From Chthoniobacterales bacterium (GTDB taxonomy: Bacteria > Verrucomicrobiota > Verrucomicrobiia > Chthoniobacterales > UBA10450), in NCBI GenBank assembly GCA_013821455.1, contig JACDGS010000003.1, positions 1 to 64,000 on the forward strand: a stretch of DNA of 64,000 nucleotides, given 5' to 3'. The notes under the pieces were generated by a model. It was not told the origin of the DNA. It ran no database searches and saw nothing but the letters and a program-made list of their open reading frames with translations. Both the position numbers and the translations under genes were made by a program. Positions 1 through 64,000 of the stretch are shown in pieces (the stretch's first letter is position 1; every line of letters begins with the position of its first letter).

Positions 1-1155
1 CCCGTCGCGGGTCGCTACATCTGAGACGACGAGAGCGAGCGCGGCGAAAACGAACGGCAGAACCGCATCTCTCGGCGCACTGAGACTACTAACAAACGAG
101 GCGAGAAGGGCCACGAAGGCGAGTGGGAAAAGCGTGAAAGTCAGCATGGCATCGGTCCAGATCGCGCTACCGAACGAGCCGCCTCGTCCAATTGTCGTTA
201 GAGCGACAGCGCGGCGGCTTATCGGCTTGAACAGGTTTTGCAGTTTGCCGATCCAGTTACGATTACTTTTCTCCGAAGCCAGCCGCGTGCGCACGGGATC
301 GAAGCGGTGAAAGAACAGTCCCGCCAAGGGCAGCAGGAGGAGCGGCGTGACGATGCTGATGAGACGCGGGAGAACCCACTCCGGCGTCAACGTTAGGCCG
401 GGAAAGGCAATCGGCGTTTTCGTTGGGTCGAAAGGAGATGAACCTATGGAAAGAGAATCGGTCTGCATCGTGCGCTGCATCTGTTCGATCATGAAGCCAA
501 AGCCCGTAAAATCGAAACAGCGCGCCCAGTTCAAGTGACCATGGCTTGTCTCCTTACCGACGACGATTCCCAGGACCGACGCCCAAAGGAAAAAATAGAG
601 CACGTCGCCGAATTTACCCGCGAGCAATGGGATTGATTCGAAGAGCACGGCCACCGCGGAGACGAAGACGATCGCCGCGGGCGTGAGCAGGAGATACTGC
701 TCGATAAAAACGAACGGCTGAAATGGTCCTTCACCGCGCACGGTCAACATCGCCATCGAGCTGAACATGAAGCCCGCGAGGAAGGTAACGAGGAAGACGA
801 GATTACCGAAAAATTTGCCCAGCAGATATTCGACCGAACGCATCGGCGTCGAAGCGGCGATGAGTCCGCAGCGCGTGACGATGTCGCGGCGGATGGTATT
901 CGAGATCACGTAGTAACCGAAAAGGCCGACAAAGATCATACCGATCGAAGCCGTGCCGAGCCCGACCGCGCCCGAGGTATTGAAGGCGCGATGGCCGTTG
1001 ATCTGGATAAGTGCACGCCCGGTCGAAGGCGCCGGAATCCAGAAGTAAGCAAACGCGCTCAGCAAAAGAAAAACGACCACGGTCGAGACGCGCCGGAACC
1101 GAATCCAGAAGTCTGCTTTCACGATCGCATTGATGCGCGCGAGTGAGTCCTTCAT
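1..1155 (-). CDS. ABC-2 type transporter permease, C-terminus beyond window
   Basis: Membrane subunit of an ABC exporter. I read an uninterrupted frame from an ATG at 1155 to base 1 (385 codons, no stop), so the gene continues past the left edge. The protein starts MKDSLARINAIVKADFWIR. It has a hydrophobic segment near residues 25-43, a large extracytoplasmic stretch, and a cluster of membrane spans near 75-185, as in ABC-2 permeases of the ABC-2/NatB type. It starts 3 bases after the stop of the ATPase gene at 1159, so the two form one operon. Substrate unknown. The frame is certain; the family call rests on hydrophobic layout and the neighbouring ATPase. Confidence 0.8.
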   Translation of the reverse strand, partial: MKDSLARINAIVKADFWIRFRRVSTVVVFLLLSAFAYFWIPAPSTGRALIQINGHRAFNTSGAVGLGTASIGMIFVGLFGYYVISNTIRRDIVTRCGLIAASTPMRSVEYLLGKFFGNLVFLVTFLAGFMFSSMAMLTVRGEGPFQPFVFIEQYLLLTPAAIVFVSAVAVLFESIPLLAGKFGDVLYFFLWASVLGIVVGKETSHGHLNWARCFDFTGFGFMIEQMQRTMQTDSLSIGSSPFDPTKTPIAFPGLTLTPEWVLPRLISIVTPLLLLPLAGLFFHRFDPVRTRLASEKSNRNWIGKLQNLFKPISRRAVALTTIGRGGSFGSAIWTDAMLTFTLFPLAFVALLASFVSSLSAPRDAVLPFVFAALALVVSDVATRDG

Positions 1156-1158
1156 TCG

Positions 1159-2025
1159 TTAGGTACTATTCTCGGTGCTGAAGTTCATCAGATAGAGAAA
1201 GGCGTCTTCCAATTCTGGTTCGATCTGAGTGGCGTCGATTGCGGGCGATGGTCCGACGAAACGAAGATGCACGCCGTCCGGTTTGCGCACCGCGCTGGAG
1301 ATCTTGAGTGAGGTGCGCAGTTGATCAAATTGTTCCGAAGTGACGACGCTGCGCCAGACCTTTCCCTCACATGCGCGCAACATCATTTCCGGCGTGGTCA
1401 TGGTGAGAAGCGCGCCTTCCTTCATGACCGCAATCTCGGTCGCGATCGACTCCACATCAGAGACGATGTGCGTCGAAAGGATGACCAATTTACCAAAGCC
1501 AATCTCGGAAAGAACGTTGCGAAAACGCACGCGCTCCTCGGGATCGAGTCCCGCCGTCGGCTCATCCACTATTACTAAGTCGGGATCGTTGATCAGCGCC
1601 TGCGCGATACCGAGTCGCTGTTTCATGCCACTGGAAAAGCCGCCTACAGTGCGATCCGCGACGCCGTGCAGATTTACGCTTTCCAGCATGGCCATCACGC
1701 GTGCTTTCGAACGCACACCTTTGAGCGCGGCGAAGTAGGAAAGGAACTCTCGCGCCGTTAAGTTTTCGTAAACACCAAAATCCTGCGGCAGATAACCGAG
1801 CGTCTTCCTTAACTCGTTAGGCCGTTTTGCTATGTCCACCCCGCGAAACAAAATCCGACCGGCCGTCGGCCTCGTGATCGTTGCAATCATCTGCATCAGC
1901 GTCGTCTTCCCCGCGCCGTTAGGCCCGAGCAGACCTATCACGCCCGATTTCACTTCCAGCGACAGATCGCGCACCCCGAAGTTGCCGGCGCGGAATTGTT
2001 TCGAGACGCTTTCGATTGTGAGCAC
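1159..2025 (-). CDS. ABC transporter ATP-binding protein
   Basis: Cytoplasmic ATPase that powers the adjacent ABC-2 permease. Walker A GPNGAGKT lies near residues 34-41, a Q-loop glutamine near 81, the signature FSSGMKQR near 130-137, Walker B DLVIVDEP near 149-156, then an H-loop STHIVSD. Length (about 288 residues) fits exporter ATPases of the CcmA/NatA class. I chose the GTG at 2025, which precedes LTIESVSKQF and has GGAGAG about 11 bases upstream; a TTG at 2052 would add nine residues. The stop codon TAA is supplied by a copy of the CCTAACGA word (1156-1163), immediately before the permease ATG. The exported substrate cannot be told. Confidence 0.9.
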   Translation of the reverse strand: MLTIESVSKQFRAGNFGVRDLSLEVKSGVIGLLGPNGAGKTTLMQMIATITRPTAGRILFRGVDIAKRPNELRKTLGYLPQDFGVYENLTAREFLSYFAALKGVRSKARVMAMLESVNLHGVADRTVGGFSSGMKQRLGIAQALINDPDLVIVDEPTAGLDPEERVRFRNVLSEIGFGKLVILSTHIVSDVESIATEIAVMKEGALLTMTTPEMMLRACEGKVWRSVVTSEQFDQLRTSLKISSAVRKPDGVHLRFVGPSPAIDATQIEPELEDAFLYLMNFSTENST

Positions 2026-2273
2026 AGGAAATGATTCTCTCCGCACCTGCAAAAGTCACGCGCTGATTGCGCCGCGCTTCGGCGCTCCGCTCACTGGACA
2101 TTCCGGCGACGGGAATCGATCGTGGGCCGAAACTCGGTCAAGACCAGCGTTCGCCTATGTCTACGCCTTTCATTCAAATCCCACTCCGCCGCCCTCAGAC
2201 CGACATTTTTAATGAGTCGCCGACAGCGTAGGGGCACTCCGTTACTCATCTTACTACTACCTCCAGCGCGCTG

Positions 2274-2633
2274 TTGACGCACAACCGGAAGCAACCTACA
2301 ATCCGAGCCGTGCAAGGATTTCGCGAGCGTAAGGCGTTACAGCGGACGCTGATTTTCGCGCTCGCTCTTCAGTTTCTGCTCGGTCTTGCGATGACGGCTT
2401 CGCCGTGGTTGCACGGCCGCCTCCATCACGACGCCAGCAATGATCATCACGAATGCGTGGTGACTGTGATGCACTCGGGCGGAACGGATGGGACGACTAT
2501 CACACCCGTTCTTGCACCTGACTTTCTCCCTACCCCGGAATTCGGCGCCTGCTCGCGGGGCGACATCTGTCAGGTAGCGTCGATCTTCCTGCGTGCTCGC
2601 GTTTTCGAGCACGCCCCTCCTGCACTCGCCTAA
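2274..2633 (+). CDS. small membrane protein with histidine-rich segment
   Basis: Unrecognised protein of up to 119 residues. It has a basic N-terminus, one hydrophobic segment near residues 26-44, then a histidine-rich patch (HGRLHHDASNDHHEC, about 47-60) and two further cysteines near 93 and 98. The layout resembles small metal-related proteins such as DUF2946, but I cannot assign it to a family. It opens the + strand metal-homeostasis run and lies 113 bases before the DUF318 permease, which supports a metal-linked role. The start is uncertain: TTG at 2274, or GTG at 2310. Confidence 0.55.
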   Translation: MTHNRKQPTIRAVQGFRERKALQRTLIFALALQFLLGLAMTASPWLHGRLHHDASNDHHECVVTVMHSGGTDGTTITPVLAPDFLPTPEFGACSRGDICQVASIFLRARVFEHAPPALA

Positions 2634-2648
2634 TCAGCGTTAGCTGGC

Positions 2649-2692
2649 GGGATAACTCTGGCTCCTCGTCAAGGTAACTCGCCGGATAACTC
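2649..2692 (+). promoter_or_regulatory. possible repeated operator half-sites upstream of the permease
   Basis: GGATAACTC occurs at about 2650 and again at 2684, with a related GGTAACTC at 2673, in the 113-base gap before the DUF318 permease. Repetition in a short promoter-sized gap suggests a regulator site, possibly for metal control, but the sequence is not a clear Zur box and a similar GGGATAACTC also occurs near 44896. Weak call. Confidence 0.2.
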
Positions 2693-2746
2693 CGTCCCGA
2701 CAGCCGTCTCGGCCAGTCGGGTTTTGCTTACTGCCGCGAATGTTAG

Positions 2747-3778
2747 GTGAGTTGGTTTCATTTTAATCTCCAAGACTTTTCGATCTCTTTCCTGAGCATC
2801 CTGTTTGAAGGCGTGCCCTTCATGTTTATCGGGACGCTGCTCTCGGGAGTGATTGATGCCTTCGTGCCGGCGGAAAGGATCGAGTCCTTCCTACCCGCGA
2901 ATCGTACTGCGGCAATCGCGCTGAGTGGATTGCTCGGGGTGATTTTTCCTATGTGCGAATGTGGAGTGGTACCTGTGATTCGGCGGCTGATTCGCAAAGG
3001 TCTGCCGGTTTCCTGCGGGCTGACCTATCTCCTGGCAGCGCCGATCGTGAATCCGATCGTAGCACTCAGCACTTTCGCGGCGTTTCGCGGCCAGCATCCG
3101 GGAGCGATGACTTCTTTGCGGTTAACGCTCGGTTTTACCGTCGCAGTTGTTTTCGGCCTGATCGTGCAACGCATTCCGATCACCGAAGTCTTGAATCGGC
3201 GCATGCTCGCCTCACTCGCAAGAACGGGAGCGCGACGATTGTCGCCGCGGCCGGTCGAGGAATCGGTGTTGGCCTTGGCTGGCGGCCTAACGAGTAAAGC
3301 AGTTGCGTTTCCACTTGTGACGCCGGAAACGATCGTCGAACTCCATGACGAAGCGCACGCAGAAAAACATTTCGGCGGCAAACTCATCGGCGCGATTCGC
3401 TGCGCGGCTTTCGACTTTCTCGATGTCGGCTTCTATCTCATCATCGGCGCTGCGATCGCCAGTATCTTTAATACCGCGGTCGATCGCCATGTGTTGCTCC
3501 CGCTCGCGAGCCAGCATCTCTTCGCCACTCTGAGCTTGATGGTGCTGGCGCTGCTGCTTTCGCTTTGCAGCACTTCGGACGCCTTTATCGCGGCGAACTT
3601 CCTTACCTTTCCGGCTAGCGCCAAACTCGCGTTCATGGTCTTCGGACCTATGATGGATCTGAAGCTTCTCTTCATGTACGGCTTGGTTTTCACCAAGCGT
3701 CTGACCCTCTCTCTGGCAGTTGCTCTTTTCGTCGCCATCGCCGCGCTCACTCTCGCGCTAGCTCCCTTACTCAGATGA
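2747..3778 (+). CDS. DUF318/UPF0718 family permease (YcgR/YraQ-like)
   Basis: Polytopic inner-membrane permease of 343 residues. The family hallmarks are visible: a cysteine motif MCECGVVPV near residues 67-75 and a second LCSTSDAFIA near 275-284, each in a membrane span. Members usually pair with a TIGR03943/DUF1980 protein, and that partner overlaps the stop codon here by four bases (ATGA), so the two are translationally coupled. The role of the family is unsettled; small-molecule or metal-complex transport is usually proposed. A copy of the CCTAACGA word lies inside the gene at 3286. The start is GTG at 2747 with no strong ribosome site. Confidence 0.85.
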   Translation: MSWFHFNLQDFSISFLSILFEGVPFMFIGTLLSGVIDAFVPAERIESFLPANRTAAIALSGLLGVIFPMCECGVVPVIRRLIRKGLPVSCGLTYLLAAPIVNPIVALSTFAAFRGQHPGAMTSLRLTLGFTVAVVFGLIVQRIPITEVLNRRMLASLARTGARRLSPRPVEESVLALAGGLTSKAVAFPLVTPETIVELHDEAHAEKHFGGKLIGAIRCAAFDFLDVGFYLIIGAAIASIFNTAVDRHVLLPLASQHLFATLSLMVLALLLSLCSTSDAFIAANFLTFPASAKLAFMVFGPMMDLKLLFMYGLVFTKRLTLSLAVALFVAIAALTLALAPLLR

Positions 3779-4827
3779 AATCACTTAGCCGCGCTTTGCC
3801 TCCACTCACTCTCTTGGAATGGGGAGTTATCCTAAGCTATTTCTATTTTAGCGGCAGGCTGGCGTCGTTCTTGCATCCAATGTTTCGGCCCGGGGTGCTG
3901 GTGACAGGAGTCTTACTCGTACTTACAGCCGTATGTGTCGCACTCTTTCCCGAGGAAAAGTGTGCTCACGAGCACGAGCATACGGAGGAAACAGAGACCC
4001 ATGGAAGGATAACACCAGGAAGCGTCATCGCATTCCTTCTTCTCCTCCTTCCGCTCGCTCTCGCTGCCAAAGTATCTCCAGATAGTTACGGGGCTGATTT
4101 AATCCGCCGCCGCGGTTTGGTAGAAGACATTCGCAGCCTGCCAGGCATTAACGGCAGACTTACTCACCCCGTTGCGCCACCTTCAGTCGCCACGCCGACA
4201 TTAGCGTTGCCGGCGCAGGCGGCGGTCTTGCAGAAGTCGATCGCGCGCACCGCGGTAACCAGACAGAACGCACCAACTTCAAACGATAAGGAACTCGAGC
4301 AGGCCGCGCAGGAAACCATGGTGGAACCCGGGCTCCCTACGCAAGAAAGCGGGAATGAAGACGCGCCACCAATGCCGAGCGCGGGCAGTTATGACAATCC
4401 CGCGCTCCGGCCTAACGAGTCTGGGAACATTCCGGTGCAAGTGACCGATCTTCTCTATGCCGCGCAAGAGTCATCGACGCGCAAAGACTTTGAAGGGAAA
4501 CGGGTGGAGATCATCGGCCAGTTTCTGAGCCCCAAAAAGGGCGCGACCAAGCCAGAGCTGAAGTCTAACTCTTTTATGCTCGTTAGGCTGGTGATGGTCT
4601 GTTGCGCCGCGGACATGATGCCGGCGGCGGTGAAGGTCGAAGCGACGAAGAGACCGGCGAACGTACACGAGGCCGGCTGGCTAAAAGTCGTCGGTCAGGT
4701 GCGCTACCGTCCGCGCGCCAAAGGGCCAAGCCCGGATGGCATTGATTACGGCGACACGCCAGAGCCTGTCATCGTCGCCGCCTCTATCGCGAAGACGCCA
4801 ACACCTACCGAAAAGTACGTTTACTAG
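3775..4827 (+). CDS. DUF1980/TIGR03943 family membrane protein (YcgQ-like)
   Basis: Partner subunit of the preceding permease, 350 residues. Three hydrophobic segments occupy about residues 15-105, interrupted by a His/Glu-rich loop (EEKCAHEHEHTEETETH, near 61-77) that could bind metal. A long Pro/Ala-rich linker follows, then a conserved C-terminal domain from about 220 with RLVMVCCAADMMP, the double-cysteine motif typical of the family. The four-base overlap with the permease supports one complex. The linker is longer and lower in complexity than I would expect for the family. Biochemical role unknown. Confidence 0.8.
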   Translation: MKSLSRALPPLTLLEWGVILSYFYFSGRLASFLHPMFRPGVLVTGVLLVLTAVCVALFPEEKCAHEHEHTEETETHGRITPGSVIAFLLLLLPLALAAKVSPDSYGADLIRRRGLVEDIRSLPGINGRLTHPVAPPSVATPTLALPAQAAVLQKSIARTAVTRQNAPTSNDKELEQAAQETMVEPGLPTQESGNEDAPPMPSAGSYDNPALRPNESGNIPVQVTDLLYAAQESSTRKDFEGKRVEIIGQFLSPKKGATKPELKSNSFMLVRLVMVCCAADMMPAAVKVEATKRPANVHEAGWLKVVGQVRYRPRAKGPSPDGIDYGDTPEPVIVAASIAKTPTPTEKYVY

Positions 4828-4839
4828 CCGCACTCCCCG

Positions 4840-5532
4840 ATGAAATTCCTGTCGCCTAACGTTTGTGGATCGCTGCTCAGTGCAGCGGCGTTCTTTCTGG
4901 CTCCGGCGACGTGGGCGGCGAATTCGTTTTCCACCGTAGTCATTGATCCCGGGCATGGTGGATTCGATCGCGGCGGAATTCCAGGCCAGCGTGTGCCGGA
5001 GAAGACAGTAGCACTCGATACTGCGGTCCGACTGCAGCGGCTTCTGCAACGAGCTGGCCTGCACACGGTGATGACTCGCAGCGCTGATGTCTTTATTCCG
5101 CTGCCGGGACGTGCCGCGATCGCTAATGCACAACCAGATTCAATCTTCGTTAGTATTCATTACAACGCCTCCCCGCGATCGGGCGCGCGTGGGATCGAGA
5201 CTTACTCGGAAGATTCGCGCGGCCGAGTCTTAGCGGCTCGGATTCAGCGCGAAATCATCAGCCGCGTCAGCACAGAAAATCGCGGCATTCGGCACGCCGA
5301 ATATTTCGTTCTTCGCAAATGCCAGAGGCCAGCGGTCCTGGTCGAATGCGGCTTCCTAACGAATCCCGCGGAGGCGGAGCTGGCGCTCACCGCCGGTTAT
5401 CGCCAGATGGTCGCGGAACAGATTGCGGCCGGGATTTTAGAGCAACGCCATTTCGCTTTTCCGGCCGCGACCCATTCCAAGTCGCACAAGAAGCATCACA
5501 AATCCTATCGCGTCGCGAGGTCCTCGGGCTAA
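4840..5532 (+). CDS. N-acetylmuramoyl-L-alanine amidase (Amidase_3)
   Basis: Secreted zinc amidase that cleaves the lactyl-L-Ala bond between glycan and stem peptide of peptidoglycan. An N-terminal signal peptide ends near AAN (about residues 26-28). Zinc-site motifs are present in order: IDPGHGG near 35-41, the glutamate of PEKT near 53, SIHYN near 105-109, and catalytic VECGFLTNP near 167-175. A Lys/His-rich tail (KSHKKHHKS) ends the protein. At 230 residues it is the bare catalytic domain without AMIN or wall-binding repeats. Amidase paralogues are known inside zinc-responsive loci of other bacteria, which fits this neighbourhood. Confidence 0.9.
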   Translation: MKFLSPNVCGSLLSAAAFFLAPATWAANSFSTVVIDPGHGGFDRGGIPGQRVPEKTVALDTAVRLQRLLQRAGLHTVMTRSADVFIPLPGRAAIANAQPDSIFVSIHYNASPRSGARGIETYSEDSRGRVLAARIQREIISRVSTENRGIRHAEYFVLRKCQRPAVLVECGFLTNPAEAELALTAGYRQMVAEQIAAGILEQRHFAFPAATHSKSHKKHHKSYRVARSSG

Positions 5533-5537
5533 CGAAT

Positions 5538-7355
5538 ATGGTTCACCTCATCGAAACCGCCGCGCCAGTTTCCTCCAGCCTAACGACGGCAGAGCTGGCT
5601 CGACTCCGCCGGGCCGCCCTTTGGCTGATGATCCCACTTATTGTCGGCGCGACGCTAACTCTCGCGGCGACTGTGGCGACGCCGCTTTTTGCGGGGATGG
5701 AAGCGTATCTCTGCTGGTGCGCGCTGGCTTCCATCATCCAATACGTTTTCCTGCACCTGCAAAGCTCCGATCGGTCCGATGTTGAATACAACGAAGCCAT
5801 CACCAAGCGGCAAAACGAGCCACGTCGAGCTGGCCGCAACGATCCGCCCGTAAGCACGCCGCCGGCTCTGCTCGGGTTCGCCGTCGGCTGGCAATGGTTA
5901 ATCTTTTTCGCCGGAGTCCTTGGCATCGCGGTGGTGCTTCGGGCCTCTTTTGGCAGAGCAGCGCTTTCACGCGAGGCACTCGCTTCGCTCCGGGTCGCGA
6001 CCGTCATCTTTCTCTCGTTAGGCTGCGTTTATTATTTCTTTGGCAACTTCGCGCGCGCGGTCGCGGCGCGGGTTGGTTCGGAAATCCTGGCGCCTCTTCT
6101 CGCTCTGACGCGGATCGCTTCCTTCGCCTCGTTCTTGAGCGCGGCCTTGATCTTTCTCTTCATCTCCACGACGCGCGATTACAGCGCCTGGTTCGGTTGG
6201 TTTATGCTCGCCCTCACTGGGTTTCTGGTCCTGGAAGCGCTTCTGCGTTTCGGATTACGTTTCTACCAACCGAAGAGCATCCGCGCGATTCCCGGACCGG
6301 CGGGGACGAGCCCGATTTTGGAAGCGCTTTTCGGGCGTGGAGAGGGACTTGGGTCCGCCGTCCAAGGTTTCGAGGACTTGTTAGGCGTAAAACTGCGCGA
6401 GGTTTGGATCGTTCGTTATCTCCGCCAAACGATCGAGCTCATTATTCTGGGAACAATCATTCTTGGATGGCTCTCGACCTGTCTCACTTCCGTGCCCGCC
6501 GGCAACCGCGCGGTGCGCATCCTGTTCGGCCGCTATCTGCCGGTCCCTTTAAATCCGGGCCTGCATCTCACCTGGCCATGGCCGATCGAGCAGCTCGAAA
6601 TTGTCGAGACCGAATCCGTTAGGCAAGTTTCCCTCGGTTTCGATAAGGACTTGTCCGGGCCGATCCTTTGGAGCGAGCCTCATTTTGAAGGGGAGAAGAA
6701 CCTCCTCGTGGGTGACGGCGAATCGCTGCTCACGATCGATGTGCCGATTCTTTATCGCATCGCGGATCCGGTCCGCTATCTCGAAACGACAACCGATGCG
6801 GAGAAAGCGCTGCTCGTGCTGGCGGAGCGCAAGCTAATCCAGATCGCCGGCTCACGCGGAAGCTTCCAGATCATGACTTCGGAGCGCGCGGAGATCGCGC
6901 GCAAACTGGGTGAGGCACTGCAAAGCGAAGTGACAAGCCTCGGCCTCGAAGTCGTCTTCGTCGGACTGAAAGATGTTCATCCGCCAGTCGCGGTCGCTCC
7001 GGCATTTCAAGAGGTCGTCAGCGCCCAGGAAGAGAAAGAGAAGACCATCGACGCGGCGCGAGCGTCCCGCGCGGAAGCGCTGCCCGCGGCGAAAGCGCAA
7101 GCGCACCGCATGCAGGTGCAAGCGGACGCGAATTACAAAGATCGTGTCGCCGCCGCACAGGGCTCGGCTGCCCGTTTCACTGCAATCATCGATGCCGACC
7201 GCGAGAACAGCGCCGTCTTCCGGCTGCGCCTGAAACTCGACGTGCTCGACCAAGTTCTTGGCAAAGCAACGAAGACGATTTTGGCCGTCCCCGACAGCTC
7301 CCGGCAGGACTTGTATCTCGATCTGCGCAACACCCAATCGATCCCGCCGCCGTGA
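5538..7355 (+). CDS. SPFH/band 7 protein with multi-span N-terminal membrane domain (HflK-like)
   Basis: Membrane protein of 605 residues. The first ~260 residues hold about four to five hydrophobic spans in two groups. After a linker, a further span near 295-315 leads into an SPFH domain (VPAGNRAVRILFGRY, then GLHLTWPWPIEQ) and a long coiled-coil tail rich in Ala/Glu/Arg. The SPFH half matches HflK, whose usual length is about 350-420, so the N-terminal membrane domain is an addition. HflK/HflC assemblies cage the FtsH protease; whether this one does is unknown. I start at ATG 5538, six bases after the amidase stop; the open frame runs further upstream but overlaps the amidase. Confidence 0.8.
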   Translation: MVHLIETAAPVSSSLTTAELARLRRAALWLMIPLIVGATLTLAATVATPLFAGMEAYLCWCALASIIQYVFLHLQSSDRSDVEYNEAITKRQNEPRRAGRNDPPVSTPPALLGFAVGWQWLIFFAGVLGIAVVLRASFGRAALSREALASLRVATVIFLSLGCVYYFFGNFARAVAARVGSEILAPLLALTRIASFASFLSAALIFLFISTTRDYSAWFGWFMLALTGFLVLEALLRFGLRFYQPKSIRAIPGPAGTSPILEALFGRGEGLGSAVQGFEDLLGVKLREVWIVRYLRQTIELIILGTIILGWLSTCLTSVPAGNRAVRILFGRYLPVPLNPGLHLTWPWPIEQLEIVETESVRQVSLGFDKDLSGPILWSEPHFEGEKNLLVGDGESLLTIDVPILYRIADPVRYLETTTDAEKALLVLAERKLIQIAGSRGSFQIMTSERAEIARKLGEALQSEVTSLGLEVVFVGLKDVHPPVAVAPAFQEVVSAQEEKEKTIDAARASRAEALPAAKAQAHRMQVQADANYKDRVAAAQGSAARFTAIIDADRENSAVFRLRLKLDVLDQVLGKATKTILAVPDSSRQDLYLDLRNTQSIPPP

Positions 7356-7371
7356 TTAGCCTAACGAATTC

Positions 7372-8298
7372 ATGAAACCTCAATTACTCGTCCGCAGCGC
7401 CGTCTCGCTGCTCGTACTCGTCGTCCTCTTTTCCTTCATGCTTGGATTTCAAATCCGGCAGAACGAGCAGGCCGTCCTCACACGCTTCGGCGATCCGGTG
7501 CGCGTCATTCAAAAGCCGGGCCTCTATCTGAAATGGCCGTGGCCGATCGAGAAAGTGAACCGCTTCGACGCGCGGCTAAACTTTTACGAGATCCGACTGT
7601 CCGAGGCCCTAACGAAAGATAAGCGCAACGTCATCGTGCCTGCGTTTGTCGCCTGGCTTATCGCCGATCCGCAGAAGTTCCTCGAAGCGATCGGGACGAT
7701 CGACAACGCGCGCAACAAACTCGACAGCCTCGTGAGCAGCGCCAAGAACACCGTCCTGGGCAGTTTCGATTTTAATCAACTCGTTTCGGTGAAACCGGAC
7801 GAGGTGAAACTGCCCGAGATTGAGGGAAAGATTACACAGCTAACCTCCGCTCAGGCGCTGCATTCGTTTGGCATTCGCATCGAACAAATCGGCATTGAAC
7901 GCGTCACGCTGCCGCAAGTAAATACGAGCTTCGTCTTCGAGCGCATGCGCGCCGAGCGGTCACAATTTGCGGCGCGTTATCGTGCTGAAGGCCAGCAGGA
8001 AGCGGATGCCATTAACGCACAGACAGACGCCGAGAAAACCGTCCTGCTCGCAGAAGCACGCAAGTCTGCCGAGGAGACGCGGGGCAAAGCGGAAGCGGAC
8101 GTCGCGCACATATATTCCGCCGCACACCAAGAGGAGCCCGATCTCTATCGCTTCCTCCGCGAACTCGAAGCGCTCAAGAAAGTCGTCAACCAAAACACGA
8201 CACTCGTGCTGGATGGAAATTCGCCCCCCTTTGACCTCTTGAAAACCGGTCCGCTCCCGGTGCCGGCGGCCGCATCCGCAAACGTGTCAAAGCCATGA
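7372..8298 (+). CDS. hflC: SPFH/band 7 protein, HflC-like
   Basis: Inner-membrane SPFH protein of 308 residues, the length of HflC. One N-terminal span (about residues 9-27) is followed by IRQNEQAVLTRFGDPVRV and PGLYLKWPWPIEKV, characteristic of HflC, then an Ala/Glu-rich helical tail. It lies 17 bases after the larger SPFH gene and overlaps the next by four bases, so three SPFH proteins are made from one message. HflC normally partners HflK around FtsH; no ftsH is present in the window. A CCTAACGA word sits just before the start codon (7360-7367). Confidence 0.85.
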   Translation: MKPQLLVRSAVSLLVLVVLFSFMLGFQIRQNEQAVLTRFGDPVRVIQKPGLYLKWPWPIEKVNRFDARLNFYEIRLSEALTKDKRNVIVPAFVAWLIADPQKFLEAIGTIDNARNKLDSLVSSAKNTVLGSFDFNQLVSVKPDEVKLPEIEGKITQLTSAQALHSFGIRIEQIGIERVTLPQVNTSFVFERMRAERSQFAARYRAEGQQEADAINAQTDAEKTVLLAEARKSAEETRGKAEADVAHIYSAAHQEEPDLYRFLRELEALKKVVNQNTTLVLDGNSPPFDLLKTGPLPVPAAASANVSKP

Positions 8299-9377
8299 AG
8301 AAAAAGAGAGAAGACGCTCTTTTCTCGGCGCACGCGATTCTGGCCGCGCTCCGTTCGAGCATCCGGATTTTGCGTTGGGGCATGCTCGTGCTGGTCCTGA
8401 TTTACCTTTGCTCCGGCATCACGGTCATCGCGCCTAACGAGCGCGGCCTTGTTCTGCGCTTCGGCCGCGCGCTACCGAAGACAGCGCCGCCCGGTTTGCT
8501 CCTCGCCTGGCCCGCGCCGATCGATGAGATCGTTAGGCTGCCAGCCAAAAGCGTGCAGGACGTGGCGCTCGAAGCCTGGGCGGGAAAGGCTGACGGCGCC
8601 TGGCGCGACTCGATTCATCCCGCCCGAGATCCTTACACGATCAGCGGTGATGTGAACATTATCCGCGCGCGATTTTCCGTGCGCTTTCAAATCGCCGACC
8701 CGATCACCTACGAATTTGCGGCAAGCGAACGCGACACGTTGCGCGACGCCATTCTCTACCAGTCCGCCTGTCGCACGCTCGCTGCGATGAATGTCGATGA
8801 CATCCTAACCACGCGTCGCGAGCACATCGGGCAGGAAGCGATGCGCTTGGCCCAGGCGGAGATGGATCGGCTCGGGCTCGGCGTGCAACTATTGGCCTTC
8901 GAGACACGAGAGATCAATCCGCCCGCGACGGTCTTGCCGGCATTTCAAGATGTGGTGAGCGCAAAAGTTCAGGCGCAGACCATGGTCGAGCCAGCGCGCA
9001 GTCGAGCCGCCACGGTTATTCCCGAAGCAAAGGCCGAAGCCTATCGGATTCAGCAACAGGCGGACGCTTACGCGCAAGGCTTGATGTCCAAAGCGCATGG
9101 CGAAGTCTCTTCCTTCCTAGCGCTCCTGAAAGAATATCGCGCGAATTCCGAGACGGTCCGAACTCGGCTCTATGCCGAGATGATTGAGGAAGTGCTGCCC
9201 AAACTTCGCGTTTCGACCGTCCTGCCGAGTAGTGGGGCGCCGGTACGCCTTTTGATCGAGCCGCAGAAAGGCGACCCCATTTACCCGGCGAGCGACGAAG
9301 CGACCGGCAGTATCCAAGTCCTTCCCACTTCCACGCCTTATCCCCCGGGAATTCAACCGATGGAGACTAAGGATTGA
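8295..9377 (+). CDS. hflK: SPFH/band 7 protein, HflK-like
   Basis: Third SPFH protein in a row, 360 residues. A single span near residues 22-43 precedes IAPNERGLVLRFGRAL and PPGLLLAWPAPIDEI, the start of the band 7 domain; the second half has the heptad-like Ala/Glu tail of HflK. Translation is coupled to hflC through an ATGA overlap. HflK and HflC form a hetero-oligomer, so this gene and hflC are the natural pair and the 605-residue protein upstream is the extra member. It ends in a Pro/Thr-rich tail. The P-type ATPase gene follows 20 bases later, which suggests a shared regulon. Confidence 0.8.
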   Translation: MKKKREDALFSAHAILAALRSSIRILRWGMLVLVLIYLCSGITVIAPNERGLVLRFGRALPKTAPPGLLLAWPAPIDEIVRLPAKSVQDVALEAWAGKADGAWRDSIHPARDPYTISGDVNIIRARFSVRFQIADPITYEFAASERDTLRDAILYQSACRTLAAMNVDDILTTRREHIGQEAMRLAQAEMDRLGLGVQLLAFETREINPPATVLPAFQDVVSAKVQAQTMVEPARSRAATVIPEAKAEAYRIQQQADAYAQGLMSKAHGEVSSFLALLKEYRANSETVRTRLYAEMIEEVLPKLRVSTVLPSSGAPVRLLIEPQKGDPIYPASDEATGSIQVLPTSTPYPPGIQPMETKD

Positions 9378-9396
9378 ATGAAATCAGCCATTACTT

Positions 9397-11427
9397 ATGA
9401 GCACTAACGCAGTCGCACTACAGCCGGAAATCGGCGTCCACGGCCAGCACGATCACAGTCATCACAACCACGACCATCATGGTCACGACCACGACCACGA
9501 TCACGATGGCGAACATTTGCGAAAGCTCGGCGAATGCTGCGGCGGCGCGCACGATCATTCCGAGCACGGATTGAAATGGCGCCTAACGTTGGTCTTCATC
9601 GGCGGCGTCTGTCTCCTGCTCAGTGTCATTCTGCGCTGGCTGCGACCGACGCAGGCTGATGTCGCTTCCGCGTGGGCGATGGCGGGCGCGATCATCACGG
9701 CGCTTCCGATTTTTCGCGACGCGCTCCTCGGGTTCCAATCAAAGGCCCTCGCCAACACTGAGTTCTACATGAACCAGTTCATCACGCTGGCGGTGATCGC
9801 CTGTTTCGTGACTCAGCAATATGTCACCGGCGGCCTCGTCGCGATCATTCTCCTACTCGGCCACATTCTCGAAGATCGGAGCATGCTGGGAACAAATGAG
9901 GCGATTAACAGTCTGCTCCATCTCTCGCGGGTCAGCGCACGCCGGGTGCGCGGCGAGGTGGAAGAAGAAGTGGATGCGGAGTCGTTAGGCGAAGGCGATC
10001 TCGTGCGCGTGCGGCCCGGCGACACGCTGCCGGCGGACGGCAAAGTGCTTAGCGGATTTTCCACGATCAACCAGGCCAGCATCACCGGCGAATCGATTCC
10101 GGTCGAAGTAGGTACGGGAACGAAAGTGTTCGCCGGCACCTCTAACCTCACCGGTCTTCTAGAAATCGAAGTCACTAGCACCGGCCAGCAAACCGTTCTC
10201 GGCCGCGTCAAAGACATCGTCGAAGAAGCGCAGCAGACTCGCGCGCCCATCGTTAGGCTGACGGAGGAATACGCGCGTTACTACATGCCGCTGATTCTGC
10301 TCATTGCCGGTTTCGTTTTGTTTTTCACCGGCAGCGTGCAGCGCGCCATCTCGGTCATCGTAGTCAGCATTCCGTGCACCTTCGTGCTCGCCGGTCCCTC
10401 GGCGATGGTGGCGGCGCTGGCCGCCGCTTCACGCATGGGCATCCTGGTGAAAAGCGTGCGCTTTTTCGAGGCGGCAAACGACATCGACACCGTCGTCTTC
10501 GACAAAACAGGCACCCTTACGACGGGCGAACTAAAGGTCGCATCCGTCGAAGTGCGTGACGGCCTGAACGAAAACGATCTCCTCGCCGTCGCCGCCGCGG
10601 TCGAGCAGCATTCCACACATCCGATCGCGCGCGCAGTCGTCAACGCCGCGCAAAATCGCCATCTGGAAATCACTGAGGCGAGCGAAGTCCAAGAAAAGCA
10701 CGGGCACGGTCTTCTCGCGCGCGTCGGCGGCCGCGACGTCGTCGTCGGACGCGCCATCTGGCTCCAAGAGCAGGCGATAACGCTGCCGAAAAATGGCGGC
10801 AGCCAAAACGACCTGAGTGCGCTCCATATCGGAGTGAACGGCAAACTCGCCGGGATCATTTACCTAAGTGACACCATCCGTCCCGAAGCTTCCGGGGTCA
10901 TCGCCAATCTGCGCGAAGAAGGCGTCGATCAGCTCAGTATGTTGACGGGCGATCGGCAAGCGGTCGCCGAGCGTCTCGCGCAGGAGATTGGCCTAACGGA
11001 TTTCCAGGCCGATTGCCTGCCCGAACAAAAGCAGGAGGCGGTCGTTAGGCTGAAAGCGGAAGGCCGCAAAGTGATGGTCGTCGGTGACGGGGTAAACGAC
11101 GCCCCTGCACTCGCCGCTGGTGATCTCAGCGTGGCGATGGGCGCGCTCGGCAGCGACGTGGCGATTCAAACCGCCGACATCGCGTTGATGGCGAGCGACC
11201 TCTCGCGCGTCCCACATTTCCTCGGCCTCGCCGACAAAACACTCCGCATCATCAATCAAAACATGCTCTGCGGATTCCTCTTTATCGGCGCGGCGATCGT
11301 CCTTTCTGGCGTGGGCCTTATTCCGCCGATTGCGGCTGCGTTCATCCACGAGCTCGGCGCGTTCTTCGTCATCTTCAACAGCGCGCGGCTTCTGCGCTTT
11401 GAGGGAAAAGCAATCGCTCACGCCTGA
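9397..11427 (+). CDS. heavy-metal P1B-type ATPase with histidine-rich N-terminus
   Basis: Membrane cation pump of 676 residues. Residues 15-57 are extremely rich in His/Asp and end with ECCGGAHDH, a likely metal sensor. Core motifs are intact: TGES actuator, DKTGT phosphorylation site at about residue 369, HSTHPIA (the HP motif), GDGVNDAP hinge. The metal-selecting motif in the sixth span is SIPC (about 324-327) instead of the usual CPC, and the last span has FIHELG (649-654), reminiscent of the SPC/HEGGT pattern of P1B-4 pumps. That would suggest Zn, Co or related ions. Direction is normally export; its place beside an importer operon is notable. Confidence 0.9.
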   Translation: MSTNAVALQPEIGVHGQHDHSHHNHDHHGHDHDHDHDGEHLRKLGECCGGAHDHSEHGLKWRLTLVFIGGVCLLLSVILRWLRPTQADVASAWAMAGAIITALPIFRDALLGFQSKALANTEFYMNQFITLAVIACFVTQQYVTGGLVAIILLLGHILEDRSMLGTNEAINSLLHLSRVSARRVRGEVEEEVDAESLGEGDLVRVRPGDTLPADGKVLSGFSTINQASITGESIPVEVGTGTKVFAGTSNLTGLLEIEVTSTGQQTVLGRVKDIVEEAQQTRAPIVRLTEEYARYYMPLILLIAGFVLFFTGSVQRAISVIVVSIPCTFVLAGPSAMVAALAAASRMGILVKSVRFFEAANDIDTVVFDKTGTLTTGELKVASVEVRDGLNENDLLAVAAAVEQHSTHPIARAVVNAAQNRHLEITEASEVQEKHGHGLLARVGGRDVVVGRAIWLQEQAITLPKNGGSQNDLSALHIGVNGKLAGIIYLSDTIRPEASGVIANLREEGVDQLSMLTGDRQAVAERLAQEIGLTDFQADCLPEQKQEAVVRLKAEGRKVMVVGDGVNDAPALAAGDLSVAMGALGSDVAIQTADIALMASDLSRVPHFLGLADKTLRIINQNMLCGFLFIGAAIVLSGVGLIPPIAAAFIHELGAFFVIFNSARLLRFEGKAIAHA

Positions 11428-11434
11428 CTTCTCC

Positions 11435-12313
11435 ATGAAGAAGAATCTCCTCGTTTCGATCTTCCTAATTGCTGCCTTCAGCACCGCGTCGGCAGCGGAC
11501 AAGCTGAGAATCACGTCCTTCTCTACCATCCTGACGGAAATCGCCGAGAAGGTCGGCGGCGATCACGTCATTGTTTCTGGACTCGTTAGGCCGGGCATCG
11601 ACCCGCATGAGTATGAGCCCACGCCATCCGACCTAAAACGGGTCGGCGATGCGCAACTCATCCTCACCGCAGGGAAGCATCTCGAGAATTATCTCAACAA
11701 ATTGCAGGAGGCGAGCGGCGGGAAAGCCGATCTCCTCAAAGTCGGCGACCACCTTCCCGACCTAACAATGAAGGCCGAAGACGGCGGCAGTACGGCCCTC
11801 GATCCGCACTGGTGGAACAGCGTGAGAAACGTCGAGCAAGCGACACGTGTCGTGCGCGATGAGCTGATTAAACTCGATCCGGCTGCCCAAGCCGACTTCG
11901 CCCAAAACGCTACCGTTTATCTAGCCGAACTCGACGATCTGAATCGTTGGGTAAGAAGCAAAGTCGCCGAACTTCCACGCGACCGGCGCAAGCTCGTGAC
12001 TTCGCACGACGCCTTCCAGTATTTCGCGCGGGATTACGGGTTCTCCATCTCCGCGATCGAAGGCGTCAGCACTGAGACCGAGCCGTCCAATCGGCGCGTC
12101 GCTGACTTGATCGACCGGATTAAGAAGGAGCAGGTCAAAGCGATCTTCACGGAGAGCACGCTCAATCCCAAGGTGACCAAAGAAATCACGCGCGAGACGG
12201 GCGCGAAGATCGGCGGCGAACTTTACGCCGATGGCTTGGGCGCAGGCGACGCGAGCACCTACGCAGGAATGGTGAAACACAACGTCGCGACCATCGTGGA
12301 CGCGCTGAAGTAG
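11435..12313 (+). CDS. znuA: metal ABC transporter substrate-binding protein (ZnuA/MntC family)
   Basis: Periplasmic cluster A-I binding protein of 292 residues with a signal peptide ending near ASA-ADK (about 20). The four expected metal ligands are visible: His58 in DPHEYEP, His125 in DPHWWN, His191 in TSHDAF, and an acidic residue near 266 in ADGLG. The His-rich loop common in zinc-specific ZnuA is absent, so zinc or manganese both fit. I start at ATG 11435; a longer frame overlaps the ATPase gene. It is eight bases downstream of the P-type ATPase and precedes the matching ATPase and permease, forming a full importer. Confidence 0.88.
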   Translation: MKKNLLVSIFLIAAFSTASAADKLRITSFSTILTEIAEKVGGDHVIVSGLVRPGIDPHEYEPTPSDLKRVGDAQLILTAGKHLENYLNKLQEASGGKADLLKVGDHLPDLTMKAEDGGSTALDPHWWNSVRNVEQATRVVRDELIKLDPAAQADFAQNATVYLAELDDLNRWVRSKVAELPRDRRKLVTSHDAFQYFARDYGFSISAIEGVSTETEPSNRRVADLIDRIKKEQVKAIFTESTLNPKVTKEITRETGAKIGGELYADGLGAGDASTYAGMVKHNVATIVDALK

Positions 12314-12334
12314 CCTCACGAAGAGCGAAAACAC

Positions 12335-12757
12335 ATGAGAGGCTCGCCACTTTTTCGCACCGCAGTGATTCTCCTGGCGCTGTTACTCCTCATTTTGCCG
12401 TTGCGCAGCCTAACGAGTGCGCGATCCAAAGCAGCGCTCGCTCCCCTTTTGCCTGTGGCGCCGGTAGCGGCGGTTCAACTCACTCTCACTTCGACTAGCG
12501 TTCCGTTTCGCTTCCAGGTTTCGCATCTCGGAAAGACAATCTGGGGAGGCGAAAGCAGCGCGAGCAGCCGCTCAAAAAGCCTAACGATTCCTTTTCCGGC
12601 CGAGGGCATCGACCTCGTGGTGCAGGCCTCGTGGCCGGAGAAAAAGGACACCGCTATCCGCGTCGATCTCACTCGCGGCGAGAATCCGCCGACGACCCGA
12701 ACCCTATGGGGCACCGAGCAAGTTAACGACGTGGTGACTTTCGCGCCATCGCCCTGA
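12335..12757 (+). CDS. small exported or membrane-anchored protein inside the metal importer operon
   Basis: Unrecognised protein of 140 residues. A strongly hydrophobic segment near residues 8-25 acts as a signal or anchor. The remainder is a beta-rich domain with VQLTLTSTSVPFRFQVSHLGKTIW and FPAEGIDLVVQASWP, resembling an immunoglobulin-like fold, but no family can be assigned. It sits between the binding protein and the ABC ATPase, five bases from the latter, so an accessory role in metal uptake is plausible. Two CCTAACGA words (12409, 12580) lie in it, both read as Leu-Thr. Confidence 0.65.
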   Translation: MRGSPLFRTAVILLALLLLILPLRSLTSARSKAALAPLLPVAPVAAVQLTLTSTSVPFRFQVSHLGKTIWGGESSASSRSKSLTIPFPAEGIDLVVQASWPEKKDTAIRVDLTRGENPPTTRTLWGTEQVNDVVTFAPSP

Positions 12758-12762
12758 CCGCC

Positions 12763-13506
12763 ATGCAACATCAGCTCGTCATCAAAGATCTGACCGTGGC
12801 CTACCGCATGGTGCGAGCGATCCATCACCTTAGTCTCACGCTTTCGTGCGGGCATCGTGTCGCGCTCCTCGGGCCTAACGGCGCCGGGAAAACATCGCTC
12901 TTCAAAGCGCTCGTCGGTCTCGTCCCGATCGCCACCGGTTCGGTAAACTTTGGCGGTCACGGAACAACGCCCGCCGCGGCTGAGATTGCTTATCTGCCCC
13001 AACGCAGTGCGGTCGATTGGGATTTTCCCCTAACGGTTCGCGGGCTGGTGGAGATGGGGCGGTATCTCCATTTGAGTTGGTGGCGGTCTTTCGCCGACGA
13101 GGATGATCGCGCAGTTGCATCCGCACTTTCCACGATTGGTCTCAACGACTTGGCGGATCGCCAAATCAGCGCGCTCTCGGGTGGGCAACAGCAGCGCGCA
13201 TTCATCGCGCGGTCGCTCGCGCAGAACGCACACGTCTTTCTCCTCGACGAGCCTTTCACCGGATTGGACCAGCCCGCGCAAGAGTTACTCGGTGAAACGA
13301 TGCAGCAGTTAGCCGAGGCAGGAAATCTCGTCATCGCCGCGCACCACGATCTAAAAACCGTCCCCGAGCTTTTTGATCAGGTGGTTTTCCTGAACGGCGA
13401 ATTGATTGCGTTCGGAGACACCGCAGAGGTGTTCACCGACGAAAATATTGCGCGTACTTTTAACAACCGGGTTGTAAGTCCCGCGGCCGTTTTGTTAGGC
13501 GCATGA
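12763..13506 (+). CDS. znuC: metal ABC transporter ATP-binding protein
   Basis: Cytoplasmic ATPase of a Zn/Mn importer, 247 residues. Walker A GPNGAGKT at 37-44, Q-loop in LPQRSAVDWDFP (the aspartate-tryptophan context is typical of metal importers), signature LSGGQQQR near 138-145, Walker B FLLDEPFTGLD near 158-168, and an H-loop histidine in AAHHDLKTV. The stop overlaps the permease start by four bases (ATGA). Together with the binding protein at 11435 and the permease at 13503 it makes a complete ABC importer. Specificity is not decidable from this subunit. Confidence 0.9.
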   Translation: MQHQLVIKDLTVAYRMVRAIHHLSLTLSCGHRVALLGPNGAGKTSLFKALVGLVPIATGSVNFGGHGTTPAAAEIAYLPQRSAVDWDFPLTVRGLVEMGRYLHLSWWRSFADEDDRAVASALSTIGLNDLADRQISALSGGQQQRAFIARSLAQNAHVFLLDEPFTGLDQPAQELLGETMQQLAEAGNLVIAAHHDLKTVPELFDQVVFLNGELIAFGDTAEVFTDENIARTFNNRVVSPAAVLLGA

Positions 13507-14375
13507 CCTGGCTGCTCGAACCTTTCCGGCATGAGTTCATGCAGCGCGCCCTTTTCGGCTGCGCACTCATTGGTTTCACCAATGGGGCTTTGAGCTGCTT
13601 TATTGTCCTTCGCCGCCTCGCGCTCATGGCGGACGCGATGGCGCACTCACTTCTCCCAGGAGTAGCTGTCGCCGTACTCCTATTCGGTCTTGCACCTTCG
13701 GGTCTCTTCTTCGGCGCGCTCGTCGCCGCTCTTCTCGTCGCGCTCGGCGTGCAGATTATCTCCGGTAGCTCACGGATCAAAGAAGACACATCCCTAGGCC
13801 TACTCTTTGCCTGCTCTTTCTCGTTAGGCCTTGTTCTTCTCAGTTTTTCTCCGGCGCAGGTAAATGTCACTCATTACCTCTTTGGTAACATCCTGGGACT
13901 CGCTGAATCCGATCTCTGGATCATTTACCTCATTAGTCTCATCGTTCTTCCACTCTTAGTCCTATTCCAGCGTCCCTTGGTTCTAATTATGTTTCAGCCC
14001 TCCATCGCTGCGACACAAGGTATCTGGGTGAAATCCATGACCTATCTCCTCATGGGTCTCCTAGTCCTATCCATGATTGCTTCTCTGCAAGCAGTAGGAG
14101 TTATCCTGGCTCTAGGGATGTTGATCGCACCGGCCGCGACGATCTATCTCTGCTCGGATTCTTTTCCTGCCATGTTTTGGGGCGGCGGACTGATAGGAAT
14201 GTTCGGCTCCTGTGCTGGACTATACTTTTCCTACTGGCTCAACCTCCCATCCGGCGCCTGCATCGTACTTACTCTCGGTCTGATTTTCTTTCTCGCTTAT
14301 CTCCTAAGTCCAAAATACGGCGTCCTTCCCGGGCTTATAAGGCGGCGCCAACACTTCCATGAAGTCTCCGGATGA
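13503..14375 (+). CDS. znuB: metal ABC transporter permease (ZnuB/MntB family)
   Basis: Integral membrane permease of 290 residues with about eight hydrophobic spans. Family landmarks include FTNGALSCFIVLRRLALMADAM near the N-terminus and the conserved HSLLPGVAVA segment that contacts the ATPase. Translation is coupled to the ATPase gene through ATGA. From about 13.9 kb on the codon use becomes more A/T-rich and the CCTAACGA word thins out, which could mark a composition boundary. The next gene starts inside its 3' end. Confidence 0.88.
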   Translation: MTWLLEPFRHEFMQRALFGCALIGFTNGALSCFIVLRRLALMADAMAHSLLPGVAVAVLLFGLAPSGLFFGALVAALLVALGVQIISGSSRIKEDTSLGLLFACSFSLGLVLLSFSPAQVNVTHYLFGNILGLAESDLWIIYLISLIVLPLLVLFQRPLVLIMFQPSIAATQGIWVKSMTYLLMGLLVLSMIASLQAVGVILALGMLIAPAATIYLCSDSFPAMFWGGGLIGMFGSCAGLYFSYWLNLPSGACIVLTLGLIFFLAYLLSPKYGVLPGLIRRRQHFHEVSG

Positions 14376-14760
14376 AATTTCCAATCATCCGATGGCTCGC
14401 TTATATCGAGACATAGTGGAAAGACTTCGCGCCGCCGGCAGTGCCCAAGGTGCACTGCACATGTGGGTTCAGTTCAAAACGAAGAAGCGTCTTTGGGAAA
14501 CTATCATCACCTATGGGTTGGACCGTCCGGAACGGCAGCGCAAACTGACTAAAGTTGCATTCCCAGACAATAACTGGGCGGAAGTGGATGCGGCGCTGAG
14601 AGCTGGCAACAAGTTGAAAACTCTTTACGACCTATCTTGCGGACGGAGCGCCATTGCCAGGGACGCTACAGGCGAATATAAGACAGGTTCCTGGGGGCTT
14701 AAAGTCGAGCATGTTTCAACGAAGAAGGATACGACTCGACTTAGCCTGGCTAAGCAGTAA
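14359..14760 (+). CDS. hypothetical protein
   Basis: Protein of 133 residues, not recognised. It is soluble and basic, with no signal peptide or membrane segment. It overlaps the end of the metal permease by 17 bases, so it may be translated from the same message; an internal ATG at 14392 is an alternative start. Its composition looks like a real protein (aromatic and charged residues evenly spread), but nothing indicates a function. Confidence 0.5.
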   Translation: MKSPDEISNHPMARLYRDIVERLRAAGSAQGALHMWVQFKTKKRLWETIITYGLDRPERQRKLTKVAFPDNNWAEVDAALRAGNKLKTLYDLSCGRSAIARDATGEYKTGSWGLKVEHVSTKKDTTRLSLAKQ

Positions 14761-14841
14761 GACCATCATGTTAGCTTTTGATCAAACAAAGCCAGGCGTT
14801 CGCAGCCTTTCTCGGTCCCATACTACCACTCACATTTGCTT

Positions 14842-17052
14842 ATGAGCTCATCGTTCCATCTTAACTCCTTCTGTCAGCTCCGCGCTATATCTGTCACCGC
14901 TGCATTTATGCTCTTGTTATCTATCGTCCACGCCGCGGAGACATCTCCGAGTGACTCGCAGCCCACGGCACTCACCGGCAATCCGTTGTTACAAGAGAGC
15001 TCACTCGTGCTGCACTATCCACTCTTCGACAAGATCAAGGACTCTGACTACGAACCCGCTTTTGCAAAGGGAATGACCGATCAGCTAAAGGAAGCGGAAA
15101 CGATCTCCAGTAATCCGAGACCACCAACCTTTGAGAATACAGTTATCGCGCTGGAGCGATCGGGTGCTTTGCTAGGTCGAGTTAATCAGATCTTTTTTAA
15201 TCTCGCGAGCGCTAATACCAACCCTGCACTACAAAAGGTCGAGAACGACATGGCGCCTAAGCTGGCCGCTCATGCGGATGCCATTCATCTTAACGCTCCT
15301 TTGTTTCATCGGATCGAAACTCTTTATGAGAACCGAGAGAAACTAGGGCTGGATCCGCAGTCGAAATGGCTCATCGAGCGTTATTATAAGGACTTCGTCC
15401 GCGCTGGGGCGAAACTTTCCGACGCGGATAAGGCCAAACTAAAGGCCGTAAATACGGAGAGCGCGGCTCTGGAAACGAAGTTTGCTCAAAACGTTCTTAA
15501 GGAAAAGAATGCTGACTCAGTCGTAGTCGAAGGTCGCTCAGAGTTAGAGGGACTTTCGCCTAACGAGATCGACGCCGCCAGCGTTGCCGCCAAGGAGGAT
15601 AAGAAAGAAGGAAAGTTTGTTCTTCCTTTGCAGAATACCACTGGCCAACCCGAACTCGCAGAGCTTAAAAACAGAGCCTTACGCGAACGAATCATGAAGA
15701 TGTCACTCGCGCGTGGTAGTCATGGTGGAGAATGGGATAACCGCAGCGTTGTGCTGAGGCTGGTAAAGCTACGAGCGGACCACGCCAACCTACTCGGGTT
15801 CGCGAACTACGCGGCCTTTAAATTGGATGATGAAACCGCGCACGATGTCGGCACAATTAATAAGTGGCTGGCCGACCTTACTCCCGCAGGAGTCGCTAAT
15901 GCGCGCAGAGAAGCGTCCGACATGCAGAAGCTCATTGATCAGGAACAGGGCGGCTTTCAACTGGCGTCCTGGGATTGGGATTCCTATGCCGAGAAAGTTC
16001 GTAAGGCTCGTTACTCCTTTGATGAGTCGCAGATCAAACCTTACTTCGAGCTAAACCACGTCCTGTTCGATGGCGTCTTCTACGCCGCGCACGAGTTATA
16101 CGGCATAACAGTGAAAGAACGCCACGACCTTCCGGTCTATCAGGCCGATGTGCGCGTCTTCGATGTCTTCGACGCGGATGGCAAACAGCTCGCTATCTTT
16201 ATCGGCGATTACTACGCCCGTCCTTCAAAGCGCGGTGGCGCCTGGATGAGCGAGTATGTCAGCCAAAGCGACTTGTTAAATATGAAACCGGTGGTCGCTA
16301 ACCATCTGAATATTCCCAAGCCTGAAGCTGGCCAGCCGACGCTGCTTACGTTCGACGAGGTTACGACGGCTTTTCACGAGTTCGGCCATGGACTGCACGG
16401 TATGTTCTCTAACGTGAAGTATCCGCGCTTTAGCGGCACGAATGTCCTGCAAGATTTCGTCGAATATCCATCGCAAGCTAACGAGATGTGGGCGAGCTGG
16501 CCCGAAGTCTTGAAGCATTACGCCAAGCATTACAAGACCGGAGAAGCGATGCCTCAGGAGTTGTTCGACAAGGTGCTGGAAGCGCAAAAATTCAACCAAG
16601 GCTTCAACATGACCGAATACATGGCCGCAACTCTCCTGGATCAGGCATGGCACCAGCTAAGTCCCACAGAAATACCTAACGATGTCTTGAAATTTGAAGC
16701 TGATGCCCTGCATAAGGCCGGGGTTGATTTCGCGCCGGTGCCTCCGCGCTATCGGACAACTTATTTCTCGCACGCCTTCGGTGAATACTCCGCCGGTTAC
16801 TATAGTTACGTCTGGAGCGAAGAACTCGCGGCCGATACGGTAGAATGGTTCAAAGCCAACGGCGGAATGAACCGAAAGAACGGCCAGCGTTTTCGGGACA
16901 CGCTGCTCTCGCGCGGCGGGAGCGAAGACGCGATGAAAATCTTCCGCGATTTTAGCGGACATGGCCCCGAGCTGGAGCCATTGCTTAAGCGCCGCGGCCT
17001 CAATGAAATTTCAGCTCCCTCTACGGGCGAGGCCGAGCCGCCCTCCGGCTAG
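14842..17052 (+). CDS. M3 family metallopeptidase (Dcp/oligopeptidase A type)
   Basis: Zinc peptidase of 736 residues, the size of peptidyl-dipeptidase Dcp. An N-terminal signal peptide (hydrophobic near 17-30, ending AAE) predicts a periplasmic location, as for Dcp-like enzymes. The thermolysin-like motif HEFGHGLH lies near residues 512-519, and the third ligand glutamate follows in the segment around FVEYPSQANEMW. Dcp enzymes remove C-terminal dipeptides from oligopeptides. I use ATG 14842; a TTG at 14836 would add two residues. It stands alone, with 75 bases upstream and a 260-base gap downstream. Confidence 0.92.
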   Translation: MSSSFHLNSFCQLRAISVTAAFMLLLSIVHAAETSPSDSQPTALTGNPLLQESSLVLHYPLFDKIKDSDYEPAFAKGMTDQLKEAETISSNPRPPTFENTVIALERSGALLGRVNQIFFNLASANTNPALQKVENDMAPKLAAHADAIHLNAPLFHRIETLYENREKLGLDPQSKWLIERYYKDFVRAGAKLSDADKAKLKAVNTESAALETKFAQNVLKEKNADSVVVEGRSELEGLSPNEIDAASVAAKEDKKEGKFVLPLQNTTGQPELAELKNRALRERIMKMSLARGSHGGEWDNRSVVLRLVKLRADHANLLGFANYAAFKLDDETAHDVGTINKWLADLTPAGVANARREASDMQKLIDQEQGGFQLASWDWDSYAEKVRKARYSFDESQIKPYFELNHVLFDGVFYAAHELYGITVKERHDLPVYQADVRVFDVFDADGKQLAIFIGDYYARPSKRGGAWMSEYVSQSDLLNMKPVVANHLNIPKPEAGQPTLLTFDEVTTAFHEFGHGLHGMFSNVKYPRFSGTNVLQDFVEYPSQANEMWASWPEVLKHYAKHYKTGEAMPQELFDKVLEAQKFNQGFNMTEYMAATLLDQAWHQLSPTEIPNDVLKFEADALHKAGVDFAPVPPRYRTTYFSHAFGEYSAGYYSYVWSEELAADTVEWFKANGGMNRKNGQRFRDTLLSRGGSEDAMKIFRDFSGHGPELEPLLKRRGLNEISAPSTGEAEPPSG

Positions 17053-17312
17053 TATCCGGGATCTCTCCTCCCGGCCCATCGGAAGCAAACTCTATCAAAA
17101 AGCGGATCACAGCTACTTCGGCGAGGTGATGCCTTACGATCCCGCCTAGGATTTCCCTAACGGCGTCGACTTGGTGCCGCTTTCAAAATTAGGACAGGTC
17201 AGGCCGAGTATATCTGGAGCGCAGGCTATGTCGTAGAGAACAGCTACACCCGTGATCTGGCAAAATAGAACCTTCTTGACGGCGCGCCTGTTTTTTTCCA
17301 CGCTGGTCCTAA
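17053..17312 (+). other. intergenic region without recognised gene
   Basis: Gap of 260 bases between the M3 peptidase and the FG-GAP protein. I see no convincing reading frame, RNA or strong hairpin. A CCTAACGG variant of the dispersed word occurs near 17155. The promoter of the downstream gene probably lies here. Confidence 0.4.
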
Positions 17313-18902
17313 ATGAACGATCAAATTTGCATAGCTTCAGTACGAGAAATAAGTCCAGCCCGAAAGGTATTCCGATTTGCGTGGGGGTTGTTGTTCCTTT
17401 TCGCTGCGACAATGGCGTTTTCCTCTGGGCAGAAGTCTGCTTCGACTCAAACCAGCACTCCCGTTTTTAAAAACGTTACTGTAGCTGCCGGCTTGGCGGC
17501 GATCGGAACCCCGTTCGGAAATCCGTCATGGGGAGACTTCGACGGTGATGGCTATTTAGACCTATGGGTCGATAACCATTATAACAGCGCGCCTTATTTC
17601 TACAGGAACAATGGCAATGGAACTTTTACCGATATTTTTGCCTCCACCGGCCTGGAAGGAAAGGGCGACAAGCATGGCAACGGTTTCTGCGATTTCAATA
17701 ACGATGGATTCTTAGACCTTCACATTACCACCGGCGCGAGGCATGGAACCACTTTGGGCACGAAATCTGACCGCACTCTGATGAATTCGGGAAGCTTTTT
17801 CTTCACAGATATAACTGCCAGCGCCGGCACCGATGACACCTGGGGTCAGGGTCGTAGTGTCGCGTGGGCGGATTACAATCATGACGGTTATCCCGACTTA
17901 CTCCTTGGCAATCTTAAGACAGATTTGGTTCTCTATCGGAACAACGGGGATGGCACTTTCACCAACGTTGCCACGACCGCCGGGTTAGGGGGTTTGAGGT
18001 ATAACGAAGCAGACTTTGCGGACTACAACAACGATGGTTACCCAGATATCTATCTCAGCGATGTCGAATCCTCTAGGGCAAATACCGAACGCCTATTTAA
18101 AAACAATGGTGACGGAACTTTCACTGATGTGACTAAAGCGGCTGGCATTCAACCGCTGACTCAAGGGCGCAGTGTCGTGTGGGGCGATTACAATAACGAC
18201 GGCTATCTGGACATCTTCATCAGCCGCGGAGCGGACGTTGAGACTAAACAAACGCTCTACAAAAATAACGGTGACGGCACATTTACAGACGTGACCGCCG
18301 CGGCTGGCTTAGGCGCGCTCAGCAATAACCGCGCGGCAGGCTGGGGAGACTTTGATAACGATGGCTATCTCGATCTCTATGTGGTGGACTCTGGGACAGA
18401 CCCAAATGGGAAAGGTCCCAACTATCTTTTTCACAACAATCAGGACGGCACTTTCACGGATGTGGCAGCAGCGGTTGGTGTTCAGGCCGTGGCCGTATCC
18501 CGCGGTCGAGGAGCTTCCTGGGGCGACTACGACAACGACGGATTCCTAGATCTCTTCACGAATAATGGCGAAGACAACACAGACTTTGTTCGCGGGCCGC
18601 TCTTCCTTTACCATAACGAACGCAACTCAAATCATTGGCTAAAGATCAAGCTGATTGGAACAACCAGTAATCGGGACGGGCTTGGTGCAAGGGTGACAAT
18701 ATCCACCGGAAGCCAGGTTCAATACCGCGAAAATAACGGCTCCATGGGGCACTACCTTTCACAACAGTCCACCCCGCTACACTTTGGTCTTGGCCAAGCA
18801 ACCGTGGTAAATTCCGTGGTAATCACCTGGCCTAGTGGCATCGTCCAGACATTGCTAAACGTTCCGGTAGACCAGCAACTGGTGGTCACCGAAGGTAATT
18901 AA
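17313..18902 (+). CDS. secreted FG-GAP/VCBS repeat protein with ASPIC/UnbV domain (CRTAC1-like)
   Basis: Surface or secreted beta-propeller of 529 residues. A signal segment lies near residues 22-40. At least seven repeats follow, each with a calcium-binding loop of the type DFDGDGYLDL or DYNNDGYPDI and an NNGDGTFTDVT edge, spanning about 60-430. The C-terminus (about 445-527) is an ASPIC/UnbV domain with GARVTISTG and HFGLGQATVVNSVVITWPSG. Such proteins are abundant in Verrucomicrobiota and Planctomycetota and are thought to bind ligands or surfaces. No copy of the CCTAACGA word is present. The gene is isolated. Confidence 0.9.
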   Translation: MNDQICIASVREISPARKVFRFAWGLLFLFAATMAFSSGQKSASTQTSTPVFKNVTVAAGLAAIGTPFGNPSWGDFDGDGYLDLWVDNHYNSAPYFYRNNGNGTFTDIFASTGLEGKGDKHGNGFCDFNNDGFLDLHITTGARHGTTLGTKSDRTLMNSGSFFFTDITASAGTDDTWGQGRSVAWADYNHDGYPDLLLGNLKTDLVLYRNNGDGTFTNVATTAGLGGLRYNEADFADYNNDGYPDIYLSDVESSRANTERLFKNNGDGTFTDVTKAAGIQPLTQGRSVVWGDYNNDGYLDIFISRGADVETKQTLYKNNGDGTFTDVTAAAGLGALSNNRAAGWGDFDNDGYLDLYVVDSGTDPNGKGPNYLFHNNQDGTFTDVAAAVGVQAVAVSRGRGASWGDYDNDGFLDLFTNNGEDNTDFVRGPLFLYHNERNSNHWLKIKLIGTTSNRDGLGARVTISTGSQVQYRENNGSMGHYLSQQSTPLHFGLGQATVVNSVVITWPSGIVQTLLNVPVDQQLVVTEGN

Positions 18903-19105
18903 GGTTGCTTCAACCTGACGTAGTTAAAGGATCTCGTTAAGCACTCTAATGGAGTGCTACTTCGAGTAGCAAAAGAACGATGCAACCCCGGAGAGCAACG
19001 GACCACATCCTCGCATGACTTTACGCGCCATAAAGATCGCAAGACGGACGGAGCGGGCCTCTCACAGGCCAAGGAATACGCGCGAGATTCTTGACTCAAC
19101 AATTT
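18903..19105 (+). other. intergenic region with three small hairpins
   Basis: Just after the FG-GAP stop, GGTTGcttCAACC (18903-18915) can pair; further on GCACTC/GAGTGC (18941-18957) and GCTACTtcgAGTAGC (18956-18970) form adjacent stems. None has a clear U-run, so termination is only possible. The tRNA promoter should lie in the second half. Confidence 0.35.
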
Positions 19106-19177
19106 GTCCCCGTAGTTCAACGGATAGAACGAGGGTTTCCTAAACCTTAAATGTGGGTTCGATTCCCGCCGGGGACA
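19106..19177 (+). tRNA. tRNA-Arg (anticodon CCT)
   Basis: A full cloverleaf can be drawn: acceptor GTCCCCG pairs with CGGGGAC (19170-19176); D arm GTTC/GAAC; anticodon stem AGGGT/ACCTT closes the loop TTCCTAA, giving anticodon CCT; four-base variable loop; T arm GTGGG-TTCGATT-CCCGC. It would read AGG codons. AGG is the rare arginine codon used by the CCTAACGA word when read as Val-Arg, so this tRNA is relevant to those sites. CCA is not encoded. Confidence 0.93.
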
Positions 19178-19187
19178 CACCTTCTCC

Positions 19188-20132
19188 ATGAATCTTCCCG
19201 CCTCTCCCCGAACCGCCCTTCGATTCCCCGCGAGCGCGCGCTATCTCGTCGGCGTCTCCGGCGGCCGCGACTCGGTGGTGTTGCTGCACTGGCTGCTCAG
19301 CCGCGGTTACAAGCGGCTCACGGTCTGCCATCTCGATCATGGTTTGCGCGGACGCGCGTCGCGCGGTGACCTTGAATTCGTTAGGCGGCTAGCGACGAAA
19401 TGGAAGCTGCCTTTCGCAACGGCGAAGCGCGACGTCGCGGGCTATGCCGCCAAGTGTCATCAGTCAATCGAACAAACCGCGCGAGAAATGCGCCTCGGAT
19501 TCTTCGGCGAAGTGGCTTGTCGACGGCGGTGCTACACCGTTTTCCTCGCCCACCACGCGGACGACCAGGTGGAGACGTTTCTGATGCGACTGCTCCGCGG
19601 CGCGGGCGGCTGCGGCCTCGGCGCCATGCGCGAGGTTTCCGAGTTCGCACCGCTCCGATTTGTCCGTCCGTTCCTCGGAGTTTGGCGATCGGAGATCGAT
19701 GCCTACGTGGCGGAGCATCGGCTCAAATTCCGGGAGGACGCGAGCAATCTTGAATTGGTCGCGACTCGGAATCGGACGCGGCATCTGCTTATTCCTCAGC
19801 TGGAAAAACAACTCGGCCGAAACGTGCGGCAAAATATTTGGCGGGCGGCGAGTGTCTTTTCCGAGGAGGACGCATTGATGGAATCGCTCGTCCCTGTCAC
19901 CTTTTTTCTGCGGGAAGCGACGCTTCCCGTGGAGATGTTGATCGAGCTTCCGATTGCTCTGCAACGCCGCACGATCTTGCGCTGGTTGCGGTCCCGCGGG
20001 ATTCGCGATTTAGGTTATAACGTGGTCGAGCGGGTGCGCAGCCTGCTCGCTCCAGGCGGCGCAGTCGCGAAGGTGAACCTGCCGGGAGATCGGCATGCAC
20101 GGCGGCGGGACGGCGAGCTTTTTATCGAGTAG
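19188..20132 (+). CDS. tilS: tRNA(Ile)-lysidine synthase
   Basis: Cytoplasmic N-type ATP pyrophosphatase that attaches lysine to C34 of tRNA-Ile(CAU), changing its codon and amino-acid identity. The P-loop motif SGGRDS is at residues 24-29, followed by VCHLDHGLRG and LAHHADDQVETFLMRLLRGAG, both diagnostic. At 314 residues it has the catalytic domain and a short C-terminal part, so it is the compact form without the full TilS_C region. It begins 11 bases after the tRNA-Arg and is followed by gltX. One CCTAACGA word (19378) is read as Val-Arg. Confidence 0.92.
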   Translation: MNLPASPRTALRFPASARYLVGVSGGRDSVVLLHWLLSRGYKRLTVCHLDHGLRGRASRGDLEFVRRLATKWKLPFATAKRDVAGYAAKCHQSIEQTAREMRLGFFGEVACRRRCYTVFLAHHADDQVETFLMRLLRGAGGCGLGAMREVSEFAPLRFVRPFLGVWRSEIDAYVAEHRLKFREDASNLELVATRNRTRHLLIPQLEKQLGRNVRQNIWRAASVFSEEDALMESLVPVTFFLREATLPVEMLIELPIALQRRTILRWLRSRGIRDLGYNVVERVRSLLAPGGAVAKVNLPGDRHARRRDGELFIE

Positions 20133-20203
20133 GAATTCCATGCCGCAGCCAGCGCCGCTGATTTGCGGGATTGATCGAAGTCGCTCAGGGTGCTCGCCTG
20201 ACA

Positions 20204-21529
20204 ATGAGTTCCGATATTCGAGTTCGCTTCGCGCCGTCGCCCACGGGTTTTCTTCACATCGGAGGAGCGCGCACCGCGCTTTTTAATTGGCTTTTCGCGC
20301 GACATCACGGCGGCACTTTTGTGCTGCGCGTCGAGGACACCGATCAAGCGCGTAATACCGCGGAAGCAGCGGCCGCGATCTACGGCGGTTTGAATTGGCT
20401 CGGCTTGGCTTGGGATGAAGGCCCTCAGGTCGGTGGTGATTTCGGCCCTTATTTCCAGAGCGAGAGGAACGAAATTTATGAGCGGCATTTGCGGCGACTC
20501 GAAGAGGCCGGACACATTTTCGAGGACAACGGCGCGATCCGTTTTCGCTCGCCGCGCGAACACGTCGAGGTGGACGACATCGTCTGCGGGCGGATCGATT
20601 TCGACCTAACGAATCCGGAAACGCATCCGGACATGACGATCCGCCGGCCCGACGGCTCGTGGATTTTTCATTTCGTGAACGTGGTGGACGACATCGAGAT
20701 GAAGATCAGCCACGTCATCCGCGGCGAGGATCATCTCTCGAATACGCCGAAACATATCGAGCTTTATCGTTCGTTAGGCGCGGAGCCGCCGCGCTTCGCG
20801 CACATCCCGCTCATTCTCAATCCCGACGGCTCGAAGATGAGCAAGCGCGACGCGGGCGCGAGCGTGAGCAGTTATATCGCGGAAGGTTTCCTGCCGGAAG
20901 CGGTGCGCAATTATCTTTGTCTCCTCGGCTGGTCGCCCAAAGACGACCGCGAAAAAATCGCGCTCGAAGAAGTCGTTAGGCTCTTCGAGTTGGAGAAGAT
21001 TAATCGCAAGAGCGCGCATTTCGATCTGGAGAAGTGCACCTGGCTGAACGGCGAATACATGCGCGAGCTGCCTAACGACCGCTTCCAGGCGTTGGCGCGG
21101 ATCAGCCTAACGAATGCCGACATCGACCTGCGAAAATTTTCGGACGAATACGTCGAGGCCGCGCTGGAGACCTGCCAGGGAAAGCTGCGGCTTTTCAGCG
21201 AGCTCCCGGTCTATGGCGGTTTCTATTTCACCGATGAAATCGCCTACCAACCCGAAGGCGTGGCGAAACATTTTACGGCGGAGAACCGGCCGCGTTTGAA
21301 AGCGTTGCGCGCGGCTTTCGCGGAGCTAGAAATATTCGATGCCTCTTCTCTGGAAGCGGTCCTGAAAACGACCGCTGCTGATCTCGGGCTCAAGGCGCGG
21401 GATCTGGTGCATCCCCTCCGGCTCGCCGTGACCGGCAGCAACGCCGGCCCTAGCCTTTACCATTTGCTCGAAATTCTGGGGAAAACCAAGGCGTTGTCCC
21501 GCATCGATGCCGGATTGGCTCGGATGTGA
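20204..21529 (+). CDS. gltX: glutamate--tRNA ligase
   Basis: Class I aminoacyl-tRNA synthetase charging tRNA-Glu. The HIGH-type motif APSPTGFLHIGGART is at residues 10-24 and the KMSKR loop at about 211-215. At 441 residues it is slightly shorter than the usual 460-500. ATG 20204 is chosen because MSSDIRVRFAPSP places the catalytic motif at the normal distance; a TTG 33 bases upstream is an alternative. Five copies of the CCTAACGA word occur within this gene (20605, 20771, 20973, 21071, 21106), read as LTN, SLG, VRL, PND and LTN. Confidence 0.95.
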   Translation: MSSDIRVRFAPSPTGFLHIGGARTALFNWLFARHHGGTFVLRVEDTDQARNTAEAAAAIYGGLNWLGLAWDEGPQVGGDFGPYFQSERNEIYERHLRRLEEAGHIFEDNGAIRFRSPREHVEVDDIVCGRIDFDLTNPETHPDMTIRRPDGSWIFHFVNVVDDIEMKISHVIRGEDHLSNTPKHIELYRSLGAEPPRFAHIPLILNPDGSKMSKRDAGASVSSYIAEGFLPEAVRNYLCLLGWSPKDDREKIALEEVVRLFELEKINRKSAHFDLEKCTWLNGEYMRELPNDRFQALARISLTNADIDLRKFSDEYVEAALETCQGKLRLFSELPVYGGFYFTDEIAYQPEGVAKHFTAENRPRLKALRAAFAELEIFDASSLEAVLKTTAADLGLKARDLVHPLRLAVTGSNAGPSLYHLLEILGKTKALSRIDAGLARM

Positions 21530-21586
21530 GTTATCTCGCGGCGCTTTTTGCTCGTTAGGCAAGGGAGTGCGAAGCTGAATTCTGAG

Positions 21587-21823
21587 ATGAGTTACGCCGC
21601 GCTCAACATCCAGGACCCGGTCGGCAAAACGGTCGGACGGCGCAAACTTCAGGACGCTTGGAAATTTGCCATGGATGGGCAAAAAAATGCGAATCAGTTG
21701 CGCCGGAGTTTCGGTCACAGCAGTCTCTGTCCCAAGGGCGTATTTCGTTTTCATTCCCACGAAGAGGCCGATGCATGGATGATGAAGATGCTGGCGAAAA
21801 GCGCTCGCCGTTCGCCGACCTAG
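21587..21823 (+). CDS. hypothetical protein, first gene of a toxin-antitoxin-like pair
   Basis: Basic protein of 78 residues (MSYAALNIQDPVGKT...), no membrane segment. It is not a family I can name. Its 3' end overlaps the next gene by 49 bases in another frame, the tight arrangement seen for antitoxin-toxin pairs, and the next gene resembles a nucleotidyltransferase of the AbiEii/MNT type. On that basis it could be the small partner. A frame from TTG 21548 would add 13 residues but lacks a good start. Confidence 0.55.
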   Translation: MSYAALNIQDPVGKTVGRRKLQDAWKFAMDGQKNANQLRRSFGHSSLCPKGVFRFHSHEEADAWMMKMLAKSARRSPT

Positions 21824-22308
21824 AGCCCCGCCAGCCGACCGAGGATGATCTCGTTTTGGTTTGCCGGCGGCTGAACGAGATCGGAGCTCGCTACCTTGTG
21901 GTGGGCGGATTCGCGATCATTCAAGCTGGCTACGGCAGAACGACCGGTGGTATCGACTTGATCGTCGCGACCGATCTGAAGAACGAGGCGCTCGTTTATC
22001 GGGGGCTCGAAGTTCTACAGGATAAAGCGGTCCGTGAACTCAAGCCGGGCGAGGTCGCGGAATATATCGTCGTGCGAGTGGCGGATGAAGTGGTGGTCGA
22101 TCTGATGCGATCGGCTTCGGGCATCGAGTATGCGGAAGCGGCGCTATATGTGGTCGTGCGCAACGTGCAGGGCGTGCCCATTCCGTTCGCTTCGCCGCGC
22201 GTGCTTTGGCGGATGAAGGCGCACACTCATCGTGCGAAGGACGCGGCGGATCTGGTTTTCCTGCGGGAATATTTTGCGTCGTTAGGCGAAGAGCCGCCAC
22301 CCGATTGA
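21775..22308 (+). CDS. nucleotidyltransferase-fold protein (AbiEii/DUF6036-like)
   Basis: Protein of 177 residues. It contains RYLVVGGFAIIQAGYGRTTGGIDLIV (about residues 35-60), the glycine-rich core and acidic pair of the minimal nucleotidyltransferase fold used by AbiEii-type toxins and related families; the usual D-x-D reads GIDLIV, so one of the metal ligands may be altered. The second half has VDLMRSASGIEYAEA and KDAADLVFLREYF, consistent with AbiEii-like proteins. The start MDDEDAGEK lies inside the preceding small gene. Toxin activity is an inference. Confidence 0.65.
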   Translation: MDDEDAGEKRSPFADLEPRQPTEDDLVLVCRRLNEIGARYLVVGGFAIIQAGYGRTTGGIDLIVATDLKNEALVYRGLEVLQDKAVRELKPGEVAEYIVVRVADEVVVDLMRSASGIEYAEAALYVVVRNVQGVPIPFASPRVLWRMKAHTHRAKDAADLVFLREYFASLGEEPPPD

Positions 22309-22354
22309 GCCGTCGCCTTCCGGGGTGGTGAAGCGCAGCGCAGCCTTCACGCAC

Positions 22355-22494
22355 TGTCATCCCGAGCGCAGTGAAGCGAAGCGGAACGGAGTCGAGGGAT
22401 CCCGCGGGGCCTCCGGGAAGCGACGCTGCCGGAAGACTTGCAGCGGCGCTTCACGGAAATTCACCGGGATCCCTCGGCTCCGCTCGGGATGACA
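22355..22494. repeat. palindromic intergenic element (REP-like)
   Basis: Arms TGTCATCCCGAGCG (22355-22368) and CGCTCGGGATGACA (22481-22494) are exact inverse complements. Inside them GAGGGATCCCG and CGGGATCCCTC also pair, giving a long nested hairpin. It lies between the converging nucleotidyltransferase and glnS genes and could end both transcripts. The sequence type is familiar from dispersed repeats in many soil bacterial assemblies, but I cannot count copies here. Confidence 0.75.
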
Positions 22495-22496
22495 AA

Positions 22497-24185
22497 TTAC
22501 TTCTTTGCTTCTTTAGCCCAGGTGTCGCGCAGGGTGACGGTGCGGTTGAAGACGAGTTCGTTAGGCTGGGAATCCGGGTCGAGCGCGAAATAGGCGAGGC
22601 GCTCGAACTGATAGCGCAGCTCCGGCTTCGCGTCGCCTAACGACGGCTCGCACTTCGCCCTAACGATCTCGAGCGAGTGCGGGTTAAGGAACGATTTGAA
22701 ATCGCCCCCTGCGTCCGGGTCGGGCACGGTGAAGAGCCGGTCGTAGAGCCGCACTTCGGCCTCGAGCGCGTGCGCGGCGCTGACCCAGTGGATGGTGCCT
22801 TTCACTTTGCGATTGGAATTGGGCCCACCCGATTTGCTCTCGAGATCGGCGGTGCAGCGCAGCTCTACGATCTTGCCTAACGAGTCCTTCAGAACCTCGT
22901 CGCACTTGATGATGTAGCCGTACTTCAATCGCACCTCGCCGCCCGGTTTGAGCCGATAATATTTCGGGACCGGCGTCTCCATGAAGTCGGCCTCCTCGAT
23001 ATAAAGCTCGCGGCTGAATGGCACTTTGCGCGAGCCGGCGCTGTGATCTTCCGGGTTATTGATCGCGTCGAGCTCTTCGGTTTTTCCCTCTGGATAGTTC
23101 GTTAGGGTGACTTTCAGCGGCCGAAGCACCGCCAGCCTCCGAAGGGCGCTCTGGTTGAACTCCGCGCGGATCGCGTGCTCGAGCGCGTCCACTTCGGTGA
23201 GGGAAGGATATTTGGTAATCCCAATGCGATAGGAGAAATCGCGCAGGACGCTGGCGGTGACGCCGCGCCGACGCATGCCGGAGATGGTCGGGAGACGCGG
23301 ATCGTCCCATCCCCCAACAAGTCCGTCGTCCACCAGTTGTTTCAGTTTGCGCTTGCTCATCACCGTGTAGGTGAGGTTGAGGCGCGCAAACTCGATCTGT
23401 TGTGGGAGTTCGTTAGGCAAGTCGAGCGTCTGCAAAATCCACTCGTAAAGCGGCCGATGCACCTCGAATTCGAGCGTGCAAAGCGAGTGCGTGATGCCTT
23501 CGAGATAATCGCTGAGGCAATGTGCAAAATCGTAGAGCGGATAAATGCACCACGCGTCGCCGGTCTGGTGATGCTGCGCGTGCCGGATGCGATAGAGCAC
23601 CGGGTCGCGCAGCCACATGTTGGGCGATTGCATGTCGATCTTCGCGCGCAGAGTGCGGGCGCCGTCGGGAAATTCGCCGGCTTTCATGCGCGCCAGGAGA
23701 TCGAGATTTTCCTCGATCGATCGGTCCCGGAAAGAGCTTTCCTTTCCGACGCGCCGATATTCGTCGGTCTGTTCCGCGGACATGTCGCAGACGTAGGCTT
23801 TACCGCGCCTAACGAGTTGGACCGCGAAACCGTAGATCGGCTGGAAACAATCGGAGGCGAAGAAAGGCGCGCCGCCAGAGTTGAGACAAAGATTTTTATC
23901 AGCCCAGCCGTCGATGAGCCAATGCACGTCGGCCATGATGGAATCGACGTATTCGGTTTCCTCCTTCTCCGGGTTGGTGTCGTCCATCCGCACATTGCAA
24001 AGGCCGCCAAACTCGCGCGCGATCCCGAAGTTAAGGCAGATGGCTTTGGTGTGGCCGATGTGCAGATAGCCGTTAGGCTCCGGCGGAAAACGGGTGTGGA
24101 TCTTCGTGTGCTTTCCGCTGCGCACATCTTCGGCGACGATGTCCCGGATGAAATCGGAAGGAGGGTCGTTAGGCGGAGGCGTCAT
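22497..24185 (-). CDS. glnS: glutamine--tRNA ligase
   Basis: Class I synthetase charging tRNA-Gln directly, 562 residues, a normal length. The HIGH motif [16 protein letters not shown] is at 34-49 and VMSKRKL is the KMSKS loop. The C-terminal anticodon-binding barrels are intact. It converges with the toxin-like pair across a palindromic repeat and diverges from aroE over 61 bases. It is unusually dense in the CCTAACGA word (seven to eight copies), read as SLG/LTN-type tripeptides or their complements. Presence of glnS suggests direct Gln charging, not only the transamidation route. Confidence 0.95.
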
Positions 24186-24246
24186 GCGAATCGGGCGACT
24201 TTAGCAGAGGCCGCGCAACCGGGCCAACCGCTGCCGTTCTTCAAAG

Positions 24247-25128
24247 ATGCAAGCCGTTTATACCCTCGCCGATTTACAGGCCGGACGACCGCTGAGGGAT
24301 GATCCCGCGGGGGCGATCCGGCTCGGCGTGATGGGCGATCCGGTGGAGCACTCGCGCTCGCCGGCGATGCAGAACGCGGCGCTGGAGGAGTGCGAGCTGC
24401 GCACGCGTTATGTGCGCTTGCGGATTGTGCCTAACGAACTGGCGGCCGCCCTCGACATCTGCGGCAAGCTCGGTTTCGCGGGCGTCAATCTGACCGTGCC
24501 GCACAAGGTCGCCGGGTTTTCGTTAGTCCAGGAGACGGACGCTTTCGCGCGGCGCGTCGGCGCCATCAACACCGTCCGATTCGCTGATGGGAAAAGAATC
24601 GGCGTAAACACGGACGGCCCCGGTTTTGCGCGGGCGATCACCGAGAGTTTCGGGGTGGACCTGCGCGACCTGCGCGTTCTTGTCCTCGGCGCGGGGGGCG
24701 GGGCGGGACAGGCGGTGGCCGGTCAATGCGCGATCGCCGGCTGCCCCACGATCTTTCTCGTGAACCGTGATTTCGCGAAAGCGGAAGCGCTCGCCGGCCG
24801 ATGGGCTGGCAATCCGGTGCAGCCTTTGCCCTGGACTGACGATTCGTTAGGCGAGGCGGCCGCGCAAAGCGATCTGATCGTGCACGCCACTCCGCTGGGT
24901 TTGCAGCCTAACGACCCTTCGCCGCTCCCGCGCGCGCTCTTGCGGCCGTGCCATCTCGTGTACGATTTGAACTACCAGCCGACCGCTCTCCTTGCCGCCG
25001 CTCGCGCGACCGGCGCGCGCTCCGCTTCTGGCCTAACGATGCTCCTGCACCAGGGGGCGCTCGCCTTTGAGTTCTGGTTCGGTCACCCGGCGCCGCTTGC
25101 CGCCATGCGCCGCGCGCTCGGCCTCTAA
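24247..25128 (+). CDS. aroE: shikimate dehydrogenase (NADP+)
   Basis: Reduces 3-dehydroshikimate to shikimate in chorismate synthesis. The substrate site HSRSPAMQNAAL is near 35-46, the catalytic lysine is Lys87 in NLTVPHK, the catalytic aspartate Asp123 in NTDGPGF, and the nucleotide loop is GAGGGAGQA near 150-158. Length 293 is typical. It is divergent from glnS and stands alone. The CCTAACGA word occurs four times (24430, 24844, 24907, 25032). Confidence 0.93.
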   Translation: MQAVYTLADLQAGRPLRDDPAGAIRLGVMGDPVEHSRSPAMQNAALEECELRTRYVRLRIVPNELAAALDICGKLGFAGVNLTVPHKVAGFSLVQETDAFARRVGAINTVRFADGKRIGVNTDGPGFARAITESFGVDLRDLRVLVLGAGGGAGQAVAGQCAIAGCPTIFLVNRDFAKAEALAGRWAGNPVQPLPWTDDSLGEAAAQSDLIVHATPLGLQPNDPSPLPRALLRPCHLVYDLNYQPTALLAAARATGARSASGLTMLLHQGALAFEFWFGHPAPLAAMRRALGL

Positions 25129-25181
25129 CGGACTGGATTTTCCGAGATTTCAGGACATAGTTTCGGGTCTTTTTCACTCTC

Positions 25182-26609
25182 ATGCTCAAAGCTCTTCTCT
25201 TCTCCGCTCTTGCCTTCCTCGGCGCGCAGCCGCTTTTCGGTTATGTGCTCGAAGGAGAAACGTGGACGCCCAACCGCACTGTCGCCGTCCAGCTTTCGCT
25301 CGGTCTGCCGCGGACTTTGAGCGATGGATTTACGTCCTTCAATCGCTCGGCCGCGGATGTTTTATCGATCTGGAACACTCATCTCGCGCATCTCACTTTG
25401 CTGCCGGTGGTCGCTTCGCCGGTCGTGCCTTCGGAGACCGATTACGAGATGTCCGCGTTCTTTTCGGGCACGATTTTCGGCGACACCTTTGGCACCGGTA
25501 CTTTAGCGGTGACCCTGATCTCCTATCGCAATAAGATCACCTCTGAGACCGACACGGTCTTTAATACTTTTTATCAATGGGATTCCTACGATGGTCCATT
25601 GCGCGCGGGCGTCGAAGATTTCCACCGTGTGGCGCTGCACGAGTTTGGCCACACCCTCGGGCTCGATCATCCCGATGACGCGGGTCAGACCGTAAGCGCG
25701 ATTATGAACTCGCACATCAGCGATACCTACAAATTGCAGCCCGACGACATCGCTGGAGTGCAGGACCTTTACGGAAGCGGACCGGCCACAAAATCGTCCG
25801 TGCCCGCTCCGGTTTTAGAAAATATTTCCACGCGCGGCCTCGTCGGTATAGGCGATAACGTGCTTATCGGCGGTTTCATCGTGCAGGGTTCGCAACCGGC
25901 GACCGTGATTCTGCGCGCGATCGGATTCTCGCTCACCGCCGAAGGAATTAACGGCGCGCTGCACGATCCTATGCTGACGGTTTACGACGCCAATCAAAAC
26001 CAGATCGCGACTAACGACGACTGGATTTCCGGTCCCAATGCGGACGCGATCGCCAGCTATCACCTCGATCCGCCGAACTCGATCGAGTCGGCTCTTTTGC
26101 TGACGTTGCAGCCCGGCACTTACACGGCGGTGATGGAAAGCTTTTCCAACGCCCAGCAGCCGGCGGAAAGCGGGATCGGCCTTTTCGAACTTTACGATCT
26201 CCATACCACTGGCGGCCGGGCGGGGAATATTTCCACGCGCGGGCAGGTTCTCGGGGGCGACGGTGTCCTCATTGGCGGTTTTATTGTTGGTGGATCGAGT
26301 TCAAAACCGGTCCTGGTGCGCGCGCTCGGGCCGTCGTTAGGCGACGAGGGCGTGGCGAACCCGCTCTCCGACCCTTTTCTCGAATTGCACGACGGCAACG
26401 GGACTCTTCTGGAGTCGAATGACAACTGGGCGCAAGGGCCCAACGCGTCGATCATTCAGACTGAACATCTCGCCCCGACCAAGGCGAAAGAAGCCGCGCT
26501 TCAAGCTACGCTCGCGCCCGGCAACTACACCGCCATCGTCTCGGGGGTGAACGGCGCGACCGGAGTTGGTCTGGTCGAGGTCTACGATCTGAGCGACGCG
26601 CCGCAATAG
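25182..26609 (+). CDS. secreted matrixin-type metalloprotease with two repeated C-terminal domains
   Basis: Exported protease of 475 residues. A signal peptide covers about 1-20. The metzincin zinc motif HEFGHTLGLDH is at 153-163 with a Met-turn IMNSHIS some 20 residues later, and the catalytic domain ends in DDIAGVQDLYG, as in M10 matrixins. Two tandem domains of about 125 residues follow; each starts NISTRG, contains IGGFIV, a DDW or DNW with GPNA, and PGxYTA(I/V), ending in VYDL or LYDL. This repeat resembles bacterial PPC-like beta domains common in Verrucomicrobiota. It converges with proC. Confidence 0.88.
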   Translation: MLKALLFSALAFLGAQPLFGYVLEGETWTPNRTVAVQLSLGLPRTLSDGFTSFNRSAADVLSIWNTHLAHLTLLPVVASPVVPSETDYEMSAFFSGTIFGDTFGTGTLAVTLISYRNKITSETDTVFNTFYQWDSYDGPLRAGVEDFHRVALHEFGHTLGLDHPDDAGQTVSAIMNSHISDTYKLQPDDIAGVQDLYGSGPATKSSVPAPVLENISTRGLVGIGDNVLIGGFIVQGSQPATVILRAIGFSLTAEGINGALHDPMLTVYDANQNQIATNDDWISGPNADAIASYHLDPPNSIESALLLTLQPGTYTAVMESFSNAQQPAESGIGLFELYDLHTTGGRAGNISTRGQVLGGDGVLIGGFIVGGSSSKPVLVRALGPSLGDEGVANPLSDPFLELHDGNGTLLESNDNWAQGPNASIIQTEHLAPTKAKEAALQATLAPGNYTAIVSGVNGATGVGLVEVYDLSDAPQ

Positions 26610-26611
26610 CG

Positions 26612-26629
26612 GTCCTTTACTCGTTAGGC
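26612..26629 (-). repeat. extended CCTAACGA word supplying the proC stop codon
   Basis: Exact GCCTAACGAGTAAAGGAC on the minus strand, in the 14-base gap between converging genes. The TAA in it is the stop codon of proC. The same 18-mer recurs at 28966, 42629 and, with small changes, at several other intergenic sites. Confidence 0.85.
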
Positions 26630-27448
26630 TGGAGGCGCCAGCTCGCGCGCGCGTGCCGCCGCCGCGACCACGGCCGCAACCAAACCGGGAGCGGTGCGGC
26701 TTTGCTCCATCACGGCCAGACCGGCTGCCGTCGTGCCGCCGGGCGTGATGACGAGGCGGCGCAGCTCCTCGGGCGAGAGCTGACTTTCGAGCGCGAACTG
26801 CGCCGCGCCCCGAACGGTTTGCGTCGCCAAGCCTAACGACACCTCGGGGGAAAGACCGCACTTCGTCCCGCCGGCTGCGAGCGCTTCAATCACCGTATAG
26901 ACGAAAGCCGGACCGCTCCCTGCCAGCGCAGTCACCGCGTCGATCATTGTTTCAGGAACCTCGACCACGCTTCCGACCGCGGAGAAAATTGCATGGGCGT
27001 GCGCAATGTCCTCGTCCGTCGTCCGCGCGCCGCGCGCGATCGCGGTCGCGGCCTGGCAGACGGCCGCGGGCGTGTTCGTCATCGCGCGCATGAAGCGTGC
27101 AGTCCCCTTCTCTTCCATCGCCGCCGTCCCCACGCCGGCCGCACAGGAGATGATCAGCCGGTCCCTGGCGACGGCGGCGGTTGCCGCCACGACATCGAGC
27201 ACCACGCCTGGCTTCACGCCGATCAAAATCACTTCCGCTTGCGCTGCGACCTCCGCGTTATCGGAGGTGAGAGCGAGACCCAGCTCTTCGCCTAACGATT
27301 CGCGCGCGGACTCGTTAGGCTCACTCAGCAGGATTTCATCGGGGGTGCAAAACTCCGCTCGGATCAACCCGCGCATGACGGAGCCCGCCAGCTTGCCGCC
27401 GCCAATGAAACCGAGCCGATACCGCAGGTCGTTAGTTTGTAAACTCAT
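26624..27448 (-). CDS. proC: pyrroline-5-carboxylate reductase
   Basis: Last step of proline synthesis, NAD(P)H-dependent reduction of pyrroline-5-carboxylate. LGFIGGGKLAGSVMRGL near residues 12-28 is the Rossmann loop; VKPGVV, the conserved RFMRAMTNTPA and GSGPAFVY segments are typical; the C-terminal helix has SPEELRRLVITPGGTTAAGLAVME. Length 274 is normal. I start at ATG 27448; the open frame runs 37 codons further but without homology. The stop codon lies inside an extended CCTAACGA word. It diverges from nadA, 21 bases away. Confidence 0.93.
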   Translation of the reverse strand: MSLQTNDLRYRLGFIGGGKLAGSVMRGLIRAEFCTPDEILLSEPNESARESLGEELGLALTSDNAEVAAQAEVILIGVKPGVVLDVVAATAAVARDRLIISCAAGVGTAAMEEKGTARFMRAMTNTPAAVCQAATAIARGARTTDEDIAHAHAIFSAVGSVVEVPETMIDAVTALAGSGPAFVYTVIEALAAGGTKCGLSPEVSLGLATQTVRGAAQFALESQLSPEELRRLVITPGGTTAAGLAVMEQSRTAPGLVAAVVAAAARARELAPPA

Positions 27449-27469
27449 GGGATACGCGGATATTAGTCG

Positions 27470-28420
27470 ATGGTAAGTGCCGGTGTAAATTTCGGTCTCG
27501 ATCTGGCCGGAGAAATCAAAGCGCTCAAGCGAGAGCGCAATGCCGTCATTCTCGCGCACAACTACCAGATTCCCGAGCTGCAGGATCTCGCGGACTATGT
27601 CGGCGACTCGTTAGGCCTGAGTTTCCAAGCGGCGAAAACCGACGCCGAAGTCATCCTCTTTTGCGGCGTTCACTTCATGGCGGAGACCGCGAAAATCCTC
27701 AACCCAACCAAAAAAGTCATCCTGCCCGATCTCGACGCTGGCTGCTCGCTCTCCGAATCTTGTCCGCCGGAAAAGCTACAGGCATTTCTCGCGCAGCACG
27801 CCGATAAGAGTTACTACGTCATCGCTTACATTAACTGCAGTGCCGGAGTGAAGGCGCTCTCCGACGTCATCTGCACGAGCGGCAACGCCGAAAAGATCGT
27901 CCGTGCCGCGCCGGCCGATCGCAACATCCTTTTCGTGCCGGATCAAAATCTCGGCGCATGGGTGATCGAGCGCACCGGGCGGAGAATGGATTTGTGGCAG
28001 GGTAACTGTTATGTGCACATCGAATTCACGGCGCGCAGCATCGGCGCGATTCACGCCGAGCATCCGGGCGCGCCGGTGGTAGCCCATCCCGAATGTCCTT
28101 TTGCCGTTAGGCTGCTCGCCGATGAAGTCTGTTCGACCGAAAAGATGATCACCTACTGCAAAGAGTCGCCCGCGCGCGCGTTTATCGTCGTGACTGAGGC
28201 CGGGATGTTACACCGCTTACAAAAAGAAATTCCAAGTAAGCTATTTATTCCTGGTCCGACTGATCGCTGCGCCTGCGCGGAGTGTCGTTTCATGAAAATG
28301 AACACCCTCGAAAAAGCCCACGCCGCGCTGCTAAATCTCGAGCCTGAGATCATCCTCCCCGAGCAACTGCGCGCACGCGCCGAAGCGCCGATTCGCCGTA
28401 TGCTGGAGTTAAGTCGCTAA
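27470..28420 (+). CDS. nadA: quinolinate synthase
   Basis: [4Fe-4S] enzyme condensing iminoaspartate and dihydroxyacetone phosphate to quinolinate in NAD synthesis. ILAHNYQIPELQDLADYVGDSLGL near residues 25-48 is diagnostic. The cluster cysteines are visible in DAGCSLSESC, in the central NCSAGVKALSDVICTSGN region, and in the C-terminal DRCACAECRFMKMN. Length 316 matches the short NadA form. No nadB or nadC is in the window. A CCTAACGA word (27608) is read as Ser-Leu-Gly within the conserved GDSLGL segment, so the word sits in a constrained position. Confidence 0.94.
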   Translation: MVSAGVNFGLDLAGEIKALKRERNAVILAHNYQIPELQDLADYVGDSLGLSFQAAKTDAEVILFCGVHFMAETAKILNPTKKVILPDLDAGCSLSESCPPEKLQAFLAQHADKSYYVIAYINCSAGVKALSDVICTSGNAEKIVRAAPADRNILFVPDQNLGAWVIERTGRRMDLWQGNCYVHIEFTARSIGAIHAEHPGAPVVAHPECPFAVRLLADEVCSTEKMITYCKESPARAFIVVTEAGMLHRLQKEIPSKLFIPGPTDRCACAECRFMKMNTLEKAHAALLNLEPEIILPEQLRARAEAPIRRMLELSR

Positions 28421-28481
28421 GCAACCTTCTTCGCTCGCTTTCCACTTGTCAGCGATGGCTTTTTACTGGTCTCATTCAATC

Positions 28482-28952
28482 ATGAAACGACTTCTCTGCG
28501 CGGCCTTAGTCTTTGCAGCATTCCTAAACCCATTACGCGCAGAGCCTGCCCCCGATGCGCCCGAACTGACCAAACTCCTGCAAGACTTCCTCGCCGGCGC
28601 GGGCCGCAACGACGTGGCCATGCATGATCGTTTTTGGGCTGATGACTTGATTTACACCGGTTCCGCTGGCCGCCGGATCGGGAAGGCCGATCTCATGGGC
28701 GAAGTGCGCAAAGAAGGCCCGCCGAAACCCGGCGAAGACGTCACGGTTTATAGCGCGGAAGACATTCGGATCCAGCAATACGGCGACACCGCCATCGTGG
28801 CTTTCCGTCTCGTCGCCACGACGCAAAAGAAAAGCGGGCCAGAGGTCGCGAACTATCTCAACACTGGCGCGTTTTTGAAACGCGGCGGCAAATGGCAGGT
28901 CGTAGCCTGGCAGGCCACGGTCATGCCGAAGAAGAGCGAGCCGAAGCCATAG
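28482..28952 (+). CDS. exported SnoaL/DUF4440-like protein
   Basis: Protein of 156 residues with a signal peptide ending near LRAEP (about 21). The mature part fits the NTF2-like DUF4440 fold: an N-terminal helix ELTKLLQDFLAGAGRNDVAMHDRFWADDLIYTG, then GRRIGKADLMGEV, and strands DIRIQQYGDTAIVAFRL and GKWQVVAWQAT. Such domains bind small ligands or act as accessory enzymes; the role here is unknown. The start is ATG 28482, since the longer frame from 28446 would precede the signal peptide with unrelated sequence. Confidence 0.75.
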   Translation: MKRLLCAALVFAAFLNPLRAEPAPDAPELTKLLQDFLAGAGRNDVAMHDRFWADDLIYTGSAGRRIGKADLMGEVRKEGPPKPGEDVTVYSAEDIRIQQYGDTAIVAFRLVATTQKKSGPEVANYLNTGAFLKRGGKWQVVAWQATVMPKKSEPKP

Positions 28953-28965
28953 GAGTTCGCAAGAG

Positions 28966-28983
28966 GTCCTTTACTCGTTAGGC
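28966..28983 (-). repeat. extended CCTAACGA word supplying a stop codon
   Basis: Exact GCCTAACGAGTAAAGGAC on the minus strand in the 25-base gap between converging genes. Its TAA is the stop codon of the gene at 28978-29649, the same arrangement as at proC. Confidence 0.85.
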
Positions 28984-29649
28984 ATGGCGCCGCCGGAAGC
29001 GGACGTTATCCAAGCCGAGGTCCCAGATCCAATCGGGATAGAAGTAACCCGGCTGTCCTAACTCTACTCCCAGGATTTCCACATCTTGCATCAGAGCCTG
29101 CCAGTCAGCGTCCGTCCCTGGTTTACCATTGCCCTTCGTTACCACCCATCCGGGTGGAATCGTTAGTGAAGCAGCCTCCAGTGGATAGGAGTAAGTCTGC
29201 CAGCCTACGGGAAAATGCGAGATGTCTGTCCCGACATAGTAGGCATCCACGCCTTTGCTAAAGTCACCTGTGCCGAAGGTCGTCTTGAGATCGAGAGTTA
29301 CCGCGCGATCGGGGACTTCGGAGCCGGCAAAGATATCTATGTCGAAAGTCATCTCCGCTACTCCCGCTTTCGCGAAATTACCTAGAAAGTGAGTCTTAGT
29401 TCCCATCGGGACATACCAGGTAGGAACAGAGGCATCGACAGTACCATGCAGATAGGCGCCCGGATTACCGCCCGTCGGCTCGATCACTAAGAGCTCTCCC
29501 GGATTAGTCGATAGGTGCCAGTCACCATCGTCGCTGTCGTTATCGAACGTCTCAATGATAGCATGACACTTCGAGACTCCGATGAAGCCAAACATGAGGA
29601 GCGAGAAAAAGCATGCCGTATCCAAGCCCAAACGGTGATTCGTATTCAT
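28978..29649 (-). CDS. exported protein, PEP-CTERM-like beta domain without sorting signal
   Basis: Protein of 223 residues with a signal peptide (hydrophobic about 12-28, ending SKCHA). The mature domain begins IIETFDNDSDDGDWHLSTNP and has alternating beta-rich segments (AEMTFDIDIFAGSEV, VTLDLKTTFG, GWQTYSYPLE), ending WDLGLDNVRFRRR, like laminin-G/discoidin-type domains of exported Verrucomicrobiota proteins that usually end in a PEP-CTERM anchor. That anchor is absent. I use ATG 29649, where MNTNHRLG begins the signal. Ligand unknown. Confidence 0.65.
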   Translation of the reverse strand: MNTNHRLGLDTACFFSLLMFGFIGVSKCHAIIETFDNDSDDGDWHLSTNPGELLVIEPTGGNPGAYLHGTVDASVPTWYVPMGTKTHFLGNFAKAGVAEMTFDIDIFAGSEVPDRAVTLDLKTTFGTGDFSKGVDAYYVGTDISHFPVGWQTYSYPLEAASLTIPPGWVVTKGNGKPGTDADWQALMQDVEILGVELGQPGYFYPDWIWDLGLDNVRFRRRHA

Positions 29650-29698
29650 AGGGAAAGACTTTCCTTTCGCGCGAGTGAAGTCAAGCACAGCGCTAACG

Positions 29699-30583
29699 CT
29701 AAAGGAAATGCGGGCGCAAGACGGCGTATTTCTTTTCTCCTATTCCACTAACTCGCGCTAACTCATCCGCGCTCTTAAAAGGACGCGCCGCAATGATTCG
29801 CGCGGCCAGCACGGGGCCAATCCCGGGCAGAGTCTGCAAGGCTTCGCTACTCGCAGCGTTGATATCCAACTTTGCCCTCGACATCGGGCCTTTCGCCGTA
29901 AGAGAAGGCGCCGGTGCGGGCGTCGATGGATGGAAAAAGGCAGCGAAAGAATCCGATCCCTGAGGCGGCACGTTTGTGCTGGCGGACGCAGAAGAATGAG
30001 TAGCTGAGCTTGCGGCTCCGATACCCCACCCGCCAAGTCTTTGCGCTCTCGCGGCTACTTCAAGCTGGCGGAGTTTTCCTTCTTCGGCCGCCGTTCCCTT
30101 CATCGTCGGCGCCTGCGCGGTCGCTCCGTAAATGCGGGCCAGTCCGTGCGCGACTAACTCTTCCGCGAGATCGGCGTGGTCCATCTCGACAAAGGCAAAG
30201 TAGCGCCGCAATCGGCTCTCACCACGCGCATCTTGTTTGCGAGTGATAATGGTAAAGGGATGGGTCAATTGCTCCCGCGTAAAACGCTCGGCGTCCTTCC
30301 CGAGCTGTAGGACTTTGGGCACGGTGACGGCGAAATATCTCGCCTGCTGGGCGACGCGCTGCGGGAAGGTAGCTTCGGTCTCCGGCGTATCGACAAAATA
30401 AAGGCGGAAGATGTATTCCCGGCCATTGGCGCGGACATGGAAGCTATCTCCATCGTTAGCCGGGTTAGGCAGCAGTTGGCAGTTTTCGTAGGTCACCCAA
30501 TGCGCTCCGCCGGCCTGCGCTGGCCTACCTAACGAGAAAAGGATCAGTAGGATGAGTAACTGTTTCGAAAGTAAGGTCTTCAC
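29699..30583 (-). CDS. secreted thermonuclease-like protein fused to a ComEA-type helix-hairpin-helix domain
   Basis: Exported protein of 294 residues; signal peptide about 1-24. Residues 30-185 resemble the staphylococcal nuclease fold (DGDSFHVRANGREYIFRLYFVDTPET, later LVAHGLARIYG), with arginine and acidic residues in the expected regions. After a Ser/Pro linker, residues 235-294 form a paired HhH domain (KLDINAASSEALQTLPGIGPVLAARIIAARPF) of the ComEA type that binds double-stranded DNA. A secreted nuclease with a DNA-binding domain could process extracellular DNA; a link to DNA uptake is speculative but of interest next to the repeated CCTAACGA word. Confidence 0.82.
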   Translation of the reverse strand: MKTLLSKQLLILLILFSLGRPAQAGGAHWVTYENCQLLPNPANDGDSFHVRANGREYIFRLYFVDTPETEATFPQRVAQQARYFAVTVPKVLQLGKDAERFTREQLTHPFTIITRKQDARGESRLRRYFAFVEMDHADLAEELVAHGLARIYGATAQAPTMKGTAAEEGKLRQLEVAARAQRLGGWGIGAASSATHSSASASTNVPPQGSDSFAAFFHPSTPAPAPSLTAKGPMSRAKLDINAASSEALQTLPGIGPVLAARIIAARPFKSADELARVSGIGEKKYAVLRPHFL

Positions 30584-30740
30584 AAACCAGGAGCGTCTAT
30601 CGGCAGCGGCAAGGCAAAAAACCTATGAACGCTGATGATGTCCTGCGCAACATTCTTAGATGTGCGGAGCAGCCAAAGGTTGCCCGCGCCGATAAAAGCC
30701 TTATCAGTTGCGAGGTCGGCCGACGAGCGCATTTTAGGAG

Positions 30741-31217
30741 ATGCAAAAGATTACTCCTTTTCTATGGTTCGACGATCAAGCGGAGGAAGCCGTGAAGTTC
30801 TACGGCTCGGTTTTCAAGAATACAAAAGTCACGGCCACGACTTACTACGGCGAGGAAGGACCGGGCGAGAAAGGCTCGGTCATGACAATCGCGTTCGAGC
30901 TGGATGGAAATCCCTTTGTGGCCTTGAATGGCGGGCCCGCTTTCAAGTTCACCGAGGCCGTCTCGTTCGCGGTGGAATGCGCTACGCAGGAGGAGGTGGA
31001 TTACTATTGGGAAAAACTGCAGGCCGGTGGCGGGAAAGAGTTGGAGTGCGGCTGGCTCAAGGATAAGTATGGCCTGTGCTGGCAGGTGGTGCCGACTGTG
31101 CTCTGGCAGATGTTAGCGGAGAAGGATCCAGCCAAGTTTCATCGGGCCATGCAAGCGATGATGCAGATGACCAAGTTCGATATCGCGCGGTTGCAACAAG
31201 CTTACGATGGCAAGTGA
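30741..31217 (+). CDS. VOC family protein (PhnB/3-demethylubiquinone methyltransferase-like)
   Basis: Cytoplasmic protein of 158 residues of the PF06983 branch of the vicinal oxygen chelate superfamily. ITPFLWFDDQAEEAVKFYGSVF at the start and a C-terminal GLCWQVVPTVLWQML with the family's paired beta-alpha-beta-beta-beta layout support this. Some members are labelled methyltransferases without proof. The last codons overlap a possible start of the next frame; no operon partner suggests a substrate. Confidence 0.85.
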   Translation: MQKITPFLWFDDQAEEAVKFYGSVFKNTKVTATTYYGEEGPGEKGSVMTIAFELDGNPFVALNGGPAFKFTEAVSFAVECATQEEVDYYWEKLQAGGGKELECGWLKDKYGLCWQVVPTVLWQMLAEKDPAKFHRAMQAMMQMTKFDIARLQQAYDGK

Positions 31218-31263
31218 TCGTAACTCATGGAATGGCGAGACTGGATTAGCTCACCCAAGTGTT

Positions 31264-31746
31264 ATGAGTCGTAAGTCTCCTCTTTCGGCGATCCTTATTG
31301 GCGGCGGGATCGCGGGTGCGCTCGATATCACTTACGCTGTGGTCTTCTCTTGGGCGCGGAGCGGAGTGCCGCCCTCGCGCATACTCCAGTCGGTGGCCAG
31401 CGGATTGCTCGGGGCACCCGCTTTCCAAGGTGGCTTACCTATAGCAGTAATGGGGTTGATGCTGCATTTTTGCATCGCCCTTCTGTGGGCCACGATCTTT
31501 TTCGGAGTGAGCCGCGCGGTAACGATTCTTACTCGTCACCCGGTCGTCTTCGGTGTCCTCTACGGGCTCTTGATTTACGCGGTGATGAATCTAGCCGTCC
31601 TGCCGCTCTCGGCCTTCCCCCGCAAGGTCACCTTCCCACCGATAGTCCTAGCTACAGGACTTTTCGTGCACATGTTCTTCATCGGGCTCCCGATCGCGCT
31701 CGCGATAAGTCGGCTTGAACCCAGGAAGCCTAACCCTGGAACGTGA
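31264..31746 (+). CDS. hypothetical polytopic membrane protein
   Basis: About 160 residues with four to five hydrophobic segments (LSAILIGGGIAGALDITYAVVF, LPIAVMGLMLHFCIALLWATIFFG, FGVLYGLLIYAVMNLAVLPL, IVLATGLFVHMFFIGLPIALAI). It resembles small Verrucomicrobiota and Proteobacteria membrane proteins of unknown function. I prefer the ATG at 31264; a longer frame from 31207 overlaps the VOC gene by ten bases. The 3' end runs into a degenerate 21-base tandem repeat. Confidence 0.65.
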   Translation: MSRKSPLSAILIGGGIAGALDITYAVVFSWARSGVPPSRILQSVASGLLGAPAFQGGLPIAVMGLMLHFCIALLWATIFFGVSRAVTILTRHPVVFGVLYGLLIYAVMNLAVLPLSAFPRKVTFPPIVLATGLFVHMFFIGLPIALAISRLEPRKPNPGT

Positions 31747-31865
31747 GAAGGCGACCTTGGGTTGTCGCAAGGCGACCCCGGAACGTGAGGCTCCCACCTT
31801 GGAACGTCGCAATCCCACCCTGGAGCGTGAGAGTTCCTAAGGAATTGTCGTAGCCCCATATTGGA
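31737..31865. repeat. degenerate 21-base tandem repeat (about six units)
   Basis: Units begin at 31737, 31758, 31779, 31800, 31821 and 31842, each 21 bases (the last 20). They share TGGAACGTGAG or TTGTCGC-like left halves and a GCGACC or CCCACC right half, with alternate units more alike, so a 42-base higher order is possible. The first unit overlaps the end of the membrane-protein gene. On the minus strand a unit would encode seven residues, but no gene there is convincing. Confidence 0.75.
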
Positions 31866-31901
31866 ACAGACGATAGTCTGCGGGATCTCCTACGAGACTG
31901 T

Positions 31902-34900
31902 TCACGCAACATCTGCCTGCTGGAAGCTCTCGAAAAGATGCTCGAAAACAGCGGAGCACTTCTTCTGGTAAAGCTCCGGCGTGTAAGCGCGCGGCAAGCC
32001 GTCATCGAGTTCGTCCTCGATTGCGAGCCTGACTTGCGCTCGCCCTTGCGCGGTTTGTCGCCAGTTAAATCCGAGCGCCTGCTTCACACGCTTTAAAAGT
32101 TGTCGGGCGACCTTCTTTACTTCTTCGCGTTCTTCCTCGCTTAGTTCAGGGCCGGGACGAATGAGAAGGTCGAAGACGGTTAACTCCGCTTCGCTGAGTT
32201 GTTCGCGAACGTGGCGCTGTTCTTCTTCGTTTAGAGTCCGAGTAAAGATTAGCAGTTCTTCGAATAGCTCCTGAATCGTCCGGCTACCGGAGTTGTAGGA
32301 CTCTATTAGCTCTTCGAATTTCGTCAGGTAATCGGCGCGCGTTTTATTTAGTCGAATGAGCTTGTCGAGCTGAGCGCGGATAGCTGCCTTCAATCGTTCG
32401 AGATCGATGTTCTTCTTTCTTGATTGCTTGAAGCGCTTCGCGAGTTTGTCGAAATCGATCTTCGCCAGGTCGATGACCCCGCGGCCATCGCTGCCTTCTT
32501 GAATTGTGAATCCATCGGCCGCGATCGAGTCGTCCAGTAGTTCATTCACCTTCGCCCTCACGGCAGAGATGTCGACCGGTTCGCCGCCGCCCGTTCGCAG
32601 ACGGATTTCGTCTGCTATGGTCGTTAGGCAATAAACCTTAGACGCAAATTCGAGGACGGCGGGATCTGGTTTGATCGCTTGGAAAAGTGTGCGCACCAAT
32701 CGTTCGTGTCCTAGGAACTGTTTCCGCAAAGGATCGGGCGAGATGAGGGCGTCAACTGCATCGCCGATCAGCCTAACCTTTTCCATGTCAGTAGCTGCTT
32801 CGATGGCGGCGATCTTGACGCCATGCTCCGCGCAAAAGGCGACCACTGCATCGACCGCTTTGGCTAGCTCATTTACCAACTCCGTCTTATCGCGCACCGG
32901 CGTCGCGCCGCCCTTTCCGGCGCCGTAAATTGCCAACGCCTTTTCGAGGGAAGCGAAGACATTCGCATAGTCCACAATCAAACCGCTGTGCTTACCGGGA
33001 TAGACGCGATTCGCGCGGGCGATCGTTTGCATGAGGGTGTGATTTCGCATCGGCTTGTCGAGGTAGATGGTCGAGCAACTTGGCGCGTCGAAGCCGGTCA
33101 GCCACATCGCGCAGACGAAGACCAGGCTTAGCGGGTCGTCAGGGTCTTTGAATTTCTCGTCGAGCCTCTCCGCATTCATCCGCTTCCGGTGCGGGAGGAT
33201 GTCGAGCCCGAGTTTCACCATTTGCTCGATCTCGTTTTGCGCAGGCGAGACGATCAACGCCATGTCAGTGTTTTTCAGAGCGAGCCGCTCGTTCAAGAAT
33301 CGGACTCGTTCGGGATCCGATTCTGTGAAACTCGTCAGCTTCATTAGCTCCTTTTCCACCCGCTCCTGCTCAGCCAGCCAATGCTTGCGCACCTTGTCAT
33401 ACATCTTCAGCGCGGTGGCCTTGTCGATTGACACCACCATCGCTTTCCCTTGGAAGCCGCGGCCGAGAAAATGGCTCATGATATCCTTCGCCACTTTCTC
33501 CAGCCGATCGTCGCGCGTGATGATGTGATACTGCCGGCCAAGCTGCGTCTCGAGACGCTGTTCCGCCTCTTCGCTTAGCTCGGCTTCTTCGATCAACTCA
33601 TAGATCTCTTCGTTGAGACTCGGGTTGGTGAGATGCAGCTCCGGCGTCCGATTCTCGTAAAAGAGCGGGACGGTCGCGCCATCTTCGACCGACTGCTGGA
33701 AATCGTAGATCGAGACGTAATCGCCGAAGACTTCGCGCGTCCGCTCCTCGCCCGCGATCAACGGCGTGCCGGTGAAAGCGAGGAACATCGCGCGCGGCAG
33801 CGATGCCCGCATGTTCACCGCCAGAGTGTCGTATTGGCTGCGATGCGCTTCATCGGTCAGGACGATGATGTCGGGCCGCTCGCTCAGCACTTCCGGCACG
33901 GAGAACTTCTGGACCAGGGTGAAGATATAGCGATGATTCCCGCTCAACAGCTCGCGCAACTCCGCGCCACTTTGCGCGTGGCACTCATCGCCTTCGTGCT
34001 GCGTCACCGCTCCCGTCGCTTTGAAGGTCTTGGCGATTTGATCGTCCAGCTCCCGGCGATCGGTCACCACGACAAAGGTCCAGTTCCCGGGAATCTTGCG
34101 CAGCACCTTCTGCGAGAAGAAGACCATCGAAAAGCTCTTGCCCGAGCCTTGCGTTTGCCAGAACACACCAATCCCATTCGGGCTTGGCGTGTTGCCCTCA
34201 CCCCCAACCCCTCTCCCAGAGGTAGAGGGGAGTGCTTTTGTGGAGGTTATCTGTTCTAGAAACGCGGCGGGCTGGTTGATGACGAATTCGTTTTGAAAGC
34301 GAAGGACGGTGTAGCCAAGCGAGTGAAGGTAAGCGTCTCGTTTGGTGTCCTTTTTTGTAACGACGGGACTTGTGTGGACTTCACCATCGACTTCCACCAC
34401 CAGCATTTTTTCCGCACAGAAGAAGTCCGGGATGTAATCACCGATCTGATGCTGCCGGCGAAATTTCCAGCCCTTCAACTGTCGATCGCGCAGAAGCTCC
34501 CAGGCGATTTCTTCGGCTGACGTTTGTTGCTGCCTCAACCGTCGCGCCCGATCGACCAAACCCGCAAACTGCAGCCCACCGCGATAATGCCCCTCTACCT
34601 TTGGGAGAGGGGTTGGGGTGAGGGTGGCGGGTTTGGTCAAGCCTCCTCGTACCATGAGCAACGAACGAATCGCCGCATTGACACCCAAAACCTGATGATT
34701 CTGCGCGAGAATCTTGACCAAACCCGCCTTACGCCCGGAGAAGAGGGTAAAATTCTCCACCAGATCGAGCAGCCGCGCCGGCTCACAGGTTCCGCGGATC
34801 ATTACTTCGAGCGACACCCGGCGCGGTTCATCTTCACTCTCGACCCGCTTCCACTCGGACATCCGCCCCCAATCCGCCGTGATCGTCCCAACCCGGCTCT

Positions 34901-35519
34901 GCGTCCCGTTCGAAGCGATGATCAGCGCGTTATACCAAAACAAAGCCGGCACGCCGTTCTGCGGATGCTTGTAGCTCGTAATGTTTTCGTCGAACGCCGC
35001 TCGCGCGGAGACGCCAGGCTTCTTGAATTCAATCAGCACCAGCGGCAAGCCGTTGACGAAGCCGATCAAGTCAGGCCGCACCGTGTAGAGCGGACCGGTG
35101 ACCGTCATTTGACTAACGAGTAAAAGATCGTTTCTCTTCGCGTCATCCCAATCGATCACCCGCACCCGCTCGATCTTTTCGCCGCCACGCTCGCGATCCG
35201 GCACGCTTACCTGCACGCCATCTTTCAACAATTCGTAAACTTCGCGATTCGCCGCCGCGGGTAGCATCGCGGAGCGATCACGCGCGAGTTGATCCGTTGC
35301 CGCCGTGATTGCTTCCGGCGGAAGCTGTGGATTGAGCTTCGTCAAAGCCGCTTGAAGCCGAGTGAGCAAAACGACCTCGGCGCTCGTCTCGCGCTGCAAG
35401 GTTCCGATTGGTCCGAAGATTTCCTGAAATGCGGAGACGGTCGCCCAGCCGAGCTCGCGAAAAAGCTCCACCGCCGGCCGCTCGATTAGCAGGTCTTCAG
35501 TGTAGCCGTGAGCGCTCAT
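31902..35519 (-). CDS. hsdR: type I restriction enzyme R subunit with an internal DUF559 domain
   Basis: Motor and nuclease subunit of a type I system, 1205 residues. The N-terminal PD-(D/E)XK nuclease has RPDLIGFVNGLPLVLIEFKK near 150-170. Helicase motifs are WQTQGSGKSF (Walker A), VLTDEAHRSQY (DEAH), and MWLTGFDAPSCSTIYLD. Between nuclease and helicase, residues about 298-442 are foreign: a DUF559 domain (LRDRQLKGWKFRRQHQIGDY, then DFFCAEKMLVVEVDGEVH) flanked by proline-rich peptides encoded by inverted palindromes (34195-34624). The frame stays open, so the insertion may be tolerated. It starts immediately after the stop of the yhcG-like gene. Only one CCTAACGA word is in its 3.6 kb. Confidence 0.93.
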   Translation of the reverse strand: MSAHGYTEDLLIERPAVELFRELGWATVSAFQEIFGPIGTLQRETSAEVVLLTRLQAALTKLNPQLPPEAITAATDQLARDRSAMLPAAANREVYELLKDGVQVSVPDRERGGEKIERVRVIDWDDAKRNDLLLVSQMTVTGPLYTVRPDLIGFVNGLPLVLIEFKKPGVSARAAFDENITSYKHPQNGVPALFWYNALIIASNGTQSRVGTITADWGRMSEWKRVESEDEPRRVSLEVMIRGTCEPARLLDLVENFTLFSGRKAGLVKILAQNHQVLGVNAAIRSLLMVRGGLTKPATLTPTPLPKVEGHYRGGLQFAGLVDRARRLRQQQTSAEEIAWELLRDRQLKGWKFRRQHQIGDYIPDFFCAEKMLVVEVDGEVHTSPVVTKKDTKRDAYLHSLGYTVLRFQNEFVINQPAAFLEQITSTKALPSTSGRGVGGEGNTPSPNGIGVFWQTQGSGKSFSMVFFSQKVLRKIPGNWTFVVVTDRRELDDQIAKTFKATGAVTQHEGDECHAQSGAELRELLSGNHRYIFTLVQKFSVPEVLSERPDIIVLTDEAHRSQYDTLAVNMRASLPRAMFLAFTGTPLIAGEERTREVFGDYVSIYDFQQSVEDGATVPLFYENRTPELHLTNPSLNEEIYELIEEAELSEEAEQRLETQLGRQYHIITRDDRLEKVAKDIMSHFLGRGFQGKAMVVSIDKATALKMYDKVRKHWLAEQERVEKELMKLTSFTESDPERVRFLNERLALKNTDMALIVSPAQNEIEQMVKLGLDILPHRKRMNAERLDEKFKDPDDPLSLVFVCAMWLTGFDAPSCSTIYLDKPMRNHTLMQTIARANRVYPGKHSGLIVDYANVFASLEKALAIYGAGKGGATPVRDKTELVNELAKAVDAVVAFCAEHGVKIAAIEAATDMEKVRLIGDAVDALISPDPLRKQFLGHERLVRTLFQAIKPDPAVLEFASKVYCLTTIADEIRLRTGGGEPVDISAVRAKVNELLDDSIAADGFTIQEGSDGRGVIDLAKIDFDKLAKRFKQSRKKNIDLERLKAAIRAQLDKLIRLNKTRADYLTKFEELIESYNSGSRTIQELFEELLIFTRTLNEEEQRHVREQLSEAELTVFDLLIRPGPELSEEEREEVKKVARQLLKRVKQALGFNWRQTAQGRAQVRLAIEDELDDGLPRAYTPELYQKKCSAVFEHLFESFQQADVA
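34195..34624. mobile_element. in-frame DUF559 cassette bounded by inverted palindromes within hsdR
   Basis: The left boundary (34195-34232) carries CCCTCACCCCCAACCCCTCT and the right boundary (34590-34624) carries its near-exact inverse complement, ending GGGTTGGGGTGAGGG. Between them lies about 350 bases encoding a complete DUF559 (Vsr-like PD-(D/E)XK) domain. The whole cassette is open in the hsdR frame, adding about 145 residues. Boundaries are approximate; no target duplication could be assigned by eye. Confidence 0.7.
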
Positions 35520-36755
35520 CTATTTTTCGTCGGAGAGTTGTTTCTCCAGCTCCGCGATTGTCGGGAGCGCGCCGCGCAGCTTCTTCGGCAGCGACTCGAC
35601 CAGACGCGTTTTCCATCCGGCCACGCCGATCGGTTTGGCGAGGTCGCGCAGAGCGTATTCCACGGTGAGCTGCTGCTTGTCCTTGCAGAGAAGAAGACCA
35701 ATCGTCGGCTGATCCGCCGCGTCGCGCCTCTGATCGTCCACCGCCGAAAGATAGAAATTCATCTTCCCGGCAAACTCGGGTTTGAAAGGCTCCATCTTCA
35801 GGTCGATGACCACGAAGCAACGCAGCTTCAAGTGATAGAAAAGGAGATCGAGATAGTAATCCTCGCCCGCCACTTCCAGATGCACCTGCCGTCCGACAAA
35901 GGCGAAGCCGACTCCGAGTTCAAGCAGGAATTTCTGGATGTGTTCGACCAGCCCTTGCTCCAGCTCACGTTCGCGCGCGTCGGCTGCGATGGTGAGAAAA
36001 TCGAAAGTGTAAGGATCTTTCAACACCTGCTGCGCGAGATCGGATTGCAGCGGCGGCAGCGTGCGCGCGAAGTTCGTCAGCGCTTTGCCCATGCGTTGGT
36101 GCGCCTTGGTTTCAATCTGGACAGTAAGCACTGCGTGGCTCCAGCCATGCTCAAGAGAGCGCTGCATGTACCAAACGCGTGTGGCAAGGTCTTTGACCTT
36201 TTCCATCAGTAGGACGTGTTGTGCCCATGGTAATTTTGCAACAAGCGGTTGCAAAATTTCGTCGGGATGACTTTTTGCCACAGGCATTGGCAAAATTCCG
36301 GCGGACTCTAATTGTGCCGATGGTGTTGGCACAATTGCATCCTTGGGCGAGAGCGGAGTGGCGGGCGCCAAAAGGGCCGCGGGCTGCGACCCAAATTCAG
36401 TGCCCGGTAATTTTGCCAACGCTGTTGGCAAAATTGGAAACAAGGTCGGATACTCCTGAAAGAAGCGGATCATTCGTCCGATGTTCCGCTCCGAGAAACC
36501 CCGCATCTCCGGAAATTCCGCGTGCAGATCGGCGGCCAGCCGCGGGATCACGCCCGCGCCCCAACCTTCCTTCGCCTGCATCGCCGCGATGCGCTCGCCC
36601 ATCTGCCAGTAGAGCAGGACCAACTCCGCATTCACCGCCACCGCCGCCTTCATCTGCGCCGCACGGATGCGCGTCTTCAGATCGGAGAACCACCGCGCAT
36701 AACCGGAGAGCGATACACTCTTGGGCTTCGCGAGGGAACGGTGCGGCTTGCTCAT
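35520..36755 (-). CDS. YhcG/DUF1016-family PD-(D/E)XK nuclease protein with in-frame hairpin repeats
   Basis: Protein of 411 residues. The N-terminal DUF1016_N domain (YWQMGERIAAMQAKEGWGAGVI, then LHAEFPEMRGFSERNIGRM) is followed by the hallmark LPWAQHVLLMEKVKDL and a C-terminal nuclease domain with FVVIDLKMEPFKPEFAGKMNFYL. Such genes are often found inside type I restriction operons, as here between hsdS and hsdR. Between the two conserved parts (residues about 107-174) lies an inserted stretch with repeats such as ILPTALAKL, IVPTPSAQL and ILPMPVAKS, encoded by palindromes. ATG 36755 is chosen; the longer frame overlaps hsdS. Confidence 0.85.
   Translation of the reverse strand: MSKPHRSLAKPKSVSLSGYARWFSDLKTRIRAAQMKAAVAVNAELVLLYWQMGERIAAMQAKEGWGAGVIPRLAADLHAEFPEMRGFSERNIGRMIRFFQEYPTLFPILPTALAKLPGTEFGSQPAALLAPATPLSPKDAIVPTPSAQLESAGILPMPVAKSHPDEILQPLVAKLPWAQHVLLMEKVKDLATRVWYMQRSLEHGWSHAVLTVQIETKAHQRMGKALTNFARTLPPLQSDLAQQVLKDPYTFDFLTIAADARERELEQGLVEHIQKFLLELGVGFAFVGRQVHLEVAGEDYYLDLLFYHLKLRCFVVIDLKMEPFKPEFAGKMNFYLSAVDDQRRDAADQPTIGLLLCKDKQQLTVEYALRDLAKPIGVAGWKTRLVESLPKKLRGALPTIAELEKQLSDEK
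36232..36435. repeat. four in-frame hairpin repeats inside the yhcG-like gene
   Basis: Stems: AATTTTGCAAC/GTTGCAAAATT (36232-36258), TTTTGCCA/TGGCAAAA (36273-36295), AATTGTGCC/GGCACAATT (36310-36336) and AATTTTGCCAAC/GTTGGCAAAATT (36409-36435). All share the core TTGTGCC or TTTGC(C/A)A and loops of 3-9 bases. They are AT-rich against the GC-rich surroundings and stay in frame, encoding a repeated I-(V/L)-P-x-x-x-A-(K/Q) peptide. Confidence 0.85.
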
Positions 36756-36765
36756 TTGTTCAATC

Positions 36766-38007
36766 TTACCGGCGCGCGATTTCGTCTTCGGCTCGGGAAA
36801 CATCCAGCGGCAACTGACCCGATAACAAACGCGGCAGCAGCAGGTCGCGAGTGCGGCGAAGGTTTTGGATTTTGCGTTGAAGGGCCAGAACCTGCTCAGC
36901 CATTGGCATAGCGGCAGACTCGAAACGCGCAACGAGTCGAGCAGGCGGCTGAAGAAAGTTGATTGTCTTGAAAACCCCGCGACTTATCTCTTTGAAGGTT
37001 GCGCCCGAAGCGATCCGAACGAACTGCGGCACGTTGTCCGTGAGCCACTCGAAAAGGAAATGAAGCGGAGATCGCTCGTTCGGTAGGCAAGTGATGAAGC
37101 CCTGATTGGTGCAAGCTTCGTGTGTGTTAATCGCGATCGCACCGATCGTGGCGCGGCTCGTTAGCATCACGCTACACGCCGGGAACAGTCGGGCAGAGCT
37201 TTCGGCTAACCCGCGTTCGTTAATGTGATCACTGGAATCGTCCATGAACCTTGTATCTGCGCCCGTGAGGTCGCTTGGCGAGAACCACTGGATCGTTCCG
37301 CCGTCCCAATAGGCCGATTCTTTTCGGGAAGGTGTTCCCCCGCCAGAAATCTCGAATGACTCCGCGACAGTTTTCACTTCCCAGCCTTTTGGGATCGGCC
37401 CGAGGACGGAATCGACGCGGGGGACTTTTTCGTGGCCAGAGAAGCGGAAGTGGACGAACCACTCGCGGTAAAGGGCGCGGGCCATCTCCTCCAGGATGCG
37501 GATGCGCCGCTGACAGTTCTCCATCAGCTCGTCGTAGGCCGACAGGATGCCTGCGATGCGGCGCTGGACCGGCAGTGGAGGCAGCGGCACTTCAACCAAG
37601 CGAAGGTTCGACTGGGAGAGCTTGGGTTGTGCGGCTCCAGTCACGTAAGGCTTGATGTCCGCGTTGTTCAGGCAGGCTAACAGAAATGTGTCGTCCGCTA
37701 CTTCCGGCTTGCCCCTCAAGATGTGGGCATGATTATTCACCCAGAACTTGCCGCTCGCGAACAGAGCGAGTGGTAGCTTTTTGCTGTTCAAATTCTCGCC
37801 GTCTTCGGCAACTAGAATATAGCTACCATCAAAGATATAGTCGTCGATGTGGTCAATTATTCCCTGCGCACCGTAGTAGGGAAATGGCCCCTGCCGCTCC
37901 TGCCGCTCGCGGCTGTTGAGAGGCACGCGTTTGTGATCAAAAAGGTCAATCACTTCGCCGAGCGGACGTATTTCCCATGTTCCGTCTCCGTTTTCGACCG
38001 GCATCAC
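36766..38007 (-). CDS. hsdS: type I restriction-modification specificity subunit
   Basis: Determines the DNA target of the methylase and restriction complexes. At 413 residues it has the usual two target-recognition domains: TRD1 about 10-150 ([18 protein letters not shown]...) and TRD2 about 205-375 ([20 protein letters not shown]...), each followed by the conserved helix containing [28 protein letters not shown] or its second copy near the C-terminus. It lies 3' of hsdM, overlapping the detached hsdM tail by four bases. Target sequence cannot be predicted by eye. Confidence 0.92.
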
Positions 38008-38216
38008 TTCTCCAGTATCGCCGCGACATTCCGCGCGACGGTCTCCTCAAGCTCCCGAGCATATGCGTTCAGAGTTTCGAGTTCCTCGTTAAGTGTGCCG
38101 AGCTGAGTCTTGAAGTCTTCGTCGCTTACTTCTTCGCCGGGAGCCACGCCGACATAGCGACCGGGATTGAGCGACCAGCCTTGGGCTTCTATTCTTCGAT
38201 CGTGGCGGCTTTGCAT
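38004..38216 (-). pseudogene. hsdM: detached C-terminal segment of hsdM (frameshift)
   Basis: Open frame reading [20 protein letters not shown] and then [37 protein letters not shown], which is the canonical HsdM C-terminus. The main hsdM frame ends CKAATIEE-stop at 38189. A single extra A in the GAAGAATAG stretch (around 38189-38197) would restore [19 protein letters not shown]. It is therefore a one-base deletion or assembly error, not a separate gene. Confidence 0.85.
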
Positions 38217-39775
38217 AAGCCAGGTACGTCTCTGTAACCCAGCTTCTCTCGATATGTAGCTGGCTCTTCCGCGACCTTTAGTCCTTCTGACTTTTGCAGC
38301 GCCTTGTGCATCTCGCGCGTGAGATCGATGATCTTGTTCCCAAAGGTCTCTTCGAGTTTCTCTCTCGCTTCATCGCCGCCGAGTGTGAAGTCGAGCGCCT
38401 CGCCGCGATAGAGCCTGACGACGTTGGCGAGGAAGCCGATCTGCGCTTCGGTCCAGTCACGATGCGCGCGGTCGATCTGGCGAAAGATGTGGCGGGCGTC
38501 TATAAACAGAACCGTTTCAGCGCGGCTCAGTTTACCCTCACCCCGACCCTCTCCCACTGGGAGAGGGGGACGCGAAGCGCCGGGTGAGGGTGTTTTATAC
38601 GGTGACGCCTTCCCCCGATCGAGGAACCAGAGAGTGCAGGGCAACGTCACTGTATAAAACATGTTTGGCCCGACGGCGACCATCACGTCGACGGCGCGGG
38701 TTTCGATGAGCTGACGGCGGATTTCCTGCTCGGAGGCGCGGGCGTCGGAGGCGGAGTTGGCCATGACGAAGCCGGCGCGGCCGCGTTTGCCTAACGAGGA
38801 AAAGAAGAGCTGGATCCAGAGGTAGTTCGCGTTGTCGGTGCGGGGCAGGCCGAAGGGAAAGCGGCGGCCGGGGCCGACCTCGCCTTCCAACCGCTCCTTG
38901 TCCACGGCGTTGACGTTGAAAGGCGGATTGGCGAGGACGAAGTCGAAGCGGCCGGTGCTCTCGTGCGGGTCGTCGTAGTAGCTCATGGCTTCGCGCACGT
39001 CGCCTTCGAGGCCGTGCATGGCGAGGTTCATGCGCGAGAGGGCGACGGTCGCGCCGACTTTTTCGTTGCCATGAATGGAGAGCTCGCGCGCCGGATTTTT
39101 CCGATGCTCGGCGACGAAGCGCGCGCTCTGCACGAACATCCCGCCGGAGCCGGTCGCGGGATCGTAAACGCTGCCGTGGTAGGGCTCGAGCACTTCGACG
39201 ATGAAGCGGACAATGCTCGCGGGGGTGTAGAACTCGCCGCCCTTCGAGCCTTCGGTGCGGGCGAATTCGCCGAGGAAGTATTCGTAGATGCGGCCGAAGG
39301 CGTCGTAGTCGAGGCCGGCGGGAATCTCCGAGACGCGCTTAAGCAACTGCTTCAGGAGCGGACTGGCAAATATCTCGTAGGTCTTCGGGAGGACGCCGGC
39401 GAGCTGCGGGTTGTCGCGCTCGATCGCGCGCATGGCGTCGTTCAGCTTCGAGCCGATGTTCGCGCCCTCCGGCAGGCTGAGGAGGAAATCGAAACGCGCG
39501 TCCGGCGCGAGGAAGATGATGCCTTCGGCAGTGTAGGCTTTCGGGTCGTCGAGGCGCGAGCCGCGGCGGGTGCCGGTGGTTTGATTCTCCAATTCGGCGC
39601 GCTGTTTGGCGAAGCGGACTTCGGCGAAGCGCAGGAAGATGAGGCCGAGGACCGGGCCGGAGTATTGTTGCGCGGTGAGGCCGGAGTTGGCGCGGAGCTG
39701 GTCGGCGGCCTGCCAGAGGCGCTTCTCCAGCTCATCGTTGGCGGCGTCCTTTTCGGAGGGGGCAATCCACTGCAT
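38189..39775 (-). CDS. hsdM: type I restriction-modification methyltransferase subunit (frameshifted near 3' end)
   Basis: N6-adenine methyltransferase subunit. [18 protein letters not shown] (SAM site, near 195-212) and the catalytic [10 protein letters not shown] (near 285-294) are intact, preceded by the all-helical N-terminal domain. The frame ends at 528 residues with the C-terminal ~65 codons moved to another frame (see 38004-38216). Residues about 395-413 ([18 protein letters not shown]) come from an in-frame palindromic element at 38535-38590. First gene of the operon hsdM-hsdS-yhcG-hsdR; an antisense open frame across it is a composition artefact. Confidence 0.9.
38535..38590. repeat. 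in-frame palindromic element inside hsdM
   Basis: Outer arms CCCTCACCC (38535) and GGGTGAGGG (38582-38590) and inner arms CCCTCTCCC/GGGAGAGGG pair around a short loop. The core CCCTCACCCC/CCCTCTCCC is the same as the boundaries of the DUF559 cassette in hsdR. It is in frame and adds about 19 Gly/Pro-rich residues. Confidence 0.8.
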
Positions 39776-39970
39776 GCGGCGCCGATTTCTAGCGCACAGA
39801 GAAATGTTGTCGAGGGAAAAGACGCAGCCGGGAAAGTGGAAAGGCTAAGTAGACGACGGGCCAGAGGCAGGAGACGTCGGCGCAGAACACTTAGCGCCGC
39901 TGCGCCGGTTGAAAGACGAGCCGCTCGAATCTGGAATAGGAATCCGCGAGCTCCAGTTCGATACCCGCAC

Positions 39971-41902
39971 TTACACTTCCACCCGTGCGCCTAACTCTAC
40001 GACACCGTTAGGCGGGAGCCGGAAGTAGGAGGTGACGTCGCCGGTATTGCGTGTCATCCAGGCGAAGATCGAGCCACGCCAGGGACTGAGCCCTAGTTTC
40101 TGGGTCGCGAGGATGGTCTCACGGCCGACGAAGTAAGTAGTTGTCATCGAATTAAATTTTAACCCCGGATTCTCAGCCGAGGCGAGCGCGGCCGGCACGT
40201 CGGGACGCTCCATGAAACCATAACGCAGACGCGCACACCAAAAGCCATCGCCCAAGTCTTCCAACATCACTCGCTCGTGTAACGGATCGCTGAGATAGGG
40301 CGAGTCGACGGTCAGGACAGTGAGAAGGATAACCTTTTCGTGCAGTACTTTGTTGTGCTTGAGATTGTGCAGTAAGGCGAGCGGCGTGCCGGTAGGGTTG
40401 CCCGACATGAAGACCGCAGTGCCGCGGACGCGCTGGATTTTCTGATTCTGCAGATCGCCCATGAAAAGATCGAGGGGCAGAGTCATCTTGGCGACGTGCG
40501 CGCCCAGGACTTTCCGCCCTTTGCGCCAGGTCAGCATGAGGAAAAGGATGATACCGGAAACAAGCAGAGGGAACCAACCGCCATGCGCGACCTTGAGCAT
40601 GTTCGCGCCGAAAAAGGTAAGATCGATCGTGATGAAAAAAGAGGCCACCGGAAGCGCCACCGCCCTCGACCAATGCCAGCGCTCCCGCGCCAACATGTAA
40701 AAAAGGATCGTGGTGATTAACATCGTCGTCGTAATCGCGACGCCATAGGCCGAGGCGAGATGCGTCGAAGATCCGAAGCCGACGACCAGTCCTATGCAGG
40801 CCGCCATCAAGCCCCAGTTCACCGCCGGCACATAGATTTGGCCGATGATTTGCGCGGAGGTGTATTTCACTTTGAGCCGCGGACAATAACCGAGTTGAAT
40901 CGCCTGCATGGTGATCGAAAACGCGCCGCTGATGATGGCTTGGGAAGCTATGACCGCGGCGGCAGTCGCGAGCACGAGCAAGGGATAGAGCGCCCATGGT
41001 GGCGCCATGCGATAAAAGGGATTCAAGGCCGCTGCCGGATCCCGCAGGAGGAGTGCGCCCTGCCCGAAGTAATTCAGCAGCAAGCTCGGGAAGACGACCG
41101 TGAACCAGGTCCACCGGATCGGGGCCGTGCCGAAGTGGCCAATATCCGCATAGAGTGCTTCGCCGCCAGTCACGACGAGGAAGACCGCGCCCAGGACGAC
41201 GAAGCCAGCGAAACCGTTGCGCACAAAAAAATCGACTGCGTATAGCGGATTGATCGCTGTCAGCACTTCGGGTGCCCTCACAATCTGATGCAGCCCGAGC
41301 GCGCTCAGGACGACGAACCAAATCAGCGTGATCGGTCCAAAAACCGCCCCGACCACCGTAGTGCCGCGAGATTGAAATAAGAAAACCCCAATCAGGACCC
41401 CAACCGACAAAGGCACGACCCAGGAGTCCAAGAGCGGCGTCGCGATATGCAAACCTTCGATCGCGCCCATGACGCTGATCGCGGGCGTGATCATCCCATC
41501 GGCATAGAGGAGCGCCGCGCCAAAAAGCCCGAGAAGAAAAAGCGTGCGGCCGCGGCCCGCCGGTTCGCGCACGAGAGCGGCAAGCGAGAGGATGCCACCT
41601 TCCCCGCGGTTATCAGCCCGTAGAATCAGCACCAGGTATTTCAGCGAAATCACGAGCACCAGCGACCAGACGATGAGCGAGAGAACGCCGAGTACGTTAG
41701 GCCGAGTCACCGCGATGGCGTGCTCGCCGAAAAAACATTCGCGCATGGCGTAGAGGGGGCTCGTGCCGATGTCGCCATAGACGATGCCGAGACAGGCTAG
41801 CGACAGGACCAGAAGCCGGCCATGTATAACAAGCGCCGGTGCCGGTGCTGGCGGCGCACCGCTCGCGAGGGACGCCAACGCTACGGACTCACTTCGGGCC
41901 AT
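39971..41902 (-). CDS. kup: low-affinity potassium transport protein Kup
   Basis: Inner-membrane K+/H+ symporter of 643 residues, the normal KUP length. About twelve spans occupy residues 28-460; the signature GIVYGDIGTSPLYAMRE near 39-55 and RADNRGEGGILSLAALV near 95-111 are unmistakable. The C-terminal ~160 residues form the hydrophilic domain (GTAVFMSGNPTGTPLALLHN). Kup works best at acidic pH. It is followed on the same strand by two genes, one a TMEM175 channel, giving a small potassium-related group. Few CCTAACGA copies: one CCGTTAGG near its 3' end. Confidence 0.95.
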   Translation of the reverse strand: MARSESVALASLASGAPPAPAPALVIHGRLLVLSLACLGIVYGDIGTSPLYAMRECFFGEHAIAVTRPNVLGVLSLIVWSLVLVISLKYLVLILRADNRGEGGILSLAALVREPAGRGRTLFLLGLFGAALLYADGMITPAISVMGAIEGLHIATPLLDSWVVPLSVGVLIGVFLFQSRGTTVVGAVFGPITLIWFVVLSALGLHQIVRAPEVLTAINPLYAVDFFVRNGFAGFVVLGAVFLVVTGGEALYADIGHFGTAPIRWTWFTVVFPSLLLNYFGQGALLLRDPAAALNPFYRMAPPWALYPLLVLATAAAVIASQAIISGAFSITMQAIQLGYCPRLKVKYTSAQIIGQIYVPAVNWGLMAACIGLVVGFGSSTHLASAYGVAITTTMLITTILFYMLARERWHWSRAVALPVASFFITIDLTFFGANMLKVAHGGWFPLLVSGIILFLMLTWRKGRKVLGAHVAKMTLPLDLFMGDLQNQKIQRVRGTAVFMSGNPTGTPLALLHNLKHNKVLHEKVILLTVLTVDSPYLSDPLHERVMLEDLGDGFWCARLRYGFMERPDVPAALASAENPGLKFNSMTTTYFVGRETILATQKLGLSPWRGSIFAWMTRNTGDVTSYFRLPPNGVVELGARVEV

Positions 41903-42026
41903 CGCTAAAATATAGAGTTAAATGCCAGCGCAAACACGCGGTAATTGCAGCGAAGGTGCCGGTGGCCAAGGTGTGGCAGCGGACTAATCGAAAACGAAAA
42001 TACCGCTGGCAAAGGTCCGCGAAGGC

Positions 42027-42548
42027 CTAACGACGGCTCGCGAGATGCGACAGCGCGATGCTCATCGCCGCCGCGCCCAGCGTCTTCACCAGCATCGGAT
42101 GTTGCGCGTAAATCTCACTCACGCGGTCCACAATCGAGGGGTCGTGTTGCGCTGCGCGTGCCGCGGCCTGTTGCGCCATATCAGGCGTGATTTGCTGCGC
42201 GGCCTCGGGCGTGATGGGAGTGCCCGCACCCGCGCCCGCGGGCAGAGAAATCCCGGCCGATTGCGTCAATTGCGAGAGAATCCCCGCCCCCGCCCCACTG
42301 GAGAGCAAAGTGTTGAGTAAGCTGGCACGCTGCGCGCCGTTCGAGTTCCCGAAAAGCTGCCCGACCATCTGGGCAAACGGCGGCGTCTGGTCCGAATGAA
42401 ACATGGCGCTCAACCCGCTCGCGAGCGCGGAGGGCGGCGCCGCTTGCGCGACTTGTTGGAAGTGGTTGGCCACTTCTCCCTCCGCCGGCGCTTGTCCGCC
42501 TTGAGAATAGTTTTGCAATACGTTCGAAAGTTCGTTCATCCAGCTCAT
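42027..42548 (-). CDS. hypothetical Gln/Ala-rich protein
   Basis: Soluble protein of 173 residues, not assignable to a characterised family. The N-terminus MSWMNELSNVLQNYSQG and the repeated NHFQQVA and MVGQLFGNSNGAQRASLLNTLL segments suggest a helical YidB/DUF937-like fold; the middle is a low-complexity Gly/Ala stretch, and the end ILSQLTQ...SRR is amphipathic. Such proteins are common in Acidobacteria and Verrucomicrobiota. Its stop codon TAG lies in a TCGTTAGG word read on the minus strand. Confidence 0.65.
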   Translation of the reverse strand: MSWMNELSNVLQNYSQGGQAPAEGEVANHFQQVAQAAPPSALASGLSAMFHSDQTPPFAQMVGQLFGNSNGAQRASLLNTLLSSGAGAGILSQLTQSAGISLPAGAGAGTPITPEAAQQITPDMAQQAAARAAQHDPSIVDRVSEIYAQHPMLVKTLGAAAMSIALSHLASRR

Positions 42549-42628
42549 GGCTCCAAGCTGGACGCGCCTCCCGCGCTTGTCGAGTATTCATCCACTCCGC
42601 GCAAAGGGCCAAAGCCTGGCCGACGGTC

Positions 42629-42646
42629 GCCTAACGAGTAAAGGAC
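42629..42646 (+). repeat. extended CCTAACGA word, intergenic
   Basis: Exact GCCTAACGAGTAAAGGAC in the 111-base gap between two minus-strand genes. It is identical to the copies at 26612 and 28966 but in the opposite orientation relative to the flanking genes. Confidence 0.85.
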
Positions 42647-42659
42647 CATCCCGCCTTGG

Positions 42660-43298
42660 TCAGGTCAGGAAAGCGGGTAACCTCCGCACGACCAGGCGGA
42701 CACCGATCATCGCGCCCGCAAAAATTCCCAGGATATAGTTCTCCCAATAACGCAGGCCGGATTCCACCGTGCCGCCGTGACGTTGCAGCGCGAATAACAA
42801 TACGCCCAGGAAAAGCGTCAGCGCGCCCTGCAACAGCGAGCGCCGCCAATCTCGCAAACGATCCTGCACCTGCTGGTCGCCTCGCCGTTGCCGGAGACCC
42901 CGCACGCGCAGGACCGAGAGAGTGAGCAGGATAAGCGCGCCATCACAAACGTAGAGCGCGAAGGAAGGGAAATAATTCCCGAAGCGCAGAAGGGTCTGCA
43001 CCGAATAAGGCAGGACCGCGATCGCGAAAAGAAAGATGAAGTTAACGGTCGCATCGAACATCCCGGCGACAAAGCGGTGGCGGAAGATACGGTAATGCTC
43101 CAGCCAAAAACGGCAGACCAATGCGAAGGTGCCGATGATTGCGAACCAGCGCGCGGAATCGAATATGTCCTCGACCCTCGCCGGCACATCGAGCCGCGTC
43201 GCGAGGAGAGACAGGCTAAAGCCGAACACCAGATCGCTGAACGCCTCGAGTCGCCTGGTGAAGCGCTCGCGAGAGTCGGCGTCGGGAAGCTGAGACAT
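42660..43298 (-). CDS. TMEM175-family potassium channel (DUF1211)
   Basis: Membrane protein of 212 residues. The family fingerprint, an arginine and FSD in the first helix, is present as RRLEAFSDLVFGFSLSLL (about residues 14-31). Six hydrophobic segments are visible, fitting a single six-helix repeat of bacterial TMEM175 channels, which assemble as tetramers. ATG 43298 is preferred over a GTG three codons upstream. Its proximity to kup suggests a potassium theme. Confidence 0.85.
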   Translation of the reverse strand: MSQLPDADSRERFTRRLEAFSDLVFGFSLSLLATRLDVPARVEDIFDSARWFAIIGTFALVCRFWLEHYRIFRHRFVAGMFDATVNFIFLFAIAVLPYSVQTLLRFGNYFPSFALYVCDGALILLTLSVLRVRGLRQRRGDQQVQDRLRDWRRSLLQGALTLFLGVLLFALQRHGGTVESGLRYWENYILGIFAGAMIGVRLVVRRLPAFLT

Positions 43299-43682
43299 TA
43301 CCCACACGGTGACGCCACCTGGCGATAAGTCTCAAGTAAAAAGCCCGCGCCCGTGACAAATTTTCCGCGATCAAAGGTATCACCTCTTCCTCGCCCGTGC
43401 CGGCGAAAGACCTATACTCGTTAGGCGCTTCAAACCCTGGTGCACGGTAACCGTTCAAACCTGCGACTATTCCCGGGCGCAAGAGCATCGCTAACTCGAA
43501 TGCTTAAAGCAGTCGAGCTCCTCCCGCTCCGCGGGCGTGGCAGCCTCACTTGCCGCTCCGATCTCCCGGAAGCCAGTCTTACTTTCTTCGTTACGGTCAC
43601 CCTTCTGGCCAGGACTCTTCGTCTTCGCGCCTCTTGAATTTCAGTTTGTGATTCGCGCGAGCGCTCCCTAGCTTCTGCGCCA
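43299..43682 (+). other. divergent intergenic region
   Basis: Gap of 384 bases between the TMEM175 gene and the CHASE2 gene. It holds a TATACTCGTTAGGC copy of the dispersed word (43413-43426). A 65-codon frame at 43440-43637 is arginine-rich and I do not consider it a gene. Promoters for both neighbours probably lie here. Confidence 0.4.
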
Positions 43683-44894
43683 ATGCGCCCTCTGTCGCTT
43701 TGGCCCGTGGTCGTTATCATCCTGCTCGGCGTTCTGATCGCACGCGAGCCTCGACTCCAGCGGGTGGACGACGTGCTCCTCTATTGGTTTATGGCCAACG
43801 CCGTATCGGAGCTTCAGCCCGCGGCGGTAACTCTGGTGGAAGTCGGGCGCGATGACTCTCCAACGACCTCGGAGAGAAAGCCAGCACCCAAGGGTGCGGC
43901 CGCGCAACGGTCCTTCTCGCCGCTGGAGTTAGCTCTCTTCCTCCAAGCCGCGCTCGACTTCCAGCCCGCAGTCATCGGCTTCGAGCCGATCCTCATCTGG
44001 CGCGAGCGCGACAAGGATCAGGAACAACTCTTCACCGATCAGGCCATGCGTGTGCCCAAGCTTCTCGTAGCCATGGAGCTCGGCGGCAAAGGTCCGCGCG
44101 ACCTCAAAGTGGACGATATTCCTACCCTGCCCCAAGTCACCGGCGAACGCGGTCATCTCGCCGAGTTCACCGGGGTAAGTCATCGCCCGGGGGATGACAT
44201 CCGCCTCATCTCGACTCCGGGTTTCATCAATCTGCCTAACGATCGCAGCGACCGGATTCGCGTGCCGATGCTCCTTGAATACCGCGGCGAGATTGTGCCC
44301 TCCTTTCCGCTGCAGGCCATCATGCTCTGGCTCCGCGCCACGCCGGCAGACATCAGGATCGAACTCGGCTCCCACATTCTACTGCCTAACGGATGGCGCA
44401 TCCCGCTCCATCGCGACGGCACGACCAAGGTTAACCCCGCAGCCGCGCGCAGCGTCCGCCGTCTGACCTTGAATCAACTCCTTCTTGCGGCGCAGGAGCG
44501 CTCTTCACACAGCCCGCCGACCATGGACCTCACTTCTTTGAAAGGTCAGATCATTCTTCTGCGCCTGGCCGACGATCCTCTGCAACCGCCTAACATTTTC
44601 TCGACCGCGATCGCGACTGTGCAAAGCAATGCTTATCTGCGTGCCGTGCCCTGGTTCTACGATTGGCTCATTATCCTTCTCGCGGCGGCCGCAGCCCCAT
44701 GGCTTGAGCGGATCTCCAAAAGCACTTCCCTTCTCGTCGCTTTGGCACTTAGCGCGGGTTATGGCTTGCTGGCGCTCTCGCTTCTGGAATCTAATCGCAT
44801 TTGGCTGCCCACCTTTCTCCCGCTCGCGCTCCTTTGGACACTTATACTCGTTAGGCTATTTGTTTCTCCAGCGCCCCTAGCCTCGCGTCAATAA
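43683..44894 (+). CDS. CHASE2-domain membrane protein
   Basis: Protein of 403 residues. One N-terminal span (about 6-20) is followed by an extracytoplasmic CHASE2 sensor domain of about 280 residues (RVDDVLLYWF... FQPAVIGFEPILIW... GFINLPND-type segments), and three C-terminal spans end the protein (about 310-395). CHASE2 usually heads a histidine kinase, adenylyl cyclase or diguanylate cyclase; no output domain is fused here. The next gene, 95 bases downstream on the same strand, encodes a patatin protein that also has C-terminal membrane spans, so the two may act together. Function inferred only. Confidence 0.75.
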   Translation: MRPLSLWPVVVIILLGVLIAREPRLQRVDDVLLYWFMANAVSELQPAAVTLVEVGRDDSPTTSERKPAPKGAAAQRSFSPLELALFLQAALDFQPAVIGFEPILIWRERDKDQEQLFTDQAMRVPKLLVAMELGGKGPRDLKVDDIPTLPQVTGERGHLAEFTGVSHRPGDDIRLISTPGFINLPNDRSDRIRVPMLLEYRGEIVPSFPLQAIMLWLRATPADIRIELGSHILLPNGWRIPLHRDGTTKVNPAAARSVRRLTLNQLLLAAQERSSHSPPTMDLTSLKGQIILLRLADDPLQPPNIFSTAIATVQSNAYLRAVPWFYDWLIILLAAAAAPWLERISKSTSLLVALALSAGYGLLALSLLESNRIWLPTFLPLALLWTLILVRLFVSPAPLASRQ

Positions 44895-44989
44895 AGGGAT
44901 AACTCTCAGCTATCGTATAACCCGGTTCGAAACCGAAGCGTTTTTCCCTCGACAGCTTTCGCCGGATCGGTAGAAATATCCGCGCTCCG

Positions 44990-47692
44990 ATGCCGACCCC
45001 CTCTTCTCCAACCCACAATCAAGGACAGGCGCCAGAAGTTGTCGTCACCCTGGCGGAGAGAAAAGCCCGCGCCCAGAAACTCCTCAGAGGAGTGGAGACC
45101 GATATACCCGAGATCGAGAGCCTGGCCGCAGCGCTAAAGAAAGGCCAGGAATTCGGCTATGCACGACGGCTCTTCGCGCTCGCGCGCCGGCATACCGGTT
45201 ATAAGTCGCTCGGCGCAAAACAACGCCTCCGTCTCGGTCAGCAACACGCGCTGTGCACCTACAAGGATCCCGACCTGCCAAACGACCGTTTCCAGCGCGC
45301 CTTCGAAATCCTCTGCGAAGTCGATGACCCTGCTTCCTCGGTGGACCAGGAAACACTGGGCCTCGCGGGCGGGATCTTCAAGCGTATTTGGCAGGTAGAG
45401 GGCCAGCGGCAGTCGCTGGAGCGCTCACTGTTATTCTACCGGCGTGGCCACGCGCTGGGAGCGACAAACGATCGCGGGTACAACGGAGGTAACGCCGCAT
45501 TCCTCCTAGATGTTCTCGCGCGTGAAGACGCGCGAGAGGCTAGGAAAGCAGGCGGAGAATCGGCCGTTGCCGCGGCCGGACGCAAGGAAGCGCGGCGCAT
45601 TCGCGAAGAGCTGATTCGTCAGCTGCCGCCATTGTTTGATGAGCCAGGGAATGAGTGGTTGCGCGAGGAGTGGTGGTTCCACGCGACGATCGCCGAAGCT
45701 TACTTTGGCCTTGGTGAGTATGATGAGGCGATGACGCGGCTTCGAGGGGCCCCGGCGCAGGGCGATGTCGCGCCCTGGGAGTTCCAGTCCACTATTCAAC
45801 AACTTGGGGATCTCTTGCAGTTGCACGCGGACTTTCTGGAACTTATGCCGAAGTATTCGGTCGAGTTCCCGTTAGATGTCGACCGGGCACGGTCCGCGCT
45901 CCGGGAGTACCTGGGGCCTTTCGCCCCTGCGGTCGAGCGCGTCGTTGCAGGCAAGCTCGGTCTGGCACTTTCGGGCGGCGGCTTCCGTGCCTCGCTCTTT
46001 CACATCGGTGTGCTGGCCTGCCTGGCGGAGCGTGACGCGCTGCGCCACATCGAAATATTGTCCTGCGTATCCGGCGGCTCAATCACCGGCGCGCACTACT
46101 ATCTGGAAGTTCAGCGTCTCCTTTCGCAGAAAAACGACTCTGACATCACGCAGCAGGATTATATAGAGATCGTCAAGCACCTTGAGGACCATTTCCTCGC
46201 TGGCGTCCAGACGAATCTACGCTCCCAAGTGCTGGCGGAACTGTGGACCAATTTGAAGGCTATGTTCTGGCCTGCCTACACGCGCACTCAGCGTCTGGGC
46301 GAGCTTTACGAGTCGAACCTTTTCTCGCGCGTGGATGATGGCAAAGGCGCGAAGCCGCGCTACATGGACGATCTCAAGTTCACTCCGCGTGGCGAAGCCG
46401 CGGAGACCTTCAAGCCCAAGTACGACAATTGGCGCCGACGAAACAAGGTGCCCACGCTCGTCCTTAACGCCACCACACTTAACACCGGGCATAACTGGCA
46501 GTTCACGGCCACGTGGATGGGTGAGCCGCCCTCGGGGATCGACGGAGAAATCGATGGCAATTATCGGCTGCGTCGATTGTACTACGAGGAGGCGCCACTG
46601 GACTTTCGGCGGATTCGACTGGGGCATGCGGTGGCGGCGTCTTCGTGCGTGCCGGGTTTGTTCGAACCATTGGTTTTGCAGGGGCTCTATCCCGCGAAAA
46701 CCGTCCGCCTCGTTGATGGAGGCGTCTTCGACAACCAAGGCGTGGCGAGCCTTCTCGAACAGGATTGTTCTATCATGCTCGTGAGCGACGCCAGCGGCCA
46801 GATGCTGGCCATCGACGAGCCAAGCGCAGGGATATTAGGAGTGCCGCTGCGGTCGTTCAGTGTCTCGATGGCGCGCGTCCGCCAGGCGGAGTATCGCGAG
46901 CTAGACGCGCGCCGCCGCTCGTCCATTCTTCGCGGGCTGATGTTCTTGCACATGAAGAAAGACCTCGACGTCGATCCGGTCGACTGGGTGGAATGCCAGG
47001 ATCCCTCCGATGCCTCCGACGAAGCGCGACCGGTGGATCGCCGCGGCATTCTGACGCGCTTCGGTCTCCGGAAGGACGTGCAGGGATTGCTAGCCGGCAT
47101 TCGCACCGATCTCGATTCCTTTTCCGAGATCGAAGCATACTCGCTCATGACGAGTGGCTATCGCATGGCGCAGTTCGAATTCCGGCGCAGCATCGAGGGC
47201 CTCTTCCCCGCCGCTGAGCAGAATAAAATCTCGTGGAAGTTCCTCGAGGCGGAGTGCCTGCTCAGCCCAGGCTCGGACTTCAATACGGTCATGAAGCAAT
47301 TGAAGGTCGGTGGCTCCGGAGCCTTCAAGGTCTGGCGGCTTTCACGTCCCCTGGGAGTGCTGGGCATCCTGCTCATCGTGGGAATTCTCGGCGCACTGAT
47401 TTGGGCCTGGCACCATTGGCGCGCGGTTACTTTACTCACGGTGGGCGGCGTCGGAACGACCGTTCTGGCCGCGCTCGCGACGTTACTCCTTGGCCCGATG
47501 CTTGTCCGCCTGATACGATTCCGATCAACCCTTGGCCAGGTCGGCCTGGTCACGGCTGCGACCTTGATCGCTTCTTTCGGTTTCAAAATTCATCTCGCCC
47601 TGTTCGATCGGTGGTTCCTAAAAATCGGAAAGCTTGCAAGATTTCAAAAGAGCGCCGCGAAGGAGCGAAGAACTACGCCGGTGAACGCATAA
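44990..47692 (+). CDS. TRAFs-binding/TPR-patatin membrane phospholipase-like protein
   Basis: Large protein of 900 residues. Residues 1-300 are helical repeats resembling the MAP3K TRAFs-binding (DUF4071) domain (LGLAGGIFKRIWQVEGQRQSLERSLLFYRRG region). A patatin domain follows: oxyanion GGGFRAS near 329-335, nucleophile Ser361 in CVSGGS where the usual leading glycine is cysteine, and catalytic aspartate 576 in VDGGVFDNQG. Three hydrophobic spans near 770-860 suggest a membrane anchor. Patatins hydrolyse acyl lipids and serve in several bacterial defence systems, but the domain set here matches none I can name. No CCTAACGA word occurs in its 2.7 kb. Confidence 0.82.
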   Translation: MPTPSSPTHNQGQAPEVVVTLAERKARAQKLLRGVETDIPEIESLAAALKKGQEFGYARRLFALARRHTGYKSLGAKQRLRLGQQHALCTYKDPDLPNDRFQRAFEILCEVDDPASSVDQETLGLAGGIFKRIWQVEGQRQSLERSLLFYRRGHALGATNDRGYNGGNAAFLLDVLAREDAREARKAGGESAVAAAGRKEARRIREELIRQLPPLFDEPGNEWLREEWWFHATIAEAYFGLGEYDEAMTRLRGAPAQGDVAPWEFQSTIQQLGDLLQLHADFLELMPKYSVEFPLDVDRARSALREYLGPFAPAVERVVAGKLGLALSGGGFRASLFHIGVLACLAERDALRHIEILSCVSGGSITGAHYYLEVQRLLSQKNDSDITQQDYIEIVKHLEDHFLAGVQTNLRSQVLAELWTNLKAMFWPAYTRTQRLGELYESNLFSRVDDGKGAKPRYMDDLKFTPRGEAAETFKPKYDNWRRRNKVPTLVLNATTLNTGHNWQFTATWMGEPPSGIDGEIDGNYRLRRLYYEEAPLDFRRIRLGHAVAASSCVPGLFEPLVLQGLYPAKTVRLVDGGVFDNQGVASLLEQDCSIMLVSDASGQMLAIDEPSAGILGVPLRSFSVSMARVRQAEYRELDARRRSSILRGLMFLHMKKDLDVDPVDWVECQDPSDASDEARPVDRRGILTRFGLRKDVQGLLAGIRTDLDSFSEIEAYSLMTSGYRMAQFEFRRSIEGLFPAAEQNKISWKFLEAECLLSPGSDFNTVMKQLKVGGSGAFKVWRLSRPLGVLGILLIVGILGALIWAWHHWRAVTLLTVGGVGTTVLAALATLLLGPMLVRLIRFRSTLGQVGLVTAATLIASFGFKIHLALFDRWFLKIGKLARFQKSAAKERRTTPVNA

Positions 47693-48015
47693 TCCTTCTC
47701 CGTTCACCGCTCGACGGTGGAGACTCGACGGTAGCGCTTCTCTGCAGTCACGTGCCCACAGCAAGTTGAAGATTACTGCGCTTCCTTTGCTGGAACATTA
47801 CTGCCCTCGGCACCAACCTTTCTTCCCTTCGCGCTCTTTAGATACTTGTACTCGTTAGGCTTTTCGCGCGTGGGCCGAAATGCTGCGTCGCCTAACGAGT
47901 ATAGGACTTGAGTGCCGAGACGCTTGGGGAAGCGCTTCCAATAAAAGCTTGCCAAAGAAAAATAGGGACGCAGGCTCCAGTAACCAAAAAGCTCCCGCAG
48001 CCAGCACCTAAGCCG
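47693..48015 (+). other. intergenic region with inverted pair of the dispersed word
   Basis: Gap of 323 bases between the patatin and Kelch genes. It contains the hairpin described at 47849-47901. A TTG at 47908 could extend the Kelch frame upstream by 36 codons, but the added sequence looks noncoding. Confidence 0.4.
47849..47901. repeat. inverted pair of extended CCTAACGA words
   Basis: TACTCGTTAGGC (47849-47860) and GCCTAACGAGTA (47890-47901) are exact inverse complements, giving a 12-base stem with a 29-base loop. The second copy continues TAGGAC. The arrangement recalls the inverted pairs of uptake sequences that act as terminators in Neisseria. Confidence 0.85.
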
Positions 48016-49227
48016 ATGACAAAAGTTTTGTGGACGCAGCGAGCCAACGCCGGACCGAGCGCCCGGAGCGCGAGCGTGATGGCTTTCGACTCGGATCGCA
48101 GCCGGGCGGTCTTGTTTGGCGGTAAGTCGTCCACGGAGGCGCTATTGCGCGATACCTGGGAGTGGGATGGTTCGTTTTGGACTCAGATGGATGACATCGG
48201 ACCGTCGGCGCGCTTCCTTGCCGCGATAGCATATGACAGCGCGCGCAAGGTTACGCTTCTCTTCGGAGGAAGGGGTGACCAACATTTGCGCGATACCTGG
48301 CAGTGGGATGGAACGGATTGGACCCAGCTTGCGGACTCCGGTCCGAGCGCGCGCTCGAGCCATGCGATGGCGTTCGACAGCGCTCGGAACAGGGCGGTGC
48401 TTTTCGGAGGACAGGGCGACGACAATAGCAATCTCAATGATACCTGGGAGTTTGACGGAGAAGAGTGGACGCAACAGGAGGACACTGGTCCATCTCCGCG
48501 CGGCGGCCACGCGATGGCATACGACAGCGCGAGCGAGAGCGTGTTTCTTTTTGGCGGCATCGGTGCGGGGACTACGAGCCAGGGAGACACATGGGCGTGG
48601 GATGGTCAGAAGTGGATGCAACTCGCTGAGTTTGGGCCCTCGGCGCGCCTGCAAGCGGCGATGGCTCGCGGCGGCGGAAGCAGCGTTCTCCTCTATGGTG
48701 GACTGAGCTCGCTCGATCCGGCGCAGCCGCACACGGTCTTTGCCGATACGTGGGAATTTGATGGAAAGCATTGGACGCTGCGGCAGGATATCGGCCCCGG
48801 ACCGCTTCAGCTTGCGTCGATGATTTACGACAGCGTCCGGAGCCGGCTCGTGCTTTTCGGCGGGACGAGGATTGCCGCCGGCGAGGAAGGAAATCCAGAC
48901 CCGGTCTCCGCTGGCACGCGGGAGAGTCTGGCGGCGGCGGGCGTAGTGGGGGTCTTATCTCTTGCGATCGCGGGGGAGGTCTTGGGAGAAATTCCTACGA
49001 CACTGACCATCAAGTTGAAGGGCCCGGCACCTATGACTGGTGCGCTCGTCAATCTTACCGGGCCAGTATTTACGCCCGGAGGAGCGAACCTGCCTCCGAT
49101 TGTGATTCCCGCCGGTCTTTCCACGATGGATGTGCCAGTCGCATTTGCGGGCGCCGGGTCGGTCACGATCACGGCGGAAGTTGCAGGGACACCCGCGGTT
49201 TCGCTCCAGGTGCTGGTGGGCGGGTAG
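48016..49227 (+). CDS. Kelch-repeat beta-propeller protein
   Basis: Protein of 403 residues with about six to seven Kelch units, each containing (V/F)LFGG followed by a DTWEWDG-type turn (LRDTWEWDG, LRDTWQWDG, LNDTWEFDG, QGDTWAWDG, FADTWEFDG). They occupy about 20-305. A C-terminal Ig-like beta domain follows near 310-403, ending in VSLQVLVGG. Such propellers bind proteins or glycans; no signal peptide is visible with this start, so location is unclear. Downstream lie several palindromic elements. Confidence 0.75.
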   Translation: MTKVLWTQRANAGPSARSASVMAFDSDRSRAVLFGGKSSTEALLRDTWEWDGSFWTQMDDIGPSARFLAAIAYDSARKVTLLFGGRGDQHLRDTWQWDGTDWTQLADSGPSARSSHAMAFDSARNRAVLFGGQGDDNSNLNDTWEFDGEEWTQQEDTGPSPRGGHAMAYDSASESVFLFGGIGAGTTSQGDTWAWDGQKWMQLAEFGPSARLQAAMARGGGSSVLLYGGLSSLDPAQPHTVFADTWEFDGKHWTLRQDIGPGPLQLASMIYDSVRSRLVLFGGTRIAAGEEGNPDPVSAGTRESLAAAGVVGVLSLAIAGEVLGEIPTTLTIKLKGPAPMTGALVNLTGPVFTPGGANLPPIVIPAGLSTMDVPVAFAGAGSVTITAEVAGTPAVSLQVLVGG

Positions 49228-49389
49228 GCGGCGCTCGTGGCTACTTCTCGTTAGGTTTTTATCCTGGCGATAACCGCTCGCCGCCAGGGGTGAAGAGTTA
49301 TCGTGTAACGCTTGCGGGCTCCTTCGCCGTCTTCGCCGCTCAGGATGTCCCCCCGCACAAGCGGCGAGGAACCGGCCGGCGTGTCTTTT

Positions 49390-49549
49390 CCGGGGAGGAC
49401 GGGTTGTTAACCCGTCGTTCGGCGGAGTCTCCGCCGAACTTCGCACGACGTGCCATCTAACGAGAATAACGCGCCACGAGTTGCCCGGCGCGCAAATTGT
49501 CCCGGGCAGACTGCCCGGGGCGACGGGTTATCAACCTCGTCCTCCCCGG
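49390..49549. repeat. large nested inverted repeat (palindromic element)
   Basis: The left arm begins CCGGGGAGGACGGGTTGTTA (49390) and the right arm ends CAACCTCGTCCTCCCCGG (49532-49549); they pair over about 27 bases with few mismatches. Inside are TTCGGCGGAG/CTCCGCCGAA and CCCGGGCAG/CTGCCCGGG hairpins. It looks like a multi-hairpin dispersed element or bidirectional terminator. Confidence 0.75.
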
Positions 49550-49589
49550 AAGATTGTTCGGCTAACGTTTCGGACGCGGGGACTGGTTA

Positions 49590-49630
49590 CCTAACGAGTC
49601 TAAGTGCCGACAAATGTTATACTCGTTAGG
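49590..49630. repeat. inverted pair of CCTAACGAGT words
   Basis: CCTAACGAGT (49590-49599) and ACTCGTTAGG (49621-49630) form an exact 10-base stem with a 21-base loop, just before the end of the minus-strand CpxP-like gene. Confidence 0.85.
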
Positions 49631-49656
49631 CACACGGAACGGCCGCGTGCCCAGGA

Positions 49657-50085
49657 TTAGCGCGTCCCATCGGGCCCTGGCGGCGGCGGTTCGCCCGGTG
49701 GGTGGCCGTGTCCCATGCGCTTGCGATGTTCCGCTTCCATCCGGGCGAACTTCACCCGTTGTTCCGGGGTAAGAATTTGCGCGATCTGCGCATTGGTTTC
49801 GGCGACACGCTCGTGCACATGCTTCACGGTTTCGTGCCGGATGGATTCTATCTCGGCGCCGACCTTCTCGACCAGCGGCTGAATCTTCGCGGCTTGGTCG
49901 GCGGTTAGGTTCAGCCCTGTTTGCAGACGCTCCATCATGTGCTGCGACAATTCCCGCGGACGCGGTGGACGCATAAAGGTGCGACCGATCATCGGCGCGA
50001 CAAAGGCCCCGGCGACTCCGCCAGCAAGGAAGATAAGCGCGGCGTATAAGACGACCCTGACGACCTTGGACTTACTCATAGTCAT
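49657..50085 (-). CDS. CpxP/Spy-like membrane-anchored periplasmic protein
   Basis: Protein of 142 residues. An N-terminal span near 8-28 anchors it, then a helical region has two LTxxQ-type motifs (NLTADQAAKIQPL near 61-73 and ILTPEQRVKFARME near 100-113), the hallmark of Spy/CpxP/ZraP metal- or stress-binding chaperones. The tail is rich in His and Pro (GHGHPPGEPPPPGPDG), suiting metal binding. It overlaps the putative anti-sigma gene and is third in an operon led by the ECF sigma gene; a homologue is divergently encoded at 51219. Confidence 0.78.
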   Translation of the reverse strand: MTMSKSKVVRVVLYAALIFLAGGVAGAFVAPMIGRTFMRPPRPRELSQHMMERLQTGLNLTADQAAKIQPLVEKVGAEIESIRHETVKHVHERVAETNAQIAQILTPEQRVKFARMEAEHRKRMGHGHPPGEPPPPGPDGTR

Positions 50086-50380
50086 AACCGGACACGACCG
50101 CGGAGTCGGCCACGCTGGATTCGGGGTCGAAACGATTCCGGAACGCCGAGACTTGATCGTTTCCCAACAAACCGGCGAGGAATGCGAGGAGGCAGGCGAA
50201 GAGCGCCGCCCAACGCAGACCTCGCACGATCGACCCCTGGCCGGAGCGCTCCCCAGCAGCGGCGCGCCAATGCGCCAACACTGCTGTCTCCAAACCATAA
50301 GGGAGTTCACCAGGTAAGGGAGGCCTCACCCTGCGCGCGAGCGTGAAAACGCGCGAGAGAAATTCTTCGGTCGATTTCAT
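50072..50380 (-). CDS. putative membrane anti-sigma factor
   Basis: Protein of 102 residues with a cytoplasmic helical part (about 1-50) and one membrane span (WAALFACLLAFLAGLLG, about 54-70). It is encoded directly downstream of an ECF sigma gene with a four-base overlap and upstream of a periplasmic sensor-like protein, the standard place for an anti-sigma factor. No zinc-finger (ZAS) motif is visible, so the assignment depends on position and topology. The longer frame to 50476 overlaps the sigma gene and is not needed. Confidence 0.65.
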   Translation of the reverse strand: MKSTEEFLSRVFTLARRVRPPLPGELPYGLETAVLAHWRAAAGERSGQGSIVRGLRWAALFACLLAFLAGLLGNDQVSAFRNRFDPESSVADSAVVSGYDYE

Positions 50381-50973
50381 GCGAAGACGGAGGCGAGCGA
50401 TTCGGTTTTTCCGAGCATTTTTTTCATCCGCGCGCGCGCCCGAAAAGCGCGCACTTTGATGGAGGCCTGGCTCCAACCCGTGACATCCTGCACTTCCTTA
50501 ACGGAACGCTCTTCGAGATACAACAGATTCATGAGCAGGCGATCGTTAGGCGAGAGACGCGCGAGTAACTTCTCCAGCAGATATTTTGCCGTCCGCTCGT
50601 CGTCTGATGTTGGCGGGTCGTTCTCAGTGCGCGCCAGTTGCTCGATCGCGGCTGCCGTCGATTCGTCGAAGTCGCTCATGCGCCATTCCGGACGGCGCTT
50701 TTCCGCGCGCAGCTCATTGATGCAGGTATTCACGGCGACGCGAGAGATCCAGTGCGGCAGCGGCGCCTTGCCGGAGTAGCGGTCGAGTTTTTGGAAAATT
50801 TTAATGAATATCATCTGAGTGAGATCTTCTTCGCTCAGGCGACGCGGCAAATGGGAACGGACCAGGCGGACGACGAGAGGATGATACTGGCGCAGAAAAT
50901 CGCGCGCTGCGGCTTCGTCACCAGCCGCGAGTCTTTGGAGACACGCTTTCTCATCAAAACTTTCATCTGGCAT
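50377..50973 (-). CDS. ECF-type RNA polymerase sigma factor
   Basis: Protein of 198 residues. Region 2 (about 25-90) has FLRQYHPLVVRLVRSHL and EDLTQMIFIKIFQKLDRYSGKAPLPHWISRVAVNTCINELR, and region 4 (about 130-185) has LSPNDRLLMNLLYLEERSVKEVQDVTGWSQASIKVRAFRARARMKKML with its helix-turn-helix. A membrane protein and a CpxP/Spy-like protein follow with overlapping frames, the pattern of an envelope- or metal-stress sigma unit. It diverges from another CpxP-like gene over 245 bases, which likely holds its target promoter. One CCTAACGA word lies at 50543. Confidence 0.92.
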   Translation of the reverse strand: MPDESFDEKACLQRLAAGDEAAARDFLRQYHPLVVRLVRSHLPRRLSEEDLTQMIFIKIFQKLDRYSGKAPLPHWISRVAVNTCINELRAEKRRPEWRMSDFDESTAAAIEQLARTENDPPTSDDERTAKYLLEKLLARLSPNDRLLMNLLYLEERSVKEVQDVTGWSQASIKVRAFRARARMKKMLGKTESLASVFA

Positions 50974-51173
50974 GGCCGGGTCTCGAACAGGTCCACCTCA
51001 CGACCAAGACGCCGCCGAGCGCCGCAGGTTACACTTCTTCTCAAGGCATGACACTAAGTCGGTTCATCCTGGAACTAACAAGGTCCTTCGGATCGGTCTT
51101 CCTCATGAAACGTTCATCCCACGCAAAGTTTAAATGGTGTAACCGCCCCTTTCTGCGCGCGTCTGATGAATTC

Positions 51174-51191
51174 GAACAGCGGTTGCTGTTC
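51174..51191. promoter_or_regulatory. palindrome upstream of the CpxP-like gene
   Basis: GAACAGCggttGCTGTTC is a perfect seven-base inverted repeat with a four-base centre, 27 bases before the start codon at 51219 in the 245-base divergent gap (50974-51218). It could be an operator or a 5' leader hairpin; a sigma binding site is not shaped this way. Confidence 0.35.
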
Positions 51192-51218
51192 TACAAAAAC
51201 AACAAACAAAACAAACCT

Positions 51219-51584
51219 ATGAAGACTAAGAGACTTATCATTCCCATTCTCTCGCTCGCCCTGAGCCTAACGACAGCCTCGCTGGCGTGCGCGCAGGACG
51301 GCGAAGACGCGCCGCCCCCGCATCATCACGGACCGCCGAATCTCACGGCGATGCTCACGCACATGCTGAACCTGACCGACGCGCAAAAGACGCAGCTCCA
51401 GCCGTTGGTCGATGCGGCGCAACCGCAGCTCAAAGCGATTCACGAGCAGGCACGCGCGCAGGCCGACGTGGTCCTGAAACAACTGCACACGCAGATCCGT
51501 CCGCTGCTCACGCCCGAACAGCAGAAGAAGCTCGATGCGATGGAAACGCTGCACGAATCCGGCCCGCACGGCCCGCCGGAATAG
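51219..51584 (+). CDS. CpxP/Spy-like secreted protein with LTxxQ motifs
   Basis: Periplasmic protein of 121 residues with a signal peptide ending LACAQ (about 25). The mature part begins with an acidic/His stretch (DGEDAPPPHHHGPP), then helical repeats with two LTxxQ-type motifs (NLTDAQKTQLQPL and LLTPEQQKKLDAME). It is a relative of the gene at 49657 and is transcribed away from the ECF sigma operon, so it is a likely target of that sigma. ATG 51219 is preferred because the frame upstream has no signal peptide. A strong terminator follows at 51609. Confidence 0.8.
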   Translation: MKTKRLIIPILSLALSLTTASLACAQDGEDAPPPHHHGPPNLTAMLTHMLNLTDAQKTQLQPLVDAAQPQLKAIHEQARAQADVVLKQLHTQIRPLLTPEQQKKLDAMETLHESGPHGPPE

Positions 51585-52030
51585 TTTTCGGTCATGGTGC
51601 CAGGCGAAGGGCTGCGGGAGACCGCAGCCCTTTTGCTTTCCTACCAGAAAATGTCTAAGGTTTAGCGCGAAGCGCGCCACTCTCGCCTAACGAGTAAAGG
51701 AGCGATTGTAGTGCGTGCCGTTAGACACAATTATCACGCGCGCGCCCCTTGCCGTGCCCATCTCGGCGACGGCATCGCTTTGGGGGGGGCGGCCCTATGA
51801 CAGGTTTTTTTAGCCTAACGAGTAAAGGAACTTAAAGGTAAGTCCAAGCAGTTAAGAATTGCGACGGGCGCAGATTGGAAATCATGGCGTGCTCGAGGGC
51901 AACGCTCTGCCGAGAGACTTCCTGCTTGACGGCTACCTCGGTAGCTGAAAGCATGCCGAACCGTTTAGCCAACTAACGTTCCCGGCTTCAGGCATTCGCC
52001 CCCCAAGTTTCCCCTAATAACCCAACTATC
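51585..52030 (+). other. intergenic region with two extended words
   Basis: Gap of 446 bases. After the terminator, GCCTAACGAGTAAAGGA occurs at 51685 and again at 51812 in the same orientation, 127 bases apart. A G8 run lies near 51782. No gene is visible. Confidence 0.5.
51609..51634 (+). terminator. rho-independent terminator
   Basis: GGGCTGCGG (51609-51617), loop GAGA, CCGCAGCCC (51622-51630), then TTTT. It is 25 bases after the stop of the CpxP-like gene. Confidence 0.88.
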
Positions 52031-54359
52031 ATGAAATATCGGTTCAAACTTCAATGGAAGATAGGCTTTCGGATTGCCAGCATTTTGGTCACTTTCCTGG
52101 CAGGCTTTGTGTTCGCGAATGCGACCACGGGCGCGATTATCTATTACGATGGGTTCGACTATGGCGATGTCGATGGCTTTCTCGCCGGCAAGAACGGCGG
52201 GATTGGCTTTTCCGGCCCCTGGCTTGCGGGCAACCCGGTTATCACCTATGCGGCAGCCGGGATGACCTTTTCCGATCTTCTTGTCGTCGGCGGACGCATC
52301 ACCGCCACCGGGATTGACGGAATTGGTAACGCCTCAAATACTCGCCCGCTCATAGCCATGCTGGACGGTGTTTACTTTGGATCATTTCTTACTCAGGTCG
52401 TTGATACGAGTTCCGACTCTGGAATCTTCAATGGAATGAGCGTCGGTCCGCCAAATACTTTCTTTGGCTCTTCGAATCTTGCCATACTGGCGCCACAAAA
52501 CACCGATGCACTCACCGTTTACAGTGGATTCGAATTTATGAGCGGCGGCATCCCGCTCAGCGTGGGGCAGACTTATCTCGTCCTATTCCTGATCGATACG
52601 GATGCCTTTACCGTGAAAGGATGGGTCCTGAGCGCAGCACAGTTCGATACTTTTAAACCCGAAGGACTGACGGAAGCCGAACTGGATGCTGCGGCCGTGG
52701 GCGTAGAACCTTCTCAAATCTGGGGACGCGCCACTGTGACGGCACACACCGCCACAATCACGGCCTCCTATCTGAACGTCTTTATGAATGCAAACTCTGG
52801 CGGCAGCACCACGCTGGCCGAAGACGAATTTCGCCTCTCCGACACGAGTCTCGACGAAGTCACACCCAAAGACGCCAGCGGCACGTGGAAGCCGAACCCC
52901 GCGACAGGGGATTGGAACACACCAACGAACTGGTTATCTGGCGTTGTGCCTGATAGTCCTTTTTCCGTCGCTACCTTCGACGCCTCAAGTATCTCTAGCG
53001 TCTCCCTCTCGGCGCCCATTGAGATTGATAGCATCGTCTTTGATTCCGGAGCGAGCGCCTACACGATTACAGTGAGTCCGACGAAGAGTCTTACGATTGA
53101 TGGCGAGGTTCTGAATGACTCTGGGCTGTCCCAGCAATTCGTGATCGCGGCATCGAAAGGCGACGGCCCCGGCGCGCTGTCTTTCGATATGACTGCCTCT
53201 GTCGGCACGACGACGACCTTTACCAACAATGCAGCCGTGGTAATCGGTACTGCCGGTGGCTCGACTACCTTCTCGGGTAGCGCGAACGCCGGGACCGCTT
53301 CCTTTACGAATGGCGCCGCTGCGGGAGTCACCTTCCACGATACCTCCAGCGCTGCCAGCGGCTCATTCATCAACAACGGGGCCCGCGCCTCCGGGCAGAG
53401 CGGAGGGTTCGTCCTCATGGAGGATAGCGCCAGCGCCGGATCGGCTACCTTCACGAACAACGCCGGCTCGGTCAGCGGCGCGGGCGGTGGCCTGACTAAT
53501 CTCTTCGGCTCCGCGAACGCCGGCAATGCCACCTTCATCGCCCGCGGCGGGGCGGGCGTAGGCGGTTCAATCCTGTTTTCGGGTAAATCGTCGGGAGGAA
53601 CGGCCCGCATCGAGGTGTTCGGGAATGGGAGCATAGACCTTTCAAATCATTCCTCACCGGGAGTGACTATCGGTTCCATCGAAGGCGATGGCAGCGTTCT
53701 TCTCGGTGCGACCACACTTTCGACCGGGAGCAATAACCTCAACACTACTTTCGCGGGGGTCATTTCGGGTCGAGCCGGCGCGCTCAAGAAAACCGGCGCC
53801 GGCACTTTCATCTTAAGCGGCGCGAACACCTACCCGGGAGGAACGACAGTCAGTGCCGGCACCTTGGCAATAACAACTCGACCGGCTCCGCCACTGGGTC
53901 TGGCGCGATTATGGTGCCGGCTGGAGCACTGACCGGAAGCGGCACCGTTTCGGGCCCCCCGTCACGCTCGGCACTGGGAGAGGACGTGGCGCCTTTCTTG
54001 CGCCTGGAGTACGTCCTGCCCAACCAGGGAGACTTACCACTCTACAATCGGTAACCCTGCAGGCCGATGCTACCTATATATGCAGCTACAAAGGAAGCGG
54101 CGAAACCTTCCAGAACGATGTCATCGCCGCTAGTGGTGTTCATATCGCTGGCGGGAACTTTTTGCTGCAAGGATCGGCTCAGAGCAGTTTGACGCCCGGA
54201 GTTACCCTGACTGTTGTCGATAATACCTCGACGAGCGTGATTGACGGAACTTTCGCCAACCTTCCCGATGGCTCCATCTTAACCGCGAACGGTAACAGCT
54301 TCCTTGTTACCTACGAAGGCGGTGACGGGAATGACCTCACGCTGACCGTGGTTCCATAG
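52031..54359 (+). pseudogene. autotransporter-type beta-strand repeat protein, broken by two frameshifts
   Basis: An exported surface protein of about 775 residues if restored. A signal peptide (IASILVTFLAGFVFANAT) starts it. Residues 30-280 form a lectin/adhesin-like region; a Gly/Ser-rich tract with repeated NAGxATF units follows; then the autotransporter-associated repeat (GAGTFILSGANTYPGGTTVSAGTL) and a C-terminus ending GGDGNDLTLTVVP. The first frame ends at 53932 after losing one base near 53868 (TTGGCAATAAC, expected TTG-GCN-AAT-AAC); it continues in a second frame to a C6 run at 53955-53960, where another base is lost, and a third frame runs to 54359. Each join restores family sequence. 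Confidence 0.82.
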
Positions 54360-54713
54360 CTGCCCGCCAGGCGGACTTTCCTCCGTTCCAAGCGCCCCTC
54401 CGATTCGCCCTAACGAGTAAAGGACAAAGGCCGGGCGAACACACACAACCTCATTCCCTGCCGCCGACAAGGGTTCGGGAATTTGAGCGCGGGCAACCGG
54501 CTCAACTCCCCATCAACCAGGCGGCGCTGGCGAGCTCTTACAGGTTTAATAACGGAAAAGCGCAACCGCATTTCCTCTCAGCCTAACGACTAACTTTGTG
54601 GGAGGCACGCAAATTGGCGAACTGCGCATCGTCGTCACAATCGGCGAGCTAACTGCAAAATCAGCAGGCGAGGATTGACATGTCCGCGCCTTTCGCTGCA
54701 AAAGAGGGAAGCC
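54360..54713 (+). other. intergenic region
   Basis: Gap of 354 bases before the acetate transporter. It contains the extended CCTAACGAGTAAAGGAC copy at 54409 and a plain copy at 54582. No coding sequence is visible. Confidence 0.4.
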
Positions 54714-55304
54714 ATGAACGAAACTCTTACTCAACTCCGCGATACCACTGCCAATCCAGCGCCCCTCGGCCTTCTCGGTTTCGGCATGACGACCATCCTG
54801 CTGAATCTGCACAATGCCGGCTTTTACGAGCTGAACAGCATGGTCCTCGCCATGGGTATCTGTTACGGCGGCCTCGCGCAGATAATTGCCGGCATCATGG
54901 AATGGAAGAAGGGCAACACCTTCGCCGCCACCGCTTTTATCTCCTACGGCTTCTTCTGGCTCTCGCTCGTGACGTTACTCCTCCTGCCTAAGCTCGGGCT
55001 TGGTGTCGCCACGAACGAAACCGCGCTCGGCAGCTATCTCGCCTTGTGGGGACTCTTCACTCTTGGCATGTTTGTCGGCACCTTTAAGCTTCATCGCGCC
55101 GGACAAGTCATCTTCGGCACACTGACCCTCCTTTTTTTTCTCCTCGCCTTCGGCGATCTCACCGCGGCCAGCCCCGGTTTCCGCCATGCCACCGGCTACG
55201 AAGGAATCTTCTGCGGCGTGTCGGCCATGTATGCCGGCCTCGCCCAGGTCATCAACGAATGCTTCGGTAAAGTCGTTCTACCCTTGGGAGTTCTCCAGAA
55301 GTAA
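54714..55304 (+). CDS. satP: acetate/succinate uptake transporter (GPR1/FUN34/YaaH family)
   Basis: Six-span membrane transporter of 196 residues. The family signature [14 protein letters not shown] is at about residues 14-27, and [24 protein letters not shown] near the end matches the C-terminal helices. SatP-type proteins take up acetate with protons. I use ATG 54714 with an AGAGGG ribosome site about eight bases upstream. It is not in an operon; an inverted repeat follows. Confidence 0.93.
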
Positions 55305-55321
55305 CTAACGGGAAAGAAGCT

Positions 55322-55409
55322 AATTTGGAAACCAGGAAGCCAGGAAAGGAAGAGAGCTGTTAGTCTTCCCTCCTTGCAACATATCTCCTGGTTTCCTGGT
55401 TTCCAAATT
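55322..55409. repeat. inverted repeat after the acetate transporter
   Basis: The left arm begins AATTTGGAAACCAGGAAGCC (55322-55345) and the right arm ends CCTGGTTTCCAAATT (55386-55409); 23 of 24 bases pair, around a 40-base loop. It could end both the transporter transcript and the opposing transcript from 55593. Confidence 0.8.
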
Positions 55410-55592
55410 CACCCTGTCTTTGCTTCGCCTAACGAGCAAAGAAATAAGCTAAACCCATTGAGCAGCCCAGGAAGTGCAACACGCGCGCGCCGCCTCGCTT
55501 CATCCTTCTCTACAGCAACGGATAGTAGGTCTGAGCAACTCCGAAAACAGCCAGTCGCCGGCGGGGTTGCTTGCTTCGTTGCGGAGTAGATT

Positions 55593-56561
55593 CTAGGGCG
55601 TGCTTTCGGTGATTTTACAGAGTGTGCCGCTGAGATAGTAGGCTACCCAAATGCTAGTTCCATCAAATAGGATACCCTCAGGATTGATCCCCTCGGTAAA
55701 AGTGCGCTGACGGGCACCGTCACTAGCTCGCAGCCTCACGACGGTGCTGTCTGGATAGTAGTTGCTGGCCCAAATGTGACTACCATCAAAAGCGAGCAGT
55801 TGCGGATTTCTCCCCACCGTCGCGGTAGCCAATTTAACCCCATCGCTTAATCTGAGCTTGGTTATCGTCCGGGCCGGTCGTCCCCAACCGGGATATGAAT
55901 TAGCTACCCAAATCGCACGGCCATCGAAGACGATTCCCGAAGGATCAGGGCCGGCCTTCGCGGTGAAAAGCTGCGCACCGTCACGTGCCCGCAACTTCGA
56001 CACCGTGTTGTCGAGGATGTTCGTCACCCAGATATTCGCGCCGTCAAAGGCAAGCTGATACGGTTGCCGACCTACGCCATAGGTGCCGAGAACCGCCCCA
56101 TCACTAACCCTGAGCTTGAAGACTGCGTTACCCACCGCGTAGCCCGCGACCCAAATGTCCGTGCCGTCGAAAAGAATGCCACCAAGCTGAGAACTTCCCA
56201 GGCTGATGGTGGCCTCGAGCGCGCCGTCGCTGCCACGAAACTTTGTGACTTTTCCGATTTCATTCGTCACCCAAATGCTGGCGCCATCCCAAGCGACAAA
56301 GAAGGGCTCGAACACGTAGTAACTGCCAAGGATAACGCCGTCGCTCGCCCGGACCTTACTCACGGAGTTCCCAAAGAAATCTGCCACCCAGATATTGGCA
56401 CCATCGAAGGCGAGCCCAATTGGACTCGGCCCCACCGGGAAGACTTCAATCGAAACTGAATCGGGAGATGCCTTAGCTCTGGTAAACGAGACGCAAAGGA
56501 CACCCACAACAAACAAGAGAGCAATTGCGAGACCTTGAATTTGGCGGACAAAGGATTTCAT
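55593..56561 (-). CDS. exported beta-propeller with DGxxIWVxN repeats
   Basis: Exported protein of 322 residues; signal peptide about 8-30. The mature protein has seven to eight repeats of the form xxFDGxxIWVxNxxxxxVxKLRxSDG (for example AFDGANIWVADFFGNSVSKVR, AFDGANIWVTNILDNTVSKLR), the unit of YncE/virginiamycin-B-lyase-like propellers. No catalytic residues are evident, so a binding role is likely. The initiation codon is ATG 56561 with GGAGACGGAGG just upstream; a GTG at 56579 is possible. It lacks CCTAACGA words. Confidence 0.8.
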   Translation of the reverse strand: MKSFVRQIQGLAIALLFVVGVLCVSFTRAKASPDSVSIEVFPVGPSPIGLAFDGANIWVADFFGNSVSKVRASDGVILGSYYVFEPFFVAWDGASIWVTNEIGKVTKFRGSDGALEATISLGSSQLGGILFDGTDIWVAGYAVGNAVFKLRVSDGAVLGTYGVGRQPYQLAFDGANIWVTNILDNTVSKLRARDGAQLFTAKAGPDPSGIVFDGRAIWVANSYPGWGRPARTITKLRLSDGVKLATATVGRNPQLLAFDGSHIWASNYYPDSTVVRLRASDGARQRTFTEGINPEGILFDGTSIWVAYYLSGTLCKITESTP

Positions 56562-57164
56562 ACCTCCGTCTCCTACCACTCCGGAATTGCGAGGTCAATG
56601 AGAACGAAAGGAGCTCGCGATTCGACCTCAAGCTCATCCCATCTAACTGCTAAGTAACATCGGCGCATCAATTTCGGTCAGGGCTCGGACTTGGTCCTTT
56701 TGTCCTTGCGACCCGAAGGGATGGTGGAGAGCGTTCGTACGATCAAATCGCTGGGCGTAAGAGAACTCGATGAACGAACCAAAAGGCGGCTGGTGAAAAT
56801 GAAGTTCCGTCCCGGCGCACTCACCGAAATAATATTCATCTCATTCGCCTCGGCATAATAGGTGCGCCAATTCACTTGTCGACCAATGGCTCGCGGCCAA
56901 GAGTCATAACCCGAGCGCGGCCGACGAGCGCATGGCCGACGCTAACTTCCTCTCCTTTCTTAAGTTCGCCTGCCAGAACGGCGTCGTCGCCGCGCGCCGG
57001 CATATGACTTATGACTACTTCCAACGAGAGTTAGCCGACCAACAGACGACGCGCGACGATATGTCCAAAGCATTTCAGGAAATCGTGAGAAACATCCGGC
57101 AGTGATGCTGGTGCCGTTTGTTTCACGCTTTACTTCCCGCTGAAACGCGGGCTAACTCAGGGTC
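56562..57164 (+). other. intergenic region with decayed coding sequence
   Basis: Gap of 603 bases. Apart from the small frame at 56932-57105, the frame preceding its start (from about 56850) stays open and protein-like, so this may be the remnant of a longer gene. A 65-codon minus-strand frame at 56678-56875 has no supporting features. Confidence 0.4.
56932..57105 (+). CDS. small hypothetical protein or gene remnant
   Basis: A 57-codon frame reading MADANFLSFLKFACQNGVVA and then a helical, charged sequence ending IVRNIRQ. Composition is protein-like and upstream codons in the same frame are also open, so it may be the 3' end of a degraded gene. No family recognised and no clear ribosome site. 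Confidence 0.35.
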   Translation: MADANFLSFLKFACQNGVVAARRHMTYDYFQRELADQQTTRDDMSKAFQEIVRNIRQ

Positions 57165-57727
57165 GTGCGCGCAAAACTTCCTTACTTCCGTTTCCTCTGC
57201 CTTATCCCGCTCCTCTTCGGCATGGGCTCATTCTGCCTGGCGGGCAGCGCCACCTGGAATGCCAGCCCCGTGGATAATAAGTGGACTAACCCCGCGAATT
57301 GGACACCGGCGACCGTGCCTGATAGTGCGACCGACGTCGCCACCTTCGGGACGACTGCTATCACTAATATTACTGTCCCGACCGATGTGACCGTCGGCCA
57401 GATTGTATCGTCGGCCCGGTCTCCTTCAATTCAGACAGCGTCTATGAGTGTAATCTTAACGCGCAGCAGGCAACCGCGGATAAGATCGTAGGGAATGGCG
57501 GTGTGACTATTCTTACGGGCGCGACCTTCTCGCTCGTCCCGGTCGGCAGCGGTGCCTTACCTGTTGGAACTATCTTCACTGTCATCGATAACACGGCTAC
57601 CGGCCAGATCAGCGGCACCTTCGCTAACCTTGCGGACGGCGCTACGATTAGCGCTGCTGGAACTAACTTGAAAGTGAGTTATCACGGTGGCACAGGCAAC
57701 GACCTGACTCTTACGGTCGTACCTTAG
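57165..57727 (+). pseudogene. shortened and frameshifted autotransporter-type protein
   Basis: The first frame (57165-57491) has a signal peptide and WNASPVDNKWTNPANWTPATVPDSATDVATFG, the same opening beta-domain as the gene at 52031 (WNTPTNWLSGVVPDSPF). A second frame, readable from about 57428 to 57727, gives FNSDSVYECNLNAQQATADK and ends GTGNDLTLTVVP, like the end of 52031-54359. The frames differ, so a base was lost or a segment deleted near 57410-57425. The middle repeats are missing. Likely a decayed paralogue. Confidence 0.7.
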
Positions 57728-57876
57728 CTCGCCTATCTCAACAACATCCACCTTTGGATAGGTGTAACTCTTAGGCATAAGTTACCCGCTGATATTGCAT
57801 CAGGCGGGAGAGATTGGAGCGATAACCTGCGCTCGATTCCTGCGTGCACCGCAGCCACGCTCTGCTACGCTAACGA

Positions 57877-59619
57877 ATGCGACATATAGCTTACGGATTT
57901 GTTCTAGCTCTCGCCTCCCCGGCGTTTGCACAAATGGCATCGGTAGCCGAGCGCGTGGCCAAACAGGAGGCGTTATTCGCGGAGTTCTATGAGACAGGGC
58001 TCAGGAATTCGCCGGAGCGAGCCACCTCCTTTGGCGACTATCGTTATAACTCACTCCTCGGGCAGTATTCGCTGGCAGAGATCGCACGCCAGCACGCGGA
58101 GGCAGACCAGTTCCTCCAACGGCTAAAAGAAATCCCAACTGACGGCATGGGTGATAAAGATCTTCTAAGTCATCAGCTCATGCAGCGACAAATCGAGCGT
58201 GAAGACGTGAGCTACAGCCTGAAGAACTACGAGATGCCGGTGAATCAGCAGAATGGTATCCATACTCACCTCGCCGATTTGGCGCTGAGCGTGCCCTTCG
58301 ATTCGGTGCAGCATTATCAGGATTACATTTCGCGTCTGCATCAAATCCCGCGGGTGCTTGAGCAAACGACCGAGGTAATGAGACAGGGCGAGAAGGATGG
58401 TCTGATGCCACCTAAGCTCGTGCTCGAGAAGCTGCCCGGCCAGTGTGAGGGCATTGTCTCCGCGAATCCTTTTCTGCGGCCGACGAAGAAGTTCCCCGCG
58501 GACTTCTCCGATGCGGATAAGAAGCGTTTAACCGATGAGATCACAAAGGCTGTAAACAATGACGTGTTTCCCGCGTACAAAAAATTCGCGGAGTTCCTGC
58601 GGACCGACTACGACCCGAAAGGACGCACCGAGCTTTCGATCGAAAGCCTGCCCGACGGCAAGCGGCGTTACGCGGAAGCAGTGAAGACGATGACCACCTT
58701 GAGCGTCACGCCGACGGAGGTCCATGAGTTAGGGTTAAAGGAAGTGCAGCGTATCACCGGGGAGATGACCAGGTTAGCCGAGGCCCAGGGTCACAAGGAT
58801 CTCGCCAGCTTCCGCAAAGCCATAAACGACGACCCAAAATGGAAGCCGCAAAGCGAGCAACAAATCGTCGATGATTTTTCAAAATACATCCACCAGATGG
58901 AGCCGAAGCTACCGCAACTCTTCGGTCTGCTCCCGAAAGCAGCTGTGACCGTCGAGCCGATCCCCGATTTTGCTAAGGCCGAGTCAACTCATTACGTCGC
59001 GGGCACCCCGGATGGCAAGCGTCCCGGTCGTGTGGTGGTAGCCGTCGCCGACCCGACCAAGCGCACCCTCGTGTTAGACGAAGCGGTCGCTTATCACGAA
59101 GGCGTGCCAGGGCATCACATGCAAATCAGTATCGCCCAGACTTTGCAAGGTCTGCCGAAGTTTCGGCTTCACGGCTTTTACTCCGCCTACGCTGAGGGTT
59201 GGGCACTCTACGCGGAAGAGCTAGGTAAGGAGATCGGCTTCTACCAGAATCCCGTCTCCGATTACGGCCGGCTAAATTCAGAGTTATTCCGCGCCGTCAG
59301 GCTGGTCGTCGATACCGGCATTCACGACCAGAATTGGAGCCGCGAGAAAGTCATCGACTACATGCACGCCAACGACGTGAACGACGCCGTCGCGCAAACC
59401 GAGACCGACCGTTACATCGCATGGCCCGGCCAGGCCCTCGCTTATAAGATGGGACAACTAACGATTCTTAGACTACGGGATGAAGCTAAAGCCCAGCTCG
59501 GCCCGAAGTTCGACATCAAAGCCTTCCACGATGAAATCATAGACGCCGGTGCCATGCCGCTCGACCTTCTCCAAGAGCGAGTCCACGCCTGGATCAAGGC
59601 GCGCGCGACTAACAGTTAG
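57877..59619 (+). CDS. DUF885-family metallopeptidase-like exported protein
   Basis: Exported protein of 580 residues; signal peptide about 1-18 (ending AFAQ). DUF885 proteins are M32/M3-like zinc peptidases; the motif HEGVPGHHMQ is at about 407-416, with the third-ligand glutamate in AYAEGWALYAEELG further on. Length matches the family. It forms a run of secreted peptidases with the M28 gene downstream. Substrate unknown. One GCTAACGA variant of the dispersed word precedes the start. Confidence 0.88.
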   Translation: MRHIAYGFVLALASPAFAQMASVAERVAKQEALFAEFYETGLRNSPERATSFGDYRYNSLLGQYSLAEIARQHAEADQFLQRLKEIPTDGMGDKDLLSHQLMQRQIEREDVSYSLKNYEMPVNQQNGIHTHLADLALSVPFDSVQHYQDYISRLHQIPRVLEQTTEVMRQGEKDGLMPPKLVLEKLPGQCEGIVSANPFLRPTKKFPADFSDADKKRLTDEITKAVNNDVFPAYKKFAEFLRTDYDPKGRTELSIESLPDGKRRYAEAVKTMTTLSVTPTEVHELGLKEVQRITGEMTRLAEAQGHKDLASFRKAINDDPKWKPQSEQQIVDDFSKYIHQMEPKLPQLFGLLPKAAVTVEPIPDFAKAESTHYVAGTPDGKRPGRVVVAVADPTKRTLVLDEAVAYHEGVPGHHMQISIAQTLQGLPKFRLHGFYSAYAEGWALYAEELGKEIGFYQNPVSDYGRLNSELFRAVRLVVDTGIHDQNWSREKVIDYMHANDVNDAVAQTETDRYIAWPGQALAYKMGQLTILRLRDEAKAQLGPKFDIKAFHDEIIDAGAMPLDLLQERVHAWIKARATNS

Positions 59620-59772
59620 CTCCGGCCATGGCTAGCCCGCGCCGTCACGGCTGCGGAAGGGATGGTCGGTTTCAACCTTGCCGCCAGTCACAAACCACAA
59701 GTCACCAGGACCTGCGGACACGCGCTGCCATTATTGTCATCGCACGAACCGTCGCTATAATCGCGAACTGAT

Positions 59773-61305
59773 ATGAGACTAACTCGTTTTCTTAGCTTGG
59801 TTACGCTGGGGAAGATTCTCGCAATTGCCATCGCAGCGAACGGCGGCGTCGGAACAAACGGCGACCAAACGCTCTCTCGGAACACGCCGGAAAAGCTAGT
59901 CGCGGCCATTCAACTGCCTGCACTTTGGCAGCACCTTTCCGACTTCCAGACTATCGCCGACGAGCATCCCGACTCGAGCGGGCATGGCAATCGCGATACT
60001 GGCACGGCAGGCTACCGCGCTTCGGTGGACTACGTCGCGAACATGATGAAGCAGGCCGGCTACAAGGTTACCATCCAGAGTTATCCCTACGGTATGACTG
60101 AGGTCATGGACGTCCCACAACTTACCGTCAGCGGACGCCATTATCCGGTGGAACAAGATTGGGTGGTGGCAAGGCTATCGGGTGGCGGAGTGGTGACCGC
60201 GCCGATTCATCGGGTGACCGGCTCTGGCACCGGTAGCTCTGCGGAAGAGTTTGCCACCTTCCCGTCCGGAGCTATCGCATTATTGCAACGCGGAGGTTGC
60301 GCTTACGACATACAGGTTGCAAATGCGGAACAGGCAGGCGCGTCCGCCGTCATTCTCTTCGATCCCTCGGCCGAGCATGCGGCTCGGGGCAAGCGAGACC
60401 GCAGCATTGATGGTAGCCAGTTGCAAATACCGCGGCTCACTCGCCAGGCAAAAATCCTGGTCGTCGCCGTCGCCTCCACCGCGCTCGCGAACGACCTTCT
60501 CGGGCGGATCGACGCGGACGAGCCACCCGTCGCCACGCTGGAGATTCACACACAGATAAAGTCTGGAGTGGATTACAATGTGATCGCCGATTCGCCATTC
60601 GGTGATCCAGACCGCGTGGTGATCGTCGATGCGCACTTGGATTCCATCTACGGCGCTGGGATTCTCGATAACGCCTCCGGCTCTAGCACTATCCTCGAGA
60701 TTGCCTTGCAGATGGCGAAAACGCCGACCCGCAATCAACTCCGTTACGTCTGGTTTGGGGGTGAAGAAATTGGCCTCCTCGGATCTGCCTACTACACGAA
60801 AAACCTCACTCCGGCAGAGCGCGGCCGTATCGCTTTCGACATCGATGTCGATGTTACCGCCACACCGAACTTCGACTACCTTGTGGCTGATCCGAAGTTT
60901 GCTTTTAACGTAAAGCGGTTTCCGGCAAACGTAGTCCCCGAGTCCGAGCCAGGTAACCAATCGTTCGCAAACTATTTCGCCTCTCGCGGTGTCCCCTCCC
61001 GTTCCGCTCCTTTCGGAAATGATGGCACCGACTCCAACTCCTTCAGTTTAATCGGTATTCCTAATACCGGCATTCTAACCCAGCAAGACTGCTGCAAAGG
61101 TCCGCAGGAAGTAGCGATTTGGGGTGGCTTCCTCGGCAATTACGAAGGGAAAATACCCAGCTTTGATGGCGGCTGTGTGGACCGGCCTCACCACTATTGC
61201 GACAACCTTTACAACAACGACCCGACAGTGCTGGAACTTGTCTCCCAAGCCACTGCCTACGTTACTCTCCAACTAGCCAATCATCCTTTCGCGGCAGATA
61301 AGTGA
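59773..61305 (+). CDS. M28-family aminopeptidase with PA domain
   Basis: Exported zinc peptidase of 510 residues. A signal segment is near 6-25. A protease-associated domain inserts at about 130-250 (GAIALLQRGGCAYDIQVANAEQAGASAVILFD), then the M28 core: VDAHLDSIYGAGILDNASG (ligands near 288 and 298), GGEEIGLLGS (catalytic and ligand glutamates near 331), DIDVDVTATPNFDY, and FGNDGTDSNSF. Overall like secreted leucine aminopeptidases. It is in a secreted-hydrolase run and carries no CCTAACGA word. Confidence 0.9.
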   Translation: MRLTRFLSLVTLGKILAIAIAANGGVGTNGDQTLSRNTPEKLVAAIQLPALWQHLSDFQTIADEHPDSSGHGNRDTGTAGYRASVDYVANMMKQAGYKVTIQSYPYGMTEVMDVPQLTVSGRHYPVEQDWVVARLSGGGVVTAPIHRVTGSGTGSSAEEFATFPSGAIALLQRGGCAYDIQVANAEQAGASAVILFDPSAEHAARGKRDRSIDGSQLQIPRLTRQAKILVVAVASTALANDLLGRIDADEPPVATLEIHTQIKSGVDYNVIADSPFGDPDRVVIVDAHLDSIYGAGILDNASGSSTILEIALQMAKTPTRNQLRYVWFGGEEIGLLGSAYYTKNLTPAERGRIAFDIDVDVTATPNFDYLVADPKFAFNVKRFPANVVPESEPGNQSFANYFASRGVPSRSAPFGNDGTDSNSFSLIGIPNTGILTQQDCCKGPQEVAIWGGFLGNYEGKIPSFDGGCVDRPHHYCDNLYNNDPTVLELVSQATAYVTLQLANHPFAADK

Positions 61306-61426
61306 CGATCGCGTATCTGCGCAGAAGTTTTCCTTTAAAGCCACCGCCGCAATCGACCGGCTTTCAAACTTCACGCTGACATTAGCGTCTTAACCGCAGT
61401 TGGCTGGAGTCAGGGACACCTACCTA

Positions 61427-61444
61427 GCCTAACGAGTATAGGAC
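61427..61444 (+). repeat. extended CCTAACGA word, intergenic
   Basis: Exact GCCTAACGAGTATAGGAC, 96 bases upstream of the aldo/keto reductase start and directly followed by an in-frame ATG at 61445. The same TATAGGAC variant is at 47890. Confidence 0.85.
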
Positions 61445-61540
61445 ATGCTTTCCGGAATTTCAGCATCTCAGTTTTTCAGTATCAGTTACCGCCCCGCTCC
61501 TTCTTGCGCTGAGGAATGCTCGGCCGCACAATGGCCCTCG

Positions 61541-62521
61541 ATGAACGACGAGACTTCGGCACAATCAGACCACAGCGTTACGCGCCGCAAATTTGTCGGC
61601 CTAACGATCGGTGGCGTAGGCGCGCTCCTGGCGGGAGGCCCCGAGATTCTGCGCGCAAACACACCCACACGCGCGGACGACCCTTCCATGTTCGATATAG
61701 GCGGCGACCTTCCGGTCCATCGGCTCGGCTTCGGCGCGATGCGGATCACGGGCGATGGGATCTGGGGTTGGCCAAAGGACCGGGAGGAGGCAAAACGAGT
61801 GCTCAAACGCGCCGTCGCGCTGGGAGTGAACCTGATCGATACGGCCGATGCCTACGGGCCGGAGACGAGCGAGCTTCTCATTGCCGAGGCCCTGCATCCT
61901 TACCCGAGCGGATTGATCATCGCGACCAAGGGCGGGAACACGCGACCCGGCCCCAATCAGTGGGTGCCAAACGGACGGCCGGAGTATCTGAAGCAATGCG
62001 TCGATGGCAGTTTGAAGCGGCTGCGACTTTCGCGGATCGATCTCTACCAACTGCATCGCGTCGATCCGAAGGTGCCAATGGAAGAGTCGTTAGGCGCGCT
62101 TCGGGAAATGCGCGACGCCGGGAAGATTCGGCACGTCGGCTTGTCGGAGGTGGGACCGGAGGAAATCGCGCGGGCTCGCAAGATTTTGCCCATCGCTACC
62201 GTGCAGAATCGATTCAACGTGGCCGACCGCCACTGGGAAGGAGCGTTACAGTATTGCGAGAAAGAAGGGCTGGGCTTCATGCCCTGGTCACCCATTGGTG
62301 GCAGCCGGGGATCGATTAAGGAAAGCGCGGTGGAAACCGTAGCGAAAGAGCAGAAAGTCAGTGTCTATCAAATCGCGCTCGCCTGGTTGCTGCATCGCTC
62401 CACGGTCATGCTTCCAATCCCGGGCACGTCGTCGGTGGCGCATCTGGAGGAGAACATGGCCGCGGTCAAAGTCCAACTCACTCCGGCCCAGCTACAGTTA
62501 CTCGACTCCCTGCGTGGCTAG
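61541..62521 (+). CDS. aldo/keto reductase with Tat signal
   Basis: NADPH-type oxidoreductase of 326 residues exported by the Tat pathway: residues 13-22 read VTRRKFVGLT, a twin-arginine motif, followed by a hydrophobic stretch. The AKR barrel has NLIDTADAYGPETSE (catalytic Asp and Tyr), ATKGGN (Lys) and LYQLHRVD (His), completing the tetrad, and C-terminal IPGTSSVAHLEEN for cofactor binding. Export of an AKR is uncommon but occurs in Verrucomicrobiota and Planctomycetota. ATG 61541 puts the Tat motif near the N-terminus; a frame from 61445 is longer. Confidence 0.88.
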   Translation: MNDETSAQSDHSVTRRKFVGLTIGGVGALLAGGPEILRANTPTRADDPSMFDIGGDLPVHRLGFGAMRITGDGIWGWPKDREEAKRVLKRAVALGVNLIDTADAYGPETSELLIAEALHPYPSGLIIATKGGNTRPGPNQWVPNGRPEYLKQCVDGSLKRLRLSRIDLYQLHRVDPKVPMEESLGALREMRDAGKIRHVGLSEVGPEEIARARKILPIATVQNRFNVADRHWEGALQYCEKEGLGFMPWSPIGGSRGSIKESAVETVAKEQKVSVYQIALAWLLHRSTVMLPIPGTSSVAHLEENMAAVKVQLTPAQLQLLDSLRG

Positions 62522-62644
62522 GCCGATTTCGGCCCTGATTCTCAATTCCCGCGCCCACCAATTCCCGGGCGACAAACTGTGCCTAACGAGTAAAAGGACT
62601 CGAACAATTAATACGGGCCAGTCTCCACTCGGAAAGTCGGCCCG

Positions 62645-62675
62645 TCGATCACTCGGATTAACTCCGAGTGATCGA
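62645..62675. terminator. perfect hairpin between converging genes
   Basis: TCGATCACTCGG (62645-62656), loop ATTAACT, CCGAGTGATCGA (62664-62675): a perfect 12-base stem between the aldo/keto reductase and the spondin-domain gene. It lacks a U-run, so it may be a bidirectional transcript-stabilising hairpin or terminator. Confidence 0.6.
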
Positions 62676-62757
62676 GCGATAGCTCACACTAGCGCAGCAA
62701 GGCCGGGCCGCTTCGCGCGCATTCAGGCTGTATGCTTATCCCGCTCCGAGAGTCGCC

Positions 62758-63579
62758 TTACGGCAACTCGGTGATCGTCACCTCGGCCACATTGCTTCCA
62801 GTATTCGCGCGATCGAAGTGGTTCAACTGGCTGCCTGGATAAATGTTGAACCCATGCAAAACGAGCGGGCCAAATCCGGGATGGCGGTGAATCACAGGAA
62901 TGACATCGGGATGAGTGCCAGTACCGGGCACAGTTTGACCGAAGAAGGCTGTGTCCGTGCTGCTCTCGGTATTGACCTCCGTGCCGGCATCGAAGAGGGT
63001 CGCGTTCGAAACCTTGAACCGGATGGGACCTAGCCCGCCGTTAAAGAGCCCGTTGCTATCGTAGATGCGGATCGGATGCGCGGAGTCGGTTCCGAAGAAG
63101 GCGTCGTTACTAGGCACCAGCATCACGATGAAACTCAGATACTGACTTTTCAGGTTGAGCGGATCCACGGTGAGGGTTGCCACCAAGGTGCCGCCGGGCG
63201 CGGTAGGTCCGCCGATGGTAACCTGCTGCGAACCGCCCGAGTAGGCGGCGAAGATATCATACTGGCAAGGGTTGGCGGTATTGTAAACCGTGGGATCCCC
63301 GGCGCAGACATTCGGGGGACCGGAAAGGAGAGTTGGATTGGTGGTATCCCCGCTGACGCCATCTTCCGCAATGTGCTGGATACCGGAAGCAGCAGGTTGC
63401 CCTACCATGTAAGTTGGGAAGTTGCCGTCATGCAATCCGATCCAGGGACGCATAATCCAAATGCCATCCTGTTCGGCGGTGTTTTTAATTGTGATCTGAA
63501 CAGTCGCCGCGTTTGCCTGTGCAGCGCCGAAAGTCGCCATGCCCAGGGCGAGAAGAATAACCGACGTTATAATTTTCAT
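62758..63579 (-). CDS. exported spondin-domain protein
   Basis: Exported protein of 273 residues; signal peptide about 1-23 (ending ANAAT). The mature part is a Spondin_N domain: VQITIKNTAEQDGIWIMRPWIGLHDG near the start, GGTLVATLTVDPLNLKSQYLSFIVMLVPSNDAF in the middle, and a C-terminal sandwich. Bacterial spondin proteins are secreted and probably bind surfaces. ATG 63579 is used; a frame 15 codons longer has no signal function. It converges with the aldo/keto reductase over a hairpin. Confidence 0.82.
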   Translation of the reverse strand: MKIITSVILLALGMATFGAAQANAATVQITIKNTAEQDGIWIMRPWIGLHDGNFPTYMVGQPAASGIQHIAEDGVSGDTTNPTLLSGPPNVCAGDPTVYNTANPCQYDIFAAYSGGSQQVTIGGPTAPGGTLVATLTVDPLNLKSQYLSFIVMLVPSNDAFFGTDSAHPIRIYDSNGLFNGGLGPIRFKVSNATLFDAGTEVNTESSTDTAFFGQTVPGTGTHPDVIPVIHRHPGFGPLVLHGFNIYPGSQLNHFDRANTGSNVAEVTITELP

Positions 63580-64000
63580 AACAATAAACCTGCGCCCTTC
63601 CGTGGCTCTGTCAATGGGCATCAAGACCTAAACGCATTGTATTTTCTTTTCCCGTTATAGCTTGTGAAATTAGGTCGCCAGGAGAAGGACGGATCACTTG
63701 CTCCGGCGTCCATCTGCGCACGCGGGATCGTGGTAGCTTCTCGATCTGCTTCGTAAAGACACCGGACCGCACCACTGCCGCCGCTTTTAACCGCTATCTC
63801 ACCGGCCAGGTCCTGGCCGACTGCGCATCGCTGAAGTGGCCGGGGCTGTTCGTTAGGCGCTGCCAGTTTCCGCGGGCGGTCGATCGCTTTCTTGTCCCGG
63901 CGACGGCGACCCGTTAATACTTGTCCGCCGGCAAACTGGCCGAGCTGGCAACGTTTATTCGCGAGCGGGACAACGCCGCTGCGGACCGTCAGATCGATAC
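63580..64000 (+). other. right end of window, possible coding remnant
   Basis: After the spondin gene I see no complete gene. Around 63695-63918 a + strand frame without start reads protein-like sequence (for example AFNRYLTGQVLADCASLKWP), ends at a stop near 63918, and another frame after it (LSAGKLAELATFIRERDNAA) runs to the edge. These may be the decayed or frameshifted start of a gene continuing outside. One TCGTTAGG word is at 63850. Confidence 0.3.

Follow-up and report, generated by a model that had tools for sequence, protein, structure and literature searches.

The R-subunit gene (hsdR) of a type I restriction-modification operon in the window, a stretch of 64,000 nucleotides from a Chthoniobacterales bacterium, carries within its reading frame a complete DUF559 nuclease domain framed by inverted repeats with triplex potential. 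We favor, with moderate confidence, the interpretation that this cassette is a non-splicing, in-frame mobile element composed of a triplex repeat, a Vsr/I-Bth0305I-like endonuclease (DUF559) and the inverted repeat. At the level of sequence, our comparison of genomes shows that the cassette was gained or transferred at about 11 sites, that it interleaves with alleles lacking it and that adjacent host codons were exchanged along with it; it also shows in-frame tolerance, conserved nuclease residues, an association with the triplex repeat and, at these sites, derivatives that have no nuclease. The ingredients are already known, namely DUF559, the triplex motif (TM), in-frame palindromes in the style of Rickettsia palindromic elements and Vsr-like homing enzymes. 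In open-access papers we found no report that connects DUF559 to the triplex motif or to insertion in frame, and the combination is probably an overlooked mobile element whose host protein must carry it.

Results

The cassette lies in frame between HsdR domains

The minus-strand operon in the window encodes a type I restriction-modification system (Table 1). The first-pass annotation had placed a complete DUF559 domain in frame in HsdR between the nuclease and helicase domains, and both the coordinates and the order of the Pfam domains hold. It had also described an open frame without an intein, which agrees with our results: in the ORF translation the hsdR frame is uninterrupted over 1205 aa, cassette included, and a Pfam scan of HsdR detected no Hint/intein domain. 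DUF559 was matched with E=2e-33 in the whole HsdR and 7e-35 with the cassette alone, and its score of 119.7 bits compares with a curated cut-off of 20.6. By inspection, the motifs of the host are intact, including D150 and E164-x-K166 of its nuclease, the Walker A motif TQGSGKS and DEAH. This cassette is the single DUF559 copy in the 4.3-Mb genome.

A nuclease lying inside a host gene recalls inteins. However, besides the missing Hint domain, no Rfam family of group I or II introns was matched (the lone chance match had E 0.94, far under the gathering score), the ORF is continuous, and the same architecture is found in many independent genomes. We consider an intein, an intron or an assembly artefact extremely improbable.

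Table 1 Features of the operon and of the hsdR cassette (window coordinates).
Feature	Position	Strand	Remarks
hsdR host ORF, type I restriction enzyme R subunit	31902..35519	-	1205 aa
DUF559 cassette	34195..34624	-	430 bp bounded by outer CCCTC/GAGGG ends
Upstream-side triplex motif	34590..34624	+	CCCCTCTACC TTT GGGAGAGGGG TT GGGGTGAGGG, third arm outward
Downstream-side triplex motif	34195..34230	-	reads CCCCTCTACCTCTGGGAGAGGGGTTGGGGGTGAGGG in hsdR direction
DUF559 (PF04480) Vsr-like nuclease domain	34242..34553	-	residues 323-426; Pfam
HSDR_N nuclease domain, upstream of cassette	34872..35504	-	residues 6-216; Pfam
SWI2/SNF2 (SWI2_SNF2) translocase domain, immediately downstream of cassette	33570..34178	-	residues 448-650; Pfam
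R-subunit C-terminal domain of HsdR			residues 870-1195; Pfam
hsdM, same operon as hsdR	38189..39775	-	
Probable hsdS, same operon	36766..38007	-	sequence reading only
Solo 56-bp triplex motif in hsdM	38535..38590	-	in frame, loop LWFLDRGK^ETVLFIDAR

Two further features of the operon were observed. Just outside the cassette, hsdR contains a perfect 16-nt inverted repeat, GGCGGGTTTGGTCAAG (34626-34641 / 34713-34728), 12 nt of which recur within the cassette at 34554-34565; this repeat may be a trace of a template switch during insertion. Between hsdS and hsdR there is an extra ORF of 470 aa (35520-36932), which looks like a DUF1016/YhcG-type nuclease.

The cassette ends are triplex motifs

The inverted palindromes previously noted around the cassette are real in that its ends pair as a 29-nt inverted repeat with 97% complementarity (34202-34230/34590-34618), and the local inverted-repeat score is 60 at the cassette versus a maximum of 23 over 50 shuffles. 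Their description needs correction, as each end, 35-36 nt long, combines a purine/pyrimidine hairpin with a third arm, GGGGTGAGGG, that points outward and mirrors the purine stem. Judged by their letters, these "palindromes" are intrastrand-triplex motifs. The TM, earlier named "PIT", has the consensus CCCTCNCCC N3-6 GGGNGAGGG N3 GGGNGAGGG (Holder et al. 2015, PMC4666352). Both cassette ends have the Y-stem, the R-stem and the mirroring third arm (9/10 mirror match) and depart from the consensus by one stem mismatch and a one-base spacer difference; the ends of related cassettes mostly read ACCCTC...GAGGGT. TM-ECO oligonucleotides form a stable triplex in vitro, and the motif is associated with local instability (PMC4666352).

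Over 103 DUF559 flanks, the outward arm matches the mirror of the stem at 74% and the inner side at 47%, and the fit of each arm to its own stem beats permuted partners in 2000/2000 permutations, overall and among non-consensus stems. The mirror is exactly kept in the variants GGGAGAGG/GGAGAGGG (L072), GGGAGGGA/AGGGAGGG (L074) and GGGAGAGA/AGAGAGGG (L080), suggesting that triplex potential, beyond the hairpin alone, is maintained. We regard the support from stem-arm covariation as moderate because the elements are related by descent and because a uniform consensus arm scores similarly (0.706 vs 0.688 in the non-consensus set).

Allowing as many as 3 mismatches, we found no further copy of the cassette repeat in the 4.3-Mb genome; the strict hairpin has a single other occurrence, in hsdM of the same operon. 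We had considered that the motif is a resident high-copy repeat of the source genome and rejected this, as it is confined to this operon; spread of DUF559 within its own genome was rejected on account of its single copy, and a viral or phage origin of the cassette because matches were few and distant.

A target-site duplication, as in IS elements and MITEs, was not found in 34 cassettes (adjacent direct repeats of 0-3 nt, mostly 0), nor was a target sequence common to the insertion sites. The missing duplication argues against a typical cut-and-paste transposase and is compatible with repair-type copying.

The nuclease is modeled as a separately folded unit and is under purifying selection

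An AlphaFold model of HsdR residues 1-720 shows the nuclease folded on its own (319-427) between intact host domains, flanked by two disordered tethers with pLDDT under 50. The first (residues 294-318) is largely encoded by the upstream-side triplex motif and the second (430-445) by the downstream-side motif. Modeled alone, the DUF559 domain reached a pLDDT of 87, and its fold is Vsr-like: the matches were 3hrl (Z 15.4), I-Bth0305I (Z 11.2) and Vsr (Z 10.1), followed by TnsA (Z 7.4). Sequence matches of the cassette domain were in agreement (3hrl, E 8e-34; I-Bth0305I, E 2e-4).

The putative catalytic residues T24, E27, D56, E67, D69 and H73 (model numbering) are invariant in 44/44 sequences. 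In both the cassette and the host, pN is far below pS, with pS saturated, and cassettes at the same site diverge about as much as their hosts do. Residence can be long because such same-site pairs co-diverge with their hosts under purifying selection; their co-divergence would fit long residence as well as mobility, and a useful role for the cassette would also be compatible with long residence and purifying selection. The Caulobacter DUF559 protein VsrA is required for the SOS response in a methyltransferase mutant (PMC12907096), which suggests that DUF559 proteins can damage DNA in vivo. A DUF559 gene has also been placed, in passing, in the EDxHD homing family (PMC9403480).

Cassette-free relatives and exchange of flanking codons

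An alignment with homologues lacking the insertion had been proposed in the first-pass annotation. We found that the HsdRs of the two sister genomes G022 and G350, which are 77-87% identical to the window HsdR, have no cassette, and neither do those of G490 and G393. In the host tree the window HsdR is sister to the cassette-free G022+G350 pair (support 100) and L063 is sister to the cassette-free G393 (support 98); in the cassette tree, the L063 cassette is the closest relative of the window cassette (99/96). Cassette-bearing and cassette-free hsdR genes thus interleave on the host tree, which forces at least five gains or losses on a quick tree with long branches elsewhere.

Over hsdR as a whole, the window is generally nearer to G022/G350 than to L063. 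In the two stretches of ~25 codons that border the insertion, this order is reversed, the nucleotide identity being 72.0/68.6% to L063 versus 56-63% to the sisters. At informative amino acid sites, agreement of the window with L063 versus agreement with the sisters was 8:0 within 25 codons and 19:149 elsewhere (p=1e-7), and the reversal was significant at all radii tried, from 15 to 60 codons. This signal resembles homing with co-conversion, or a local transfer of the cassette plus its flanks, and adaptation of the linker beside the insert could be partly behind it. The two marks of homing, presence/absence at homologous sites and a co-conversion-like pattern in the flanks, are both present, on comparative grounds only.

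A genome search for palindrome-flanked DUF559 and for empty sites had also been suggested, and it succeeded in its first part, with flanked cassettes at about 11 sites. No empty site that is exact at the DNA level was found, the nearest cassette-free genes being the 77-87% identical ones, in which the loop itself is different.

Cassettes occupy many sites, mostly in type I subunits

We collected loci in a phylum search (289 genomes) and by scanning ~85,000 species genomes, in both cases without conditioning on frame; because loci were recognized by similarity, nucleases that have decayed may have escaped. Almost all of the cassette's closest relatives lie in frame within other proteins; the exceptions are L087, whose frame soon meets a stop downstream of the cassette, and a small number that reach contig ends. 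They come from more than 12 phyla, including Verrucomicrobiota, Kiritimatiellota, Lentisphaerota, Omnitrophota, Elusimicrobiota, Planctomycetota and Nitrospirota, and further from Nitrospinota, Chloroflexota, Bacteroidota, Spirochaetota, Pseudomonadota, Cyanobacteriota, other groups and Methanophagales archaea.

Among the 41 host ORFs scanned, HSDR_N was present in 25, N6_Mtase in 11 and Methylase_S in 1; with L087, recognized by sequence, hsd genes make up ~38 of the 41 hosts. The others are methionyl-tRNA synthetase (metG, L095), leucyl-tRNA synthetase (leuS, L113) and a RecQ C-terminal fusion (L098). metG and leuS, presumably essential genes, hold their DUF559 cassettes in frame.

When cassettes were excised in silico and the host proteins aligned, HsdR had five sites: R0, N-terminal (L068), R1 at 226-229, R2 at 265-267, R3 at 287-300 (the window) and R4 at 394-398. 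HsdM had at least three (M1-M3) and HsdS one; metG and leuS included, there are about 11 non-homologous insertion sites. On the cassette tree the host genes are intermixed, with at least 11 host-gene changes (strong branches alone force fewer), and stand-alone DUF559 genes fall mostly in other clades.

The R3 position is common to the window, L063, L064, L065 and L071, as would be expected of an old vertical fusion that is immobile. According to the first-pass annotation, a domain at the same place in other taxa but without palindromes would indicate such a fusion; these four loci share the place, but with palindromes. The interleaved cassette-free genes, the closest HsdRs without a cassette and the ~11 non-homologous sites also speak against vertical fusion, to which we assign a very small probability.

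Solo motifs and nuclease-free forms occur at cassette sites

The solo motif in hsdM of the window follows the strict TM consensus and is the sole other motif copy in the genome. It is absent from hsdM of G024 and G350 (86-88% identical) and of the other relatives examined. The same loop (M1) holds full cassettes in L155, L069, L072, L066 and others, so that it occurs in three states: empty, with a solo TM, and with a full cassette. At a second HsdM loop (M2), G173 (L208) has the motif alone whereas L077 has the full cassette, and HsdR of G198 (L213) carries an in-frame solo motif. In HsdM of G184 (L209), the left and right ends are joined (TM-TM) and the nuclease is absent; this looks like a MITE-like derivative, resembling a cassette from which DUF559 was deleted. 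One or two strict motifs were present in 11 of the 289 genomes; of these 16 motifs, 10 are located within hsd genes or immediately next to them.

The first HsdM loop of G022 (L269) carries a different repeat peptide, EFRNPHSALRN. Since this loop accepts several repeat families, these HsdM loops are general sinks, and the choice of sites may in part reflect what the loops tolerate instead of targeting.

The main rival to the mobile-element reading is that the cassette is a domesticated accessory domain, kept by selection on the host because it adds a useful function to the restriction complex (for instance nicking or the processing of ends) and moved between hsd genes by ordinary recombination and horizontal transfer. 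The predominance of type I subunits among the hosts, the invariant putative catalytic residues, the purifying selection and the co-divergence of same-site pairs with their hosts are all in line with it. However, a fixed function does not predict sites varying so widely over the R, M and S subunits, five of them in HsdR, and the MetRS and LeuRS hosts, the nearest HsdRs without a cassette, and ends that are triplex repeats also found solo and as deletion derivatives count against it as well. We consider domestication unlikely, though worth serious attention.

Proposed mechanism and comparison with known systems

In the mobile-element reading, the cassette lodges in linker loops, chiefly of type I restriction-modification subunits, and is translated as part of the host protein; since the repeats encode flexible tethers, host and nuclease would fold side by side. 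We infer that the nuclease would cut alleles that lack the cassette, or else DNA within or close to triplex repeats, that repair would copy the cassette plus some flank in a homing-like manner, and that rare off-target events or ectopic capture would seed new sites. The in-frame, stop-poor ends and the loop positions would then be survivors of selection for a working host protein.

The hsdM solo copy and the cassette ends fit the TM/TM-ECO consensus closely. TM-ECO is intergenic, and Holder et al. found neither a transposase nor an integrase next to it, whereas the cassette carries its motif within a reading frame, as an inverted pair enclosing a nuclease. The Rickettsia palindromic elements (Ogata 2000; see PMC10969869) are, like the cassette, palindromic and translated as in-frame insertions of many protein genes, but they are ~150 bp long and lack a nuclease, whereas the cassette has 430 bp with DUF559 and occurs in many phyla. 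The earlier comparison with these selfish elements stands insofar as the cassette is mobile, lies in frame, does not splice and brings an endonuclease domain of its own, based on the ~11 sites and the interleaved cassette-free homologues. Vsr-like homing endonucleases (EDxHD; I-Bth0305I, PDB 3r3p) are similar in fold, in sequence and in the co-conversion-like flank signal, but are intron-borne or free-standing, while the cassette is unspliced, fused to its host and ended by triplex repeats. NGO0050 (3hrl), E. coli YcjD and Caulobacter VsrA share the domain of the cassette; these known DUF559 proteins are stand-alone genes, without a report as in-frame cassettes. REP/REPIN sequences with RAYT are also palindromic repeats that have a dedicated enzyme and occur singly or in pairs. 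RAYT is a Y1 (HUH) transposase, whereas the cassette nuclease is PD-(D/E)XK/Vsr-like. There is a fair chance that this type of cassette forms a class of its own.

DUF559 is linked to the triplex repeat beyond the cassette

The motif was found in 11/22 genomes with a strong DUF559 match versus 10/267 others (odds ratio 26, p=7e-9; p=8e-8 once a genome whose sole motif is the cassette's own is set aside), where the p-values are optimistic because genomes are not independent. Stand-alone DUF559 genes in other phyla often have related inverted palindromes on both sides. On a Sphingomonas plasmid (L180:3001-3480), the DUF559 gene lies between sufB and sufC with a perfect complementary 22-bp palindrome pair, and the E. 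coli DUF559 gene ycjD (sapF-fabI, L178:2950-3650), present in 3365/5426 genomes, directly adjoins TM copies.

Another interpretation is passive hitch-hiking, in which the repeats insert or recombine via unknown or host machinery (fork stalling, hairpin repair) with DUF559 as cargo trapped between two of them, while the hsd loops simply tolerate insertions and are often passed on horizontally. Some genomes are rich in solo motifs, the instability associated with the TM (PMC4666352) suits this view, and so does the different repeat peptide in an HsdM loop. On the other hand, the co-occurrence of DUF559 and TM over 289 genomes, the inverted palindromes framing DUF559 genes in distant clades and outside restriction-modification genes, and the conserved putative catalytic residues are at odds with a mere cargo, and we find hitch-hiking rather improbable.

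The TM has 23 copies in E. coli MG1655 and occurs in >260 genomes in all; according to Holder et al., transposases and integrases were never adjacent, and they found no mobility gene nearby (PMC4666352). Tentatively, and with less confidence than for the mobile cassette itself, we propose that DUF559 could be the long-missing mobility partner of triplex repeats. They may together form a so far unrecognized cross-domain class of mobile elements (autonomous TM-DUF559-TM, solo TM and TM-TM), one branch of which would be specialized for in-frame, unspliced residence in type I restriction-modification proteins. For a motif with no known means of spread, a dedicated nuclease would make the question testable, and the three-state sites (empty, solo repeat, full cassette) are ready experimental substrates. 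If true, an unspliced endonuclease element obligatorily carried by its host protein would represent a way of life new to selfish DNA. That the element is concentrated in restriction enzymes, the police of incoming DNA, raises the question of whether these are tolerant sinks, frequent travelers or targets.

We also considered ycjD as a clean strain-level empty site and rejected it, as the alternative allele has an efflux operon beside fabI. On a Synechocystis plasmid (L182:2911-3432), DUF559 with a triplex motif lies inside a DNA methyltransferase gene, apparently splitting that gene.
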